Assembly (NCBI RefSeq): GCF_014861485.1
Contig: NZ_JACZHT010000001.1
Span: forward strand, 434,001-498,000
Direction of reading: 5' to 3'
Origin: Phaeovibrio sulfidiphilus
GTDB lineage: Bacteria; Pseudomonadota; Alphaproteobacteria; Rhodospirillales; Rhodospirillaceae
Length of the DNA stretch: 64,000 nt
Each line of letters begins with the position of its first letter. Positions within the stretch are counted from its first letter, which is position 1. The translations under genes were made by a program, and so were the position numbers. Positions 1 through 64,000 of the stretch are shown here, in pieces. Below the pieces are notes generated by a model. It had not been told where the DNA came from. It ran no database searches and was given only the letters and a program-made list of their open reading frames with translations.

Positions 1-178
1 CCGCCTGCCTCACCTCGTCCTCATCGGGCGTGCCCAGGAACTTCTGGGCCTGATAGTAGTGCTCCACCGTCGGCCAGTGCTTGCCGTCGAGATGAAGGGC
101 GTACTCGGAGAAATTGGACAGGAAATCGTAGGGGTCTCCCACCCGGTAAAACATCACCGGTTCATCACCGTTCGTCAT
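1..178 (-). CDS. NADAR family protein, N-terminal part (YbiA-like)
   Basis: Only the first 59 codons lie in the window; the rest is beyond base 1. The visible part contains FLSNFS followed by WPTVEHYYQAQKF, the hallmark of NADAR proteins. Members such as YbiA are N-glycosidases acting on reactive riboflavin-pathway intermediates, and others act on ADP-ribosylated substrates; which applies here cannot be told. The start at 178 is supported by AGGAGG eight or nine bases upstream on the minus strand. Confidence 0.8.
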   Translation of the reverse strand, partial: MTNGDEPVMFYRVGDPYDFLSNFSEYALHLDGKHWPTVEHYYQAQKFLGTPDEDEVRQA

Positions 179-554
179 CGGATCTTTCCTCCTGTTGTCC
201 GTTGTTTCCGTCACGACGCACGCGCCGGAGCCCACACCGGGCGCCCGGGCCGGGCTGCTGACCCGGGCCCTGCGGACGGTGCCCGCCCCGGGATCCGGGC
301 ACGGGCCGGCCGGCCGCGCGTCGGGAAAAATGTAGCAGACTCCGGAGGTAAAACTTACGGCATTTTTGGGGATTTCGCGAACGCGACGCAAAATCCATCC
401 AATCCGTCCGCCCCCCGGGCGCCAGCACGACGCGGCGCGACGCTGGTCGGGCCAAACCGTGTGAGCATTGGGGAGAGACATCACGCCCCCCCAAACGCAA
501 CGACCCGGGCGCTGGTGCGCCCGGGCCGCTCATGGGTCAGGTCAGTGGGGTCGA
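179..554. other. intergenic gap between pheT and the NADAR gene
   Basis: No gene is supported here. Reading frames that cross it on both strands are low-complexity, Arg/Pro/Gly-rich and resemble no family. It holds the GC hairpin described at 504-525 near the pheT end, and should contain the promoter of the NADAR gene, which I could not place with confidence. Confidence 0.5.
504..525 (-). terminator. GC hairpin after pheT, probable terminator
   Basis: A perfect 9-bp stem (CCCGGGCGC and GCGCCCGGG, loop TGGT) lies 30 bases past the pheT stop. On the minus strand it is followed by TCGTTGCGTTT, a weak U-tract. It probably ends the rpmI-rplT-pheST transcript, though the tail is poor for a classical intrinsic terminator. 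Confidence 0.5.
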
Positions 555-2957
555 TCAGGCGCCGCGCAGGGTGCCGCCGGTGGCCTCTTGGACCGCGGCG
601 ACGACCTTCTGGGACACCGCCTCGATATCCGCCTCGGTCAGGGTCGCATCCCGGGGCTGAAGGGTCACGGACACCGCGAGCGACTTGCGCCCCGGCTCCA
701 TGCCCGTGCCCTGGTAGACGTCGAACACTGCCGCATCGACAATCAGCTCCCGGTCCGCCTTGCGGGCGGCCGCCAGGACGCTCTCGGCGGGGACCGAGGC
801 GTCCAGAACGAACGCGAAGTCCCGGCTGACCGGCTGGAACGCCGACAGGGCCAGAGCCGGGCGGGCCTTGCCCGGGCGCGCCTTGGGCAGGGGCAGAAGA
901 TCAAGATTGATCTCGGCACCCACCACCGGACCGCGCACGTCCAGACGCTCCAGCGTCGCCGGATGGATCTCGCCGAACACCGCGAGAACCGCCTTGCCCA
1001 GACGCACCCGGGCCGACCGGCCGGGGTGGAACCACTCGGGCGCATCGGCGCTGAGCTGAAGGCTGGACACGGGAACCCCGACCGCCTCGAGAACCGCAAA
1101 CAGGTCCGCCTTGATGTCGTACGCCGACACCGGACGGGCCGCCGCCTGCCAGGTGCGGGGGCCGTCGTTGCCCGCGCGCACAAACGCCGCCGACAGGAAC
1201 TGCTCTCCCGGCTCGCCGCCATGGAACGCCGGACCGACCTCGAACAGGCCCAGGTCCGGGTAGCCCCGGGTGGCGTTGCGGCCGCACGCGGCAATCAGGT
1301 TCGGCAGCCCCGACGGACGCATGGTGTCCAGGTCCGCGCTGATGGGATTGGCCAGGACCAGGGAGTCCGGCACACCGCCAAAGGCATCGGCCCAGTCCCG
1401 GGGCAGGAAGGACCAGGTCACCGCCTCGTACAGCCCGCGGGAGGCCAGCAGGCGCTTGACCGTGACCATGCGCTTTTGCGCCGGCGTCAGAACCGGAGCG
1501 GGCATGGGCGGGCGGGGCAGCGGCACGCAGGGCACGTTGTCGTACCCGTGCAGACGGACGATCTCCTCGATCAGGTCCGCCTCGATGTTCAGGTCCACAC
1601 GCCAGGACGGGGGGCTGGCCTCCAGGGTGTCGCCGCCCGTGTCCGTGACGCGGCAGCCCAGGGCCTCCAGCATGGCGACCATGCGGGCGCGCTCGACGCG
1701 GATGCCACCGATGGCCTCCACCCGGGCCACGCGAAGGGAGATGGTCCGCTCCCAGCGGGGCGACGTCCCGGCCATCACGATGTCACTGACCTCGCCGCCG
1801 CAAAGATCCAGGATCAGGCGGGTGGCCACGTCGATACCGGTCGGAGCGTTTTCCGGATCCACACCGCGCTCGAAGCGATAGCGGGCGTCCGATTCCATGC
1901 CCAGGGTGCGGCCGGTCCGGGCAATGCTGTCGGGACGGAAGTAGGCCGATTCCAGGAACACATTGACCGTGTCCTCGGAGCAGCCGGTGTCCTCGCCCCC
2001 CATGACGCCCGCAACGGACAGGGCCCTGTCCTGGTCGGCAATCACCACCATGAACGGCTGGAGCCGGGGCTCGGTGCCGTCCAGGGCCACAAGGGTCTCG
2101 TCCGCGGACGCGTAGCGGACCCGGATGTCACCGGAGAGGCGGTCGGCGTCAAAGACGTGAAGGGGCCGGGCCCGGTCCAGGTTCACCAGGTTGGTGATGT
2201 CCACCAGGGCGTTGATGGGACGCAGGCCCACGGCCTCCAGACGCTCCCGGAGCCACAGGGGGCTGGGCCCGTTCTTCACGCCGCGGAAGTAGCGGCCCAG
2301 GAACTGGGCGCAATCCCCGCTCTCGCGGACGTCGTGATCAATGGAGACCCCAACAGGCGAAGCAAAGGTGCCCGTAACCGGCGCCACCGGATCGGGCTTC
2401 AGGGTGCCCAGGCCCGAGGCCGCCAGATCCCGCGCGATGCCGCGCACGCCCAGGGCATCGGCCCGGTTCGGGGTGACGGAAATGTCAATCACCGGCTCCA
2501 CGTTCAGGACGCTGGCAAGGGGCGCACCGGTGGGGGCGTCATCCGCCAGCTCCATGATGCCGTCATGGTCGGCTCCCAGGCACAGCTCCCGGGAGGAGCA
2601 GATCATGCCCAGGCTTTCCTCGCCCCGGATCTTGCCCTTCTTCAGCTTGTCGCCGCTGACGGGGACCACCGTGCCCACCCGGGCGAAGGCCACCTTCAGG
2701 CCCGTGCGCACGTTGGGGGCGCCGCAGACCACGGGCAGAACCTCGGTCCCCGTGTCCACCTTGCAGACCCGCAGGCGGTCGGCGTTGGGGTGGGGTCCGG
2801 CCTCGAGCACGTGCCCGACGATGAAGTCCTTCAGCGCCTCGGAGGGGTCGTCAACGGACTCCACCTCGAGGCCCAGGGAGGTCAGGCGCTCGGCGATTGC
2901 GGCGGCCCCGGCGTCCGTGTCCAGGTGCTCTTTCAGCCAGCCAAGGGTGAATTTCAT
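555..2957 (-). CDS. pheT: phenylalanine--tRNA ligase beta subunit
   Basis: The 800-aa product is full length for bacterial PheT, the large subunit of the alpha2-beta2 enzyme that charges tRNA-Phe in the cytoplasm. It starts with [12 protein letters not shown]. An EMAP-like tRNA-binding fold occupies roughly residues 40-150, the B3/B4 editing module about 210-385, B5 about 405-470, and the ferredoxin-like anticodon-binding domain the last 90 residues ([15 protein letters not shown] onward). Its ATG overlaps the pheS stop as ATGA, so the two subunits are translationally coupled. Confidence 0.97.
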
Positions 2958-4039
2958 CGGGAGAGCCCTCCTTGCACCGTCGGCACGTCCAGCGCCGAGA
3001 AACCGTAATGACGCAGCCAGCGCAGGTCGCTTTCAAAGAACGTGCGCAGATCGGGAATGCCGTACTTCAGCATGGCAATGCGCTCGAGGCCCATGCCGAA
3101 CGCGAAGCCCTGGACCTCCTCGGGGTCGTAGCCCGCCGAGCGCAGCACGTTGGGGTGCACCATGCCGCAGCCCAGGATTTCCAGCCACGAGTCGCCCGCG
3201 CCGATTTTCAGGGTGCCGTCCTTGCGGGAGCACCCGATATCCACCTCGGCCGAGGGCTCGGTGAACGGGAAGAACGAGGGACGGAAACGCATGGGAATGG
3301 CGTCCACCTCGAAATAGGCCTCGACGAACTCCTGAAGGCAGCCCTTCAGGTGGCCGAAGTGGGTAGCCTTGTCGATGACCAGACCCTCGAACTGGTGGAA
3401 CATGGGGGTGTGGGTCATGTCGGAGTCGCAGCGGTACGTGCGCCCGGGGATCAGGATCCGCAGGGGCGGCTTGCGGGCCTTCATGGTCCGGATCTGCACC
3501 GGCGAGGTGTGGGTGCGCAGCAGGTGGCGGGTGCCGTCCTCGCGCTCCGGCAGGAAGAAGGTGTCGTGCATCTCCCGGGCCGGGTGGCCGGGCGGGAAGT
3601 TGAGGGCCGTGAAGTTGTGGAAGTCGTCCTCCACGTCCGGACCCTCGGCCACGTCGAAGCCCATCTGGGCAAAGATGGCCACGACCTCCTCCCAGGTCTG
3701 GGAGACCGGGTGGATGGCGCCGCGGCTTTCCGGACGAACCGGAAGCGTCATGTCCAGGCGCTCGGCCTCAAGACGGGTGTCCAGGGCCGCGCGGGCCAGG
3801 ACGGTCTTGCGGGCGTCGAGGGCCTCGGCCACCTCGTCCTTGATGACGTTGAGCGCCTGCCCGGCCTGCCTGCGGGCCTCCGGATCCATGCCCCCAAGCG
3901 ACTTCATGAGAGCCGTGATGCTCCCCTTTTTCCCGAGGGCGGCGACGCGCAGGCTTTCCAGCGTGTCGAGCGTGTCGGCGTCCCCTATGGCGCGAAGAAG
4001 ATCGTCGCGCAGCACGTTCGCGTTTTCCAGACCGTCCAT
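2954..4039 (-). CDS. pheS: phenylalanine--tRNA ligase alpha subunit
   Basis: A 361-aa class II aminoacyl-tRNA synthetase catalytic subunit, normal for PheS. An N-terminal helical arm (about residues 1-90) precedes the catalytic domain with [10 protein letters not shown], the motif 2 region TSPVQIRTM, and the C-terminal motif 3 stretch [14 protein letters not shown]. The ATG at 4039 was chosen because homology begins with [15 protein letters not shown]; the frame stays open upstream only across the terminator-like hairpin and looks non-coding there. It overlaps pheT by four bases and lies downstream of rplT. Confidence 0.97.
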
Positions 4040-4061
4040 CGTTCTTCCATTCCAGCCAGAA

Positions 4062-4098
4062 TAAAAAAGCGGGGGTCGCTCCCGTGGCGACCCCCGCT
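4062..4098 (-). terminator. terminator or attenuator hairpin between rplT and pheS
   Basis: On the minus strand an 11-bp stem (GCGGGGGTCGC with GCGACCCCCGC, loop CACGGGA) runs into TTTTTTATT, a good intrinsic terminator. It lies 23 bases before the pheS ATG and about 95 bases after the rplT stop. It could separate the ribosomal genes from pheST or act as a conditional attenuator. No Phe-rich leader peptide is visible in front of it, so classical Phe attenuation is not supported. Confidence 0.75.
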
Positions 4099-4192
4099 TG
4101 TGCGTGTTCCTGTACCGTCCGCGGTGCCTGGCAGGGCCAGTCCGCCGGTCCGGTCTCATGAGGCGCCCGAAGGGCCTCGGGAGCGCAGCAGG

Positions 4193-4549
4193 TTACTTGA
4201 GCGCGTCCTGGGCCTGCTTCACGAGCGTGGCGAAGACCTCGGGCTCGCGGACAGCCAGATCGGCAAGGATCTTGCGGTCGAGCTCGATGCCAGCCTTGTT
4301 CAGGCCGTCAATGAAGCGCGAGTAGGTCAGGCCGTGCAGGCGGGCACCGGCGTTGATGCGCTGGATCCACAGGGCGCGGAAGTCGCGCTTCTTGTTGCGG
4401 CGGTCGCGGTACGCATACTGAAGGCTCTTCTCAACCTTCTCGATGGCAACGCGGTAGCAGGTGGAGTTGCGTCCCCGGAACCCTTTGGCAAGGTCGAGGA
4501 TCTTCTTGTGACGAGCGTGGTTCGTCTTGGCGTTTTTGACGCGAGACAT
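4193..4549 (-). CDS. rplT: 50S ribosomal protein L20
   Basis: The 118-aa product matches L20 along its length: [18 protein letters not shown], then [14 protein letters not shown] and the [22 protein letters not shown] core that wraps 23S rRNA. L20 is an early assembly protein of the large subunit and in some bacteria represses its own operon. It follows rpmI by about 50 bases in the conserved rpmI-rplT order; infC, often first in this operon, is absent here. Confidence 0.98.
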
Positions 4550-4598
4550 GGTCTTGGTTCCTTAAGCTGTCGTCCAGAAAGCTCCCGAGGGAGACACT

Positions 4599-4796
4599 TC
4601 AGGCGTAGGGCAGATATTTCTTGACGATACGGGCATCACAATCCTTCAGAATGAAGGTGCCGCGTGCCTGGCGCTTCATCTTGGTACCCTTGTTCGACAG
4701 AAGGTGGCTCTTGTAGCCGACCTTGACCTTGACCTTGCCGGTGCCGGTAAGGCTGAAGCGCTTTTTTGCGGCGCTTTTCGTCTTCATCTTGGGCAT
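4599..4796 (-). CDS. rpmI: 50S ribosomal protein L35
   Basis: A 65-aa basic protein starting [23 protein letters not shown] and ending [12 protein letters not shown], standard L35 length and sequence. The ATG at 4796 is preferred; the longer open frame upstream has no L35 homology. It is the first gene of the rpmI-rplT-pheST block, with its own probable promoter at 4917-4945 instead of an upstream infC. Confidence 0.98.
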
Positions 4797-4916
4797 TTCG
4801 GATTCCCTGATAACGGCGGATAACCCGCCTGGTTCCAGAACATGGGGCGACTGGGCATGCCCAAGGCACAGAACTGCGCCTTTTTCGCCGCGCCACCCGT
4901 TTTTTGCGAAGGGCGG

Positions 4917-4945
4917 TTTATACAACTGATCCGCCGCGGACGCAA
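4917..4945 (-). promoter_or_regulatory. probable sigma-70-type promoter of rpmI
   Basis: On the minus strand TTGCGT (4945-4940) and TATAAA (4922-4917) are separated by exactly 17 bases, with the rpmI ATG about 120 bases downstream. The -10 is close to consensus and the -35 is weak. Inferred from spacing and position only. Confidence 0.45.
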
Positions 4946-5108
4946 GACCTCAATCGGGACAGAGGGGCGCTGGCCGGATCCACCGGGCACGGCCTGGGCG
5001 CCGGACACGATTGGGGCACCGGGGAGCAAGCCCCGGATCGAACGCAGCGAGCCCTGACAGGGCGGGAGTGCCCCGCTGTCGGGACGCCCTTCGTGAACAA
5101 CACACGAC

Positions 5109-5128
5109 GTTAGCGTTGCAATGCCAAC
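5109..5128. promoter_or_regulatory. imperfect 20-bp palindrome upstream of the XRE gene
   Basis: GTTAGCGTTG is followed directly by CAATGCCAAC, whose reverse complement GTTGGCATTG matches it at 8 of 10 positions. It lies 280 bases upstream of the regulator start. Size and symmetry suit an operator for a dimeric helix-turn-helix protein, but no target is proven. Confidence 0.4.
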
Positions 5129-5343
5129 ATTACTCAACCAAATACTCAAACGAATACTAAGACCAGTAGTCAGGGTCCACGCGGCGAATCCCCGCCCCCG
5201 AGGCCACGGCAACTCAAGAGGGAAATTACCAGAGAATGGAGTATATTCGATGTAAAAATTGGAACTCAAATCCTTCCAGAGCGTCAAAACCCTTACGGGC
5301 TATGCGTTTACATTACAAACCCGCTGGACATTCACGGTACGCT

Positions 5344-5360
5344 CGTGTCTAAATGACACG
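5344..5360. promoter_or_regulatory. inverted repeat CGTGTC-N5-GACACG before the XRE gene
   Basis: Perfect 6-bp arms flank TAAAT, 49 bases upstream of the regulator ATG. A second, looser inverted repeat follows at about 5364-5381 (CGGTTCG against CGAAACCG with one bulge). They could be operators or hairpins in the leader; autoregulation by the XRE protein is a plausible inference. Confidence 0.4.
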
Positions 5361-5408
5361 GTACGGTTCGAGACGAAACCGATGGAAAAACGGGGATTAG
5401 AGGTTCAC

Positions 5409-6005
5409 ATGAAAAAAGAAGAGACTAACCGTACACGCGCCTATACCAGTAACAATCCGGATCCGATTGACGTCGAGGTTGGTCGCCGACTGAGAGCGCG
5501 GCGAAAAGTGCTCGCCTTGAGCCAACAGCAGCTTGCGGACACCGTTGGCATTACCTTTCAGCAGGTCCAAAAATACGAGCGCGGACTCAATCGCCTGAGC
5601 GCGAGCCGGATCTGGCACTTCTCCTGTATTATGGGCGTCTCTATCGACTACTTCTTCGACGATATGGAGGGTGTCGACATCAACCGCGCCGTACCTCGGG
5701 CGCAGAGAGACGCCGAGAAACTGTCCTTCATCTCGGGGGTGGACGACCCGGCCTCGCGGGCGGATACCCTGGAGCTGTGTAACGCGTTCTGGTCTGCGCC
5801 TCCCAGGGCGCGTCAGGGGTTTGTTGACTTCATCACGATCTGCGCCGACGAGGAGGAGGCGACAAAGGCCGCCCGCCAGACCCGGAACACATTCCCGGCG
5901 GATCAGGGAGGAGCGGCAAAGGAAGCCTCCAGCGAGACCCCGGGCACAGGCCCGGAGGACGAAGGCGACTTCTGGAGCGCCATACTGCCCCGGCGCAAGG
6001 ACTGA
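5409..6005 (+). CDS. XRE-family helix-turn-helix transcriptional regulator
   Basis: A 198-aa protein with one Cro/CI-type HTH domain at about residues 20-80: VGRRLRARRKVLALSQQQLA, then VGITFQQVQKYERGLNRLSA, and IDYFFDDM just after it. This arrangement is typical of the alphaproteobacterial PhrR/PraR-like regulators. The acidic C-terminal tail is low-complexity. The ATG at 5409 has AGAGG nearby; the open frame upstream lacks domain homology. It converges on the N-formylglutamate amidohydrolase gene. Its targets are unknown; the palindromes upstream suggest autoregulation. Confidence 0.85.
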   Translation: MKKEETNRTRAYTSNNPDPIDVEVGRRLRARRKVLALSQQQLADTVGITFQQVQKYERGLNRLSASRIWHFSCIMGVSIDYFFDDMEGVDINRAVPRAQRDAEKLSFISGVDDPASRADTLELCNAFWSAPPRARQGFVDFITICADEEEATKAARQTRNTFPADQGGAAKEASSETPGTGPEDEGDFWSAILPRRKD

Positions 6006-6060
6006 ACCGGCCGGCGCCCAACCGCATCGCAAGCGGCCCGCACGGCCGGGCTCTCCGGGG

Positions 6061-6939
6061 TCAGGCCGGTTTTGAGGGCAGGAACACCGTGTCGGGCAAC
6101 TCGCCGATGGACCGAACCAGCCGCCCCATCAGGGCCCGCAACGCCTTCAGCGACGGAAGGGCGGTGTGGTCGCTCTCCACCATATAGAGCTTTCGCGCCA
6201 GTTCGATCTGGATGGCGTGGACCCCCTGGCCGGGAGCCCCATAGAAGCTGGTGGTGTGGCCGCCCGCGTAGGGCGTGTTGCGCACGACCGACAGCCCCGC
6301 GCGGGTCAGGAAGCTCTCGATATGAGCCGTCAGGTCCGGACAGCAGGACCGGCCGTGCCGGTCGCCAAGGACGATGTCCGGCGTTGGCCCCTCCTCCCAG
6401 GTCGGCATGGAGTGGCCGTCCACCAGAATGCAGTACCCGAAGCGCAGGATAGTCCGGTCAATCAGGGAGACCAGACACTGGTGATAAGGGCGATAGAGGG
6501 CCTCGATCCGGTTCTCGGCGTCGGAGAATGTCAGCTTTTCCGAATAGATCTCCGTTCCCTCGGAGACCTCCCGGGCAATGGTCCCGAGACCGGCGGCGAC
6601 CCGGGGGCTCGCCGTATTGACGTAGCGGGGCAGGTCTCCGAAGAACATGGTCGGGTCCAGCTCGTAGGGCTCCCGGTTCAGGTCCAGATAGGCCCGGGAG
6701 TAGACCGCGCTCAGCAGGGGAACCCCCACCGAGGGCGCGTCGCCGAACAGGTCGTCAACAAAGGAGTCCTCGGAACGCCTGAGGGTCTCGGCGTCCAGGC
6801 GGGTCTGCTCGAGAAAGTGCCCGGGGAACAGGGTGCCCGAATGGGGCGAGGCCACAACAACCGGCAGGGTCTGGCGATCGGGCTCGCTCAGACGAAACGG
6901 GGCTTCAAAAGGGCTGCTACAGTTGATGTCCACGTCCAT
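6061..6939 (-). CDS. N-formylglutamate amidohydrolase family protein
   Basis: A 292-aa protein of the HutG/N-formylglutamate deformylase family, which removes formate from N-formyl-L-glutamate, the last step of one histidine-degradation route. Diagnostic segments include VVVASPHSGTLFP, the DSFVDDLFGDAP region, YSRAYLDLNREPYELD, ILVDGHSMP and the late HAIQIELARKLYM. The ATG at 6939 is preceded by GAGG seven bases upstream. No other hut gene is near, so the substrate assignment is by family only; related deformylases exist. Confidence 0.85.
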   Translation of the reverse strand: MDVDINCSSPFEAPFRLSEPDRQTLPVVVASPHSGTLFPGHFLEQTRLDAETLRRSEDSFVDDLFGDAPSVGVPLLSAVYSRAYLDLNREPYELDPTMFFGDLPRYVNTASPRVAAGLGTIAREVSEGTEIYSEKLTFSDAENRIEALYRPYHQCLVSLIDRTILRFGYCILVDGHSMPTWEEGPTPDIVLGDRHGRSCCPDLTAHIESFLTRAGLSVVRNTPYAGGHTTSFYGAPGQGVHAIQIELARKLYMVESDHTALPSLKALRALMGRLVRSIGELPDTVFLPSKPA

Positions 6940-7214
6940 GCCCTCAGTATAAAATGACTTCGGGGAACCCGCCAGCGACCGGAGCCACCGGGGAATATCC
7001 CGAGAATCCGCCACCCACACCCCGGCAGGTGGAAGGATGGTTTACGAGTCATGGCCGGGTCAAGCCCAAAGACCGGACTGAGCCGAAGTTGCAATCATTG
7101 CGATCAAACAGGGGGACAGGCACCCCGAAACAGGGCGTTTTGGGGTCGATAGAACACCTCTGGGATGGGAAACCCGGACCCCGGCACCGCGTCCGGCCGG
7201 AGGGTGCGTGATGC

Positions 7215-7271
7215 CCGGCGCGGGTCCGTCCGTGGCGCAGATCCATGCAGCCCATGCAGAGCCCGGCCCCG
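7215..7271. repeat. 57-bp imperfect direct repeat, copy 1
   Basis: The stretch beginning CCGGCGCGGGTCCG and ending CAGAGCCCGGCCCCG recurs at 7445-7501 with 51 of 57 bases identical, by direct alignment. The copies are 230 bases apart, in the same orientation, in a gene-free gap. Confidence 0.8.
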
Positions 7272-7444
7272 TGGCGGCGGATGCGTCCGAAACCGTGTGG
7301 GAGGGGAGGCCCGGCGCCCAAATGAAATCCTCCGTCACGGAACGCGCCCCCAGGCGGAGTCCCCGGACAGCGGACGCAGGATGCCCGGCGCGGGGCGTCC
7401 CTCTCCGGGTCGGCCGACACAGGGGCACAGGCGCCAGGACCTGT

Positions 7445-7501
7445 CCGGCGCGGGTCCGCCCATGGCCCAGCCCCATGCGGCCCATGCAGAGCCCGGCCCC
7501 G
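7445..7501. repeat. 57-bp imperfect direct repeat, copy 2
   Basis: Second copy of the 7215-7271 repeat, differing at six positions. It is followed at once by the 12-bp tandem repeat at 7507-7530. Confidence 0.8.
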
Positions 7502-7506
7502 GGCAA

Positions 7507-7530
7507 ATGGTACGGGCAATGGTACGGGCA
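7507..7530. repeat. 12-bp tandem repeat, two perfect copies
   Basis: ATGGTACGGGCA occurs twice head to tail, followed by a degenerate third unit ACGGTAAAGGAC. It sits just beyond the stop of the gene at 7569-7925. Confidence 0.8.
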
Positions 7531-7568
7531 ACGGTAAAGGACGGGGAACGAGATCGGCCGGCCCGGGC

Positions 7569-7925
7569 TCAGGATCCGGGCAACTCCTCGACCACCGAGG
7601 TGCCCGTCTGCCGGTCCCCGTCCAGCCACTGCCAGCTCTCGTGAAGACGGATGCGCCCGTCCGGAAGGATCTCGGGCCGGGACACACAGCGGCCGATGCG
7701 CACCTCCCGTGCCCGGTTCAGGTGCTGGTAGTGGAACTCCAGGCCACCATCCGGGAGGACCAGACCAATCATGGTCCCCCGGAGCACATCCCCTCCGGCA
7801 TAGTCGGCCCGAAGGATATCGCCGTCCTGGAAATAGTGGAAAACGGTCTGGTCCGAGACCTCGCCGGTCTCGCTGTTGGACACACCGCAAAAGCGGCGGC
7901 CGTCATAGCTCAGCGCAAACGTCAT
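7569..7925 (-). CDS. small conserved protein of unknown function
   Basis: A 118-aa protein made of short beta-like segments: FCGVSNSETGEVSDQTVFHYFQ, then ILRADYAGGDVLRGTMIGLV, LEFHYQHLN and the closing RLHESWQWLDGD..TGTSVVEE. I recall this pattern from a small conserved family sometimes labelled N-acetylglutamate synthase without good reason; no acetyltransferase motif is visible. ATG at 7925 is chosen because similarity begins there. It is transcribed alone, downstream of the ferredoxin and its terminator. Function unknown. Confidence 0.7.
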   Translation of the reverse strand: MTFALSYDGRRFCGVSNSETGEVSDQTVFHYFQDGDILRADYAGGDVLRGTMIGLVLPDGGLEFHYQHLNRAREVRIGRCVSRPEILPDGRIRLHESWQWLDGDRQTGTSVVEELPGS

Positions 7926-7974
7926 GACCCTGCTCCCAAACACGAGGGGGATACGGGAAGCATACCAGCCGGAC

Positions 7975-8011
7975 AAAAAAGAGTCCCGCACACCGGGACG
8001 CGCGCGGGACT
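7975..8011 (-). terminator. intrinsic terminator of the ferredoxin gene
   Basis: On the minus strand AGTCCCGC pairs with GCGGGACT across a 14-base loop and is followed by CTTTTTTG. It lies about 130 bases after the ferredoxin stop and before the next minus-strand gene. Confidence 0.7.
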
Positions 8012-8142
8012 GGAAATTTCTGAGGGGGACCGGGCCCCCAACCTTGAGAATCGGCGCCAGACCCCGAACCGGCTGTCCGGTTCCGGGTCTCCATCTCTGC
8101 CGCCGATCACACTCGGCCCGCGCTGGGGGCGGGACGGACGGC

Positions 8143-8700
<558 letters not shown>

Positions 8701-10461
8701 ATGGCGAAAACATGCTTTTCACTCGCCCTGACGGGATCGGGTGGCGCGGGAGTGATGACGGCCGGGCAGATCCTTCTGGATGCCGCGGCCCGATCGGGGC
8801 TTTATGGCCTTATGGTGCGCTCTCTGGGCCCCCAGATCCGCGGAGGCGAGTCCGCTGCCATTCTTCGCATCGGGACCGCGCCGGTCTCCAGCCTTGGCGA
8901 CACCTGTTCGGTGCTCGTGGCGGTGGACTGGGGCAACATTGAGCGGTTCGCCGACGAGATTCCCCTTGATGAGAACAGCCTGGTCATCGCTGACCCGGAC
9001 CAGGGGGAGGTGCCCCCGGTCATTGTGGCCAAGTCACCGAAGATTGCGTTTGTGCCCCTGAAGGCTCTGGCGGACACGGTCCCCGGTGGCCGCGTGAACA
9101 TGATTGCCCTGGGCCTGGCCGCGGCCCTGGCCGGCTTTGACGAGGCGGTGGTTGCGGAGGCGATCCAGGCCTCCCTGGGACGCAAGAGCCAGGAGGTTGT
9201 CGACATCAGCCTCCAGACGCTGCGGGCCGGCATGGGCGCGGCGACGGCCGTGCGCTCCGAGGCCCCCGAGATCGCGGACCTGGCCTGCGGCTGCTCCGCT
9301 CCGGCCCCGGACAACGGGAAACACCGCCGCTGGCTGCTCTCGGGCAACGCCGCGACGGGCCTTGGCATCCTGCGCGGCGGCGTGCGCTACTGCGCGGCCT
9401 ACCCGATCACCCCCGCCACCGAGGTTCTGGAGTGGCTGGCCGGCGCCCTGCCGAAGGTCGGCGGCGCCCTGGTCCAGGCCGAGGACGAGCTGGCCTCCAT
9501 CAACATGGTGGTGGGCGGCTCCTTCGCAGGCATCCCCTCCATGACGGCGACCTCCGGCCCGGGCCTGTCCCTGATGGTCGAGACCCTGGGCCTGGCCGTG
9601 GCGGCTGAAATCCCCCTGGTGGTCTGCAACGTCATGCGCGGCGGCCCCTCGACAGGCATCCCCACCAAGTCCGAGCAGTCGGACCTGAACATTGCGCTCT
9701 TCGGGCTGCACGGCGACGCGCCCCACGTGGTCACCGCGGCCACCGACATCCGCGACTGCCTGTTCACGGGCCAGTGGTCGGTCCAGCTGGCCGAGGCCAT
9801 GCAGACCCCCGTCATCATGCTGACGGACCAGGCCATGGGCCAGGCCCAGGCGGTGATCGAGCCCCTGGAGGCCTCGCCCCAGAAGACCGAGCGCCTTGTG
9901 CCCTCGGAGAACACGCCAAACTACCAGCGCTACGCGGTGACGAACTCCGGGGTCTCGCCCATGGCGATCCCGGGGATGAAGGGCTGCGCCTACACCGCCG
10001 ACGGTCTGGAGCACTCGCCCCTGGGGCGCCCGTCCACCCAGGCCCGCGACCACCAGGACCAGCTGGACAAGCGCGCCCGCAAGATCGAGGCCCATGACTA
10101 CGGCGACGCCTGGGCCGACATCGACGGCGAGGGCGAGATTGCCCTGCTGACGTTCGGCTCCCTCACCGGCGTGGCCCGCGAGGCGGCGGAGACGCTGCGC
10201 GCACGGGGCGTTCCCGTCCGGGTGATTGCCCTGCGGCTTCTGATGCCCCTGCGCACCGAAGACCTGAAGCGTGCCCTTCAGGGCGTGCGCCGTGTCCTGG
10301 TCATCGAGCAGAACCACTCGCGTCAGTTCCTGGCCTACCTCAAGTCCACGTTCGACTTCGAGGCCGAGGTCGTCTCCTGCGCCCGCCCGGGCCCGGTCCC
10401 GATCCGCCCGCAGGAGATCGTCACCGCCGCAACCAGCCGGGACATGGGAGACACGAAATGA
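8701..10461 (+). CDS. korA: 2-oxoacid:ferredoxin oxidoreductase, fused gamma-alpha subunit
   Basis: The 586-aa protein joins a gamma domain (about residues 1-190, GSGGAGVMTAGQILLDAA then LGPQIRGGESAAILR) to an alpha domain (about 205-586, with AAYPITPATEVLEWLA and SGPGLSLMVETLGLA). This is the KorA layout of enzymes that oxidise 2-oxoglutarate or related 2-oxoacids to the acyl-CoA with reduced ferredoxin; the reverse reaction fixes CO2 in some bacteria. The start at 8701 is where the gamma domain begins. It overlaps korB by ATGA. Substrate specificity cannot be read from sequence alone. Confidence 0.92.
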   Translation: MAKTCFSLALTGSGGAGVMTAGQILLDAAARSGLYGLMVRSLGPQIRGGESAAILRIGTAPVSSLGDTCSVLVAVDWGNIERFADEIPLDENSLVIADPDQGEVPPVIVAKSPKIAFVPLKALADTVPGGRVNMIALGLAAALAGFDEAVVAEAIQASLGRKSQEVVDISLQTLRAGMGAATAVRSEAPEIADLACGCSAPAPDNGKHRRWLLSGNAATGLGILRGGVRYCAAYPITPATEVLEWLAGALPKVGGALVQAEDELASINMVVGGSFAGIPSMTATSGPGLSLMVETLGLAVAAEIPLVVCNVMRGGPSTGIPTKSEQSDLNIALFGLHGDAPHVVTAATDIRDCLFTGQWSVQLAEAMQTPVIMLTDQAMGQAQAVIEPLEASPQKTERLVPSENTPNYQRYAVTNSGVSPMAIPGMKGCAYTADGLEHSPLGRPSTQARDHQDQLDKRARKIEAHDYGDAWADIDGEGEIALLTFGSLTGVAREAAETLRARGVPVRVIALRLLMPLRTEDLKRALQGVRRVLVIEQNHSRQFLAYLKSTFDFEAEVVSCARPGPVPIRPQEIVTAATSRDMGDTK

Positions 10462-11276
10462 ACACGGAATTTGACCCCAAGAACTACCGGTCGGACCTGA
10501 AGCCCGTGTGGTGCCCCGGCTGCGGTGACTATTCGGTCATTGCCGCCATTGCCCGCGCCCTCGCCAACCTGAAGATCCGACAGGAGAACGTGGCCTTTAT
10601 CTCGGGTATCGGCTGCTCGTCGCGGATTGCGGCCTACGCCAGCACCTACGGCTTCCACGGGATCCACGGCCGGGCCCTGCCGCTGGCCAGCGGCGTGAAG
10701 GTGGCCCGCCCGGACCTGACGGTTCTGGCCGCCGGCGGCGACGGCGACGGCTTCTCCATCGGCGGGAACCACTTCCTGCACGCGTGCCGGCGCAATGTGG
10801 ACATGACCTACATCGTCATGGACAACTCGGTCTACGGCATGACCAAGGGCCAGGCCTCCCCCACCTCGGAGGCGGACTGGTGCGGCTCGAAGCTGACCCC
10901 CGAGGGACCGAGCATCCCGCCCATCCAGCCCCTGGAAGTGGCCCTGGCGGCGCAGGCGTCGTATGTCTCACGCGCCTTCACCGGCGACCTGGCCGAGCTG
11001 ACCCGCCAGATCGAGGAGGCCATCTCCCACAAGGGCTTCTCCCTGGTGCACGTCCTGTCGCCCTGCGTGACCTACCGACCCGAGCAGCGCGGCTACAAGG
11101 ACCGGGTCCATCAGGAGTGGACGCCCACGTCCAACCGGGCCGAGGCCTTCCAGCGCCTGCTGGAGGACGACGGCTTCGCCACCGGCACTCTCTTTGTGGA
11201 TCCGCGCCCGCCCTACACGCCCATGACGGCGGCTCCGGCCTCCATGGCCGAGATCGAGGCGGACTTCGCCATCTGA
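10458..11276 (+). CDS. korB: 2-oxoacid:ferredoxin oxidoreductase beta subunit
   Basis: A 272-aa thiamine-diphosphate-binding subunit partnering KorA. It has the N-terminal VWCPGCGDY motif, SGIGCSSR and the TPP/Mg-binding GGDGDGFSIGGNHF stretch followed by IVMDNSVYGMTKGQASPTS. No ferredoxin domain is fused, so an external ferredoxin, plausibly the divergent gene at 8143-8331, carries electrons. Its ATG overlaps the korA stop, and a strong terminator follows. Confidence 0.94.
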   Translation: MNTEFDPKNYRSDLKPVWCPGCGDYSVIAAIARALANLKIRQENVAFISGIGCSSRIAAYASTYGFHGIHGRALPLASGVKVARPDLTVLAAGGDGDGFSIGGNHFLHACRRNVDMTYIVMDNSVYGMTKGQASPTSEADWCGSKLTPEGPSIPPIQPLEVALAAQASYVSRAFTGDLAELTRQIEEAISHKGFSLVHVLSPCVTYRPEQRGYKDRVHQEWTPTSNRAEAFQRLLEDDGFATGTLFVDPRPPYTPMTAAPASMAEIEADFAI

Positions 11277-11661
11277 CGCACCATCCGGCGTACACGGGAG
11301 GGCGGGATCCTGGGATCCCGCCCTTTCTGTATGAGCAACGGAAGCGTGTGACGGAAATGCGCTGTGGGGGCACGGGACGGTTCCGCGTGGCGGAAAGGTG
11401 TGACGGTCCAGCGCCGCGGAGAGGCGTGACGAAAAGCCGTGATGGGGGCACCGGCCCCACCGGGCCTCACGGGCGCGAAAACCAGGGCCGGGGAAAGGGC
11501 ACCCGGTATCGGAGGACAACACCCTGTAGGGCCCCGGACGGTCCCACGTGACGAAGACCCGTAATCGGGGCACCAGCCCCGCCCGCCCCCAGCGACGATC
11601 TCACGGACGGCACCACAGAGCCCCTCCGACCTCCCGGGTGCAAACACCCAACGCCGGGGGA
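11277..11661. other. intergenic gap with related GTGACG repeats
   Basis: After the korB terminator no gene is seen. Three related segments start with TGACG: at 11349, 11427 and 11549. The clearest pair, 11427-11461 and 11549-11583, agrees at most positions over 35 bases, sharing TGACGAA and GGGGCACC. The gap separates convergent korB and the GNAT gene. Confidence 0.5.
11300..11328 (+). terminator. intrinsic terminator after korB
   Basis: GGGCGGGATCC pairs with GGATCCCGCCC around a very tight centre and is followed by TTTCTGT, 24 bases after the korB stop. In RNA the innermost pairs would open to form the loop. Confidence 0.75.
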
Positions 11662-12192
11662 TCAGCCCCCGCGCCGCGGCAGCACCTTCATCATGGCCAC
11701 CCGACGCTCCCGGGGCAGCCCGCTCTGGGCCTCCGCGTCCAGGGTGTGCCTCAGCCGCTCATCCAGCAGCGCATCGTCCAGGGTCATGTAGCCCAGGCTC
11801 TCAAGGAACGGCTCGTTCCAGGGCACCTCCCGGAACGCGGTCACCGTCAGGCTGCCCAGACCCAGGGACCGGGCATGGCCCTCCGCCGCCTCGAACAGAC
11901 TGCGACCGATGCCCGAGCGCCCGAAGTGGGGCGCAACAGCCGCCCCCCAGATGTGCAGGGAGGTGTCCATCGGCGTCGCGCACAGGAACCCCGCAACACG
12001 CCCGCCCTTGTCGGCCAGGAAAATGCGGCCGTCCTCGGCCAGCTGCTCCATGGCCTCGCCGGGAAGAACCCGGGAATCGCCGGCCACGAACTCCAGCCCC
12101 TCCACATCGCGGTACAGGGCCCGGGAGGCCATCTCCACCTCCTGGATTGCGGGGACGTCCCGGCGTGATGCCTTGCGGATGGTGACGGACAT
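11662..12192 (-). CDS. GNAT family N-acetyltransferase
   Basis: A 176-aa protein with the GNAT fold: IRKASRRDVPAIQEVE at the start, VAGFLCATPMDTSLHIWGAAVAP as the central strands, and FGRSGIGRSLFEAAEGHARS as the acetyl-CoA-binding motif A, followed by the LESLGY motif B. Such enzymes transfer an acetyl group to an amine; the substrate is not predictable. AAGG lies about ten bases before the ATG. It is divergent from dapD. Confidence 0.85.
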   Translation of the reverse strand: MSVTIRKASRRDVPAIQEVEMASRALYRDVEGLEFVAGDSRVLPGEAMEQLAEDGRIFLADKGGRVAGFLCATPMDTSLHIWGAAVAPHFGRSGIGRSLFEAAEGHARSLGLGSLTVTAFREVPWNEPFLESLGYMTLDDALLDERLRHTLDAEAQSGLPRERRVAMMKVLPRRGG

Positions 12193-12605
12193 GGAGCAGA
12201 CCTTTTCTCTGTTGAGGGCTGGGTGCGAAAACGAGTTACTCTACCATAGGCGCGTGCATCCAGAAATCCTTTCAGAAGGGCACCGCCCGCCGCCCCCGCC
12301 ACTGCCCGACTGGACCCGGCGGCACAGGACCGTGGAGCACAGGACCGGGCCACCCGCCGCAGCCCGCCCCGCAGCCCACGCCCCCGCCACCCGCGCCGGG
12401 GGGACGAGGACAACACCGCCGCCGCCGCCCCAACGCCCCGCCTGCCTCGGCCCGCCAGCGCTCCCGCAGGGCACACCGGAAGCCTCCGGTGGCGCCCCGC
12501 CCGGCTCCCCCTCCGCCAGCGGTTGACTTGTTCTTCACGGCCCGCCATCTTGAGAAATTCCACGGTGCGCGCCGCACCCCTGACCCCATTTTTCGGAACC
12601 TGTTC
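12193..12605. other. divergent intergenic region before dapD
   Basis: No gene is supported. The middle (about 12280-12480) is strongly C-rich on the plus strand and contains short direct repeats such as GCACAGGACCG. Frames here give only low-complexity Pro/Ala/Arg sequence. Promoters of dapD and of the GNAT gene must lie in it but could not be placed. Confidence 0.4.
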
Positions 12606-13466
12606 ATGAGCGCTGAATCCCTTTCGAAGACGATCGAAGCCGCGTGGGACGCCCGCGATACCCTCTCCCCCGAGACCACCGGATCCGTCCGCGACGCCGT
12701 GGAGGCCGCCCTCGACGGTCTGGACAGCGGCACCTTCCGGGTGGCCGAGAAGATCGACGGGCAGTGGGTTGTCCACCAGTGGCTGAAAAAGGCTGTCCTT
12801 CTGTCGTTCCGGCTGACGGACATGGACCTGATCCCCGGCGGGGCCGGCAACGGCGCCTGGTGGGACAAGGTGCCCTCGAAGTTCCAGGGCTGGGACGCGG
12901 ACCGCTTCCGCTCGGCGGGCTTCCGGGCGGTTCCCGGCTGCGTGGTGCGCCGCTCGGCCTACGTGGCTCCGGGCGCGGTGCTGATGCCCTGCTTCCTGAA
13001 CCTGGGCGCCCGGGTGGACGAGGGCACCATGATCGACACCTGGGCCACGGTGGGCTCGTGCGCGCAGATCGGCAAGAACGTGCACCTGTCCGGGGGCGCG
13101 GGCATTGGCGGCGTTCTGGAGCCGCTCCAGGCCGGCCCGGTCATCATCGAGGACGACTGCTTCATCGGAGCCCGGGCCGAGGTGGCCGAGGGCGTCATCG
13201 TCGAGAAGGGGTCGGTCCTGTCCATGGGCGTGTTCATCGGCGCCTCCACACGGATCATCGACCGGGAGACGGGCGAGGTCTTCATGGGCCGCGTCCCGGC
13301 GGGCTCGGTCGTTGTGTCCGGTTCCATGCCGGGTCGTCCGCTGCCGGACGGCAGCCCCGGCCCGTCCCTCTACTGCGCTGTGATCGTCAAGCGCGTTGAC
13401 GAGCGGACCCGCTCCAAGACGTCCCTGACGGACATCCTGCGCGATATCCCGGGAGTGCCCCAATGA
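12606..13466 (+). CDS. dapD: 2,3,4,5-tetrahydropyridine-2,6-dicarboxylate N-succinyltransferase
   Basis: The 286-aa protein has the normal length for DapD, which succinylates tetrahydrodipicolinate in the diaminopimelate/lysine pathway. An N-terminal helical domain ([24 protein letters not shown]) precedes a left-handed beta-helix of hexapeptide repeats (about residues 115-230). The ATG at 12606 matches the family start [14 protein letters not shown]. Its stop overlaps the dapE start, so successive enzymes of one pathway are co-translated. Confidence 0.95.
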
Positions 13467-14701
13467 CCCCAGACACCCTCCCCGCCCCCGGCCGGACCGA
13501 CGCCGGGACGGCTCCGGCGCCGGCCTGGACGTTCGGAGACCTGACGGACCCGGTCCAGGTGCTGCGCGCCCTGGTGGCCTGCAAGAGCGTCACCCCCGTG
13601 GATGACGGCGCCCTGGACGTGGTCCAGAGCGCTCTGGAGGCCCTGGGCTTCACCTGCACGCGCATTGCCTCCGGCGTCGAGGGCGCCACCGGAAAGGACG
13701 CCCGGGTGGACAACCTGTTCGCCGTGCGGGGCACCAGCGGCCCCGCCTTCGGCTTCGCGGGCCACACGGACGTGGTCCCGGCCGGAGACGGCTGGAGCGC
13801 CGACCCCTTCGGCGGCGAGGTGCGCGACGGCCATATCTTCGGGCGCGGCGTTGCCGACATGAAAGGCGGCATTGCGGCCTTCATCGCGGCGCTGGCCCGC
13901 CAGCCCGCCGGGTTTCCGGGCACGGGGCGCATCGCCCTGCTGATCACCGGCGACGAGGAGGGCCCCGCGGTCCACGGCACCCTGGCCATCCTGAAGTGGA
14001 TGAAGGACAACGGCGTCACCCTCGACCACTGCCTGATCGGCGAGCCCACCAACGCCACGGAGATGGGGCAGGAGATCAAGGTCGGCCGGCGCGGATCCAT
14101 CAACGTCACCATCACGGTCAACGGCACCGGAGGCCACGTGGCCCATCCCCACCGGGCGAACAACCCGGTGCACCGGGCCATCCGGCTGGCGGCCGCCCTG
14201 ACGGCCCAGCCCCTGGACCGGGGCACGCCGCACTTCCAGCCGTCCAGCCTCCAGGTGACGTCCATCGACGTGGGGAACACCACCACCAACGTCATTCCGT
14301 CCCGGGCCCTGATCCGGCTGAACATCCGCTTCAACGACCTGCACACCGGCGCCTCGCTGGAGGCCTGGCTGCGGGAGCGCTGCCTCGAGGCCTGCGAGGG
14401 CCGCGAGGATTTCTTCAGCATGGAGACCTCGGTCTGCGGCGAGGCCTTCCTGACCAAGCCCGAGCGACTGGCCCGGATGATCGCCGACGCGGCCGAGCTG
14501 ATCGGCGGCCAGCGCCCGGTGTACTCGACCTCCGGCGGAACCTCGGATGCCCGCTTCATCAACACCCTGTGCCCGACGGCGGAGTACGGACTGGTCGGGC
14601 GCACCATGCACCAGGCCAACGAGTCCGTTGCTGTGGACGACCTGGAGCAGCTGACCCGGATCTACGATGAGGTGCTGAAGCGCTACTTCGAGGACGCCTG
14701 A
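13463..14701 (+). CDS. dapE: succinyl-diaminopimelate desuccinylase
   Basis: A 412-aa M20-family zinc amidohydrolase that releases succinate from N-succinyl-LL-diaminopimelate, feeding lysine and cell-wall synthesis. Metal-site segments are present: H101 in FAGHTDVVP, the Asp in [10 protein letters not shown], the Glu pair in [14 protein letters not shown] and the late [10 protein letters not shown]. About 20 residues at the N terminus exceed typical family length. The ATG is within the dapD stop (ATGA). Confidence 0.95.
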
Positions 14702-14907
14702 GCCCGGATCCTCCGGGGTCCGGGGCCGCCTGAAAACGGCACGCCCCGGCCCCGCCCCCAGGCGCAAGTCCGGGCCGCGGTTTCGGCCCGACCGGATCGG
14801 GGGGAGGATCGCCCTCCCCCTCACCCGCTCAGGCGGCGGGGGACGGACCGGGAGACCGGAGCGGCTCCGCCGCCCGCACCGGGGCACACAACAGCAGGCA
14901 GGCATAC

Positions 14908-14943
14908 AAAAACGCCGCCCGGCCCGAGCCCGGCGGCGTTTTC
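14908..14943. terminator. bidirectional terminator between dapE and iorB
   Basis: AAAACGCCGCC and GGCGGCGTTTT form a GC stem flanked by A and T runs on either side, so it works on both strands. It lies between the convergent dapE and iorB genes. Confidence 0.8.
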
Positions 14944-14994
14944 CATGTCCACAAGGGGAGGCCCCGACCGCATGCGGCCGGACACCGGGGCCGG

Positions 14995-15645
14995 TCAGAC
15001 CCCGGCCAGGCAGGCATCCCGCCCGGCGTCAAACGCCTGGGCATTCAGTTCGGCCAGCGCGGGCTTGCGCACCCGGAACCGGTCCACCACCTGGGCCCGC
15101 AGGATGGCGCCCTCGAAGGGCAGAAGGTCCGAAAGCCCGCCCAGCATGATGGTGTTGATCAGGCGCACGTTGCCCAGACGCTCGGCAATGGCCCGGGCCG
15201 GGATCGCCCGGACCGCCCAGCCCTGGCGCCGGAGCTCGGCCACCGGATCGTCCGGATAGGGGAACAGGCCCTGGTGGACCACCGGCGGCTTCATGACCAG
15301 ATCACTGACCACGATGGTCGCGCCCTTGCGCAGCATGGGCGCCGCGCGGAGCGCCTCGGCCACCTCGAAGCTGATGAGGAAGTCGCCCTCGCCCGGCGCG
15401 ATGGCCGGGGCCAGAACCTTCTGCCCCATGCGCACGTGGGAGGTCACCACACCGCCGCGCTGGGCCATGCCCGCGACCTCGGTCTTTTTCACGTCGAAGC
15501 CCTCGGCCACCGCGGTGGCGGCCAGAAGCTCGGCGGCGGTCAGGACGCCCTGCCCGCCAATGCCCGTGAGAAGGATGTTCGTTACCCGGTCCGTCATGGC
15601 GGCCCCCTTTTCCGATCCGCTCGCGCGGTCTGCCAGCGTGCTCAT
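14995..15645 (-). CDS. iorB: indolepyruvate:ferredoxin oxidoreductase beta subunit
   Basis: The 216-aa gamma-type subunit of IorAB carries NILLTGIGGQGVLTAAELLA at its start and KKTEVAGMAQRGGVVTSHVR, features of pyruvate-ferredoxin-oxidoreductase gamma domains. With IorA it oxidises aryl pyruvates from aromatic amino acids to aryl-acetyl-CoA. The start at 15645 overlaps the iorA stop as ATGA and has GGAGG in front; an internal ATG at 15597 with GGGGG upstream would give a 200-aa product closer to the usual length. Confidence 0.9.
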   Translation of the reverse strand: MSTLADRASGSEKGAAMTDRVTNILLTGIGGQGVLTAAELLAATAVAEGFDVKKTEVAGMAQRGGVVTSHVRMGQKVLAPAIAPGEGDFLISFEVAEALRAAPMLRKGATIVVSDLVMKPPVVHQGLFPYPDDPVAELRRQGWAVRAIPARAIAERLGNVRLINTIMLGGLSDLLPFEGAILRAQVVDRFRVRKPALAELNAQAFDAGRDACLAGV

Positions 15646-17516
15646 GCCCCCTCCGTCTCCAGAGCGCCCGCTTTCACCTGGGCGAGGGGCTGGATGGCCT
15701 TCGGTCCGCAGACCTCGGCACACACGCCGCAGCCGGTGCAAAACGCGCTGTCGATGCGCACAAAGGACAGCTCGCGGGTCTTGCCCGAGGCCAGGACACG
15801 CTCCTCGCGCCGGACCACCTCGATGGCGGGACAGCCGACGGCCAGGCAGTTGCCGCAGCCGGTGCAGCGGTCCTCGTCCACGGTCAGGGCCCCGCCGGCC
15901 TTGTGGCGGGAGGTCAGGACGCAGGGTCGGTTGGTGACGATCACCGACACGCCCTCGCGCCGGGTCTCGTTGCGGAGCGTCTTGTACATCTCGGGCAGGG
16001 CGTAGGGGTCGATCTCGAACACCCGGTCCTCGGGCACGCCCAGAGCCTTGACCAGGCCCACCAGGTCAACCCGCGGCGTGGTCTCGCCATAGAGGTTGTA
16101 GCCGGTGCCCGGATGCTCCTGCCCGCCGGTCATGCCGGTGGAGCGGTTGTCGAGCAGAAGGACCGTAACGTTGGCGTTGTTGTACACCAGGTTCAGCATC
16201 CCCTGCAGGCCCATGTGCAGGAAGGTGGAGTCGCCGATCACCGCCACGATGGACTTGTCCTCGTCCCCCGGGCCCTTGGCCACGGACAGCCCCCCCGCCA
16301 TGGAGAGGGATGCCCCCATGCAGGTGCACAGGTCCATGGAGCGCCAGGGCTGGCCCGCGCCCAGGGTGTAGCAGCCGATATCCCCGCTGACGATGACCTT
16401 GTCGTGCAGTTTCGACAGGCTGTAGAAGGGCGACAGGTGCGGGCAGCCCGGACACAGGGTGGGCGGCCGCGGGAACAGGGAGGGCGCGGCCTCGGACGCC
16501 TCGGACGCCACCTCGGGCTCGCCCTTCAGGCGGGCCACGGCGGACCGGATCAGGGGCACCGAAAGCTCGCCCGTGCGCGGCAGCACGTCCTTGCCATGGA
16601 CGGCCAGACCGGCCGCCTTCAGCTCGTTCTCGATCAGGGGCTCGGTCTCCTCGACCACCAGAACCTGGTCGACGGACTGCGCAAAGGCGCGGATCCGCTC
16701 CAGCGGCAGGGGGCACGAGAAGCCAAGCTTCAGCAGCGGGGTGTCCGGAGCCGCCTCCCGGGCCGACAGGGCCGCCGGGCCGCTGGACACGATGCCGATG
16801 GACCGGTCGGAGCCGGGGAACTCCGTGTTCAGCTCGGAGGTGTCCCCGAAAGCGGACAGGGCCTTTTCCCGCTCGAACTGGCGGGGGATCATCTCGCGGG
16901 CATGGACCGGAAGCATGACCCAGCGGCGCGGATCGCGGATGAAGGACCGCTCCTGCGGCTCCTTGCGCTCGCCGACCTCCACAAGGGTCTTCACGTGGCA
17001 GACCCGGGTGGTCATGCGCAAGATGACCGGCGTTCCGAACAGCTCGGAAATCTCGAAGGCCATCTTCGTGAACGCGAGGGCCTCCTGGGCGTCCGCGGGC
17101 TCGATGACCGGCAGGTGCGCAAAACGGCCCCAGTAGCGGCTGTCCTGCTCGTTCTGGGACGAGGACAGGCCCACGTCATCGGCCACTGCCAGAACCAGGC
17201 CGGCGTTGATGCCCGCCAGCGTCTGGCTCATGAGCGCGTCGGACGCCACGTTGACGCCCACGTGTTTCATGGCGCAGAACGCCCGCCCGCCCGCAAGGGC
17301 CGCGCCGATGGCCGCCTCGAGGGCAACCTTCTCGTTGACGCCCCACTGGGCTGTCAGGTCGGGGTAGAGGGCCAGTGTCTCGAGAATTTCGGTGGAGGGG
17401 GTGCCGGGGTAGGCGGTCGCAAGCCGTACTCCCGATTCCCAGACCGCCCGGGCAACGGCCTCGTTGCCCGAATACAGCAGCCGGGTCCCGGCTGGCGCAG
17501 CACTTGGATCAATCAT
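15642..17516 (-). CDS. iorA: indolepyruvate:ferredoxin oxidoreductase alpha subunit
   Basis: A 624-aa TPP enzyme. The N-terminal pyrimidine-binding domain has LLYSGNEAVARAVWESGV and AYPGTPSTEI; the central TPP domain has LCPGCPH, SGDIGCYTLG and VIGDSTFLHMG; the C terminus bears two [4Fe-4S] motifs, CTGCGNC-x4-C-P and CTGCGVC-x3-C. This is the IorA layout. Its electrons probably go to a ferredoxin such as that at 8143-8331. ATG at 17516 is preferred; another ATG at 17528 is possible. Confidence 0.93.
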   Translation of the reverse strand: MIDPSAAPAGTRLLYSGNEAVARAVWESGVRLATAYPGTPSTEILETLALYPDLTAQWGVNEKVALEAAIGAALAGGRAFCAMKHVGVNVASDALMSQTLAGINAGLVLAVADDVGLSSSQNEQDSRYWGRFAHLPVIEPADAQEALAFTKMAFEISELFGTPVILRMTTRVCHVKTLVEVGERKEPQERSFIRDPRRWVMLPVHAREMIPRQFEREKALSAFGDTSELNTEFPGSDRSIGIVSSGPAALSAREAAPDTPLLKLGFSCPLPLERIRAFAQSVDQVLVVEETEPLIENELKAAGLAVHGKDVLPRTGELSVPLIRSAVARLKGEPEVASEASEAAPSLFPRPPTLCPGCPHLSPFYSLSKLHDKVIVSGDIGCYTLGAGQPWRSMDLCTCMGASLSMAGGLSVAKGPGDEDKSIVAVIGDSTFLHMGLQGMLNLVYNNANVTVLLLDNRSTGMTGGQEHPGTGYNLYGETTPRVDLVGLVKALGVPEDRVFEIDPYALPEMYKTLRNETRREGVSVIVTNRPCVLTSRHKAGGALTVDEDRCTGCGNCLAVGCPAIEVVRREERVLASGKTRELSFVRIDSAFCTGCGVCAEVCGPKAIQPLAQVKAGALETEGA

Positions 17517-17642
17517 GTTTCTCACCATAGCAGGGGCCTGGAGCTGTTTCCTGTGCCGAAACACCTGCGCGTACCCTGTCCCTTTCCAAAAAGAGCGGCG
17601 GGTTCTCTCCTCCGGCCGCCGGTCCTGCATACTTCGCGGGGC

Positions 17643-18056
17643 TCATCCCTCCTCGCGGGCCACGGCCACAAGGGCCAGTCCCCCGCGCGGCTTCTGGGCC
17701 ACGGTCACCTCAACGCGTTTTGGACGACAGGCCGCCTTCACATCGGCGGCAATGCGGGCCGCAAGGGCCTCGCAGAATGCGGGCTCGTCCCGGAAGCTCC
17801 ACAGATACAGCTTCAGGCTCTTGCTCTCCAGACACAGGCCGTCGGGCACGTACTCGATGGTGACGGAGGAGAAGTCCGGCTGGTTCGTGACCGGACAGAA
17901 GCTTGTGAACTCATCGGTGGAGAACGTGACGGTGGACACGCCCGCCGGGGCCGGAAAGGTCTCCAGGTCGCGGGACGGACCGTCCACACGGCGACCCAGC
18001 GCCCTGAACTCATAGGAAGTGCTCAAATCCTGCTCCCGGTCAGAGAGGGCCCGCAT
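17643..18056 (-). CDS. queF: NADPH-dependent 7-cyano-7-deazaguanine reductase (QueF)
   Basis: A 137-aa unimodular QueF, which reduces preQ0 to preQ1 in queuosine biosynthesis. The catalytic region EFTSFCPVTNQPDFSS supplies nucleophile C54 and acid D61, and LESKSLKLYLWSFRDE is the conserved QueF motif. The ATG at 18056 fits best; the frame stays open upstream without homology. It is upstream of iorA on the same strand with a 126-base gap, so a shared transcript is possible but not implied by function. Confidence 0.92.
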   Translation of the reverse strand: MRALSDREQDLSTSYEFRALGRRVDGPSRDLETFPAPAGVSTVTFSTDEFTSFCPVTNQPDFSSVTIEYVPDGLCLESKSLKLYLWSFRDEPAFCEALAARIAADVKAACRPKRVEVTVAQKPRGGLALVAVAREEG

Positions 18057-18275
18057 ACGGGCACCAGAAAACCGTCGGATGCTGTCATAGCTATTTGTGC
18101 CGGAAAAGGCAATCGCGCAAGCGCCGGACGCCAACATTCCTCCCCTTTACGCGGCATTCCGGAGTCTCCATCTCAGAGGGACAGCGTCAGGGCCCCCGAC
18201 GCCCCCGGTCCGCCGCGGGGCCACCCCCGGAGCCTGGCGCTGAGCGTCCCCTGAACCGGAAGGGAAACCCCAGCC

Positions 18276-18716
18276 ATGACCCCCGACACCCTGCCTCCCC
18301 TGTCCTCGTTTGAACGGGCGGTGCTCTTTGACAAGGCGACCGAGCCCCCCTTCACCGGCGCCTACGACACCACCCGCGAGGCCGGAACCTATGTGTGCCG
18401 CGCGTGCGGAGCGCCCCTCTACCGCTCGGACGACAAGTTTGCCTCCGGCTGCGGCTGGCCCGCGTTCGACGACGAGATCCCCGGCGCGGTCCGGCGCGAG
18501 CCCGACCGGGACGGCCGGCGCGTCGAGATCCTGTGCGCCCGCTGCGGCGGCCACCTGGGCCACGTCTTCGAGGGCGAGCGGCTCACCCCCAAAAACGTGC
18601 GCCACTGCGTGAACTCCGCGTCCCTCTATTTTGTGCCGAAGGGTCAGCCCCTTCCCGGCCTCAAGGATCTTAACGACCTGACGCCCGGCACCTCCTCGGG
18701 GAGGGCCCGGCCATGA
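18276..18716 (+). CDS. msrB: peptide-methionine (R)-S-oxide reductase
   Basis: A 146-aa MsrB that repairs R-methionine sulfoxide in proteins. Zinc-binding pairs C41/C44 and C87/C90 and the catalytic [11 protein letters not shown] (C111) are present; C59 in SGCGWPAF is a likely resolving cysteine. No signal peptide, so it is cytoplasmic. It overlaps msrA by ATGA, forming a complete methionine-sulfoxide repair pair. Confidence 0.95.
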
Positions 18717-19210
18717 CCACACCCCAGCCCAAAACCGCCATCTTTGCCGGAGGATGCTTCTGGGGCCTCGAGCACCTGTTCCGCTCGGTGGACGGGGTGC
18801 TTGATGCGGACTCGGGCTACTCGGGCGGGCACGTGCCCAACCCCTCGTACCGGCAGGTCTGCACCGGAACCACAGGCCACGCCGAGGCCGTGCGCGTCAC
18901 CTACGATCCCTCCCGGGTCAGCTACGCGGACCTGGCAAAGGCCTTCTTCGAGTTCCATGACCCCACCCAGCTGAACCGCCAGGGCCCGGACATCGGCACC
19001 CAGTACCGCTCGGTGCTGTTCTACGCCGACGAGGCCGAGCACGAGGCCGGGCGCGAGCTTGTCCGGCTCCTCACCGACTCGGGCTACCGGGTCGCCACCG
19101 CCCTGGAGCCCCGCGCCCCATTCTGGCGCGCCGAGGAGGAGCACCAGAACTACCTGGCGAAACATCCCCTGCGCGGCTGCCATATTCCCGTGAGGCGCTT
19201 CCGCCAATAG
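18713..19210 (+). CDS. msrA: peptide-methionine (S)-S-oxide reductase
   Basis: A 165-aa MsrA with the GCFWG active site (C15), [26 protein letters not shown] and the [17 protein letters not shown] substrate region. It reduces S-methionine sulfoxide, complementing MsrB. Translation is coupled to msrB through the overlapping stop and start. guaA follows 74 bases downstream. Confidence 0.95.
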
Positions 19211-19284
19211 GGGTTCCGTCGCCCGGCCAATCGGAGTAAAGTGCCCGACCACCAGTCCCCCCGGAAGGAAAGACAGCCGGCCCC

Positions 19285-20865
19285 ATGAGTGTTACCCAGC
19301 ACGCGGACACGATCCGTGATCGTATTCTGATTGTCGACTTCGGCTCCCAGGTCACCCAGCTGATCGCACGGCGCGTGCGGGAAAGCGGGGTGTACTGCGA
19401 GATCCATCCGTTCAACAAGGTCACCCCGGAGAGCCTGACGGCCTTTGCCCCGGCGGGGGTCATCCTCTCGGGCGGCCCGGGCTCGGTCACCGCCACCGAC
19501 GCCCCCAGCCCGCCGGACGCCCTCTTCGAGATGGGCATCCCGGTCCTGGGCATCTGCTACGGACAGCAGATCATGATGGCCCGACTGGGCGGAACCGTCG
19601 TCAGCGCCGACAAGCGCGAGTTCGGACGCGCCTTCGTCACGGTCACCGCCCCCAGCGACCTGTTCGACGGCGTCTGGAAGCCCGGCGACCGCGAGCCCGT
19701 CTGGATGAGCCACGGCGACCGGGTCGAGACCCTGGCCCCCGGGTTCCAGGTCGTGGCCACCTCGGAGAACGCCCCCTTTGCGGTCGTGTCCGACGAGCGC
19801 CGCCGCTTCTACGGCGTCCAGTTCCACCCGGAGGTGGTCCACACCCCGGACGGCGCCCGCCTGCTGCGAGGCTTCACCCACGGCATCTGCGGCTGCTCCG
19901 GCTCCTGGACCATGGCCGCCTTCCGTGACGAGGCCATCGAGCGCATCCGTGCACAGGTCGGCAAGGGTCGCGTTATCTGCGGCCTGTCCGGCGGCGTGGA
20001 TTCCTCGGTGGTCGCGGCCCTCATCCACGAGGCCATCGGCGACCAGCTGACCTGCGTCCTGGTGGATCACGGCATGATGCGCCTGGGCGAGGTGGACGAG
20101 GTCGTCTCCGTCTTCCGGGACCGCTTCAACATCAAGCTGGTCCACCGCGATGCCTCGGACCTGTTCCTCTCCCGCCTGGAGGGTGAGACGGACCCGGAGA
20201 AAAAGCGCAAGATCATCGGCGCCACCTTCATCGATGTCTTCGAGGAAGAGGCCAAGAAGGTCGGCGGCGCCGATTTCCTGGCCCAGGGCACCCTGTATCC
20301 CGACGTGATCGAGAGCGTCTCGTTCGCGGGCGGAAACCAGGTCACCATCAAGAGCCACCACAACGTGGGCGGCCTGCCCGAGCGCATGAACATGGCCCTC
20401 GTGGAGCCCGTGCGCGACCTGTTCAAGGACGAGGTCCGGGCCCTTGGCCGCACCCTCGGCCTGCCCGAGACCATGGTGGGGCGCCACCCGTTCCCCGGAC
20501 CCGGCCTCGCCATCCGCATCCCCGGCCAGCCGCTCACCCGCGAGCTCCTGGACCTGCTGCGCAAGGCCGACGCCATCTACCTGGAGGAAATCCGGGCGGC
20601 GGGCCTCTACGACACCATCTGGCAGGCCTTCGTGGTCCTGCTGCCGGTGCGCACCGTCGGGGTCATGGGCGATGCCCGCTCCTACGAGTACGCCGTCGCC
20701 CTGCGCGCGGTGACCTCCACCGACGGCATGACCGCCGACTACTACCCGTTCGAGCACGAGTTCCTGGCGCGGGTCTCGAACCGCCTCATCAACGAGGTGC
20801 GGGGCGTGAACCGGGTGACCTACGACATCACCTCCAAGCCCCCCGGAACCATCGAGTGGGAGTAA
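19285..20865 (+). CDS. guaA: GMP synthase (glutamine-hydrolysing)
   Basis: The 526-aa product is full length. The N-terminal class I glutamine amidotransferase has ILSGGPGS and catalytic C91 in GICYGQQ with the FHPEV histidine; the ATP-pyrophosphatase domain has LSGGVDSSV and the C-terminal dimerisation domain ends [18 protein letters not shown]. It converts XMP to GMP. The 3' end is intact. guaA ends are known integration sites for genomic islands, which matters because the next gene is AT-rich. Confidence 0.97.
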
Positions 20866-21375
20866 GACGGCCCGTCAAGGCCCGGCCGCAGTCCGCCCGG
20901 ATACTGTCGTGACGCGGTGACCGAATAAGGCATGCGTCACGACAGAGCCAAGGTGGCAGAGACCCGGCCACCGGCATGGACAGCCGCTGACCCGGCGCCA
21001 CCCGGCCGGACACCGCAATATCCAACGACAAAAAGCCCGCACCACTGCGGGCTTTTTTCGTGTCAGGCCTGTACCAGAAGCGAAAAAGAACCGACCGAGA
21101 CGAACTCATGGTCGGCGCTCAAGCACCCCTTGCTCCGCCCGAAGAGTGCGGTTACCGTCCGACAAGTTGATACAGCCGAAAGACGAACCCTCCGATAATG
21201 GAGATAAATGCTTCAGGCTCACTTGCGACTTAGGATGACGCCCTTGACATTTCCCTAATCAAAGTACATTGATTATTTTTAATTTAATTATTGCGCTCGA
21301 AGACCTGATAATGATTAAAGTATATAAAAAACGTCATATCCGAAAAGATAAACTGTAAAAAATTAATATAATTTA
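20866..21375. other. gap between guaA and the DUF3644 gene
   Basis: Contains the guaA terminator (21031-21059). From about 21200 the sequence becomes strikingly AT-rich, with runs such as TTTTTAATTTAATTATT, unlike the surrounding chromosome. No gene or tRNA is visible. I looked for a repeat of the guaA 3' end beyond the next gene and did not find one. Confidence 0.55.
21031..21059 (+). terminator. intrinsic terminator after guaA
   Basis: AAAAGCCCGCA pairs with TGCGGGCTTTT around CCAC and runs into TTTTTTCG, 165 bases past the guaA stop. A strong classical terminator. Confidence 0.85.
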
Positions 21376-22509
21376 ATGTTACTACCGCCTATGCATGAAC
21401 ACAGAAGCGCATCAGGAATCTATAGCAAGAGACAAAAAGAGGTTAAATTGAAACTTAAAAGAGAAGCTAAAACGCTTAAAATAAAATCTATTGCTTCATT
21501 AAAGCGGGGACTGGAAGCTTTCAATAGCCACCATGACGATGGCCGCCCCGAAGCCGTATTAATCATGCTCCAGCATGCCAGTGAAATGCTGATCAAAGCA
21601 CTGCTCGTTCAAAAGGGGGTAGACGTCTTTGACAAGGAAAAAGGCATCTCAGTTGGCATTGAGAAAGCGTTGAACATCGCTCAATCTAAAGGGTGGGTAA
21701 GCAGTGAGAAAGCCGGAGCGATTCGAGTTATTGACGCGATGCGCGACCAAGCCCAACACTGGATGATCGTGGTCGCAGAAGACACCCTTTATATCAATGC
21801 GCGAGCATTGATCACTGTATTGGATGAAATCCTGACAGAACACTTTGAGGATACACTCGCCGACAACCTTCCGACACGGGTCCTCCCCCTTTCCACTCAA
21901 CCAATTACCGATTTTTCTATGTTGCTTAATCGTGAATACGAACAAATTCGAAATCTGCTCGCCCCGGGACGGAGAGCACGAGGCGAAGCCAGAGGCAGAA
22001 TCTCATCGCTTCTAGCAATGGAAGCGCATGTCAGCGATGAAGTAGCAATTTCCAAACGCGATTTGGACCGCATTGAGGAAGCTATCAAGCAAGGCGAACC
22101 CATAGAAAAAGTGTTTCCACGGCTGATGACCTTGTCAACGGATATCACAGGGGAAGGCCCAACGGTTCGTGTAAGAATTACCAAGGCGGCAAATGCCCCG
22201 GGAGTTCGCTACATATCTGGCGATGACCCAGAAGGAGCTGCGGCTATTCGTGAGGTGGATCTGCAAAAAAAATACCATCTCAGCCCTTCGGAATTGGCAA
22301 AAAAGCTGGATCTAAAAATTCCCAAGGCCAAAGCTCTCCGCGATTACCTGCGCATAGACGACAATCCGGCCAACCTCCATATATTCGTTTTTAAGTCACA
22401 GAAATATTGGCGATATTCGGATAATGCTCTGAGATTACTAAAGGAGGCTAACAGGCCTGAGATCGTCGAAAAAGCGTGGCAAGAGCGCGGGTCGAGCAGG
22501 CGCAAATAG
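21376..22509 (+). CDS. DUF3644 domain-containing protein, probably acquired
   Basis: A 377-aa soluble protein. Residues about 38-165 (SLKRGLEAFNSHHDDGR, LQHASEMLIKALLVQKG, DAMRDQAQHW) resemble DUF3644; the C-terminal half (about 200-370, ITGEGPTVRVRITK, AIREVDLQKKYHLSPSELAKKL, then a winged-helix-like end) follows the pattern I recall for longer members of the family. Function is unknown. Base composition is much more AT-rich than its neighbours and codons differ, indicating transfer. The ATG at 21376 lacks a ribosome site; TTG at 21448 with AGAGG five bases upstream is an equally good start. Confidence 0.75.
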   Translation: MLLPPMHEHRSASGIYSKRQKEVKLKLKREAKTLKIKSIASLKRGLEAFNSHHDDGRPEAVLIMLQHASEMLIKALLVQKGVDVFDKEKGISVGIEKALNIAQSKGWVSSEKAGAIRVIDAMRDQAQHWMIVVAEDTLYINARALITVLDEILTEHFEDTLADNLPTRVLPLSTQPITDFSMLLNREYEQIRNLLAPGRRARGEARGRISSLLAMEAHVSDEVAISKRDLDRIEEAIKQGEPIEKVFPRLMTLSTDITGEGPTVRVRITKAANAPGVRYISGDDPEGAAAIREVDLQKKYHLSPSELAKKLDLKIPKAKALRDYLRIDDNPANLHIFVFKSQKYWRYSDNALRLLKEANRPEIVEKAWQERGSSRRK

Positions 22510-22793
22510 GGATTGGGAATGGGCACACAGTGCCTCCGGCAGAACTGGAACAGCTCATCGTCGTCATGGCGGGGAACCGCCTCTCCCCTCCCTCGCCCCT
22601 TTCGGGCGGGGGAATTGACGTCCCCGACCGGAGCGCGCATAGTTCCAGCTCACGCCTCCGGCCTGCACGCCCCGGATCCGGAACGCCGTCGAGGCGGTCC
22701 GGCAGAGGGGGAAGCGAGCCTCCAGGGGCCCCACGCCATACGGACCCGGTTTCGCGCCGGTTCGCCTCCCGGTGCCCCACTCCTGAGGGTCTC
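22510..22793. other. short intergenic gap before the GH17-like gene
   Basis: GC content returns to the chromosomal norm right after the DUF3644 stop. A hairpin-forming stretch (CTCGCCCCTTTCGGGCGGGGG near 22589) could end that transcript but lacks a T-run. No gene is seen. Confidence 0.4.
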
Positions 22794-24401
22794 ATGCGCA
22801 CTGCCTTTCCCCGCTCGCCGGTCGCTCTCTTCGCCATCCTTTCGTGCATCGCCTTCTCACTTCTGTTCTGGATGATCCTGGGGCGCCCGCACCTGATCGT
22901 GGAGGCTCCGGACCGCCGGGTCCAGTGCGTGTCGTACACCCCGTCCAACGGGGACACCCTGCCTGCGGGCGAGCATTACCGCCTGCCCGAGGGGCTCATC
23001 GCCCGGGATCTGGAGCGCCTTCACACCCTGACAAACTGCGTGCGCACGTACTCCTCCCGGAGCGTCAACCGGGACGTCATTCCCGAGGCCCATGCGGCGG
23101 GGATGAAGGCCTGGCTGGGGATCTGGCTGGGGCACGACCCCGAGGAAAACGACCGCGAAATTGCCAGCGCCCTGGATCTTGCCCGCACCTACCCCGAGAC
23201 CATCGAGGTCATCGTGGTGGGCAACGAGGTGCTCCTGCGCCGGGACATGACCGCCGCGCGCCTGATTGAGGCCATCCGCACGGTGAAACAGAACACCAGC
23301 CTGCCCGTCACCTACGCCGATGTCCTGGACTTCTGGGTCCGCAACCCCGAGGTGGCCGAGGCCGTGGACCGGGTGACGGTTCACATCCTGCCCTACTGGG
23401 AGGACGAGCACCCGGTCGACGTGGAGGCCGCCCGGACCAAAGCCCGCGAGACCCTGGACCACGCCCGCTCCCTGTTCCCGGACAAGCCGGTCCAGATCGG
23501 CGAGATCGGGTGGCCCGCCGCCGGACGCGCCCGGGCTCAGGCGGTTCCCTCGGTGGTCAACCAGGCCACGTTCCTGCGGGAGTTTGCCGCCTGGGCCCAT
23601 ACCACGGATGTGCGCTACAACATCATCGAGGCCATAGACCAGCCCTGGAAGCGACGCCAGGAAGGCACCGTTGGCGGCTCCTGGGGCGTCCTGGACGCGG
23701 CGCGGGCCCCCAAGTTCCCGATGGCCGGCCCGGTCTATGAGTGGCCCCACTGGGAGCGCGGACTGGGCGCCAGCCTCTCGGGCCTGGCGGCGGGACTGTT
23801 CCTGCCCATGGCCTTCCTGGGCGGCCGGAGCATGCGCAACCGCTACTGGGTCCTGGTGACGCTTGCGGGAACCCTGTCCGGAACGGTTCTGTACCTGTTC
23901 GGGGTTCAGGCCCTGGAGTTCTCCTACGGGCTGGGCGGCAAGCTTCGCGCGGTCCTGCTGTGGAGCCTCGCCCTTGCGGGAAGCGTGCTGGCCCTCTATC
24001 AGCTGACCGGGGGCCGCCTATCACCGCGCCACCGGCGCCTGTGGCGTCTTGCGGTCCTGTGCATGGCCGGATACGCGGCGCTGGCCATGGGGATCGACGG
24101 CCGCTACCGGGATTTCCTCACCCTGGGCTTTCTGTTCCCCGCCCTGACCCTTCTTCTGCCGAGCCGGGAGGAGGACACCGGCTCGCAGCCGGACACCGGC
24201 CCCGACGCCGACCGGCAGGGCCCCACCGAGGCCTGGCTGGGCCTGGGGATTGTGATCTTCGGACTTCTGGGAATTGACTCGCCCTGGAACCTTCAGGCCC
24301 TGGCATGGGCGGGGGTGTGCCTGGCGCTCGGGTACGCGTGCCGGCCCGCCATGGCCCTCGAGTGGAGCCGGTTCCGCAGCGCCCTGTCCCGGAGCCGCTG
24401 A
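22794..24401 (+). CDS. membrane-anchored glycoside hydrolase family 17-like protein
   Basis: A 535-aa protein: an N-terminal membrane anchor (residues about 10-30), an extracytoplasmic GH17-type barrel (about 45-310) and six or so C-terminal membrane helices. The barrel has VVGNEVLLRRD, containing the likely acid/base Glu, and VQIGEIGWPAAGR, containing the likely nucleophile. GH17 proteins cut or transfer beta-1,3-glucans; membrane-linked bacterial forms are associated with cyclic or branched beta-glucan synthesis. The ATG at 22794 has GAGGG seven bases upstream. No glycosyltransferase adjoins it, so its exact role is open. Confidence 0.75.
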   Translation: MRTAFPRSPVALFAILSCIAFSLLFWMILGRPHLIVEAPDRRVQCVSYTPSNGDTLPAGEHYRLPEGLIARDLERLHTLTNCVRTYSSRSVNRDVIPEAHAAGMKAWLGIWLGHDPEENDREIASALDLARTYPETIEVIVVGNEVLLRRDMTAARLIEAIRTVKQNTSLPVTYADVLDFWVRNPEVAEAVDRVTVHILPYWEDEHPVDVEAARTKARETLDHARSLFPDKPVQIGEIGWPAAGRARAQAVPSVVNQATFLREFAAWAHTTDVRYNIIEAIDQPWKRRQEGTVGGSWGVLDAARAPKFPMAGPVYEWPHWERGLGASLSGLAAGLFLPMAFLGGRSMRNRYWVLVTLAGTLSGTVLYLFGVQALEFSYGLGGKLRAVLLWSLALAGSVLALYQLTGGRLSPRHRRLWRLAVLCMAGYAALAMGIDGRYRDFLTLGFLFPALTLLLPSREEDTGSQPDTGPDADRQGPTEAWLGLGIVIFGLLGIDSPWNLQALAWAGVCLALGYACRPAMALEWSRFRSALSRSR

Positions 24402-24485
24402 ACGGCTCCCGTGAACGGGGACGCGGCCAGCCGGGAGAGCGGGAACGGAGTGGCCGCGCGCACAGCGGTCGCGGACGAGGACGCA

Positions 24486-24559
24486 CCGGACAGGAAACCG
24501 GCCTGACGGGTGCGGTCAGGATCCGGGCAGGAAACCCGCGTGACGGGCGCGGTCAGGAC
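24486..24559. repeat. 37-bp tandem repeat, two copies
   Basis: 24486-24522 and 24523-24559 align at 32 of 37 positions; both begin CCGG.CAGGAAACC and end GCGGTCAGGA. A partial third unit follows. The second copy runs into the 3' end of the membrane protein gene on the other strand. Confidence 0.75.
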
Positions 24560-25011
24560 GTCCGGGCAGACGGGGCCACAGACGGGGACCGTGAGCGGCC
24601 CGCAGGATGGCGGGGCAGCCGGTCGCGCATTTCCGTCAGAACCACCAGCGCACACACCAGGGCCATGCACGACAGGGCCGGGCGGTACAGCGCCGCCCCG
24701 AAGCCCCCCAGCATCATGGTCAGCATGGCCATGGAGACCGCCATACCCCGGTTCCGCCAGGCCAGAAGGGCGGTCAGGACCGCCACCGCAAGGGCCGGGA
24801 TGCCGGCGCCTCCCCACCAGACGACAGACACGAATGCCGCCCGGGCGGCGCAGCCGGCGGCAAGAAGGGGATCGGCCGGAGGAATGAAGCACGCGGCGCC
24901 CACGGACTCGGGCTCCACGATGAAGGTGCGCACCAGAAATCCGGCAAGCCCGGCAAGCCCGGCCACACACAGGCCGGGAAGAGGCTGAAGGGATCGAGGG
25001 GACAAGGCCAT
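24553..25011 (-). CDS. small membrane protein of unknown function
   Basis: A 152-aa protein with about four hydrophobic segments: LPGLCVAGLAGLAGFLV, LLAAGCAARAAFVSVVWW, IPALAVAVLTALLAW and AVSMAMLTMMLGGFGAALY through LVCALVVL. The C-terminal 25 residues are basic and low-complexity, and overlap an intergenic tandem repeat. No family is recognised. It is convergent with the GH17-like gene. The start is weakly supported. Confidence 0.55.
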   Translation of the reverse strand: MALSPRSLQPLPGLCVAGLAGLAGFLVRTFIVEPESVGAACFIPPADPLLAAGCAARAAFVSVVWWGGAGIPALAVAVLTALLAWRNRGMAVSMAMLTMMLGGFGAALYRPALSCMALVCALVVLTEMRDRLPRHPAGRSRSPSVAPSARTS

Positions 25012-25435
25012 GGGCGTACCGGTCCTTCTGCGCAGCGCATCCCCCTTGGGGGCGTCACGGGGAGAACCCCCGGGCCGGGGATGCAAGACCAACTCAGGGG
25101 GCCCCGCCGGGAGGAGCTTTTGTGGCGGGGGCCCGGGTCGCCCCCTCCGGGATCCTGTGTCCGGATCAGGGGGCGGGATCTTCCGGCGGCTCGAATGCCG
25201 GGACCATGGGCCCGGCCAGACCGGGAGGGCCTTTTGGGGCGAGGCACCGGCTGGCCCGCCGAAAATCGTGTAGCGGCACCGTATGGCGAACGCCCGGGCA
25301 TCGTGTGGCGCCATCATGTGGCGGCATCGTGTGGCGAACGCCCGGGCCCGGCCAGGCTCGATCGTGAAGCCAGGGCCCGGGCCCGGCCAAAAGGACGCTC
25401 GGCCGGGACGTCTCGCCCGCGGGGTCAGGCCCCGG
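25012..25435. repeat. intergenic gap with TGTGGCG-type repeats
   Basis: No gene is convincing. The stretch 25281-25348 contains GT.TGGCGAACGCCCGGGC twice (25281-25299 and 25329-25347) separated by shorter units of the form CATC.TGTGGCG. GGGCCCGGGCCCGGCC-like runs follow. The rest is GC-rich and featureless. Confidence 0.6.
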
Positions 25436-25993
25436 TCAGAGAATGCCTTCCAGCAGACCGCGCTGCTTGCGCTCGATCACCGGGGTGCGTCCCTCGGTGG
25501 CCGGACGGCCCAGCGCCTGGTTCTCCCGAATACGCCGCGCCTCGGCTTCCGGATCCACAGCCGTGCCGGGCTCCTCGGCCTTGCGCCAGAACACCAGGCG
25601 ATCGGTGAAGGACCGGCTTTCCTCGGCCAGGATGGAGGACTCGCGGTTGACGATGAACCGGATATCCGGATCGGCCCGGTTGGTCCCGGCAAGACGCATG
25701 AACGAGGTTTCCCCGCTGGACGCCGTGTCCCGGTGATCCCCGCGGGAGCCGGTCACCAGCGACCGGGCGTGATCGCGGGAGGACACCTCCTGGGGGCGGG
25801 GCGCGCCGGGCTTGGGCGGGCGCATGGCGAAATCCGGCGGCAGCGCAAGGGGCGCGCGAGGGACCACCGAGTACTCGTCGGGGACATCACGCTCAAGACC
25901 CAGCGACTTTTTCGGGTTGGCGCAGGCGCTCATGGACCCCGCCAGGACCACGCCCAGTATCACGCATACAATTCGACTCGACAGTCCGGTCAT
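25436..25993 (-). CDS. DUF3035 lipoprotein, BamF-like
   Basis: A 185-aa lipoprotein. Residues 1-23 are a signal peptide ending MSAC, with C24 as lipidation site. The mature part is Pro-rich and then carries the DUF3035 signature VFWRKAEEPGTAVDPEAEARRIREN. In alphaproteobacteria this family includes BamF, an accessory subunit of the outer-membrane beta-barrel assembly complex. ATG at 25993 with AGGGG eight bases before it is chosen over an upstream TTG. It follows lspA, whose product processes such lipoproteins. Confidence 0.8.
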   Translation of the reverse strand: MTGLSSRIVCVILGVVLAGSMSACANPKKSLGLERDVPDEYSVVPRAPLALPPDFAMRPPKPGAPRPQEVSSRDHARSLVTGSRGDHRDTASSGETSFMRLAGTNRADPDIRFIVNRESSILAEESRSFTDRLVFWRKAEEPGTAVDPEAEARRIRENQALGRPATEGRTPVIERKQRGLLEGIL

Positions 25994-26078
25994 GACAGCC
26001 CCTGACAAACCGTTTCGGAAAGCACCTGCAAAGCTAAATCATCCTGGGCCCACATGGCAAGAAAACCTGACCGACGGT

Positions 26079-26591
26079 TCAGGTGTCCCGGGTTTTGCGG
26101 GCGAAGAACGCATCATACACCAGAAATGCCGCACCGACACAGATCGCCGAGTCGGCCACGTTGAAGGCCGGCCAGTGGTGGCCAAAGGCGTGGACATCGA
26201 GGAAGTCCACCACAGCACCATACACGAGACGGTCCACCACGTTGCCGAAGGCCCCGCCCACGATCAGGCCCAGGGCCAGCATCTGGGCCCGGGTCTCGAC
26301 CCGCCGGAGCCACCACAGAAGCGCCACGCACACAAGCAGGGCCAGCCCCGCCAGCGCGTAGACGGACCAGGGGCTGCCATTGCTGAACAGCCCGAAGCTG
26401 ACGCCGGTGTTGTAGACCAGCACCAGATTGAAGAACCCGGTGATCTCGATGGTCCGGGGCGGGTTCATCAGCTCGAACGCGATCCAGACCTTGGAGGCCT
26501 GGTCAGCCGCAATCACCAGAAGGGCGAGAAGCCCTCCCCAGAGAAGGGGACGCCGCGGCGCCCCCGTATCCGGATCCCGAACCGGGCTCAT
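26079..26591 (-). CDS. lspA: lipoprotein signal peptidase (signal peptidase II)
   Basis: A 170-aa inner-membrane aspartyl protease with four transmembrane helices (LLWGGLLALLVIAADQ, VYALAGLALLVCVALLWW, MLALGLIVGGAFGNVVD, AICVGAAFLVYDAFF). Catalytic aspartates are in GNVVDRL and FNVADSAI. It cleaves prolipoproteins after lipid attachment. It starts four bases after the ileS stop, the widespread ileS-lspA arrangement. Confidence 0.96.
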   Translation of the reverse strand: MSPVRDPDTGAPRRPLLWGGLLALLVIAADQASKVWIAFELMNPPRTIEITGFFNLVLVYNTGVSFGLFSNGSPWSVYALAGLALLVCVALLWWLRRVETRAQMLALGLIVGGAFGNVVDRLVYGAVVDFLDVHAFGHHWPAFNVADSAICVGAAFLVYDAFFARKTRDT

Positions 26592-26595
26592 GGCC

Positions 26596-29436
26596 TCAGC
26601 CCCCGTCCGCGGGGGCAGACGCCGGGTACGAGCCGCTGGCGATCACATCGCTGCAGCGTCCGCACAGGCCGTCGTAGCCGTTGGTGCCCACGTCCGGAAG
26701 AACCTTCCAGCAGCGCTCGCACTTCTCGCCGGGCGCCACCTCGACGACCACCGCAACGCCCTCCACGTCCTCGAGACGGAAAGCCTCCCCGGGCGCCGCC
26801 GCCCCCTCGTGCAGGGCCACGCCCGAGACGATGAACAGGTCCGCCAGGTCCAGCCCCTGAAGGCCGTCCGCCAGCGTCTGCGGCAGGTACAGGTCCACAC
26901 GGGCCTGGAGGGACGAGCCAATCATCCGGTCCGCCCGCGCCCGCTCCAGAGCCCCGGTCACCACGCGGCGGACACGCCGGATGGCCTCCCAGCGCCCGGC
27001 CAGGGCCTCGTTGCGCCAGCCCTCGGGAACCTCGGGGAAGGTCTCCATGTGGATGGAGCCGTCCGTCTCCGGATGACGGGCCAGCCACGCCTCCTCGGCG
27101 GTGAAGCACACGAAGGGCGCAAGCCAGGACACCAGGTGATGGAACACCCGGTCCATGACCGTGCGACAGGCCCGGCGACGCGCGGAGTCCACGCCGTCGC
27201 AGTAGAGAACGTCCTTGCGGATGTCCAGGTAGAACGCGGACAGGTCCAGGGTGCAGAAGGACTGAAGCTCCTGGAAGGCCTCGTGGAAGTCCAGGGCGGC
27301 CCCGCTGCGGCGGACGGTCTCGTCCAGCTCGGACAGGCGGTGGAGCACCCAGCGCTCCAGCTCGGGCAGGGCGTCGGGGTTGGCGATCCGCTCCTCGGCG
27401 GTGAAGCCGTCCAGCGCCCCAAGAAGGAAGCGCAGGGTGTTGCGCAGGCGGCGATAGCTCTCGGTGGCCTGCTTGAGGATTTCGGGCCCGTAGCGGATGT
27501 CGTTCATGTAGTCGCTGGAGACCACCCACAGGCGCAGCACGTCGGCACCGACCGAGTCCACCGCCTTCTGGGGGCTTTCCGCGTTGCCCTTGGACTTGGA
27601 GAACTTCTCGCCCTTCTCGTCCAGCAGGAAGCCGTGGGTCAGGACCGCGTCGTAGGGCGCGCGGCCGCGGGTGCCCACCGCCTCCAGCAGGGAGGTGTGG
27701 AACCAGCCGCGGTGCTGGTCCGAGCCCTCGAGGTACAGGTCCGCGGGCCACTTCAGGTCGTCGCGCTGCTCCAGAACGAAGGCGTGGGTCGAGCCGGAGT
27801 CAAACCAGACCTCGATGATGTCGCGCACCGGCTCGTAGAGATCCGGGTCATGCTCGGGGCCCAGGAAGCGCTTCGGATCGCCGGTGAACCAGGCGTCGCC
27901 GCCCTCTTTCTCGAAGGCCTCGGCGATGCGGTCGATAACGCCCTGGTCGCGCAGGGGCTCGAGCGTCTCCTTGTGAAGGAAGATCGCGAGCGGAACACCC
28001 CACATGCGCTGGCGCGAGATGCACCAGTCCGGGCGGGCCTCCACCATGGAGCGGATCCGGTTTTTCGAGCGCTCGGGCACCCAGCGGGTGGCGTCGATCG
28101 CCTCCAGCGCCTTGTCCCGCAGGCCCAGCGTCTCCATGGAGATGAACCACTGGGGCGTGTTGCGGAAGATGAGCGGAGCCTTGGAGCGCCAGGAATGGGG
28201 GTAGCTGTGCACCAGGGTGCCGTGGGCCAGAAGGGCGCCCACCTCGCGCATGGCCTCCAGGATCTCGGGAGCCACCTTGAAGACGTTGCGCCCGGCAAAC
28301 AGGGGCACGCTGTCCACGTAGTTGCCGCTGCCGTCCACCGTATCGGGCACGGGCAGGCCGTTGGCCCGGCCCAGAACGTAGTCGTCCTCGCCGTGGCCGG
28401 GGGCAATGTGCACAAAGCCCGTACCGCTGTCGTCGGTGACGAAGGATCCCGCCAGAAGCGGCACGTCGAAGTCATAGCCGCGGCCGCGCCAGGGGTGGCG
28501 GGCCACCGTCCCGGCCAGGTCACGCCCGCGGAACGAGGCTTCCTCGGTGTGGGCCGTGATGCCCGCCTGCTTCAGGACGTCCTCGAGCAACTTGCGCCCG
28601 ACCACCAGACGCTCGCCGGGCACCGCAAGGGAGCCCTCGGCGACCTCGTCCACCCGGAAAAGCACGTAGTCCATGTCCTCGCCGTAGGCCACGGCGCGGT
28701 TTCCGGGCATGGTCCAGGGCGTGGTGGTCCAGATCACCACCGAGGCCCCCTCCAGCGCCGGCTGCGAGGGCGCGATGACCGGGAAGCGGATCCAGATCGT
28801 GGTGGAGGTCAGGTCGTGGTACTCGACCTCGGCGTCCGCCAGGGCGGTCTTCTCGGCCACGGACCACAGGACGGGGCGCGCGCCCCGGTACAGGCTGCCA
28901 TCCATCAGGAAGCGGCCCATCTCCCTCAGGATCCGGGACTCGGCCGCAAAGGACATGGTGATGTACGGATCCTTCCAGTCGCCCAGAACGCCCAGGCGCT
29001 TGAACTCCTCGCGCTGGATGTCGATCCAGTGCTCGGCGAAGGCCCGGCACTCCCGGCGGAAGTCGACGATGTCGACCTGGTCCTTGTTCTGGCCCTTCTT
29101 GCGGTACTCTTCCTCGATCTTCCACTCGATGGGCAGGCCGTGGCAGTCCCAGCCGGGGACGTAGTTCGCGTCCTTGCCCGACATCTGCTGGAAGCGGTTG
29201 ATCACGTCCTTCAGGATCTTGTTCAGGGCGTGCCCGTTGTGCAGGTGGGCGTTGGCGTACGGCGGACCGTCGTGGAGCACAAAGCGCTCCCGGTCGCGGG
29301 ACTGGTGGCGCAGGCGGGTGTACAGGTCCATTGCCTCCCAGCGTGCCAGGAGCTCGGGCTCCTTCTGGGGAAGACCGGCCTTCATGGGAAACGATGTCTT
29401 CGGAAGGAACACCGTCGACTTGTAATCTGCGCTCAT
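26596..29436 (-). CDS. ileS: isoleucine--tRNA ligase
   Basis: A 946-aa class I synthetase. The HIGH-type motif is HNGH at residues 66-69 (PPYANAHLHNGH), the KMSKS loop is FSKSKGN near residue 612, the CP1 editing domain lies between, and the C terminus has a zinc finger CERCW...CGRC. An internal ATG at 29436 is taken as start; the TTG at 29454 is less likely. It heads an ileS-lspA-bamF operon. Confidence 0.97.
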   Translation of the reverse strand: MSADYKSTVFLPKTSFPMKAGLPQKEPELLARWEAMDLYTRLRHQSRDRERFVLHDGPPYANAHLHNGHALNKILKDVINRFQQMSGKDANYVPGWDCHGLPIEWKIEEEYRKKGQNKDQVDIVDFRRECRAFAEHWIDIQREEFKRLGVLGDWKDPYITMSFAAESRILREMGRFLMDGSLYRGARPVLWSVAEKTALADAEVEYHDLTSTTIWIRFPVIAPSQPALEGASVVIWTTTPWTMPGNRAVAYGEDMDYVLFRVDEVAEGSLAVPGERLVVGRKLLEDVLKQAGITAHTEEASFRGRDLAGTVARHPWRGRGYDFDVPLLAGSFVTDDSGTGFVHIAPGHGEDDYVLGRANGLPVPDTVDGSGNYVDSVPLFAGRNVFKVAPEILEAMREVGALLAHGTLVHSYPHSWRSKAPLIFRNTPQWFISMETLGLRDKALEAIDATRWVPERSKNRIRSMVEARPDWCISRQRMWGVPLAIFLHKETLEPLRDQGVIDRIAEAFEKEGGDAWFTGDPKRFLGPEHDPDLYEPVRDIIEVWFDSGSTHAFVLEQRDDLKWPADLYLEGSDQHRGWFHTSLLEAVGTRGRAPYDAVLTHGFLLDEKGEKFSKSKGNAESPQKAVDSVGADVLRLWVVSSDYMNDIRYGPEILKQATESYRRLRNTLRFLLGALDGFTAEERIANPDALPELERWVLHRLSELDETVRRSGAALDFHEAFQELQSFCTLDLSAFYLDIRKDVLYCDGVDSARRRACRTVMDRVFHHLVSWLAPFVCFTAEEAWLARHPETDGSIHMETFPEVPEGWRNEALAGRWEAIRRVRRVVTGALERARADRMIGSSLQARVDLYLPQTLADGLQGLDLADLFIVSGVALHEGAAAPGEAFRLEDVEGVAVVVEVAPGEKCERCWKVLPDVGTNGYDGLCGRCSDVIASGSYPASAPADGG

Positions 29437-29771
29437 AACAAATGGGTCCCGCAAAAAAGCAAAGGATAACGCGCGCGGGAAGGCACGCGAGGGGAGCGTA
29501 TCTCAATACAGCCAATGCCACCGCGCTTCAACACGAAAGCACGGCGGCGCCAGCGGGAGCGCGCGGAAGGCCGACCCCGGGGAGGGTGCCGGGGGCAGCG
29601 TGGGCGCACGGCGATCAGGACGGCTGGCTCAGGACGCACCGGACCCGGGACGGGACGCGCGCAGCGCCCGGCAGGGTTTGCGAGCGGAAGCACCCGGGAG
29701 AGTTTACGCAAGGCGCACCGGGCCCGGGACGGGATGCGCACGGCACCCGGAACGGGGCGCGTACGGCGCCA
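29437..29771. other. intergenic gap with 37-bp direct repeat
   Basis: Between ileS and the YqgE gene no coding sequence is seen. Two copies of a 37-bp sequence beginning CGCACCGG.CCCGGGACGG lie at 29635-29671 and 29714-29750, identical at 32 positions. The ileS promoter should be near 29450-29520 but was not assigned. Confidence 0.55.
29635..29750. repeat. pair of 37-bp direct repeats, 79 bases apart
   Basis: Copies at 29635-29671 and 29714-29750 differ at five positions. Both contain CCCGGGACGGGA followed by GCGC-rich sequence. They are close to the 3' end of the YqgE gene. Confidence 0.7.
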
Positions 29772-30356
29772 TCAGGCGTGGCCCGCGTGCTCCGACAGGA
29801 CGTGGGGGTGCACCCCGATCCGCGCCATGGCCGCGAGATAGCGGTCCTCCAGCGGCAGATCGAACAGAAGATCATGGTCCGCCGGAACCGTAAGCCAGAC
29901 GTTGTCCCGGATCTCGCTGTCCAGCTGGCCTGCACTCCAGCCCGCATAGCCCAGCGCCATGATCAGCTGCCGGGGCCCCTCGCCGCTGGCAATCGCCCGC
30001 AGGACGTCCAGGGTCACGGTCAGGGCCGCCACGTCATCAACCGAGAGGGTTCCGGGATTGTGATAGTCAAGGGTGTGCAGGACAAACCCCCGGCCGGTCT
30101 CCACCGGACCGCCCAGTTGGATCTGGATGGGCTTGCACGACGCAGACAGGGCAATGCCGAGCTGGTCCATCATCTCGGGAAAGGTTATATCCTCGAAGGT
30201 CTTGTTGATCACCAGACCCATGGCCCCGTCAGCCGAGTGCGAACAGAGATAGACAACGGCCCCCTCAAAGCGGGGGTCTCCCATTCCCGGCATCGCAACA
30301 AGGCACTGCCCGGTCAGATAACCGTCCAGTGTCTGCGTGGAAGTCTTTGTGATCAT
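29772..30356 (-). CDS. YqgE/AlgH family protein
   Basis: A 194-aa cytoplasmic protein with the UPF0301 pattern: YLTGQCLVAMPGMGDPRFEGAVVYLCSHSADGAMGLVINK, QIQLGGPVETGRGFVLH, and LIMALGYAGWSAGQLDSEIRDNVWLTVPAD. Family members influence alginate production in Pseudomonas, but the biochemical role is unresolved. It is divergent from the DsbD-like gene with an 89-base AT-richer spacer. Confidence 0.9.
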   Translation of the reverse strand: MITKTSTQTLDGYLTGQCLVAMPGMGDPRFEGAVVYLCSHSADGAMGLVINKTFEDITFPEMMDQLGIALSASCKPIQIQLGGPVETGRGFVLHTLDYHNPGTLSVDDVAALTVTLDVLRAIASGEGPRQLIMALGYAGWSAGQLDSEIRDNVWLTVPADHDLLFDLPLEDRYLAAMARIGVHPHVLSEHAGHA

Positions 30357-30408
30357 GTGTGGCCAGACAGCATCTATTGAGCGGGAACAATTAAGATTTA
30401 CAGGCTAA

Positions 30409-30414
30409 TATAAT
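30409..30414 (+). promoter_or_regulatory. perfect -10 box of the DsbD-like gene
   Basis: TATAAT lies 32 bases before the chosen ATG at 30446 and would place transcription start near 30421. No good -35 is visible at 16-18 bases. Its position argues against the upstream in-frame ATG at 30413, which overlaps the box. Confidence 0.45.
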
Positions 30415-30445
30415 GCATGCCTTCAAAACAAGACAGAGGGATGTG

Positions 30446-32725
30446 ATGCAGGACACCAGACCCACCCGGGAGAGCCCAGGCGGCAAAACGGCAATCTTGG
30501 CGTGCAGAAACCGGGGGCCCGCGGGTCTTGGGCTCGTGTCTGCCGTGCTGATTCTCCTCGCGGGGCTCCTTGTCTCGCTGCCCGCCACCGGGCTGGCGGC
30601 CGCCGACTCCGATTCCGCCTCCGCGTGGTCCGACTCGCCGGAAGCCCGGGTCCGGCTGACCGCCGCCACCCGGACCCTGGGCGCCCAGACCGACTCGCTG
30701 CTGGGAGTCGAGTTCGACCTGAAACCGGGCTGGAACATCTACTGGCGCGACCCCGGAGACGCGGGGCTCCCCCCGGAGTTCGACTGGAGTGGCTCGAAAA
30801 ACCTCGCCGACGCCCGGGTTCTGTGGCCCGTGCCCCGGCGCTTCTCGTTCGCGGGCATGGAGACGGCGGGCTACGAGGGCCATGTCATCCTGCCGGTGGT
30901 GGCCACGATCCCGGATCCCGCGAAGGCCCTGGACCTGTCCCTGGCGCTGGACTACCTCACCTGCAATGACATCCAGTGCGTGCCCCGCAATGCCCGGCTG
31001 CACCTGGTCATCCCGCCCGGACGCAAGGGCAGCACCGCGCCCGAGCCCTCGGCCCAGGCCCAGAGCCTGGCCCGCGCCATGGCGCTGGTTCCGGGAACCG
31101 GATCCTCCCACGGGCTCACGATCACCGAGGCCGTGATCGAGCCCGGCGGCGTGGTCCGCATCCGGGTGCGCTCCGCAACGCCGCTGAGCGCGCCGGACCT
31201 GTTTCTCGATTCCCCCGCCGCCCTGACCTTCGAGCCGCCGTCCATCCTGGTCAACGCGGACGCCACCGAGGCCGTGATCCGCGCCCGCCGCTACGGGGAT
31301 CTGACCCTCGAGGACGTGACCCTTGATGCGCTGGTCACCGACGGCCCGCGCGGTGTGGAGACCCCGGTTCACACGGACACGGAGGCCATCCCGGTGGACG
31401 CCGCTCCGCCGGACTTCCACGCCCTGGGCCGGGCTGGTGCCCCCGCCGCCAGCCAGCCGGAGCGCACCGGCGGGCTGCTGGGACTGCTCCTGATCGCGGG
31501 AACGGCCCTTCTGGGAGGCTTCATCCTCAACCTGATGCCCTGCGTCCTGCCGGTTCTCTCCCTCAAGATCCTGGGGGTTCTGACCCATGCCGGGCAAGAC
31601 CGGACGGCCGCACGCCGCTCGTTCCTGGCCACCAGCGCGGGGATTGTGTTCTCGTTCCTGCTCCTTGCCGTCCTCGCCATCGGGCTGAAGGCGGCGGGTG
31701 CGGCGGCCGGATGGGGGATCCAGTTCCAGCATCCGATCTTTCTCGCGGGCATGGCCCTGGTGCTGACCCTGTTCACCGCCAACCTGTGGGGCCTGTTCGA
31801 GATCCCGGTGCCCGCCCTTGCCGGACGCCTGGGCGCGGGCGCGGGTGCCGGAAAGGGACGCTCGCCGCTGGCCGGAGCCTTCGCCACCGGCGCCTTCGCC
31901 ACCCTGATGGCCACCCCGTGCTCGGCCCCCTTCCTGGGGACCGCCATCGGCTTCGCCCTGTCCAGCGGACCGGGCCAGACGCTCGTCATCTTCGGGCTGC
32001 TGGGGGTGGGCATGGCCCTGCCCTACCTGCTTCTGGGCCTGAAGCCCTCCATGACCGGTTTCCTGCCGAAGCCCGGACCGTGGATGCTCTGGCTGAGGGC
32101 GGTGCTCGGCGTGGCCCTGTTTGCCACAACGGCCTGGCTGCTGTTCGTCCTCAACGCCCTGGTGGGGCTGGGCTGGACCGTAACCCTGGGGTCGTTCCTG
32201 GTGTCCGTGCTGCTGTGCCTGTGGGCCTTCCGGGACAGCCACCCCCTGGTGAGGCTGTCCACCGTGGTGTGCGCCTTTCTCCTGGTGTACGGCATCGCCC
32301 AGACGGGCCGGAGCCTCCTGGGCTGGGGCTTCGCTCCCCCGGGGCAGGACACCCGGGCGAAGACCACCGAATGGCGTCCGTTCTCGGACAACGCCCTCAA
32401 GACCCTTCTGGCGCAAGGCGAGGTGGTTCTGGTGGACGTGACCGCCGACTGGTGCGTCACCTGCCAGGTCAACAAGGCCGCCGTCCTGGAGCGGGGCGCG
32501 GTGGAGACCGCCATCAACACCCGTCGCATCCGGGCCCTGCGCGCGGACTGGACCAAACCCGACCCGGCCATTTCCGAGTACCTGGCCCGGTTCGGACGGT
32601 ACGGCATCCCGTTCAACGCGGTGTACGGCCCCGGCGCGCCCCAGGGCATCCCCCTGCCCGAACTGCTGACCGAGAAAAACGTGATGGACGCGATCGACCG
32701 GGCGGAGAGCGGCGGCCGGCCCTGA
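30446..32725 (+). CDS. thiol:disulfide interchange protein, DsbD/ScsB type
   Basis: A 759-aa membrane protein. After a signal peptide (about residues 25-52) come a periplasmic DsbD-alpha/ScsB-like domain (about 55-330), a CcdA/DsbD-type eight-helix electron conduit with LMPCVLPVL and TPCSAPFLG cysteines, and a C-terminal periplasmic thioredoxin domain with WCVTC. It passes reducing power from cytoplasmic thioredoxin to periplasmic partners. The ATG at 30446 has AGAGGG six bases upstream and a perfect -10 box 32 bases before it. Confidence 0.9.
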   Translation: MQDTRPTRESPGGKTAILACRNRGPAGLGLVSAVLILLAGLLVSLPATGLAAADSDSASAWSDSPEARVRLTAATRTLGAQTDSLLGVEFDLKPGWNIYWRDPGDAGLPPEFDWSGSKNLADARVLWPVPRRFSFAGMETAGYEGHVILPVVATIPDPAKALDLSLALDYLTCNDIQCVPRNARLHLVIPPGRKGSTAPEPSAQAQSLARAMALVPGTGSSHGLTITEAVIEPGGVVRIRVRSATPLSAPDLFLDSPAALTFEPPSILVNADATEAVIRARRYGDLTLEDVTLDALVTDGPRGVETPVHTDTEAIPVDAAPPDFHALGRAGAPAASQPERTGGLLGLLLIAGTALLGGFILNLMPCVLPVLSLKILGVLTHAGQDRTAARRSFLATSAGIVFSFLLLAVLAIGLKAAGAAAGWGIQFQHPIFLAGMALVLTLFTANLWGLFEIPVPALAGRLGAGAGAGKGRSPLAGAFATGAFATLMATPCSAPFLGTAIGFALSSGPGQTLVIFGLLGVGMALPYLLLGLKPSMTGFLPKPGPWMLWLRAVLGVALFATTAWLLFVLNALVGLGWTVTLGSFLVSVLLCLWAFRDSHPLVRLSTVVCAFLLVYGIAQTGRSLLGWGFAPPGQDTRAKTTEWRPFSDNALKTLLAQGEVVLVDVTADWCVTCQVNKAAVLERGAVETAINTRRIRALRADWTKPDPAISEYLARFGRYGIPFNAVYGPGAPQGIPLPELLTEKNVMDAIDRAESGGRP

Positions 32726-32744
32726 CCCCGGCGCGCCCGGCGGG

Positions 32745-32786
32745 CCCGAGATCCTGGAGACCCGAGATCCCGGGGGCCCGAGACCA
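32745..32786. repeat. 16-bp tandem repeat
   Basis: Units at 32745 and 32761 both begin CCCGAGATCC, and a third begins CCCGAGACC at 32777. It lies 20 bases after the DsbD-like stop codon. Confidence 0.65.
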
Positions 32787-32869
32787 CAGGATCCTGCTCC
32801 CGGGGCACCGGGGCCCCGGCCCTGTCGAGACACGGATCCCCTCGGGCCACCGCAGGCCCGGGGCGCATG

Positions 32870-32987
32870 CCGCGACCGGACCCAGCACCACCAACACAGT
32901 GCGCCCCACAGGGGGCCCGCTCACCTGCCCGCGACCGGACCCAGCACCACCAACACAGTGCGCCCCACAGGGGGCCCGCTCACCTGC
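32870..32987. repeat. perfect 59-bp tandem duplication
   Basis: 32870-32928 and 32929-32987 are identical over all 59 bases, by base-by-base comparison. Each starts CCGCGACCGGACCCAGCACC and ends GGCCCGCTCACCTGC. The identity implies a recent duplication or active homogenisation. It lies between convergent genes with no coding frame of its own. Confidence 0.9.
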
Positions 32988-33006
32988 AGTCCCCCGGCGT
33001 GCGCGT

Positions 33007-33669
33007 TCAGCCGGGGCCCTTCATCAGGCGCAGGGCGTGCTCGAGGCGTCCGAACTCGTCGAGAAAACACCGGGCTACCTCGGCCGGAGGCTGGGGCACA
33101 AGCTCCATCCCGGCCAGGGGCTTCTCCCGGATCCCCAGGATGGGGACCAGCTCGCTCTCGGAAAACCCGGCCAGCTGGACCGCCTCGGTGGCGGCCGCCA
33201 TGAGATCCGCCCGCTTGACCGTTTTCCAGACCGCCGCGGCCGGACGGGCCGGCAGACCGAACCGGACATAGACGGCGCAGGTCACCCGGTCCTCGATTTC
33301 CAGGAACGGCTGGCCCAGAACCGTCTTCAGGGGCGTGATGATGTCGTGGGTCACGTACTCGGAGGCATCGTGGAGAAGAGCCGTCATCAGCAGCACCGGG
33401 TCGGGACGCTTTTCCAGAAGCCGCACGATCCGAAGCACCAGAAGGGAGTGCTGGGCAACCGACCAGCCGTACTCCCCGAGGGTCTGCCCGTTCCAGCGCG
33501 TGTTGCGCGACAGGGACAGGGCGATGTCCTCGATTTCGATGTCCACCGGCGAGGGCTCGATCAGGTTGAGCCGACGCCCCGACAGCATCCGCTGCCAGGT
33601 CCGGGGAGCCTGGGTCTCGAACCGTCGCCCGGTTTCCGGGTCAAGAGCTGGGGGTGTTCTGGGTGCCAT
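33007..33669 (-). CDS. HD-domain phosphohydrolase, YfbR-like
   Basis: A 220-aa HD-superfamily protein. The motif set is WSVAQHSLLVLRI (first His), LLHDASEYVTHD (the HD pair) and a distal Asp in KRADLMAAATEAV. An N-terminal segment WQRMLSGRRLNLIEPSPVDIEIEDIA is characteristic of the alphaproteobacterial branch. YfbR relatives are 5'-deoxynucleotidases, but the substrate here is inferred only. A TATAAC box sits a few bases before the ATG, so the mRNA could be nearly leaderless. Confidence 0.8.
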   Translation of the reverse strand: MAPRTPPALDPETGRRFETQAPRTWQRMLSGRRLNLIEPSPVDIEIEDIALSLSRNTRWNGQTLGEYGWSVAQHSLLVLRIVRLLEKRPDPVLLMTALLHDASEYVTHDIITPLKTVLGQPFLEIEDRVTCAVYVRFGLPARPAAAVWKTVKRADLMAAATEAVQLAGFSESELVPILGIREKPLAGMELVPQPPAEVARCFLDEFGRLEHALRLMKGPG

Positions 33670-34112
33670 GAGAACGGTTATAGCCGCGAACGCAGCGATG
33701 CGCAAAACCTCAGTTCCCGGGAGCACGGGGCACGGGGCGGGAACGGGGAGGAACCCCGGGCCTGAACGCGGAGGCTGTATATGTGGCGCCATTAGGGCGG
33801 AGGCATCATAAGGACGGAGGCGGCATGGGCTCAAACGGGAACCTCACGACCCGTGCCCCCAACCACCCGAAGACGACGCGGGCCGAGCCCCCAAACCCCG
33901 GAGACGGCACGGCCCGCGCCGCCAAACGCCGGAGACGACACGGGCTACAAACAGGCCGTCAGAGGCGCCGTCACAGACACGGCCCAAAAAGGAACCGCCA
34001 TCCGGGAGACCTGGATGGCGGATCGGAACGCATCTCCCGAAACCAAGGGGTTCGGGGCGTGTTGCAGGATGGTTCTGCTGGCCGGACCGGGCGCAGGGCC
34101 CTCACACCCGGC
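33670..34112. other. intergenic gap with three imperfect 30-bp units
   Basis: No gene. From about 33853 to 33955 three degenerate tandem units occur, each with CCCCCAA or GCCAAAC followed by CCGGAGACG or CCGAAGACG and a GGGC-type end. The remaining sequence is ordinary GC-rich spacer. Confidence 0.5.
33853..33955. repeat. three imperfect tandem units of about 30-34 bp
   Basis: Units start near 33853, 33887 and 33919. The last two share CCAAAC.CCGGAGACG.CACGG. The array is short and degenerate; no spacers of CRISPR type are present. Confidence 0.5.
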
Positions 34113-34472
34113 CTACTCGGCGGCGATGGTCGAGCTCTCCTCGACTTTCGGCGCAACGGACCGCTTCTCACAGCCCTTGCAGTCCTCGTAAAGCCGGTGT
34201 GCCCAGTCGGCAAGCCCGAGAAGCTCGCGGTCCTCGGGGGTCTGCCCCTTGCGCGTCGTCCGGGAGACGGCCTCCAGGAATTCCTCGAGACCGTGTGGGG
34301 CTCCCGCGGCTCCCTCCGCCGCAGCCTCACGAAGCTGCTCGGCGATGGTGCGCGAGAGGTGAATGTTCTGGACAAAATCCCCACTGTCCGACGCCTGATC
34401 CGCGGACTTGTAGGCACCAATCATCCTGAATAGCAGTCGCTGTACCGAACTGGCCGGGCTATTGCCAATCAT
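34113..34472 (-). CDS. orphan 119-aa protein of unknown function
   Basis: A soluble, mostly helical 119-aa protein beginning MIGNSPASSVQRLLFRMIG; it contains LSRTIAEQLREAAAEGA, GLEEFLEAVSRTTRKG, ADWAHRLYEDCKGCEKR. A CKGC pair near the end is the only notable motif. No family is recognised. GGGAGG seven bases before the ATG at 34472 is an excellent ribosome site, the best argument that it is real. It stands alone next to a large gene-free region. Confidence 0.65.
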   Translation of the reverse strand: MIGNSPASSVQRLLFRMIGAYKSADQASDSGDFVQNIHLSRTIAEQLREAAAEGAAGAPHGLEEFLEAVSRTTRKGQTPEDRELLGLADWAHRLYEDCKGCEKRSVAPKVEESSTIAAE

Positions 34473-34895
34473 GATAGCCTCCCAATTAAAGCATTGCCGT
34501 TCCGACGCTGGAAACGAATGTTCTGAGCGCGTCTGTACACTGTCTCTCCCCTGGGAAAGGCGCTTATGATTTGACATTGAGGTTCTGCGGGCCCGAAAAA
34601 TCATGTCCCCGGGAACCTGTTCCGAAAGGAAGTATTAAGCCTTTAGTTTTAACAAGCCAATGAAATCGGTGACGCGGTACGCATTTGTAACCACCGCGCG
34701 AGAGACCGCGCAGAATCTTATCGCCTTGCGCGAATTATGCGGTATCCAGGAACCGCAAAAGGCTCCCCGGATCGGGCCGAACGCCGAAAAACAGGACGAC
34801 TCCGTCTCGACTCGGAATGAAAGTCGGTAACCGGTTGATATCTGGGCAAGACCCGGATCAATAACAAGAGCCTGATAAAAAAATATTTACAAATC

Positions 34896-34925
34896 TTGTT
34901 CTTAGGGAATTTTCTGGAATATAAC
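34896..34925 (+). promoter_or_regulatory. probable promoter of the candidate small RNA
   Basis: TTGTTC (34896-34901) and TATAAC (34920-34925) are 18 bases apart; the -10 matches consensus at five of six bases. Transcription would start near 34932. The neighbourhood is AT-rich. Confidence 0.45.
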
Positions 34926-34931
34926 CACAAC

Positions 34932-35024
34932 AAAAGCTCGCCTGGCGTGCAGACTGAAACCAGAGCGAGAAAGCAACCCTTGGACTGCACTGCCTGTACA
35001 GTCTACATCCGAACGGATGTTTTT
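34932..35024 (+). ncRNA. candidate small RNA with three stem-loops and terminator
   Basis: About 93 nt with no open frame. Stem 1: CTCGCCTGG (34937-34945) pairs with CCAG (34960-34963) and, after one bulged A, GCGAG (34965-34969), nine pairs. Stem 2: GGACTG (34982-34987) with CAGTCT (34999-35004). Stem 3: ACATCCG (35005-35011) with CGGATGT (35014-35020), followed by a T-run, an intrinsic terminator. A promoter lies correctly upstream. I do not recognise a known RNA family. Everything rests on structure and position. Confidence 0.5.
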
Positions 35025-35739
35025 GCCAAAAAACGCCATCCGGGAGCCCGTACGGGGCAAAGCAGCCTCCCCGCCGGAGAGCCGCGGGAGAGCGGCCCGG
35101 GGGACACCGGGACGGGACAGGGACGGGCCCGCGCCTCCCGTGTTCCGGGTCCGGTCGAAAGACCCCGATACGGTCGCAGGGATACAGCGCCACCGCCACC
35201 CCCGGAAGGCGACAGGAACGGGCGCCACAAGAACGGACGATATAGAGTGGGAAGGCACCGGCCGACTGCGACGACAGGCATGCACGACGGCGGGACTGGC
35301 GGGGCGGGCCAACGGCGGACGCACGAAAACGCGGGGGTGGTGGGATGCGCCCTGGCGACATGGGAACGCACCGGCAGGCGGAAACCGACACCTGGGACAG
35401 CGGGCATGGCGGGATCCGGCAACGCCCGGGCAATCCGGGCCCGCACCGTCAACGGGAGGACACCGGCAGGCGGCGGCGGACGCATAAGGCAGTAGGGGAT
35501 GGGGCGCGGCACACTGGCGATGCGGGGGGATGCGGCACCGCGAAAACTCCCCGGCACCGCGAGGACGCCCCGGCACTCTGAGGGGGCGACGGCACCGCGA
35601 GGACGCGACGGCGCCGGCATGCACCGCCAACGCGAGGACACCCCGCCGGGGAACCGCGGACCGGCGGGCCCGGTCGCCCTGCCCCCCGGTCGGGAACAGG
35701 GCGCGGCGTCGCCGGCCGGCGGTGCCCGGTGTCGCGCGA

Positions 35740-36300
35740 TCAGAAGCCCACGAACAGGCTGGCCTTGACGTTGCAGATGGGACACGGCTCCGGATGGGCG
35801 CCGATATGGGTGAACCCGCACACCGGGCAGATGAGGATCTTGTCCTCGCCAAGGGCCATGTCCCGGGAGTTGGCCGCGAGCCCCCGGGCCTCCTCGAAGA
35901 GGGCCGCATGGATCTTCTCGGCCTCGAGGGCATAGCGGAACGAGCGGACCGCCTCCTTCTCTCCCTGAAGCTCGGCGGCCTGCAGGTACACGGGGTACAT
36001 CTGGTTGACTTCCCCCAGTTCCCCCTCGATGGCCCAGTCAAGATTTTCGACCACGGACTTGAGGCCGAACTCTCCCCCCGCGCAGACGGACGCTCCGCCG
36101 GTCAGATCCCGCAGCGCGCGGAAGTGATTGGTCGCGTGGATCTGCTCGGCATGGGCAATTGCCTCGAACAGGCGCCCGATGTTGGGAAAGCCGTTCCGGG
36201 CGGCGTGGTCACCCCAGATCAGGTAGCGCATGTGGGCCATGGACTCTCCCCCATAGGCATTGCGCAAAAAGTCCGCGGTCATCGGATTTACATTGGACAT
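35740..36300 (-). CDS. rubrerythrin
   Basis: A 186-aa rubrerythrin. The ferritin-like four-helix domain has paired iron-binding segments (NAYGGESMAHMRYLIW, EAIAHAEQIHATNHF, EGELGEVNQMYPVYLQAAELQGEKEAV, ALEAEKIHAALF) and the C-terminal rubredoxin-like Fe site has CPVCG and CPIC. It detoxifies peroxide in anaerobes and microaerophiles using reduced rubredoxin or similar donors. GAGG lies eight bases before the ATG at 36300. It is divergent from the 88-aa gene. Confidence 0.93.
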   Translation of the reverse strand: MSNVNPMTADFLRNAYGGESMAHMRYLIWGDHAARNGFPNIGRLFEAIAHAEQIHATNHFRALRDLTGGASVCAGGEFGLKSVVENLDWAIEGELGEVNQMYPVYLQAAELQGEKEAVRSFRYALEAEKIHAALFEEARGLAANSRDMALGEDKILICPVCGFTHIGAHPEPCPICNVKASLFVGF

Positions 36301-36537
36301 GGACAGCCTCGCTGTGTTTTGAAGGTCTCCAGAACTCCTGACAGGCACTTGCGAAGACATGGCTTGTGCCTGCCCGAACTATACGGGAAAAGCCAAATCC
36401 TGTCCCGGTGATAATGGCGCCGGTGCTCAACCCGGGGCTTGCGGCCCTTGCCAAGAACGCCCAAGACGTCCATCATATCGGCTGTATTTTCCCGCACCGC
36501 GCGGTGCGCACCTCCCACGACATCAGGGCCAGAGACC

Positions 36538-36804
36538 ATGACGGACATGTCCGATCCTTCCGCCTCCTCCCAGGATCCGATCACCACACTTTTCACCATG
36601 CTGGCCCAGGCCTTCGAGGCCGAGAGCGAGGATCTCGCCCGGGCTCTTGAGGACGGCAGCCTGGCCCTGGAGATGAGCGAGGACGACGAGGGCGGCCGCT
36701 TCGTCGAGGCCACCTGGACCCGGGGCGGCACGCCGCGGGTGGCCCGGGTCTACCGGGACCGCGTCCTGCGCGAGAAATCAGCCCGCGGGGACCGCCCGGC
36801 GTGA
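36538..36804 (+). CDS. 88-aa acidic protein co-translated with cNMP-TPR protein
   Basis: A small acidic protein: DPITTLFTMLAQAFEAESEDLARALEDGSLALEM, then GRFVEATWTRGGTPRVARVYRDRVLREKS. No family is recognised. Its stop overlaps the GTG start of the next gene, implying coupled translation at similar levels and a shared job. The ATG at 36538 is chosen for initiation codon and position; an ATG three codons on is possible. Confidence 0.65.
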   Translation: MTDMSDPSASSQDPITTLFTMLAQAFEAESEDLARALEDGSLALEMSEDDEGGRFVEATWTRGGTPRVARVYRDRVLREKSARGDRPA

Positions 36805-38642
36805 CGGCTCCGACGCAGGTCATCGAACCCGGCGACGCCCTGTTCCACGAGGGCGAGCCCGCGATCTCCGCGTTTTTTATCGTTTCGGGCCGGGTGGTCC
36901 TGAAAAAGGACAGCCCCGAGGGCCTTGTTGACATTGATTTCCTTGGACCGGGAGACCTGGCAGGCGAGGCGGGGCTTTTGAGAAACGGGGTCTATTCTGT
37001 GACGGCGATAGCGGAAACACGGGTGGAATTCGATGAGCTGGACCGGGCTGCGCTGATGGACCGGGTGCGCCGGGAGCCGGACATCACCCTGCGCCTGGCC
37101 GGACACTTCGCCCGCCGGATCGCGGTCCTGACCGAACGGCTTGTCCGCCCCGCACCCGAGCCCCACACCCGGGCCACCGGGGTCTCCGCCACCCGGCGCA
37201 TGGCGTCCTGGTTCCGGAACCTGTTCCGCCGCCGCCGCACCGACAGCGGGGCCCTGGCCGAGATCCCCCGCTCCCTCAAGGTGGCCATCGCCATTTTCCT
37301 GAACGACGACGAGGACAGCCAGCGCATCCTGGTGGAGGGCGCCTTCCTGACCCTTCCCGGCGTGGAGGTGGTCCTGCTCAACGATGCGGTGGAGGTCTCG
37401 TCCGAGGGCAATCTCCTGACGGTTCTCACCCAGGCGGGGCGCGTCGCCCACCGGATGCTGGAGCGCGAGAACGCCGACGTGGTCATCTGGGGCCTGGTGG
37501 ACACGGACGCCGACCTGCTGGAGCTTCACTTCGCCACCTTCAGCGAGCGGGACGAGGAACGCCCGGGCGCGCCCTCCCTCCTGTCCTGGCTGGGGCTGCC
37601 CACCGGGTTCGAGGCGGACTGGGAGCCGCTCCTGTGCGCCACCACCCTTGCGGCCATCGAGCCCCGCAGCGAGCTCCAGTCCCAGACCCTGGACGCCATC
37701 CTGCCGCCTCTGGTGGCCGACGCCCAGTCCCTGGGCCTGAGCCCGCCGGACTTCTTCTCCGGCGCGGAAAAGGCCGCCATTCTGGAGAGCTTCGGAAACG
37801 CGGCCGCCACAGCCGGGCACATGACCGATGGCGCCGAGTGGTTCGACCAGGCGCTGGAGGCCTACCGCACCGCGCTGGAGACCCTGCCCCGGGACGCGGA
37901 CCTGGAGTGGGCCCTCCTGAACCGGTCCATCGGTGTGGTGCTCCAGTCCGTGGGCGAGCGCACCGGGGATCCGGCGCCGCTGACGGAAGCCGCCGAGGCC
38001 TACCGCACCGCGCTCGAGGGCATCATCCGCCGCGACACGCCGCGGGACTGGGCCAAGCTGCACTACCGCCTGGGCGAGGTTCTGTACCGGCGCGCCCTTC
38101 TGGACGGCTCGGACCTGTTCAAGGAATGCGTGGACTCCCTGCAAAACGCCCTTCAGGTCTATTCGCGCAAGGAGTTCCCGGCCAAGTGGGCCGAGATCGT
38201 GAACCTGCTGTCCCAGGTGCTCCAGGTGTACGGGGACGAGGTCAAGGCCATCTCGCTGCTGAAGCGGGCGGTGGACCTGTCCCAGCAGGTTCTGGAGGTC
38301 CGGACCCTGGACACCGTGCCCCTCGCCTGGGCCGCGGCCCAGAACACCCTGGGCTCGTCCCTGTTCCTTCTGGGGCGCAACACGGGGGAGCGCGCCACCC
38401 TGGAGGACGCCCGCGAGGCGTTCCAGGCGTCTCTTGGCGTCTACCGGATGATGAATGCCGAGAAAGGTGCATCCGTCGCAGAAAACAATCTTAGGCGAGT
38501 CGAGGAGTTTCTCGAAAAAAGTACCCCGGTTCACCGGCGTCTCGAGCCGGAGTGGGCGTCGGGCGACCGGAAGGCCCTTGCCCCGGAAACGGAAAAAGAG
38601 AAAGAAACACCGGGTTCTAGCTCCGGTTCGACGCAAAGTTGA
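36801..38642 (+). CDS. cyclic-nucleotide-binding domain and TPR protein
   Basis: A 613-aa cytoplasmic protein. Residues 1-115 form a Crp-type effector domain (VIEPGDALFHEGEPAISAFFIVSGRVVLKK, FLGPGDLAGEAGLL). The RTR/RRRR-rich linker follows; about 155-310 looks like an alpha/beta domain I cannot name; about 330-560 are TPR-like repeats (WFDQALEAYRTALETL, EAAEAYRTALEGI, CVDSLQNALQVYS, EAFQASLGVYRMM). No helix-turn-helix is visible, so it is not a classical Crp regulator. The cNMP site lacks an obvious phosphate-cassette arginine. It starts with GTG, overlapping the 88-aa gene. Confidence 0.75.
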   Translation: MTAPTQVIEPGDALFHEGEPAISAFFIVSGRVVLKKDSPEGLVDIDFLGPGDLAGEAGLLRNGVYSVTAIAETRVEFDELDRAALMDRVRREPDITLRLAGHFARRIAVLTERLVRPAPEPHTRATGVSATRRMASWFRNLFRRRRTDSGALAEIPRSLKVAIAIFLNDDEDSQRILVEGAFLTLPGVEVVLLNDAVEVSSEGNLLTVLTQAGRVAHRMLERENADVVIWGLVDTDADLLELHFATFSERDEERPGAPSLLSWLGLPTGFEADWEPLLCATTLAAIEPRSELQSQTLDAILPPLVADAQSLGLSPPDFFSGAEKAAILESFGNAAATAGHMTDGAEWFDQALEAYRTALETLPRDADLEWALLNRSIGVVLQSVGERTGDPAPLTEAAEAYRTALEGIIRRDTPRDWAKLHYRLGEVLYRRALLDGSDLFKECVDSLQNALQVYSRKEFPAKWAEIVNLLSQVLQVYGDEVKAISLLKRAVDLSQQVLEVRTLDTVPLAWAAAQNTLGSSLFLLGRNTGERATLEDAREAFQASLGVYRMMNAEKGASVAENNLRRVEEFLEKSTPVHRRLEPEWASGDRKALAPETEKEKETPGSSSGSTQS

Positions 38643-38737
38643 CACAAAAAGGTCTTGTTCCCCCTTGGCGACCCGAAATTCCTGGGCTATCACAAAGACT
38701 AGATTGTCTTGTCTTTGTCGACGGAGGAGCCTGGAAG

Positions 38738-39211
38738 ATGCACAAGAACATGACGGTAACGTTGAAATGGTTCAATCAGACCAAGGGGTTCGGCTTCGTT
38801 CGGATCCATGAGGGAGATCCGGACGCGTTCCTTCATGTCTCTGTACTGCAGCGTGCGGGGTACGAGACCCTGCCGGACGGGTCCGTCATAATCTGTGATC
38901 TCGAGCCCTCGCAAAAAGGTCTCCAGGTCGCCGAGATCCATTCCGTCGAGGTGGCCTCCCCGGGCGCGGGCGGCGCGTACATGGACGACCTGGGCGGCTC
39001 CCTCTCCGAGCTTCAGGGAACGGTCAAGTTCTTCAGCCCCGAGAAGGGCTTCGGCTTCGTGCTCCCGGACAACGGGGGCAAGGACGTGTTCCTCCCCCTG
39101 CGCACCCTCCAGAACAGCGGACTGGACATGATCGAAACCGGCCAGAAGGTGCACCTCGAGGTGCGCGAGGGCAAGAAGGGCCCCATGGCCGAGCGGGTCT
39201 GCCTGCTCTAG
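38738..39211 (+). CDS. double cold-shock-domain protein
   Basis: A 157-aa protein with two cold-shock domains. The first (about 5-72) has LKWFNQTKGFGFVRI and AFLHVSVLQ; the second (about 88-157) has VKFFSPEKGFGFVLP and VFLPLRTLQ, covering RNP1 and RNP2 in each. Such tandem CSD proteins bind single-stranded nucleic acid and are typical of alphaproteobacteria. GGAGGAG is upstream of the ATG at 38738; an ATG four codons on is an alternative. Confidence 0.9.
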   Translation: MHKNMTVTLKWFNQTKGFGFVRIHEGDPDAFLHVSVLQRAGYETLPDGSVIICDLEPSQKGLQVAEIHSVEVASPGAGGAYMDDLGGSLSELQGTVKFFSPEKGFGFVLPDNGGKDVFLPLRTLQNSGLDMIETGQKVHLEVREGKKGPMAERVCLL

Positions 39212-39987
39212 CCTGCCGGCAGGCCGCCTGCCAGCTGCCGGTCGGGCCGCCACCGGGAGCCGGGTTGGGCGTCCCGGGCCGGCTTGCACCATACCTCTCC
39301 CAACCGGGCCCGGCTGTGACACCCCTGTCACCGGGCCCGCGTTGTTTCCGGCGTTGCGTTTGGCGCTCCGGGCAGGACGCCGACGGCCCCGGCCCCGTCG
39401 CGGGGCAGCGGTCCACGGGCACCGTTGACGGGCTCCGCTGACGGGACCAAACAAGCGGCGCGGGCAAGACCACCGGCAGGGAACACCGACAGGCCGCCGA
39501 GGCAAGGCCCCGACAGGCAGCCCAGGAAAACCCCTACGGAAGACTCTGGTGGGTACCCGATCAACCGGGGCCGGGGAGAGGCTCCGGTCATTCCTCGGGC
39601 CCACGAGCCCGACGGGCTGCCCGGACCGGAGACTGGCATCCGGGGGCCGTCCGGGCTCACGCCTGCGCGTGGTCAAAGCCTTCCGACGCACAGCAGCACC
39701 CGCCGTCCGCCCCCCGGGCGAGCGCTCACGCACCCGCCCAACGCTCCGGAGACCCCGACGCTCACGCGGGCGCCTGCATTCGACCAACGCCCCCGCCTGC
39801 ACGCGGCCCGGCCCCCGACCCGGGCGCGCCGTCCCGCTCCGGTCCGGCCCGGGGCCCGTTCCTCAGGCTGCGGTGCGATTTCCGCGCCACATTTTCCGTT
39901 CTCTCCGGTATACAGGTCAGGGGCGCACCCGCGCCCTCCGATCCCCCTCCCTGCCCGGACCGCCGGGCGGATGTCCAGGAAAGACCC
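39212..39987. other. intergenic region after the cold-shock gene
   Basis: No gene in these 776 bases. Immediately after the stop is a perfect 14-bp palindrome (GCCTGCCGGCAGGC, 39211-39224), then the long hairpin at 39305-39339. The remainder is GC-rich, with low-complexity frames only. Confidence 0.5.
39305..39339 (+). terminator. long bulged hairpin, probable terminator
   Basis: CGGGCCCG and GTGACA pair with TGTCAC and CGGGCCCG with a three-base bulge and a four-base loop; GTTGTTTCC follows. It is about 95 bases downstream of the cold-shock stop. Confidence 0.5.
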
Positions 39988-40230
39988 ATGCGCAAGATAT
40001 ACGTGATGATCAAATGCGACCTCGGCTGCGCCTACAACGTGGCGGCCGGCATGATCGAGTCCATCGAGGAGCTTTCGGAAGTCGACAGCATTTCCGGGCA
40101 GTTCGATCTTCTCGCGAAGTTCTACCTTCCCAATTCCTGCGATGTGGGGCGGTTCGTCACGGAAAAGGTCCAGACCGTGGAGGGCGTGCGCGACACCTTC
40201 ACCATGGTGGCCTTCAACGCCTTCACCTGA
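39988..40230 (+). CDS. stand-alone Lrp/AsnC ligand-binding (RAM) domain protein
   Basis: An 80-aa protein equal to the C-terminal effector domain of Lrp/AsnC regulators: MIKCDLGCAYNVAAGMIESIEELSEVDSISGQFDLLAKFYL, then VQTVEGVRDTFTMVAFNAFT. The DNA-binding half is absent. Stand-alone RAM proteins bind amino acids or oligomerise with full regulators. AGGAAAGACCC precedes the ATG. It converges with the solute-binding gene, 18 bases away. Confidence 0.85.
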   Translation: MRKIYVMIKCDLGCAYNVAAGMIESIEELSEVDSISGQFDLLAKFYLPNSCDVGRFVTEKVQTVEGVRDTFTMVAFNAFT

Positions 40231-40248
40231 TTTCGGACGGCCCGGGTG

Positions 40249-41028
40249 CTACGGGCTCCAGGAGCCGGGCGTCAGATGCGCGCCCGGCGCTCCCACCACC
40301 CGGCAGCAGGCCACGACCGCCTGCAAGGCGCTGTCAAAGCGCGGGGCCAGTCCCCGCGGATCGTCCGCGCGCGTGGCGACGACCACCTGACCCGACGCCA
40401 TGACCGGCTCGCCCCTCAGGGCAAACTGGAGCCCGGCGGGCGAGCGGACCCAGTCGTTCAGGGGACAGGACTCGCTCAGGACGGCCTCCAGCCGCAGCCC
40501 GGCCAGATCCCCCAGCGCCTCGTCGAGGGTGTCGTAGGAGCGCACGGACGCCGTGTCCCCGACGGCCGCCTCCAGCCAGGCGGAGGCCAGGGTATCGCGC
40601 ACCACGCCGATACGCTTGCCCCGCAGACCGTCGCGGTCCGGCTCGGATCCCTCGCCCTTCGGCGCCACGAAACGGATGCTGCTGCAATAGTAGGAGCCGC
40701 TCAGGGCCAGGCGGTCTCCCGCATCCCGGGCGACCTCCACCGGCAGGACGGCCGCATCGATCGTCCCGGCCTCCAGGGCGGAGACCAGAGCCGCGCGACC
40801 GAGCGTCACCCGCTCGCACGTACTCCCCATGCGGGCACACAGGGCCCGGACCACATCGACGTCAACGCCCTTGTCCGCCGAGCCCCGAAGGCGGAACAGG
40901 TCGCAGGTTCCGTCCGAGCCGATCCTCAGGGTCTCCGCCGCCGCCGGGCCCGGGAGCAGGACAAGCCCGCTCCCCGCCACCAGCACAGCGGCGAGAACCC
41001 GACGGAGCCTCCGGAACCCGCTCCCCAT
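40249..41028 (-). CDS. periplasmic solute-binding protein, family 3 type
   Basis: A 259-aa exported protein. Residues 1-31 are a signal peptide ending PAAAETL. The mature part follows the amino-acid-binding SBP_bac_3 layout (LRIGSDGTCDLF, GVDVDVVRALCARMGSTCERV, YYCSSIRFVAPKG, LRGKRIGVVRDTLASAWLEA). Cysteines are unusually many. Its ATG overlaps the glgC stop as TGATG, so it is translated with glgC. No permease or ATPase adjoins it; it could be a sensor or an orphan transport protein. Ligand unknown. Confidence 0.8.
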   Translation of the reverse strand: MGSGFRRLRRVLAAVLVAGSGLVLLPGPAAAETLRIGSDGTCDLFRLRGSADKGVDVDVVRALCARMGSTCERVTLGRAALVSALEAGTIDAAVLPVEVARDAGDRLALSGSYYCSSIRFVAPKGEGSEPDRDGLRGKRIGVVRDTLASAWLEAAVGDTASVRSYDTLDEALGDLAGLRLEAVLSESCPLNDWVRSPAGLQFALRGEPVMASGQVVVATRADDPRGLAPRFDSALQAVVACCRVVGAPGAHLTPGSWSP

Positions 41029-42320
41029 CAGAGCCGCGCAATGTGCTCGGCGGTGATCAGCGTGATGCCGTCATCCGACACAAAGAACCGCTTCTGGTCC
41101 AGCTCGCGGTCCTCGCCCACCACCAGGCCCTCGGGAATGTTGCACCCGGCGTCGACGATGCAGCGGTTCAGCTTCACGTGCCGGCCGATGTCGGTCCCGG
41201 GCAGGACCACGGACTCGTAGAGCGACGCATACGAGTTCACCCGCACGTCGTTGAACAGAAGGGTCCGCCGGATCTTGCCCCCGGAAATGATGCACCCGGC
41301 GGACACAATGGAATCCACCGCCATGCCGCGGCGCGCGTCCGTGTCAAACACAAACTTGGCCGAGGGCCGCTGGACCTGGTAGGTCCAGATGGGCCAGGAC
41401 AGGTCATACAGGTCGAGCGCCGGGGTCACGTTCACCAGGTCCATGTTGGCGGCCCAGTAGGCCCCCAGGGTGCCGACGTCCCGCCAGTAGGGCTCGCGGC
41501 GCCCCACGGAATAGACGCACGACTTCTTGAACCGGTGGGCCATCAGCTTCACCTTGCCCACCTGGGACGGAATGATGTCGCCCCCGAAATCGTGGTTGGA
41601 GTTCTCGTCCGCCGCGTCCTTCTCCAGGATGCTGTAGAGATAGTCCGCGTTGAAGATGTAGATTCCCATGGAGGCAAGGGTCCAGTCCGGGGCGCCGGGA
41701 ATCCCCGGGGGATCCTTGGGCTTTTCCAGGAAGCGGACGATGTTGTCGTGCTCGTCCACGTCGATGCAGCCGAAGCCGGTGGCCTCCATCCGCGGAACCT
41801 CGACGCAGGCGACCGAGCACATGGCGCCCGAGCGGATGTGGTCCGCCAGCATCTTCGCGTAGTTCTGCTTGTAGATGTGGTCACCCGCCAGGATGAGCAC
41901 GTACTTCGGATCGTGACCGCGGATCAGCTCCAGGTTCTGGTGCACCGCATCCGCCGTTCCCTGGTACCAGGTCTCCGACGAGGTCTGCTGCTGGGCAGGC
42001 CACAGCTCCACAAACTCGCCAATCTCGGCCTTCAGGAAGCCCCAGCCCCGCTGGATATGGTGGATCAGGGTGTGGGCCCGGTACTGGGTCAGAACGGCAA
42101 TGCGGCGAATCCCCGAGTTCATGCAGTTGGACAGCGGGAAGTCCACGATCCGGTACTTTCCGCCGAAGGGAATGGCCGGTTTGGATTCCTTTGACGTGAG
42201 ATCGTAAAGGCGCGAGCCCCGACCCCCGGCCAGAACCAGCGCAAGCGTGCGGCGGAGGCCACCGTTAACGTCGAGTTGATCGTCCAGGCTGTAAGCCGTC
42301 GAACTGTCCGAACCATGCAT
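41028..42320 (-). CDS. glgC: glucose-1-phosphate adenylyltransferase
   Basis: The 430-aa enzyme makes ADP-glucose, the committed step in glycogen synthesis. It has LVLAGGRGSRLYDLTSKESKPAIPFGGKYRIVDFPLSNC, WYQGTADAVHQN, ILAGDHIYKQNY and the glucose-1-phosphate site FLEKP, with a C-terminal left-handed beta-helix. GAGGAG precedes the ATG by about nine bases. It is divergent from glgA-glgP and overlaps the solute-binding gene. Confidence 0.97.
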   Translation of the reverse strand: MHGSDSSTAYSLDDQLDVNGGLRRTLALVLAGGRGSRLYDLTSKESKPAIPFGGKYRIVDFPLSNCMNSGIRRIAVLTQYRAHTLIHHIQRGWGFLKAEIGEFVELWPAQQQTSSETWYQGTADAVHQNLELIRGHDPKYVLILAGDHIYKQNYAKMLADHIRSGAMCSVACVEVPRMEATGFGCIDVDEHDNIVRFLEKPKDPPGIPGAPDWTLASMGIYIFNADYLYSILEKDAADENSNHDFGGDIIPSQVGKVKLMAHRFKKSCVYSVGRREPYWRDVGTLGAYWAANMDLVNVTPALDLYDLSWPIWTYQVQRPSAKFVFDTDARRGMAVDSIVSAGCIISGGKIRRTLLFNDVRVNSYASLYESVVLPGTDIGRHVKLNRCIVDAGCNIPEGLVVGEDRELDQKRFFVSDDGITLITAEHIARL

Positions 42321-42358
42321 GTAGGGTCTCCTCGGAGATTGGGTATCGTTTTTCTTTA

Positions 42359-42387
42359 TTTATAAAGATTTCAGGCATGCCCGTGAA
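42359..42387 (-). promoter_or_regulatory. probable sigma-70-type promoter of glgC
   Basis: On the minus strand TTCACG (42387-42382) and TATAAA (42364-42359) are 17 bases apart, about 40 bases before the glgC ATG. A 6-bp inverted repeat (GAAGGG at 42385-42390, CCCTTC at 42399-42404) touches the -35. Confidence 0.5.
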
Positions 42388-42415
42388 GGGCTCTTTCACC
42401 CTTCCGGTGTAGAAA

Positions 42416-42432
42416 GGCGCTTTTCAAGCGCC
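42416..42432. promoter_or_regulatory. inverted repeat GGCGCTT-TTC-AAGCGCC
   Basis: Perfect 7-bp arms, 29 bases upstream of the glgC -35. It could be an operator. Confidence 0.4.
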
Positions 42433-42972
42433 GCGCCGGACGGGGATCTCCCCGGAATCCGGAGCCGGACCCGACCGGAGGACACGGTGACGGAAACCGG
42501 CTCAGGGTGCCGGCGGGCACCCCGGACCCTCTCGGCCTGGTGCGGGCACAAGGGGGAGAGGGCGGGCGAAGCGGAAAGCGCCCGATGGGCCTCGGGGGCG
42601 GCTCTCCAGGGCGATCTTCAGGGCGGGCTCCGGCGGCGCCCCTCCCGACCGGACGGGGGTGAAAACCGGACCGGACCACACCGGACCGCCGCCCCCACTC
42701 CGGGCGCGCCCCATGCCCCGGGCGCCTCCGGCCTGCCCCACCCCTTCCGACCGGACGACCACGCAGAGCGGGCCTGACCGCACCACCCCCCGCTCCATCA
42801 CCGCACGAGACCACCGCCCCACCCCCGGACATCCCATCTCCGGCCTGCCCCACCCGCCCCGGCTCCGCCGTCCAGTCCCCCTGCCCGCGCCAGCCCTGCC
42901 ACAGCGGGCGCCCCGACGCTGCGGGAGCCCGGGCCGGAGCGGGGGATTTTTTCTTCCGGGTCCGGCAGTGGA

Positions 42973-42987
42973 TTTTTCCTGGAAAAA
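42973..42987. promoter_or_regulatory. 15-bp palindrome upstream of glgA
   Basis: TTTTTCC-T-GGAAAAA is a perfect palindrome 42 bases before the glgA ATG. A one-base centre makes it more likely a DNA operator than an RNA hairpin. Confidence 0.45.
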
Positions 42988-43029
42988 CTGGCAAGTTTAG
43001 CCCGTCGATCTGAGGGAGTTCATTTTGTT

Positions 43030-44484
43030 ATGAAAATACTGTTCGTAACGTCGGAGGCCTACCCGTTCATCAAGACGGGAGGACTGGGGGACGTGTGCGG
43101 CGCCCTGCCCGTGGCGCTGCGCAAGCGCGGCATCGACGCCCGGCTGCTCCTGCCCGCCTATCCTGCCGCCATGAGCCGCGCCCGGCTGACCGGCGAGACG
43201 ATCCCCATGGGGAACATCCTCGGCGTGGGCGAGACCCGGCTTCTGGGCGCCTTCGAGCCCGAGTCCGGCTGTCCGGTCTGGCTGGTGGACTGCCCCCCGA
43301 TGTTCGAGCGAAGCGGCGGTCCCTACATGATGTATCCGGGCCAGGACTGGCCGGACAACTTCTACCGCTTCGGCCTTCTGTCGAAAGTCGCCGCCACCAT
43401 CGGCACCGCGGGACACCTGATGGACTGGCGCCCGGATGTGATCCACTGCCACGACTGGCAGACGGGCTTTGTCCCCGCCTATCTCCGGGCCTGGGGCGTG
43501 AGCGATCCCCCGGTGGTCTTCACGATCCACAACCTCCACTACATGGGCCTGTTCGGCCAGGACGTCCTGAAGCTCCTGGGCCTGCCGGAGAGCATGTGGA
43601 ACCTGTACGGCCTGGCCCACCACGGCCTGGTGTCGGCCCTGAAGGCGGGGATCCAGTACTCCCGCATCGTGACGACCGTCAGCCCGACCTACGCCTGGGA
43701 GATCTGCACCCCCCTGGGGGGCCTGGGTCTTGATGTCTTCCTGCGCGAGCGCGGCGACGACATCCGGGGCATCCTGAACGGAATCGACCCGGTGGTCTGG
43801 AACCCCGAGAACGACCCCTACATTGTCGCCCCCATCGACCCCGAGTCTCCCGAGCAGGGCAAGGCCCTCAACAAGGCCGAGGTCCAGCGGAGCATGGGCC
43901 TGGACATGGATCCGGACCGCCCGCTGTTCGGCCTGATCTCCCGTCTGGTGGACCAGAAGGGAATCGACTTCCTGCTGGGAGCCGTCCACCACCTGGTGGC
44001 CCAGGGCGGATCCCTTGCGGTCCTTGGGGCCGGGGAGCCCTGGCTCGAGGCCGGACTGAACCAGGCGGCGGCCTCGTACCCGGGCAAGGTGTCGATCCAC
44101 GTGGGCTACAGCGAGGAGCTCGCCCACCGCATCGAGGCTGGTGCGGACTTCCTCCTGGTGCCCTCCCGGTTCGAGCCCTGCGGCCTGACCCAGCTCTACG
44201 CCCTGCGCTACGGGACGGTCCCCATTGTGCGTAACACGGGAGGACTTGCGGACTCCGTGGTTCCCATTACACACAAGACTGGTGGAACCGGCATCGTCTT
44301 CGACCACGCGTTGACGGATGCGCTGGAATGGGCCATCGATCAGGCAATATCGCTTTACAGCGATAAGTCCAGGCTTCACGATATCCGAAAGCGTGGGATG
44401 GCCTGCGACTTCTCGTGGGACGCATCCGCTAAAGACTATATACGCATTTACGAGAGCCTTGTGACCGAGCCTTCCGGCACCTGA
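43030..44484 (+). CDS. glgA: glycogen synthase (ADP-glucose)
   Basis: A 484-aa GT5 glycosyltransferase. KTGGLGDVCGALP (K15 onward) binds ADP-glucose; HCHDWQTGFVPAYL, VVFTIHNLHYMG, GILNGIDPVVWNP and the C-terminal PSRFEPCGLTQLYALRYGTVPI are diagnostic. It elongates alpha-1,4-glucan chains. With glgP downstream and glgC divergent it forms the glycogen locus; no branching enzyme gene is in the window. Confidence 0.97.
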   Translation: MKILFVTSEAYPFIKTGGLGDVCGALPVALRKRGIDARLLLPAYPAAMSRARLTGETIPMGNILGVGETRLLGAFEPESGCPVWLVDCPPMFERSGGPYMMYPGQDWPDNFYRFGLLSKVAATIGTAGHLMDWRPDVIHCHDWQTGFVPAYLRAWGVSDPPVVFTIHNLHYMGLFGQDVLKLLGLPESMWNLYGLAHHGLVSALKAGIQYSRIVTTVSPTYAWEICTPLGGLGLDVFLRERGDDIRGILNGIDPVVWNPENDPYIVAPIDPESPEQGKALNKAEVQRSMGLDMDPDRPLFGLISRLVDQKGIDFLLGAVHHLVAQGGSLAVLGAGEPWLEAGLNQAAASYPGKVSIHVGYSEELAHRIEAGADFLLVPSRFEPCGLTQLYALRYGTVPIVRNTGGLADSVVPITHKTGGTGIVFDHALTDALEWAIDQAISLYSDKSRLHDIRKRGMACDFSWDASAKDYIRIYESLVTEPSGT

Positions 44485-44557
44485 TCCGGGCGCCCGTGCC
44501 TCGACACCGGCCGGTCCGGGGCTCCACTTCCCGCAGAATCGATACGGAGACCAAGGG

Positions 44558-47056
44558 ATGAACCATGAGATCCGGGAGGAGCTTTTCCCCCTGAGCAAAT
44601 GCCTCGACTTCGACAACGTCGAGGACGTCAAGACAGCGCTTGTCAACACGATGATCCGTGTGGTCGGTGTCGATCCCCAGATAGCCTCGCCGCGGGAATG
44701 GTACGTGACGCTTGCCTACCTCATGCGCGGACACCTGTCCGAGCGTGGCATGCACACCGCCCGGGACCAGTACGGCAAGGATCTGAAACGCGTCTACTAC
44801 CTGTCCATGGAGTACCTTCCCGGCCGCCGGCTGATGAAGCACCTTCTGGACATGCGCATCGAGCCCCAGATGCGCGCCGCCCTGGCCTGCTTCAAGCAGG
44901 ACCTGGACGAGATCTGCGAGCAGGAGAAAGACCCGGCCCTGGGCAACGGCGGCCTCGGGCGCCTCGCGGCCTGCTTCCTGGACTCCATGGCCACCCAGGG
45001 CTACCCGGGCTACGGCTACGGCATCCGCTACGAGTTCGGCATGTTCTCCCAGACCATCGAGAACGGCCAGCAGGTCGAGCACGCCGAGAACTGGCTCCAG
45101 GAGGGGAACCCCTGGGAGGTGGTCCGCCACGAGATCACCTATCCGGTCCGTTTCGGCGGCCGGGTCGTGCACTTCAACGATGAGCTGGGCACGGAAAGCG
45201 CCCGCTGGATCGAGACCACCGATGTCATCGCCGAAGCCTACGACATCATGGAAACCGGCTACGGCGACGGCATCGCCGTGACCCTGCGGCTGTGGTCCGC
45301 CCGCTCCACGCAGGACTTCGACCTGCGCTACTTCAACGAGGGCAACTACATCGACGCGGTGAAGGAAAAGACCGTCTCGGAGACGCTCTCGAAAGTCCTG
45401 TACCCGATGGACACCACCCTGATGGGCCAGGAGCTGCGCCTGAAGCAGGAATACTTCTTCGTGTCCGCCTCGCTCCAGGACATCTTCCGGCGCTTCCGCA
45501 AGACCCACCCGGGAAGCCTGCGCCTGCTGCCGGAAAAGATCGTCATCCAGCTGAACGACACCCACCCGGCCCTGGCCATCCCCGAGATGATGCGCCTGCT
45601 CCTGGACGAGCACAAGCTGTCCTGGGACGAGGCCTGGTGCATCACCCGCAACACCTTCGCCTACACGAACCACACCCTGCTGCCCGAGGCCCTCGAGACC
45701 TGGCCCATCTCCATGATGCAGGCGCTGCTGCCCCGCCACATGGAGATCATCTACAAGATCAACCACCTGTTCCTTCAGGAGGTCCGGCGCACCTTCCCGG
45801 GCGACGGCGACAAGCTGAAGCGCATGTCCCTGATCGATGACGAGCGCCAGCGGGTCCGCATGGCGAACCTGGCGGTGGTGGGCTCGTCCCGGGTCAACGG
45901 GGTGGCCGAGCTTCACTCCCGGCTGCTGCGCGAGCGGGTCTTCCCCGAGTTCGACGTCTTCTATCCCAACAAGTTCGTCAACGTCACCAACGGGGTCACC
46001 CAGCGGCGCTGGCTTCTCCAGTCCAACCCGCCCCTGGCCGAGCTGATCTGCGAGGCCATCGGCGACGCCTGGATCACCGACCTCAACCGCCTGCGCGACC
46101 TGGAAAGCATGGCGGAGGACGCGTCCTTCTCGAAACGCTTCATGGAGATCAAGGACCAGGCCAAAAAGCGCAACGCGGCCATGATCGCCCAGCGCTGCGG
46201 TGTGGCGGCGATCCCCGGATCCCTGTTCGACACCCACATCAAGCGCATTCACGAGTACAAGCGCCAGCTTCTGAACATCCTTCAGGTCGTGGCGCGCTAC
46301 AACCGGCTGCGCGCGAACCCGTCGAGTGACCTTCTGCCGCGCACCGTGATCTTTGCGGGCAAGTCGGCCCCGGGCTACTTCATGGCCAAGAAGATCATCC
46401 GGCTGATCAACGACGTGGCGGAGATCGTGAACCACGACCCCATCACCCGCGACAGCCTGAAGGTGGCGTTCGTCCCCAACTACAACATCTCCACCGCCGA
46501 GATCCTGATCCCGGGGGCCGACCTCTCCGAGCAGATCTCCACCGCCGGCACCGAGGCCTCGGGCACGGGCAACATGAAGTTCGCCCTGAACGGAGCCCTG
46601 ACCATCGGAACCCTGGACGGCGCAAACATCGAGATCCGCGAGGAGGTGGGCGAGGAGAACATCTTCATCTTCGGCCTGACCGCCGCCGAGGTCGCCGCGC
46701 GCAAGGCCCAGGGCTACAACCCCTGGGACTACTACAACGCGGACCCGGAGCTGCGCCAGGTTCTGGACATGGTCCGGGACGGCTTCTTCTGCTGCGAGGA
46801 ACCCGACCGCTACCGCCCCCTGGTGGAGAACCTTCTCCAGGGCGGGGACGCCTTCATGCTGCTGGCGGACTTCCGCAGCTACATGGAAACCCAGGAGAAC
46901 GTGGACACGCTCTACCGTGACCAGAAGCTCTGGGCCAAGAAGGCGATCCTCAACGTGGCGCGCATGGGCAAGTTCTCGTCGGACCGCTCGATCCATACCT
47001 ACGCCCAGGACATCTGGGACGTGACCCAGATGACACCGCCGCCGCACTGCAAGTGA
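44558..47056 (+). CDS. glgP: glycogen/maltodextrin phosphorylase
   Basis: An 832-aa PLP-dependent phosphorylase releasing glucose-1-phosphate from alpha-glucans. Catalytic segments include DPALGNGGLGRLAACFLDS, HNDTHP-like LNDTHPALAIPEM, and the PLP-lysine region EASGTGNMKFALNGALTIGTLDGAN. GGAG and AAGGG precede the ATG. It follows glgA by 73 bases, giving synthesis and breakdown on one transcript, ended by two hairpins. Confidence 0.97.
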   Translation: MNHEIREELFPLSKCLDFDNVEDVKTALVNTMIRVVGVDPQIASPREWYVTLAYLMRGHLSERGMHTARDQYGKDLKRVYYLSMEYLPGRRLMKHLLDMRIEPQMRAALACFKQDLDEICEQEKDPALGNGGLGRLAACFLDSMATQGYPGYGYGIRYEFGMFSQTIENGQQVEHAENWLQEGNPWEVVRHEITYPVRFGGRVVHFNDELGTESARWIETTDVIAEAYDIMETGYGDGIAVTLRLWSARSTQDFDLRYFNEGNYIDAVKEKTVSETLSKVLYPMDTTLMGQELRLKQEYFFVSASLQDIFRRFRKTHPGSLRLLPEKIVIQLNDTHPALAIPEMMRLLLDEHKLSWDEAWCITRNTFAYTNHTLLPEALETWPISMMQALLPRHMEIIYKINHLFLQEVRRTFPGDGDKLKRMSLIDDERQRVRMANLAVVGSSRVNGVAELHSRLLRERVFPEFDVFYPNKFVNVTNGVTQRRWLLQSNPPLAELICEAIGDAWITDLNRLRDLESMAEDASFSKRFMEIKDQAKKRNAAMIAQRCGVAAIPGSLFDTHIKRIHEYKRQLLNILQVVARYNRLRANPSSDLLPRTVIFAGKSAPGYFMAKKIIRLINDVAEIVNHDPITRDSLKVAFVPNYNISTAEILIPGADLSEQISTAGTEASGTGNMKFALNGALTIGTLDGANIEIREEVGEENIFIFGLTAAEVAARKAQGYNPWDYYNADPELRQVLDMVRDGFFCCEEPDRYRPLVENLLQGGDAFMLLADFRSYMETQENVDTLYRDQKLWAKKAILNVARMGKFSSDRSIHTYAQDIWDVTQMTPPPHCK

Positions 47057-47066
47057 TGCGGCGCAG

Positions 47067-47093
47067 GGGGTCCGAAAAAAAGCCGGACCCCTT
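47067..47093 (+). terminator. hairpin after glgP
   Basis: GGGGTCCG pairs with CGGACCCC around an A-rich loop, then CTTG, about ten bases past the glgP stop. It may block 3' exonucleases as much as terminate. Confidence 0.5.
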
Positions 47094-47174
47094 GAAACCA
47101 CACCGGACGGGACGCCATCTCGCGAGGGAGCGATCCGTCCCCAACGTCGACTCTTGTGGTCGATGAGAAAAAGG

Positions 47175-47209
47175 GGCAAGGTGCAACAGCATCCTTGCCT
47201 TTTTTTATT
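47175..47209 (+). terminator. intrinsic terminator before cimA
   Basis: GGCAAGG pairs with CCTTGCC and is followed by TTTTTTTATT. It ends the glgA-glgP transcript and separates it from cimA 50 bases on. Confidence 0.85.
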
Positions 47210-47255
47210 CGGATTTTTCTAAAACGGGACACGTCCCCCACTGGAACGACGCACG

Positions 47256-48848
47256 ATGAACGACAAGCGAATCTACCTCTACGACACCACACTGCGCGAC
47301 GGGGCCCAGACCATGGGCGTTGATTTCTCTGTTGCGGACAAGATTGCGATCGCACGGGCGCTTGACGAACTCGGCTTCGACTACATCGAGGGCGGCTGGC
47401 CCGGAGCCAACGACACGGACACGGGCTTTTTCGCCAACGCCCCGGCCCTGCACACCGCCCGGCTGAGCGCCTTCGGCATGACGCGCCGGGCCGGGATCTC
47501 CGCCTCGAACGATCCGGGACTGCGCTCCCTTCTGCAGTGCGGGGCCACGGTCCTGACGCTGGTGGGCAAGTCCTGGGACTTCCAGTGCACCGAGGCCATC
47601 GGCGTGGAGCTCCCGGAAAACCTGCGCATGATTTCCGACAGCATCGCCCTGGTCGCCGGCGAGGGCCGGGAGGTCATGTTCGACGCCGAGCACTTCTTCG
47701 ACGGCTACAAGGACAATCCCGAGTACGCCCTGTCCTGCCTGAAGGCCGCCCATGATGCGGGCGCGCGCTGGGTCGTGCTGTGCGATACCAACGGCGGCAC
47801 CCTGCCGCACGAGGTCGGCGCCATCGTCTCCGAGGTGGTGAAGGTGATCCCGGGCACCAAGGTGGGCATCCACTGCCATAACGACACCGAGAACGGTGTG
47901 GCGAACGCCATCGCCGCCGTCTGCGCCGGAGCCCGCCAGATCCAGGGCACCCTGAACGGCCTGGGCGAGCGCTGCGGCAACACCAACCTGGTGAGCCTGA
48001 TCCCGACCCTGATCCTGAAGATGGGCTTCGAGACCGGCATCTCCCGCGACAAGCTCCCGCAGATTGCCCACGTCTCGCGCATGCTGGACGAGCGCCTGAA
48101 CCGCGCCCCCGACCGGCACGCCCCCTACGTGGGCGCCTCGGCCTTTGCCCACAAGGGCGGGCTGCACGCCTCCGCCGTGGAGCGCAATCCCCGCTGCTAC
48201 GAGCACGTCACCCCCGAAAGCGTGGGCAACACCCGCCAGATCCTGGTCTCCAAGCAGGCCGGGCGGGCCAACGTCATCGCCCGCTTCCGGGAGCTGGGCA
48301 TCACGGTCGAGGACAAGGATCCCCGGATCGCGACGCTCCTCGAGACCGTCAAGAAGCAGGAGTCCGTGGGCTACGCCTTCGAGGGCGCCGAGGCCAGCTT
48401 CGAGCTGATGGCCCATCGCCACCTGGCCGAGGTTCCCAAGTACTACACCGTCGACAGCTTCCGCGTGATCGACGAGCGCCGCTACAATGCGGTCGGCAAG
48501 CTGGTGGTCCTCTCCGAGGCCACCGTGAAGCTCCACGTGGGCGGCGACCGCCACATGGCCGTGGCCGAGGGCAACGGTCCGGTGGACGCCCTCAACACCG
48601 CCCTGCGCAAGGTTCTGACCGCCATCTACCCGGTGCTGGAAAACCTGCGCCTGGTGGACTTCAAGGTCCGGATCCTGACCCCCGACGACGCCACCGGCGC
48701 CGTGACCCGGGTCATGATCGAGAGCATGGGCCCCACCGGCGAGCGCTACACCACCGTGGGCGTCTCCACCAACATCATCGAGGCCAGCTTCGAGGCCCTG
48801 ATGGACGCCTTCGACTACTGCCTCTTCCGGGCCGGCCGGGGAGACTGA
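47256..48848 (+). CDS. cimA: (R)-citramalate synthase
   Basis: A 530-aa DRE-TIM metallolyase: IYLYDTTLRDGAQTMGV, GIHCHNDTENGVANAI and GLGERCGNTNLVSLIP, with a C-terminal LeuA-type allosteric domain. Length and HKGGLHASAV fit CimA rather than 2-isopropylmalate synthase. It condenses pyruvate with acetyl-CoA for a threonine-independent isoleucine route; in Rhodospirillum-like bacteria citramalate is also an intermediate of acetate assimilation. A strong terminator precedes it. Confidence 0.92.
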   Translation: MNDKRIYLYDTTLRDGAQTMGVDFSVADKIAIARALDELGFDYIEGGWPGANDTDTGFFANAPALHTARLSAFGMTRRAGISASNDPGLRSLLQCGATVLTLVGKSWDFQCTEAIGVELPENLRMISDSIALVAGEGREVMFDAEHFFDGYKDNPEYALSCLKAAHDAGARWVVLCDTNGGTLPHEVGAIVSEVVKVIPGTKVGIHCHNDTENGVANAIAAVCAGARQIQGTLNGLGERCGNTNLVSLIPTLILKMGFETGISRDKLPQIAHVSRMLDERLNRAPDRHAPYVGASAFAHKGGLHASAVERNPRCYEHVTPESVGNTRQILVSKQAGRANVIARFRELGITVEDKDPRIATLLETVKKQESVGYAFEGAEASFELMAHRHLAEVPKYYTVDSFRVIDERRYNAVGKLVVLSEATVKLHVGGDRHMAVAEGNGPVDALNTALRKVLTAIYPVLENLRLVDFKVRILTPDDATGAVTRVMIESMGPTGERYTTVGVSTNIIEASFEALMDAFDYCLFRAGRGD

Positions 48849-48852
48849 CAGG

Positions 48853-49671
48853 GTGGCAGGAACGGATCGTACCCGGGCCAACGCGAGTGTTGCGGGCGCC
48901 GGGGGGCCGGTCATTGTGCTGGTCCGGCCCCAGCTGTCGGAAAATGTGGGCATGGTGGCGCGCGCCATGATGAACTGCGGACTGGGGGAGCTGCGTCTTG
49001 TGGCCCCCCGGGAGGACCACCTGTCGGGCAAGGGCCCGGCGGCCACGTCCGGCGCGCACGTCATCCTGGAAAACGCCACCGTCCATGACACCACCGCCGA
49101 GGCCATTGCGGACCTGAACCGGGTGTTCGCCACCACGGCCCGGCGCCGGGACATGGTCAAGATCGTGCAGACGCCCCGCCGGGCGGCAGGAACCCTGCGC
49201 GAGCTTGTGAGCCGGGGCGAGCGCGTGGGCATCCTGTTCGGCCCCGAGCGCGCCGGGCTCGACAACGACGACGTGGCCCTTGCGGACTGCCTGATCGAGG
49301 CCCCGCTGAACCCGGCCTTTTCCTCCCTGAACCTGGCCCAGGCTGTCCTTCTTGTGGGGTACGAGTGGTTCCAGGCGGAGAGCGACGCGCCCCCGGAGCA
49401 GGTGATCGTGAACGGCACCCGCCCCGCCGAGAAGCACGAGCTTCTCAACTTCTTCGGCCACCTGGAGCGGGAACTGGATGCCTGCGGCTTTCTGCGCAAC
49501 ACGGACAAGCGGCCCGGCATGGTGCGCAACCTGCGCAACATCTTTGAGCGCGCGGGCCTGACCGAGCAGGAGCTGCGAACCCTGCACGGTGTGGTCAAGG
49601 AGCTGCGCCACGGCCGCCGGGATCCCGCCTGGTCCGAGCACGTCCGGGAGCAGACCCCGACCCCGGACTGA
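48853..49671 (+). CDS. trmJ: TrmJ-like tRNA 2'-O-methyltransferase
   Basis: A 272-aa SpoU/TrmH-type knotted methyltransferase. VIVLVRPQLSENVGMVARAMMNCG, GILFGPERAGLDNDDVALADCLIEAPLNPAFSSLNLAQAVLLVGYEW are the SAM and dimer motifs of TrmJ, which 2'-O-methylates position 32 of tRNA. A GTG start at 48853 is used, four bases after the cimA stop, so the two may be co-transcribed. Confidence 0.88.
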   Translation: MAGTDRTRANASVAGAGGPVIVLVRPQLSENVGMVARAMMNCGLGELRLVAPREDHLSGKGPAATSGAHVILENATVHDTTAEAIADLNRVFATTARRRDMVKIVQTPRRAAGTLRELVSRGERVGILFGPERAGLDNDDVALADCLIEAPLNPAFSSLNLAQAVLLVGYEWFQAESDAPPEQVIVNGTRPAEKHELLNFFGHLERELDACGFLRNTDKRPGMVRNLRNIFERAGLTEQELRTLHGVVKELRHGRRDPAWSEHVREQTPTPD

Positions 49672-49961
49672 CACCGCACCGGCCGCCCGGACCACGGGCC
49701 AAGGGGCCAAGGGGCCAAGAACCACGGACCACGGACCTGGAACCGAGGGGCACGGACCAGAGACCAAGGCCCCAGGAGCCAAGAGCCACGGACCAGTGAC
49801 CAGGGGCCACGGACCACGAGCCAAGGGCCACGGACGACGGACCGGGACACGAAAAAAGGGGGCGCCGGTCGCCCCCTTTTCCTTTGCGGCCTGAACCGCC
49901 GGTCTCGCCACGCCGATCCGCCCGAACAAGCGCACGGCCAGCCGCCCGGACAGCCAGCCCC
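49672..49961. repeat. low-complexity array of CCACGGAC/CCAAGG units plus terminator
   Basis: From about 49684 to 49850 the plus strand is a degenerate array of short units such as CCACGGACC, CCAAGGGG and CCAGGGGCC, following no exact period. On the minus strand it would read as repeated Trp-Ser-Leu-Val-Arg-Gly-like peptides, but no gene is supported. The bidirectional terminator at 49854-49880 follows. Confidence 0.65.
49854..49880. terminator. bidirectional terminator between trmJ and cydC
   Basis: AAAAGGGGGCG and CGCCCCCTTTT form an 11-bp stem with A and T runs on both sides, serving the convergent trmJ and cydC transcripts. Confidence 0.85.
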
Positions 49962-51740
49962 CTAGACCGCCGCGCACTCCAGGAAGGTCTGGAACGGGCC
50001 CCGGGCGGTGGCCAGAGCCCAGGGATCCCCGCGCTCCACGATACGGCCCTCATCCAGCACCAGAACCTCGTCCATGGCCTCGAGGCCAGCCGGGCGGTGG
50101 GTGACCAGAACCACCGGACGCGCCGCGCTGGCCGCCAGAACCCGGGACAGAACCTCGGCCTCCAGAGCCGGATCCAGGCCCTCGCCGGGCTCGTCCAGGA
50201 CCAGGAGGGGGCCTCGCCCGAGAAGGGCGCGGGCGATGGACAGCCGTCGGGCCTCGCCGCCGGACAGGGGCCGGCCGCCCTCGCCGATCAGCGTATCCAG
50301 ACCCTCGGGCAGAGCGTTCACCCAGTCCGCAAGACAGGCGGTTTCCAGCGCCTCCTGGCACTCGGCTTCCGAGGCATCGGCCCGGGCGATCTGCAGATTG
50401 CGCCGGATCGTGTCCGAGAGAAACGCCGGGGTCTGGGGTGCGAGGGACACAAGCCCCTGGAACCGGGCATCGGCGGTGGAGGGCAGCTCGACGCCGTCCA
50501 CGAACACCCGCCCGCCGTCCAGCGGCACGACCCCGGCAAACACCATGGCCAGGGTGGACTTCCCGGCGCCGCTCGCCCCCACAAGACCGATACGGCGCGT
50601 GCCGGTCAGGTCGAGGGTCACGGGACCGAGAGCGGCCCGCGTGCCCGGACCCGAACCGCCCACGGTCACGGCCTCCAGCCGGACCGCCGGGAACGCCCGC
50701 GCGCCCGGGGGGGCCGGAAGGCCGGTCACCGCGGGATGGTCACCGCGGGCGCCCTCGAGCTCCGGCGACAGGTCCAGAACCCGGTCCAGAACCACCGTGG
50801 TGGCGCCGGTTTTCTGGAAGGCCTCAGGCAGCGGGGTCAGCACCTCGAACAGCGCCAGCGCCAGAAACACCAGAAGCGCCAGGGACAGGGGCCCCAGGGT
50901 GCCCTCGGACACCCGGGGAACCAGGATCAGCAGCATGGCCCACATGGCCGCGGTCGAGAGCACCGGAAGGAACGCCGCCCCCAGGGAGTCCTGGAAGGCA
51001 AGGCGCCGCCGCAGGGCCGCAAGCCGAAGGTTGGAGGCCTCGAGACGGGCCTCGTGACGTCCCAGCGCCCCGAAGGCCACCAGTTCATCCCGGCCACCAA
51101 GAGCATCCACCATCAGGGTCCGCAGAACGGTCCGCTCCGCCATGCTGGCCTGTCCGGGAGCCCGGCCAAGCCAGGCAAGCAGGCCCGGAAGCCCGGCCCC
51201 GCCCAGAACCAGGGCGGCCAGCAGGACCACCCCGGCGCCGGCGCCGTAGGAGAAGCCCAGAAGCACGCAGCCGCCCCCCAGAACCAGGGCCACGATGGCG
51301 GGCACGGCAATCTGGAGATAGAACCGCTGGAGGGTGTCCAGGTCCGCGCCCAGCTGGCCTGCAAGAGCGGCCGAGTGGAACGCGGCCGGATCATCGGTCA
51401 GCATGCGCACCAGGCCCGGACGCCGGGAGAACGCCCGAAACAGCCGGGGCCGGAGCGTCGCCACCACCCGCAAGGACGCATCGTGGGTGAACAGGCGGTC
51501 GAGATACCGCCCGCCGGAGCGCAGGATCGAGCACGCCCGGATAATGGCCGCCGGGACCAGGTAGTTGAAGGTGCCCGCGCTCAGGCCCGCCGCCGCCATT
51601 CCCGTCAGGAACCAGCCGGAGATGACCAGAAGCGCGATGTTGCCGAAGGCACAGACGATGGCAAAGAAAACGCCCACAAGGCTCCACAGCCAGTGCCCGG
51701 ACAGAAGGTTCAGAAGGAAACGTGTCCGCCGGAAGGTCAT
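49962..51740 (-). CDS. cydC: ABC transporter subunit CydC
   Basis: A 592-aa half transporter: six-helix membrane domain (about 15-310), then an ATPase with GLVGASGAGKSTLA, LSGGEARRLSIARALL and LLVLDEPGEGLD. CydDC exports reductant thiols (glutathione/cysteine) and is needed to assemble cytochrome bd. Its ATG overlaps the cydD end by four bases. Last gene of cydABXDC. Confidence 0.92.
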   Translation of the reverse strand: MTFRRTRFLLNLLSGHWLWSLVGVFFAIVCAFGNIALLVISGWFLTGMAAAGLSAGTFNYLVPAAIIRACSILRSGGRYLDRLFTHDASLRVVATLRPRLFRAFSRRPGLVRMLTDDPAAFHSAALAGQLGADLDTLQRFYLQIAVPAIVALVLGGGCVLLGFSYGAGAGVVLLAALVLGGAGLPGLLAWLGRAPGQASMAERTVLRTLMVDALGGRDELVAFGALGRHEARLEASNLRLAALRRRLAFQDSLGAAFLPVLSTAAMWAMLLILVPRVSEGTLGPLSLALLVFLALALFEVLTPLPEAFQKTGATTVVLDRVLDLSPELEGARGDHPAVTGLPAPPGARAFPAVRLEAVTVGGSGPGTRAALGPVTLDLTGTRRIGLVGASGAGKSTLAMVFAGVVPLDGGRVFVDGVELPSTADARFQGLVSLAPQTPAFLSDTIRRNLQIARADASEAECQEALETACLADWVNALPEGLDTLIGEGGRPLSGGEARRLSIARALLGRGPLLVLDEPGEGLDPALEAEVLSRVLAASAARPVVLVTHRPAGLEAMDEVLVLDEGRIVERGDPWALATARGPFQTFLECAAV

Positions 51741-53512
51741 GATGTTTTCTCCCGGTTCAGGGCCGCCGCCACCAGGGGCGAGCGGCTTCCCAGCAGGCGC
51801 GTGAAGGCGCCCCCCGCATCACGCAGGGCCTCGAAGGGGCCGTCCTCGACAATCCGCCCGTCCTCCAGCACCAGGATCCGCGACGCCGCCCGGATGGTGG
51901 CCAGGCGGTGTGCCGCCACCAGAACCGTGCGCCGGGGGACCAGGCCGCCCAGAGCATGGGCCAGCGCAGTCTCGCTGTCCTGGTCCAGACTGGCGGAGGG
52001 CTCGTCCAGCAGGACAAGGGACGCATCCGCAAGGAAGGCACGGGCCAGGGACAGGCGCCGGATCTCGCCGCCGGACAGGCCCTGGCCGCCCTCGCCAATC
52101 ACCCGGTCGAGGCCGCGGAACCGCTCCGCCACGATGTCCAGAGCCGCCGCCTGCTCCAGGGCCGCCAGGATCTCCGCATCCGAGGCGTCCGGGCGCCCCA
52201 GGGCGACCGCGTCACGCACAGTCCCCGCAAAGGGGTGCGGATCCTGCGGAACCCAGCACGGGCGAAACACGGACAGGTCCGGAGCCGCGCCCCCGACCAG
52301 CACCCGGCCCGATCCGGGCCGCAGGGCGCCCCTGGCCAGGTCCAGCACGGTGGTCTTCCCGACGCCGCTCGCCCCCACCAGGGCGGTGAGGGTTCCGGGC
52401 TCCAGTTCCAGGGTGAGATCCCGCAGAACCGGCCCGCCCGTGTCGTAGGCAAAGGTCACCGCGTCAAAACGCACCGCCGGAGCACCACCGGACCCGGGAA
52501 CCGGAGACGGGGCGGCAACCCCGGAAGCGGGGGGGGACGCCGCGGGGGCGTCATCGGCCCCCATCAGGGGCGCAAGCCGGCCCGCAGCCGCGGTGGATTC
52601 CATGCGGGCGTGATAGTGCACGCCCATCATGCGCAGGGGGCGGTAGAACTCGGGCGCCAGAACCAGAAGGAACAGTCCCCGGGTGTAGTCCATGTCGCCC
52701 GAAAGAAGCCGGAAGCCGATAAACACGGCCACGAGTGCCACACCAAGGGTGGCAAAGAATTCCAGGGCCAGCGAGGACAGGAAGGCGATCCGCAGGACGT
52801 CGAAGGCATCGCTGCGCCACTCGTCGGAGGCCTCGGCCAGCCGTTCGCATTCCCGGTCCAGGGCGTTGAAGGTCCGAAACAGGGTCAGGGCCCGCACCGC
52901 GTCCAGGAAGTAGGCGGACAGGCGGTTCATGGCCTCCCACTGACGCACGTTCAGCGAAACGGCCCCCTTGCCGATCAGAACCATGAACACCGGGATCAGC
53001 GGGGCCGTCAGCGCCAGGGTCAGCGCGGAAATGTAGTCCAGGGGAAAGGCGACCACCAGGATCGCAACCGGCAGGAACGCCGCCTGAATCATGGCGGGCA
53101 GGAACCGGGCGAAAAAGGGCTCGACGGCCTCGATGCCCTCCACAAGAAGGAGAGCCGCCGCCCCGGCACTGGTCGACCGGCGCCCGGTCCCGTGAAGCTG
53201 GGCCTGCACGAACAGGCGCCGCAAAACCAGACCGGCCCGAATGCCAAGACCCGCAGAGATGCGGGCCTCGATCCCGGACACCACAAACCGCCCCAGGATC
53301 AGCGCCGCAACGAGCGCCAGACGGTGTCCGTCCGGAAGAGTGTTTTCAAAAGCCAGGGCGTTCAGGGTGTCGGCCAGAAGCCAGGCCAGCACGATCAGCA
53401 GAACGCCGGACGCGAGGCTCAGCCCGGCCAGGCCGAGAAGAGAGGGTCTCAGTCCTCGCAAAGGTGCCCGGAGCAGGGCTTTTTCCGCTCCGGGCACTGA
53501 GTTTTGCGACAT
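51737..53512 (-). CDS. cydD: ABC transporter subunit CydD
   Basis: The partner half transporter, about 591 aa. The membrane domain (LAGLSLASGVLLIVLAWLLADTLN through LEFFATLGVALVAVFIGFRLL) precedes an ATPase with LVGASGVGKTTVLD, LSGGEIRRLSLARAFL and LVLLDEPSASLD. ATG at 53512 is used; a GTG at 53524, three bases beyond the cydX stop, is an alternative. It heterodimerises with CydC. Confidence 0.92.
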   Translation of the reverse strand: MSQNSVPGAEKALLRAPLRGLRPSLLGLAGLSLASGVLLIVLAWLLADTLNALAFENTLPDGHRLALVAALILGRFVVSGIEARISAGLGIRAGLVLRRLFVQAQLHGTGRRSTSAGAAALLLVEGIEAVEPFFARFLPAMIQAAFLPVAILVVAFPLDYISALTLALTAPLIPVFMVLIGKGAVSLNVRQWEAMNRLSAYFLDAVRALTLFRTFNALDRECERLAEASDEWRSDAFDVLRIAFLSSLALEFFATLGVALVAVFIGFRLLSGDMDYTRGLFLLVLAPEFYRPLRMMGVHYHARMESTAAAGRLAPLMGADDAPAASPPASGVAAPSPVPGSGGAPAVRFDAVTFAYDTGGPVLRDLTLELEPGTLTALVGASGVGKTTVLDLARGALRPGSGRVLVGGAAPDLSVFRPCWVPQDPHPFAGTVRDAVALGRPDASDAEILAALEQAAALDIVAERFRGLDRVIGEGGQGLSGGEIRRLSLARAFLADASLVLLDEPSASLDQDSETALAHALGGLVPRRTVLVAAHRLATIRAASRILVLEDGRIVEDGPFEALRDAGGAFTRLLGSRSPLVAAALNREKTS

Positions 53513-53527
53513 CGGCTGCGACACGAA

Positions 53528-53647
53528 CTAGTTGCCGCGGCTCGGGGTGTCGTTGTTGTCTTCCGAGCGTGCCTCAAGCCACATCACGTTGATGATGCCC
53601 AAGGACAGCGCCGCACACAGACCGAGTATCCAGGTAAAGTACCACAT
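53528..53647 (-). CDS. cydX: cytochrome bd oxidase small subunit CydX
   Basis: A 39-aa single-helix protein, MWYFTWILGLCAALSLGIIN then VMWLEARSED, matching CydX/YbgT. It stabilises the CydAB haem site. It lies 13 bases after cydB and just before cydD. The assignment rests on length, the YFTWILG opening and position. Confidence 0.9.
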   Translation of the reverse strand: MWYFTWILGLCAALSLGIINVMWLEARSEDNNDTPSRGN

Positions 53648-53660
53648 AGGGAGATCCTTT

Positions 53661-54800
53661 CTAGTAGTGCGACGGCTCGATGTTCTCGCCCGCGCGCGGC
53701 CACATTCTCCAGTAGCACCAGAGAGTGTAGGACAGGACGATGGGAAGGAAGATCGCAACCACCCAGAACATGATGTTCAGGGTCATGTACGACGAGGTGC
53801 CATCCCACATGGTCAGGCTGGAGACCGGATCAATGGACGAGGGCAGGACGAACGGGAACATGGAGAACCCGGCCGTGAGGATCACGCCCGCGATGGTCAC
53901 CGACGTCATCAGGAAGGCGAACGCCGGACGGCGGGCCAGAGAGGCCAGAACCGCAAGCATCGCACCACCGAAGCCCGCAAGCGGAGCCAGGATGGACAGG
54001 GGCTCGCGGGAGTAGACGTCAAGCCATGCACCCTGCGCAACAACCACCTCCTTGTCGAGGGGCAGCGGCAGGCCGTTCGGATCCGGCTGCGACACAAGGC
54101 GGAAGCCGTCAATCCAGAGCCAGACGCACACACCGGCAATCGCGAACGTCGCAATCACCACCAGGCCAAGATAGGGGACGACCTTGCGGGCCTTCTCCGA
54201 AATCGCGCCGGTCTCACGCCACTGCAGCCAGGCCGCGCCGTGCAGCATCAGCATCGCAGCCGACAGGACACCACACAGAAGCGCAAACGGGTTCAGCAGG
54301 GGCAGCAGGGCAAAGATCCACGAACCCTGGTAGTGGGAGTGCATCATGGAGTCCAGGCGGAAGGGCACGCCCAGCAGCAGGTTTCCAAAGGCAACACCGA
54401 AGATCAGGGCCGGGATGAACGAACCGGCGAACAGCGCCCAGTCCCAGCTGGTCTGCCAGCGGGTGCTGGAGAACTTGGGACGGTAGTCAAAGGCGGTGGG
54501 GCGCATGAACAGCGAGAACAGCACCAGAAGAAGGGCCAGGTAGAAGCCCGAGAAGGCCGCACCGTAGACCGGGGGCCAGGCGGCGAAGATCGCCGCGCCG
54601 GCCGTGATCAGCCACACCTGGTTGCCGTCCCAGTGGGGAGCGACGGCATCCACGATTCTCTGGCGCTCGTCGTTGGTTTTCCCCATGAAGGGCATCAGCG
54701 CGCCGACGCCCATATCCATGCCATCTGCAATGGCGAAGCCAATGAACAGGGCTCCCATAAGAAGCCACCAGATGACCTTGAGGGTTTCATATTCAAACAT
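53661..54800 (-). CDS. cydB: cytochrome bd ubiquinol oxidase subunit II
   Basis: A 379-aa integral membrane protein, [33 protein letters not shown], with about nine transmembrane helices and a conserved WDGNQVWL region. With CydA it forms the quinol oxidase used at low oxygen. AAGGAG precedes the ATG at 54800. It follows cydA by 12 bases. Confidence 0.96.
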
Positions 54801-54812
54801 CACCTGCTCTCC

Positions 54813-56387
54813 TTAATTGGCAGCTTTATGGCCGGGACGTCCCTCGTCATGGTACCGACCGGTACCCAGACTGGACGGCCCCTTGCGAGCGAAGTGGACC
54901 ATCAGGTACATGCCGATCACGAGCAGGATGGTGTAGAAGAGCACGAAGCCTGCCAGAGAGATCATCAGATCGGTCGCGGTCAGCTGGGAGGTGGCCAGGA
55001 ACACCGGCAGAACCTCACCGATTGCCCAGGGCTGGCGGCCGTACTCGGCAACGACCCACCCGGCCTCGGACGCGAGCCAGGGAAGGGGGATGGAGAAGAC
55101 GATCACCCACAGGAAGCGGGGGTGATTCTGGATCGTGCGACGGATAACGAGGGCGAGGGACGTGGCCACAAGAACCGCCATCAGGAAGCCCGCGTACACC
55201 ATGATGCGGAACGAGAAGTACACCGGCCAGACCGAGGGAATGGAGTCCTCGACGGCGGCGGCAATGTCCGCGTCGCTGGCGTCGGCCACGTTCTCGACGT
55301 AGCGCTTCAGAAGCAGGCCGTAGCCAAGGTCACCCTTGGTCTGCTCCCAGGCAGCACGGTCCTCGTCGGTGGCGGTCTTGGCCCGGAGCTTGTCCAAGGA
55401 CGCCACGGCGATCTGACCCTGGCGGATCCGGTGCTCGTGCTCGATCTTGAGATCCTTGATACCCTTGACCTCCTCGTCAAAGGAGCGGGTCGCGATCACA
55501 CCCATCAGCCAGGGAACGTCCACGGAGTATTTCCGCTCCATGGCCTTGTCATCCGGAAGAGCGATCACGGAAAAGGACGAGGGGGCCTTCTCGGTGTGGT
55601 ACTCGGCCTCGATGGCTGCGAGCTTGACCTTCTGCACCTCACCCAGCGTGTAGCCGGACTCGTCGCCCAGAACGATAACCGAGAGAACGGAGGCAATGCC
55701 GAACGCCGTCGCCACAGCAAACGAGCGCTTCGCAAAAGCAAGATCCCGGCCGCGGATCATGTACCACGCCGAGATGCCCAGGACGAAGAAGGTCGCCGTG
55801 CAGTAGCCGGCCGCAACCGTGTGGACGAACTTGACCTGCGCCACCGGGTTCAGAACCAGCTCGGTAAAGCTGGCCATTTCCATGCGCATGGTCTCGGGGT
55901 TGAATTCCGCACCAACCGGAAACTGCATCCAGCCGTTGGCAACCAGGATCCAGAGCGCCGAAAGGTTCGACCCCAGCGCCATAAGGAACGTGGCGGTCAG
56001 GTGCTGGCGCTTTGAAAGCCGGTTCCAGCCCAGAAAAAAGAGGCCGACGAACGTACTTTCAAGGAAGAACGCCATCAGGCCTTCAATGGCAAGCGGGGCG
56101 CCGAAGACGTCGCCCACGTAGTGCGAATAGTATTGCCAGTTCATGCCGAACTGGAATTCCATCGTCAGTCCCGTGGCAACGCCGAGGGCGAAGTTGATGC
56201 CAAACAGCTTCCCCCAGAACTTGGCCATGTCGCGGTAGATGACTTTGTCGGTCATAACGTAGACCGCTTCCATCATGAACACGACCCAGGCAAGGCCCAG
56301 CGTCAGTGGCACAAAGATAAAGTGATACATCCCCGTTGCCGCGAACTGCAAGCGCGACAGGGCGATGAAGGTATCGTCGAAGATCAT
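54813..56387 (-). CDS. cydA: cytochrome bd ubiquinol oxidase subunit I
   Basis: A 524-aa subunit carrying the haems. GMYHFIFVPLTLG supplies the b595 ligand region, FGMNWQYYSHYVGD and the AEYGRQPWAIGEVLP motif next to the quinol-binding Q-loop are present. AGGAGT precedes the ATG. First gene of cydABX-cydDC; its upstream region carries a -10 box and an inverted repeat. Confidence 0.97.
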   Translation of the reverse strand: MIFDDTFIALSRLQFAATGMYHFIFVPLTLGLAWVVFMMEAVYVMTDKVIYRDMAKFWGKLFGINFALGVATGLTMEFQFGMNWQYYSHYVGDVFGAPLAIEGLMAFFLESTFVGLFFLGWNRLSKRQHLTATFLMALGSNLSALWILVANGWMQFPVGAEFNPETMRMEMASFTELVLNPVAQVKFVHTVAAGYCTATFFVLGISAWYMIRGRDLAFAKRSFAVATAFGIASVLSVIVLGDESGYTLGEVQKVKLAAIEAEYHTEKAPSSFSVIALPDDKAMERKYSVDVPWLMGVIATRSFDEEVKGIKDLKIEHEHRIRQGQIAVASLDKLRAKTATDEDRAAWEQTKGDLGYGLLLKRYVENVADASDADIAAAVEDSIPSVWPVYFSFRIMVYAGFLMAVLVATSLALVIRRTIQNHPRFLWVIVFSIPLPWLASEAGWVVAEYGRQPWAIGEVLPVFLATSQLTATDLMISLAGFVLFYTILLVIGMYLMVHFARKGPSSLGTGRYHDEGRPGHKAAN

Positions 56388-56486
56388 GGCGGACTCCTGT
56401 CCTTTTGGACGAAGACATTCTCCGGGCGCGGATCCCTTCGGATATAGCTTGGAACAAGCGTCTCCTCTCCGAAGGGCGTTCGAATT

Positions 56487-56492
56487 ATTATA
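56487..56492 (-). promoter_or_regulatory. -10-like box of cydA
   Basis: TATAAT on the minus strand, 100 bases before the cydA ATG. No good -35 was found at 16-18 bases, so an activator may be needed. Confidence 0.35.
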
Positions 56493-56635
56493 TTTTCTAG
56501 CAACGAACGCGGGGAAAAGAAAGGGTTTCCGGGCGGTTTCGCCTTGAAATGGAGAAAATCAAGCCAAAAACGGGTGTTTTTGGAGAAAAGTTCCACCTCA
56601 GAACGGCTTGAAAGTGAAAGACGCACCCGGAAGCG

Positions 56636-56659
56636 TATATACCGCCGGTCGGGTATATA
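56636..56659. promoter_or_regulatory. inverted repeat TATATACC-N8-GGTATATA
   Basis: Perfect 8-bp arms separated by GCCGGTCG, about 250 bases upstream of cydA and 145 bases upstream of the -10-like box. The two half-sites are 16 bases centre to centre. It looks like a regulator-binding site; which protein is unknown, though a LytTR regulator gene lies immediately beyond. Confidence 0.5.
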
Positions 56660-56796
56660 TCCGGAGTCGCATTTTCAAAAAGGGTCCGGGCATTACAAAA
56701 AGTGCATGTTTTGACAATCTGGCTGCAAGATGGCGGAAACCCGGGACCGACTCGACACACGGAAACGGGCGGGCGCACACCGGGCCCGAAAACACA

Positions 56797-56818
56797 AAAC
56801 CCGCCAGCGGGCGGGTTT
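56797..56818 (-). terminator. terminator of the LytTR gene
   Basis: AAACCCGCC and GGCGGGTTT with loop AGCG; on the minus strand TTTTGTGTTT follows. It ends the regulator transcript before the cydA promoter. Confidence 0.75.
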
Positions 56819-56934
56819 CGGCGTCTCGAGGATCTACCGTGGCGTGCCCCGTATCACGTGGCGCCGGGCGCCGGTCCGCGAACCGGCCCGCCGGGGCACC
56901 CCGCTCAGCGGATCAGGGGCCCGCGGCCCCGATG

Positions 56935-57951
56935 TCACAGGCGCGGCGGAACCGGGGGAGCCCCATGCCCCGTGTGCTCCGAAGAGCCGAACCGGCCAGC
57001 CGGGGACGGGCCCGGAGCCGCCAGCAGCCAGCCGGCCTCCTCGACCTCTTTCTGCCGGGCCCGGGACACCGGAACCACAAGGCCGTTGGTCAGGCGCAGC
57101 GCCACGGAGCGGTCCTCCCGGATCACAGCCTCCACCGCACCGCGCGCGACCCACCAGCGGCGGTGAACCTGCATCCCCGCATCCGCACCCAGCTCCCGGA
57201 CCGCGTCCGAGAAACGGCGCAAGAGGGCTCCGTTCCCGCCGAACGCAAACACGCGGACGTAATGGTCCTCGGAACACAGGGCCAGGACCGGCCCCTCAAG
57301 CCCCGGGGGCATGGACCGCAGGCACCCGGTATCAGCCTCCGGTTGCAGACCGCCCTGCCCGCGCGCAGCAGGCGGAAACACCGCGCCCGCCCCCTCGAAT
57401 TCCTCGGGAAAGAAGAAGGCCCGCCGGTCCCGCGGTCGCGAACGCAAATCGCCCGCAAGTATCTTTTTGTTCAGACGGGCGCGGGCGCGCCGCCCGGGAC
57501 GGGCCCTCAGGGGTATACCGGCGGACAGGGCTGCCCACACGGCGCGCGGACGCAGAAGCGGCCGGCGCTCAAGCCCCCACAGGATCACCAGGGACAGACC
57601 GAAGGCGAGAGCATACACCCCGGCAAGGGCGCGGCCGACCGTGATCCCCTGCACCAGGCCAAGGGCGAACACGGCCAGCGCAAGGGGCCCGGTGCACAGC
57701 AGCGCGGCAAGAGCCGCCACCGCAAGCCCAAGAACCCGGGTGGAGCGCACCAGCATGGCGGACACACACAGGCACAGGTAGCTCGCCGCTCCGGCCAGGG
57801 CTCCGAACCCGGCCCAGGGGGCGACCCGCACCGCCGGGTCCAGGCCCGCCGGAACGAGACCGGCAAAAGACAGGAAGAGCGCCGCCAGCGGAAACAGGGC
57901 TGCGGCGCAGATCGAGCACACCAGCAGTCGGGTCATACGAAACGGGGGCAT
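56935..57951 (-). CDS. membrane-bound LytTR-domain transcriptional regulator
   Basis: A 338-aa protein with four N-terminal transmembrane helices (LLVCSICAAALFPLAALF, AGFGALAGAASYLCLCV, VLGLAVAALAALLC, ALAVFALGLVQGITV to ALAFGLSLVILWGL) and a C-terminal LytTR DNA-binding domain at about 210-320 (LALCSEDHYVRVFAFGGNGALLRRFSDAVREL, MQVHRRWWVARGAVEAVI, LRLTNGLVVPVSRARQKEV). Membrane LytTR proteins sense signals at the envelope. It precedes cydA in the same direction, suggesting but not proving control of it. An ATG at 57936 is an alternative start. Confidence 0.85.
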   Translation of the reverse strand: MPPFRMTRLLVCSICAAALFPLAALFLSFAGLVPAGLDPAVRVAPWAGFGALAGAASYLCLCVSAMLVRSTRVLGLAVAALAALLCTGPLALAVFALGLVQGITVGRALAGVYALAFGLSLVILWGLERRPLLRPRAVWAALSAGIPLRARPGRRARARLNKKILAGDLRSRPRDRRAFFFPEEFEGAGAVFPPAARGQGGLQPEADTGCLRSMPPGLEGPVLALCSEDHYVRVFAFGGNGALLRRFSDAVRELGADAGMQVHRRWWVARGAVEAVIREDRSVALRLTNGLVVPVSRARQKEVEEAGWLLAAPGPSPAGRFGSSEHTGHGAPPVPPRL

Positions 57952-58086
57952 GGTCTGGGCGCTCCCGGACGCCGGTGCGACGCACGCGCGGTGCTCCCGA
58001 AGGCCGCCCAGGGCAGTCCGCCGGTCCCGAACCGGGGCGCGGGCGCATCAGGGCAAGGCATCCGGCCGGCCACAGGCAAACGCCGG

Positions 58087-58365
58087 CTAGCGATAGTAGC
58101 GGGTCCGGCTGCGGTCCAGCCGCTTCAGGCGGTAGCCCTCGGGGCAGCGGGCAAGCCCGTCCTGTGTCCACTCCAGCGGAACCGTGTCCGACAGGGAGAA
58201 CAGCCCGCCGGAGGACAGGCACTCGCAGTCCACAATGGTACAGGCCATGGACAGATCCTCGACCGGCGTCACCGTGAATTTGTCCTTGTCCGAGGCGCGC
58301 ACGCAGCCGCCAAGAGCACCAAACGCCAGGGACAGGACAAGGATCTGGGAAAAACGCCGGGTCAT
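58087..58365 (-). CDS. small lipoprotein of unknown function
   Basis: A 92-aa lipoprotein. Residues 1-20 are a signal peptide ending ALGG, with C21 in the lipobox. The mature part contains CTIVDCEC and RCPEGY, a cysteine-rich core. No family recognised. AGGA lies nine bases before the ATG. It stands between the LytTR and GNAT genes on the same strand. Confidence 0.75.
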   Translation of the reverse strand: MTRRFSQILVLSLAFGALGGCVRASDKDKFTVTPVEDLSMACTIVDCECLSSGGLFSLSDTVPLEWTQDGLARCPEGYRLKRLDRSRTRYYR

Positions 58366-58433
58366 GGAGAGTCCTTTACGACGGAAGTGCCAGGTCTGGC
58401 GATTGGGAGAACGGGCCCGACCGGCGCAGGCCG

Positions 58434-58973
58434 TCAGGCCACATGGGGCAGGGACACGCTCTCCGCCCGCACGAGCACGCCGGACCGGGTGGACCGGGCG
58501 GCGGCGGCGCTCAAAGGCAGGGCCAGAACCCGGTGCGGGGCCTCGTCCGGCATGACAATGCCAAAGTCACCGGCGCTGACAAACCCGAAGCGCTCGTAAT
58601 ACGCACTGTCGCCCACCAGGACAATCATGTCCACACCCTGGGCCCGGGCCGCGGCAATGGCGTGCCTCATCAGCATGCCGCCAATCCCCAGCGCCTTCAG
58701 CGGAGGGTCAATGGCAATGGGGCCCAGAAGGATCGTGTTCAGGGGCGCACCCGTCCCGCCGACCAGGAAGACCGGCCAGTTCCGGACCGTGCCGACCAGG
58801 GCCCCGCCGGGCTCGGAATGGGCGGTGAAACACAGGGAGGAGACAGGCGCAATGGCCTCCCGGTACCGGTAGGAGATCTTCCTGTGCCGGTCCGTGCCGA
58901 AGGCAACATCAAGGAGCGCCTCGATGGCGCCCGAGAACTCGGGAGTTTCAGTCTGAAGGGTAACGGTAACCAT
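58434..58973 (-). CDS. GNAT family N-acetyltransferase, YhbS-like
   Basis: A 179-aa GNAT protein. LVGTVRNWPVFLVGG and ILLGPIAIDPPLKALGIGGMLMRHAIAAARAQG form the acetyl-CoA site, and YYERFGFVSAGDFGI the C-terminal motif, as in YhbS-like enzymes. Substrate unknown. GAGGAG precedes the ATG; a strong promoter lies about 235 bases upstream. Confidence 0.85.
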   Translation of the reverse strand: MVTVTLQTETPEFSGAIEALLDVAFGTDRHRKISYRYREAIAPVSSLCFTAHSEPGGALVGTVRNWPVFLVGGTGAPLNTILLGPIAIDPPLKALGIGGMLMRHAIAAARAQGVDMIVLVGDSAYYERFGFVSAGDFGIVMPDEAPHRVLALPLSAAAARSTRSGVLVRAESVSLPHVA

Positions 58974-59207
58974 GAAGCGCGCTCCTCGGAGCCATGAAAG
59001 AAAGCCGTGGCCTGCAGCGTCCGTGTCGCAAGTCCCAGTCCGGCGTTCCGTGTTCCTTCAGGCACGCACAGGGGACGGGCGGGCGCCGCAGGGGTTCATC
59101 CCTGCTGCACACCGGGTGCGTCGTCGTCGGATGTTCGGATGCGCAAACACCGGTCTTGGCCTCGTGTCCCGTAATACGTGCGTGCAGAACGTCTCTTTCA
59201 CGACGCT

Positions 59208-59238
59208 ACTATAAGGGGGAAAACCGGGTTTTTGTCAA
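59208..59238 (-). promoter_or_regulatory. strong-looking promoter of the GNAT gene
   Basis: On the minus strand a perfect TTGACA (59238-59233) and TATAGT (59213-59208) are 19 bases apart; TTATAG at 18 bases is an alternative -10. Start would be near 59200. Confidence 0.5.
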
Positions 59239-59310
59239 GAGCCGCGCACACCTGGACCCATCCGGGCCCGGTCTGCACGGGCAGGTGGCCCTGAACGGGG
59301 ATTTAATGCT

Positions 59311-59327
59311 TGTGATTTCCGGTCACA
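59311..59327. promoter_or_regulatory. inverted repeat TGTGA-N7-TCACA
   Basis: Perfect 5-bp arms 63 bases upstream of the DsbA-like ATG. It resembles a CRP site but the spacer is seven rather than six bases. Confidence 0.3.
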
Positions 59328-59389
59328 CCCCTATTTTCGTGAGAGTGACCCGCACCGTTCTCCGGCTCTGACCAGGAAAGACCGACTCC

Positions 59390-60166
59390 ATGACCCCGTT
59401 CTCCCGACGTCCCGGGCCGAGCGCCCTGGCTTCCCTGAGCGTCCTGTGTGCCCTGCTTCTTTCTCCCGTTTCTCCCGCGCCGGCGACCGCGCAGACGCCG
59501 CAGGCCGCGACCGGTGACCGGGACATGGGCGAGCAAATGCGCCGCGCCTTTCTGGACGACCCGACCATTGTGCGCGATGCCCTGATGGCCTACCAGCGCT
59601 TCGAGAAGGAGATGGAGGCACAGCGCACCGCAGCGGCGGCCAGCCGGCTGGACGAGATCCTGCAAAAGGCCCCCGGCCTGAAGCCCTTCGGCAACCCGAA
59701 AGGCGACGCCCTTGTGGTGGAGTTCTCGGACTATAACTGCGGCTACTGCAAGCAGGCCTCCGCCAACCTCCGGGAGGTTCTGAAGGCGGACCCGAACGTG
59801 CGGCTCTACGTTCTCGAGATGCCCATCTTCGGACAGGAGTCCCTGGAGCTCGCCCGCCTTGCCCTCGCGGCACAGGTTCAGGGCAAGTACGAGGCCCTCC
59901 ACTGGGCGCTGATGAGCCAGCGCGGCCGCGTCACCACCGACACCCTGCTGCGCCTTGCGAAGGAACAGGGACTTGATGTGGACCGGCTGAAAAAGGATGC
60001 CCGCAGCAACGAGGTCGAGCAGACCCTGGACATCTCCCTGGGCCTGGCCCGGGACTTCGGGGTGTCCGGCACACCGGCCTTCATCATCGGCAACCAGCTG
60101 ATCCCCGGCGCCCTCCCCACGAACACCATTCTCGAGCTCCTCCGGGAGGCCCGCAAGGCGCCCTGA
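59390..60166 (+). CDS. periplasmic DsbA-family thiol oxidoreductase
   Basis: A 258-aa exported protein. Residues 1-35 are a signal peptide (LASLSVLCALLLSPVSPAPATAQ). A short helical segment precedes the thioredoxin-like fold with CGYC in EFSDYNCGYCKQA and the cis-Pro loop GVSGTPAFIIGNQLIPGAL. It fits the Com1/BdbD-like DsbA branch with an N-terminal extension. It may form or isomerise disulfides in the periplasm. A terminator follows. Confidence 0.9.
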   Translation: MTPFSRRPGPSALASLSVLCALLLSPVSPAPATAQTPQAATGDRDMGEQMRRAFLDDPTIVRDALMAYQRFEKEMEAQRTAAAASRLDEILQKAPGLKPFGNPKGDALVVEFSDYNCGYCKQASANLREVLKADPNVRLYVLEMPIFGQESLELARLALAAQVQGKYEALHWALMSQRGRVTTDTLLRLAKEQGLDVDRLKKDARSNEVEQTLDISLGLARDFGVSGTPAFIIGNQLIPGALPTNTILELLREARKAP

Positions 60167-60256
60167 CACCCGGCGCCCCGGCCCGCCCGCGACCGGCAGC
60201 CCTCACGGGACACGGCACCCGGCAGGATCAAGGCGCACTCCGAGACCACACACCAC

Positions 60257-60291
60257 AAGGGCCCGGCCTGGAACACGGCGGGGCCCTTTCT
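60257..60291 (+). terminator. terminator after the DsbA-like gene
   Basis: AAGGGCCC and GGGCCCTT pair across a loop that can also pair GGCC with GGC, then TTTCT. It lies 90 bases past the stop. Confidence 0.7.
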
Positions 60292-60297
60292 CCATGG

Positions 60298-60381
60298 TGC
60301 CGCATGACGTCTCCGTGCTGCCGCATGACGTCTCCGTGCTGCCGCATGACGTCTCCGTGCTGCCGCAGGATGTCACCATGC
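60298..60381. repeat. 21-bp tandem repeat, three perfect copies and one diverged
   Basis: The unit TGCCGCATGACGTCTCCGTG plus one C is repeated exactly at 60298, 60319 and 60340; a fourth copy at 60361 diverges. Each unit holds the palindrome GACGTC. 21 is a multiple of three, but no coding frame with start and ribosome site is visible. Confidence 0.85.
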
Positions 60382-60470
60382 TGCCGCACAGGCGGGGACC
60401 GGGGAGCCCCCAGCCTTCCCGAGAGACTTTGGGGCAGGCAGACCGGAGAGGGGGAACCCGGCACGCGACA

Positions 60471-60740
60471 CTAGGGCGCGTACATGTCCCGGTCCCGGGC
60501 GTAGGCGTCCCGGTACAGATCCAGAAGCCGTTTGGCCTCGGGATTGATGGCCGCATGCTCCTCCAGCGCCATGGTCACGAAGGTCGCAAAGGTCACGGCC
60601 TCGCCCTTGCCCCGCAGCCCCTGGGAGCGGGCAATCTTCACAAGAGTGTCGTGAATGAACGAGCGCGCCATCACATTCAGCTGACGCTTGACCGTGTGGT
60701 GCTTCTCGCGCCACCGGTTCTGGTTTTCTGTCGTGGCCAT
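60471..60740 (-). CDS. small conserved protein of unknown function
   Basis: An 89-aa protein: NRWREKHHTVKRQLNVMARSFIHDTLVKIARS, then GKGEAVTFATFVTMALEEHAAINPEAKRLLDLYRDAY. Basic N-terminal half and helical C-terminal half; I recognise it as the type of small protein found in Rhodospirillales but cannot name a function. The ATG at 60740 fits; the much longer frame upstream is a shadow of the Nudix gene. It is divergent from the Nudix gene. Confidence 0.7.
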   Translation of the reverse strand: MATTENQNRWREKHHTVKRQLNVMARSFIHDTLVKIARSQGLRGKGEAVTFATFVTMALEEHAAINPEAKRLLDLYRDAYARDRDMYAP

Positions 60741-61037
60741 GGCCCGCTCTCTGTGATCGTGCGCCAGCCGCAGACGGACCGGCGCATCCGGATGAACACC
60801 AATACAGCCCGTAGGAATAAAAGCTATAATGTGCCGTGAAATTACGTAAGGGAACACCTTTTTTCCCCGGGCAACGGGCTCGGAGGCGCCCGGAGCTGGA
60901 GGCGCCCCGGATCCTGCCCCGCGGGCCCGGGGCGAACCGGGGCCCCCGCAACGGCTCCGGGCGGTCTTGACGCCATGCCCCCCGGACCCGAGGTGCCCCT
61001 TTACGCGACTGTCCCCCGCCTGCCGGAGACCTGTACC
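60741..61037. other. short divergent gap before the Nudix gene
   Basis: A perfect TATAAT at 60825-60830 (plus strand) lies in an AT-richer patch, but no matching -35 is seen for either strand. Otherwise GC-rich spacer with no gene. Confidence 0.35.
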
Positions 61038-61502
61038 ATGAGCCTTGTCGAGAAACTCGTTCACGCCGCCCGCACCGGCCTGCGTGTTGTGGCCCGCGCC
61101 CAGACCATCGGCGTGCGCGGGGCCCTCTTCAGTCCGGACGGACACGTCCTCCTGGTCCGCCACACGTACCAGCCCGGGTGGATGCTGCCGGGCGGAGGCA
61201 TCAGCCCGGGCGAAACTCCCGAGACCGCGTTCCGCCGCGAGATGCAGGAGGAAACCGGCCTGACCGTCAACGGGGACCTGACCCTGCTCGGGGTCTACCA
61301 CTCGATCCAGCGCGGACTGGATGACTATGTGGTTTTCTACGTGGCGCGCAACGTCCCGGGCACACCATGCCCCAGCGATCCGCTGGAAATCCGGGAGGCC
61401 GCCTGGTTTTCCCCGGACCGGCTGCCGGAGGGCACCACCCCGGGCACCCTGGCGCGGCTCGATGAGATCGCGGGGCGCGGCCCCGTCCGGCAGACCTGGT
61501 AG
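61038..61502 (+). CDS. Nudix hydrolase
   Basis: A 154-aa Nudix protein. The Nudix box is GISPGETPETAFRREMQEET followed by GL, with all catalytic Glu residues. VRGALFSPDGHVLLVRHTYQPGWMLPGGG precedes it. The family hydrolyses nucleoside-diphosphate-linked compounds; substrate not predictable. The ATG at 61038 has GGAG eleven bases upstream. It is convergent with clpA. Confidence 0.88.
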   Translation: MSLVEKLVHAARTGLRVVARAQTIGVRGALFSPDGHVLLVRHTYQPGWMLPGGGISPGETPETAFRREMQEETGLTVNGDLTLLGVYHSIQRGLDDYVVFYVARNVPGTPCPSDPLEIREAAWFSPDRLPEGTTPGTLARLDEIAGRGPVRQTW

Positions 61503-61626
61503 GACGGGGGGCACTCCCGGCACCGATCTCCCGGCCTGCAACAGCCCGGGAGTCCCTTCGGAAACCGCCGGCCCGGTTCGAGCCCGCGCCGTGCCCAAAA
61601 GACCGATCCCACGCACAGCCCCCTGC

Positions 61627-61700
61627 GCTCGCCCGCACCCCGGTTCGTCGACCGCACTTCCCCGCTCGCCTGCACCCCGGTTCGCCCACTGCTCTTCCCC
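61627..61700. repeat. 37-bp tandem repeat, two copies and a fragment
   Basis: 61627-61663 and 61664-61700 match at 32 of 37 positions, beginning GCTCGCC.GCACCCCGGTTCG. A third unit begins at 61701 and is lost. Confidence 0.75.
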
Positions 61701-61719
61701 GCTCACCCGAGACCCGCGC

Positions 61720-61746
61720 AAAAAAAGGGGCCCGAAGGCCCCTTTT
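61720..61746. terminator. bidirectional terminator between Nudix and clpA
   Basis: AAAAGGGGCC and GGCCCCTTTT around CGAA, with an A-run on one side and a T-run on the other. It ends both convergent transcripts. Confidence 0.85.
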
Positions 61747-61769
61747 GACACAGATGCGGACGGACAGGA

Positions 61770-64000
<2,231 letters not shown>

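Follow-up and report, generated by a model that had tools for sequence, protein, structure and literature searches.

An orphan candidate small-RNA gene in the intergenic gap next to rubrerythrin in Phaeovibrio sulfidiphilus

The DNA analysed here, a stretch of 64,000 nucleotides from Phaeovibrio sulfidiphilus (hereafter, the window), contains a 1.27-kb region that the first-pass annotation described as gene-free. Codon-position composition bears this description out: no genes are found between an open reading frame (ORF) of 119 aa (34113-34472, minus strand) and the rubrerythrin gene (35740-36300, minus strand; PF02915). The unit considered below, a putative small-RNA gene, lies on the plus strand of this gap and is divergent from the 119-aa ORF and convergent with rubrerythrin. 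Is the site, perhaps, a part of a gene for a protein? It had been stated that no open frame is present; in fact, ATG/GTG/TTG frames do cross or overlap the site (199 aa on the plus strand; 379, 272, 191 and 90 aa on the minus strand), but none of them has a coding composition, their GC content being flat by codon position, e.g. 0.65/0.66/0.69 as against 0.65/0.43/0.84 in rubrerythrin. A short protein-coding gene, for which the TTG-start frame of 199 aa and a GTG at 34947 might be adduced, is disfavoured because of this composition and, given that no ribosome-binding site precedes the GTG, appears to be the least probable of all the readings discussed here. The role of an mRNA leader, such as a riboswitch or an attenuator, can be ruled out, since the next plus-strand gene with a coding composition starts only at 36801.

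The surroundings of the unit show several features of their own. The 119-aa ORF has no Pfam match; its homologues, with 33-63% identity, are found in four of the 58 other genomes of the family, including Pararhodospirillum oryzae, which belongs to the same family as the source genome, and a scan of genome contigs yielded matches only in P. oryzae and, as a fragment, in an uncultured MAG. At two of the homologue loci (L005 and L006), neighbouring ORFs resemble, as judged by eye, a molybdenum-binding protein and a NifX/NafY-type protein. Upstream of the ORF, at 34640-34685 (minus strand), the window carries a weaker version of a short block around TTTCATGGAACTGTT that is common to the loci L003, L004 and L006; the distance of this block to the start codon varies among the relatives, and it may represent a promoter or some regulatory site. 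At the other end of the gap, the 700 bp at 35040-35740 have a GC content of 70-78% and a strong A-over-T skew on the plus strand, and carry short degenerate repeats (period of 19 bp at 35533-35616); the rest of the genome has no long match to this segment. In the gap that precedes an HD-domain gene, a 31-bp unit is present in 3.2 tandem copies (33845-33943).

The promoter that had been described, namely a -35 box TTGTTC (34896-34901, plus strand) and a -10 box TATAAC (34920-34925) separated by an 18-base spacer, is indeed found in the sequence, with a layout of the sigma-70 type. The -10 box agrees with the consensus at five of six positions, but the -35 box does so at only three of six and is thus weaker than the description implied, which is why a generic promoter scan with a 9/12 cut-off does not list the site (34896-34925). 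What the earlier description missed is an A/T tract, ATAAAAAAATATTTACAAATC (34875-34895), that adjoins the -35 box upstream and resembles an UP element. The consensus of UP elements, in its 21-bp form, is NNAAAWWTWTTTTNNAAANNN, and the tract, scored against it, matches 11 of the 14 specified positions; scores of at least 11 are reached by 46 of the 927,118 positions of a 464-kb background, made up of the window and 400 kb sampled from the same genome. The surrounding 60 bp, in a genome with 67% GC, rank among the highest 0.05% of windows in AT content across the same 464 kb. PMC2412878 quotes a consensus of 17 bp in which three N precede the final AAA; since the final AAA of the consensus is matched with this spacing as well, the fit is independent of the form used. 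The UP match and the AT-richness of the surrounding 60 bp make a real promoter likelier than it would be from the hexamers alone. The candidate is akin to strong promoters with UP elements (PMC2412878) in the suitable A/T composition beside its -35 box, and differs from them in the weakness of this box; the consensus, moreover, is that of E. coli, and the activity of the tract in this host is putative. RNA polymerase carrying the housekeeping sigma factor would initiate transcription near 34932, as predicted from the position of the -10 box, with the UP-like tract compensating for the weak -35 box.

The predicted RNA, with its start placed by the -10 box and its end by the T-run, would span about 92 nt (34932-35023, plus strand) and is calculated to fold, with an energy of -28.9 kcal/mol, into three stem-loops. 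The nine-pair bulged stem of the earlier description is recovered by folding (34937-34969; arms 34937-34945 and 34960-34969, with one bulged A at 34964 and a 14-nt loop), and so is the six-pair stem (34982-35004), to which folding adds two inner pairs (34982-34987 with 34999-35004, and 34989-34990 with 34996-34997); the two are separated by a linker, AAAGCAACCCTT (34970-34981), that is single-stranded in the predicted fold. The third element, ACATCC-GAAC-GGATGT (hairpin at 35005-35020, followed by TTTTG; 35005-35024 as a whole), lies 88 nt downstream of the promoter and resembles an intrinsic terminator. Its stem, claimed to have seven pairs, has six, three of them G-C, and a GAAC loop, because a seventh pair would leave a loop of 2 nt; the T-run is present as claimed but is only four nucleotides long, so that the terminator is weaker than described, and it is absent from the list produced by a generic terminator scan. 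Transcription would be expected to stop at this hairpin, at 35020-35024.

The folding z-score of the predicted RNA is -2.6 to -2.8, and among random 92-nt windows of the genome, 3.6% have values of -2.5 or below; without the terminator hairpin, the z-score is -0.9. In a 46-nt tiling of both strands, the predicted RNA is the sole part of the 1.27-kb gap with a z-score near -2 or below. The antisense strand of the site folds about equally well (z -2.7), and CGGATG-TTTTTG-CC-AAAAAACGC-CATCCG forms an inverted repeat over two facing T-runs (35019-35035). Both observations are compatible with the view that the hairpins are nothing but terminators serving either strand, the RNA itself being functionless; yet on the minus strand no strong hairpin is directly followed by a T-run, the end of rubrerythrin is 700 bp distant, and the UP-like promoter as well as stems 1 and 2 would be left without explanation, so that we regard this view as quite improbable. 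A somewhat better case, albeit still an unlikely one, can be made for a real promoter whose transcript is longer, leaky or antisense, extends in the direction of the 3' end of rubrerythrin and affects the 3' untranslated region of that gene through interference or by pairing as an antisense RNA. The unit does point at this end from the opposite strand, its hairpin is weak, and the approximately 700 bp in between contain no strong rubrerythrin terminator near the stop of the gene. Nevertheless, most transcripts should stop at 35024, at the terminator-like hairpin, and the arrangement was not found to be conserved.

Both arms of stem 2, CUGCAC on the 5' side and CAGUC on the 3' side, are complementary to the loop of stem 1, GUGCAGACUG, which can pair with one or the other; the match of GUGCAG with CUGCAC belongs to a 9-nt inverted repeat, and a pseudoknotted alternative fold is possible. 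By chance alone, such short complementarities arise frequently. That we deal with a genus-specific regulatory RNA whose two alternative conformations, with the loop bound to one or the other arm, might work as a switch, perhaps linked to the adjacent oxidative-stress gene for rubrerythrin, has a very slim probability.

How often would such a unit arise by luck? A unit was defined as a promoter with at least 8/12 consensus matches and, 50-250 nt away, a terminator stem of at least six pairs with at least four T in the next six positions. By this definition, which was set after the site had been seen and was made wide enough to include it, so that the figures are optimistic and the true significance is lower, five units are found on both strands of the 400-kb sample, corresponding to 0.016 expected per 1.27-kb gap, and a unit is present in 0.7% (plus strand) to 3.3% (either strand) of the dinucleotide shuffles of the AT-rich stretch at 34506-35035. 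In the entire 464 kb there are eight units, of which several are GC-rich, with open frames, and probably false. The rarity of such units in both the genome and the shuffles speaks for the contention that the layout is unlikely by chance, but with criteria chosen post hoc and a z-score of -0.9 without the terminator, the statistical case is weaker than was claimed.

The main rival to a small-RNA gene, and a serious one, is accordingly a chance assembly, whereby an AT-rich stretch in a GC-rich genome yields promoter-like hexamers and, by luck, a short hairpin with a T-run downstream, with no discrete RNA being made. It draws on the fitting of the criteria to the site, the weak -35 box and the short terminator (neither of them listed by a standard scan), the 3.3% of shuffles that hold a unit on either strand, the eight units in 464 kb, several probably false, and the lack of conservation in searches of the family, order and class. 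It is at odds with the UP-like tract, which adjoins the -35 box exactly, and with the co-occurrence of a promoter, a fold and a terminator in a gap otherwise devoid of structured windows. On these grounds, we consider a chance origin possible, although the balance tilts against it. A further promoter-like site occurs at 21024-21300 (minus strand) of the window, followed about 230 nt further downstream by a terminator-like hairpin; this hairpin, GCCCGCAGTGGTGCGGGC, lies between an A-run and a T-run and is probably the bidirectional terminator of a guaA-like gene that ends at 20865.

With respect to known RNAs, the site had been said to belong to no recognised family, and a comparison with Rfam (release 15) agrees, having returned nothing at the gathering threshold; a relaxed search gave, on the unit's own strand, only a chance-level SNORA77 match that overlaps the last bases. 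The candidate thus resembles the small-RNA families of Rfam, including those of Alphaproteobacteria, in size and general layout only. It is single-copy in its genome. Conserved homologues, for which a search in related genomes had been suggested, did not turn up: covariance-model searches of 59 genomes of the family, 297 of the order and 385 of the class (overlapping sets in which the source genome is included as the only one of its genus) gave no credible homologue, and 60 relatives searched at the DNA level yielded none either. Where a search covered more than 40 genomes, its filters were stricter, such that strongly diverged homologues could be missed. The covariance-model matches inside genes that, judged by eye from their translations, are cupin-like (L008), pheT-like (L010), prs-like (L013) and oxygenase-like (L014) were discarded as chance, and three others (G006; L009, L011 and L012) were rejected at 17-18 bits and per-genome E-values of 0.5-0.9. 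No match to the predicted RNA was found by blastn in phages and plasmids or by an exact pattern search in viral contigs, the intergenic regions upstream of the 119-aa ORF homologues (L003-L006) contain no counterpart of the unit, and the literature on small RNAs in Rhodospirillum yielded nothing on this locus. As far as can be seen from these sequences, the candidate appears to be restricted to its lineage.

The genome encodes Hfq (106 bits, over the cut-off). The candidate resembles the Hfq-dependent trans-acting small RNAs of Proteobacteria in its intergenic position, its own predicted promoter, its length of about 90 nt, its stem-loops with a single-stranded linker, its hairpin of the intrinsic-terminator type and its Hfq-encoding host. 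It differs from them in its short U tail, the 3' sequence after the terminator stem being TTTT only, which is short for Hfq binding; its transcription, Hfq binding and targets are putative, and its candidate seed is not known to be conserved. When the start regions of six neighbouring genes were compared with it in a crude duplex test, which allows unrealistically long interactions, none gave a significant pairing.

The best reading of the site is an orphan, lineage-specific and possibly Hfq-dependent small-RNA gene, to which we would give about an even chance. The position, the UP-like tract, the terminator, the absence of a coding signal, the presence of hfq and the lack of an Rfam match argue for the small RNA that had been proposed, whereas the lack of homologues and the weaker -35 box and terminator count against it. 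In the product, two stem-loops would be accompanied by a linker that is single-stranded and rich in A and C, AAAGCAACCCUU, and by a terminator hairpin whose U tail is short. The linker and the loop of stem 1 would be natural seeds, and the most likely action is that one or the other would base-pair with mRNAs encoded elsewhere, with Hfq assisting. Such an RNA would leave the understanding of known systems unchanged. Should it be transcribed, Rhodospirillaceae would have a further example of a young small-RNA gene confined to one lineage, and this example would be useful for understanding how small RNAs arise in AT-rich gaps of GC-rich genomes.
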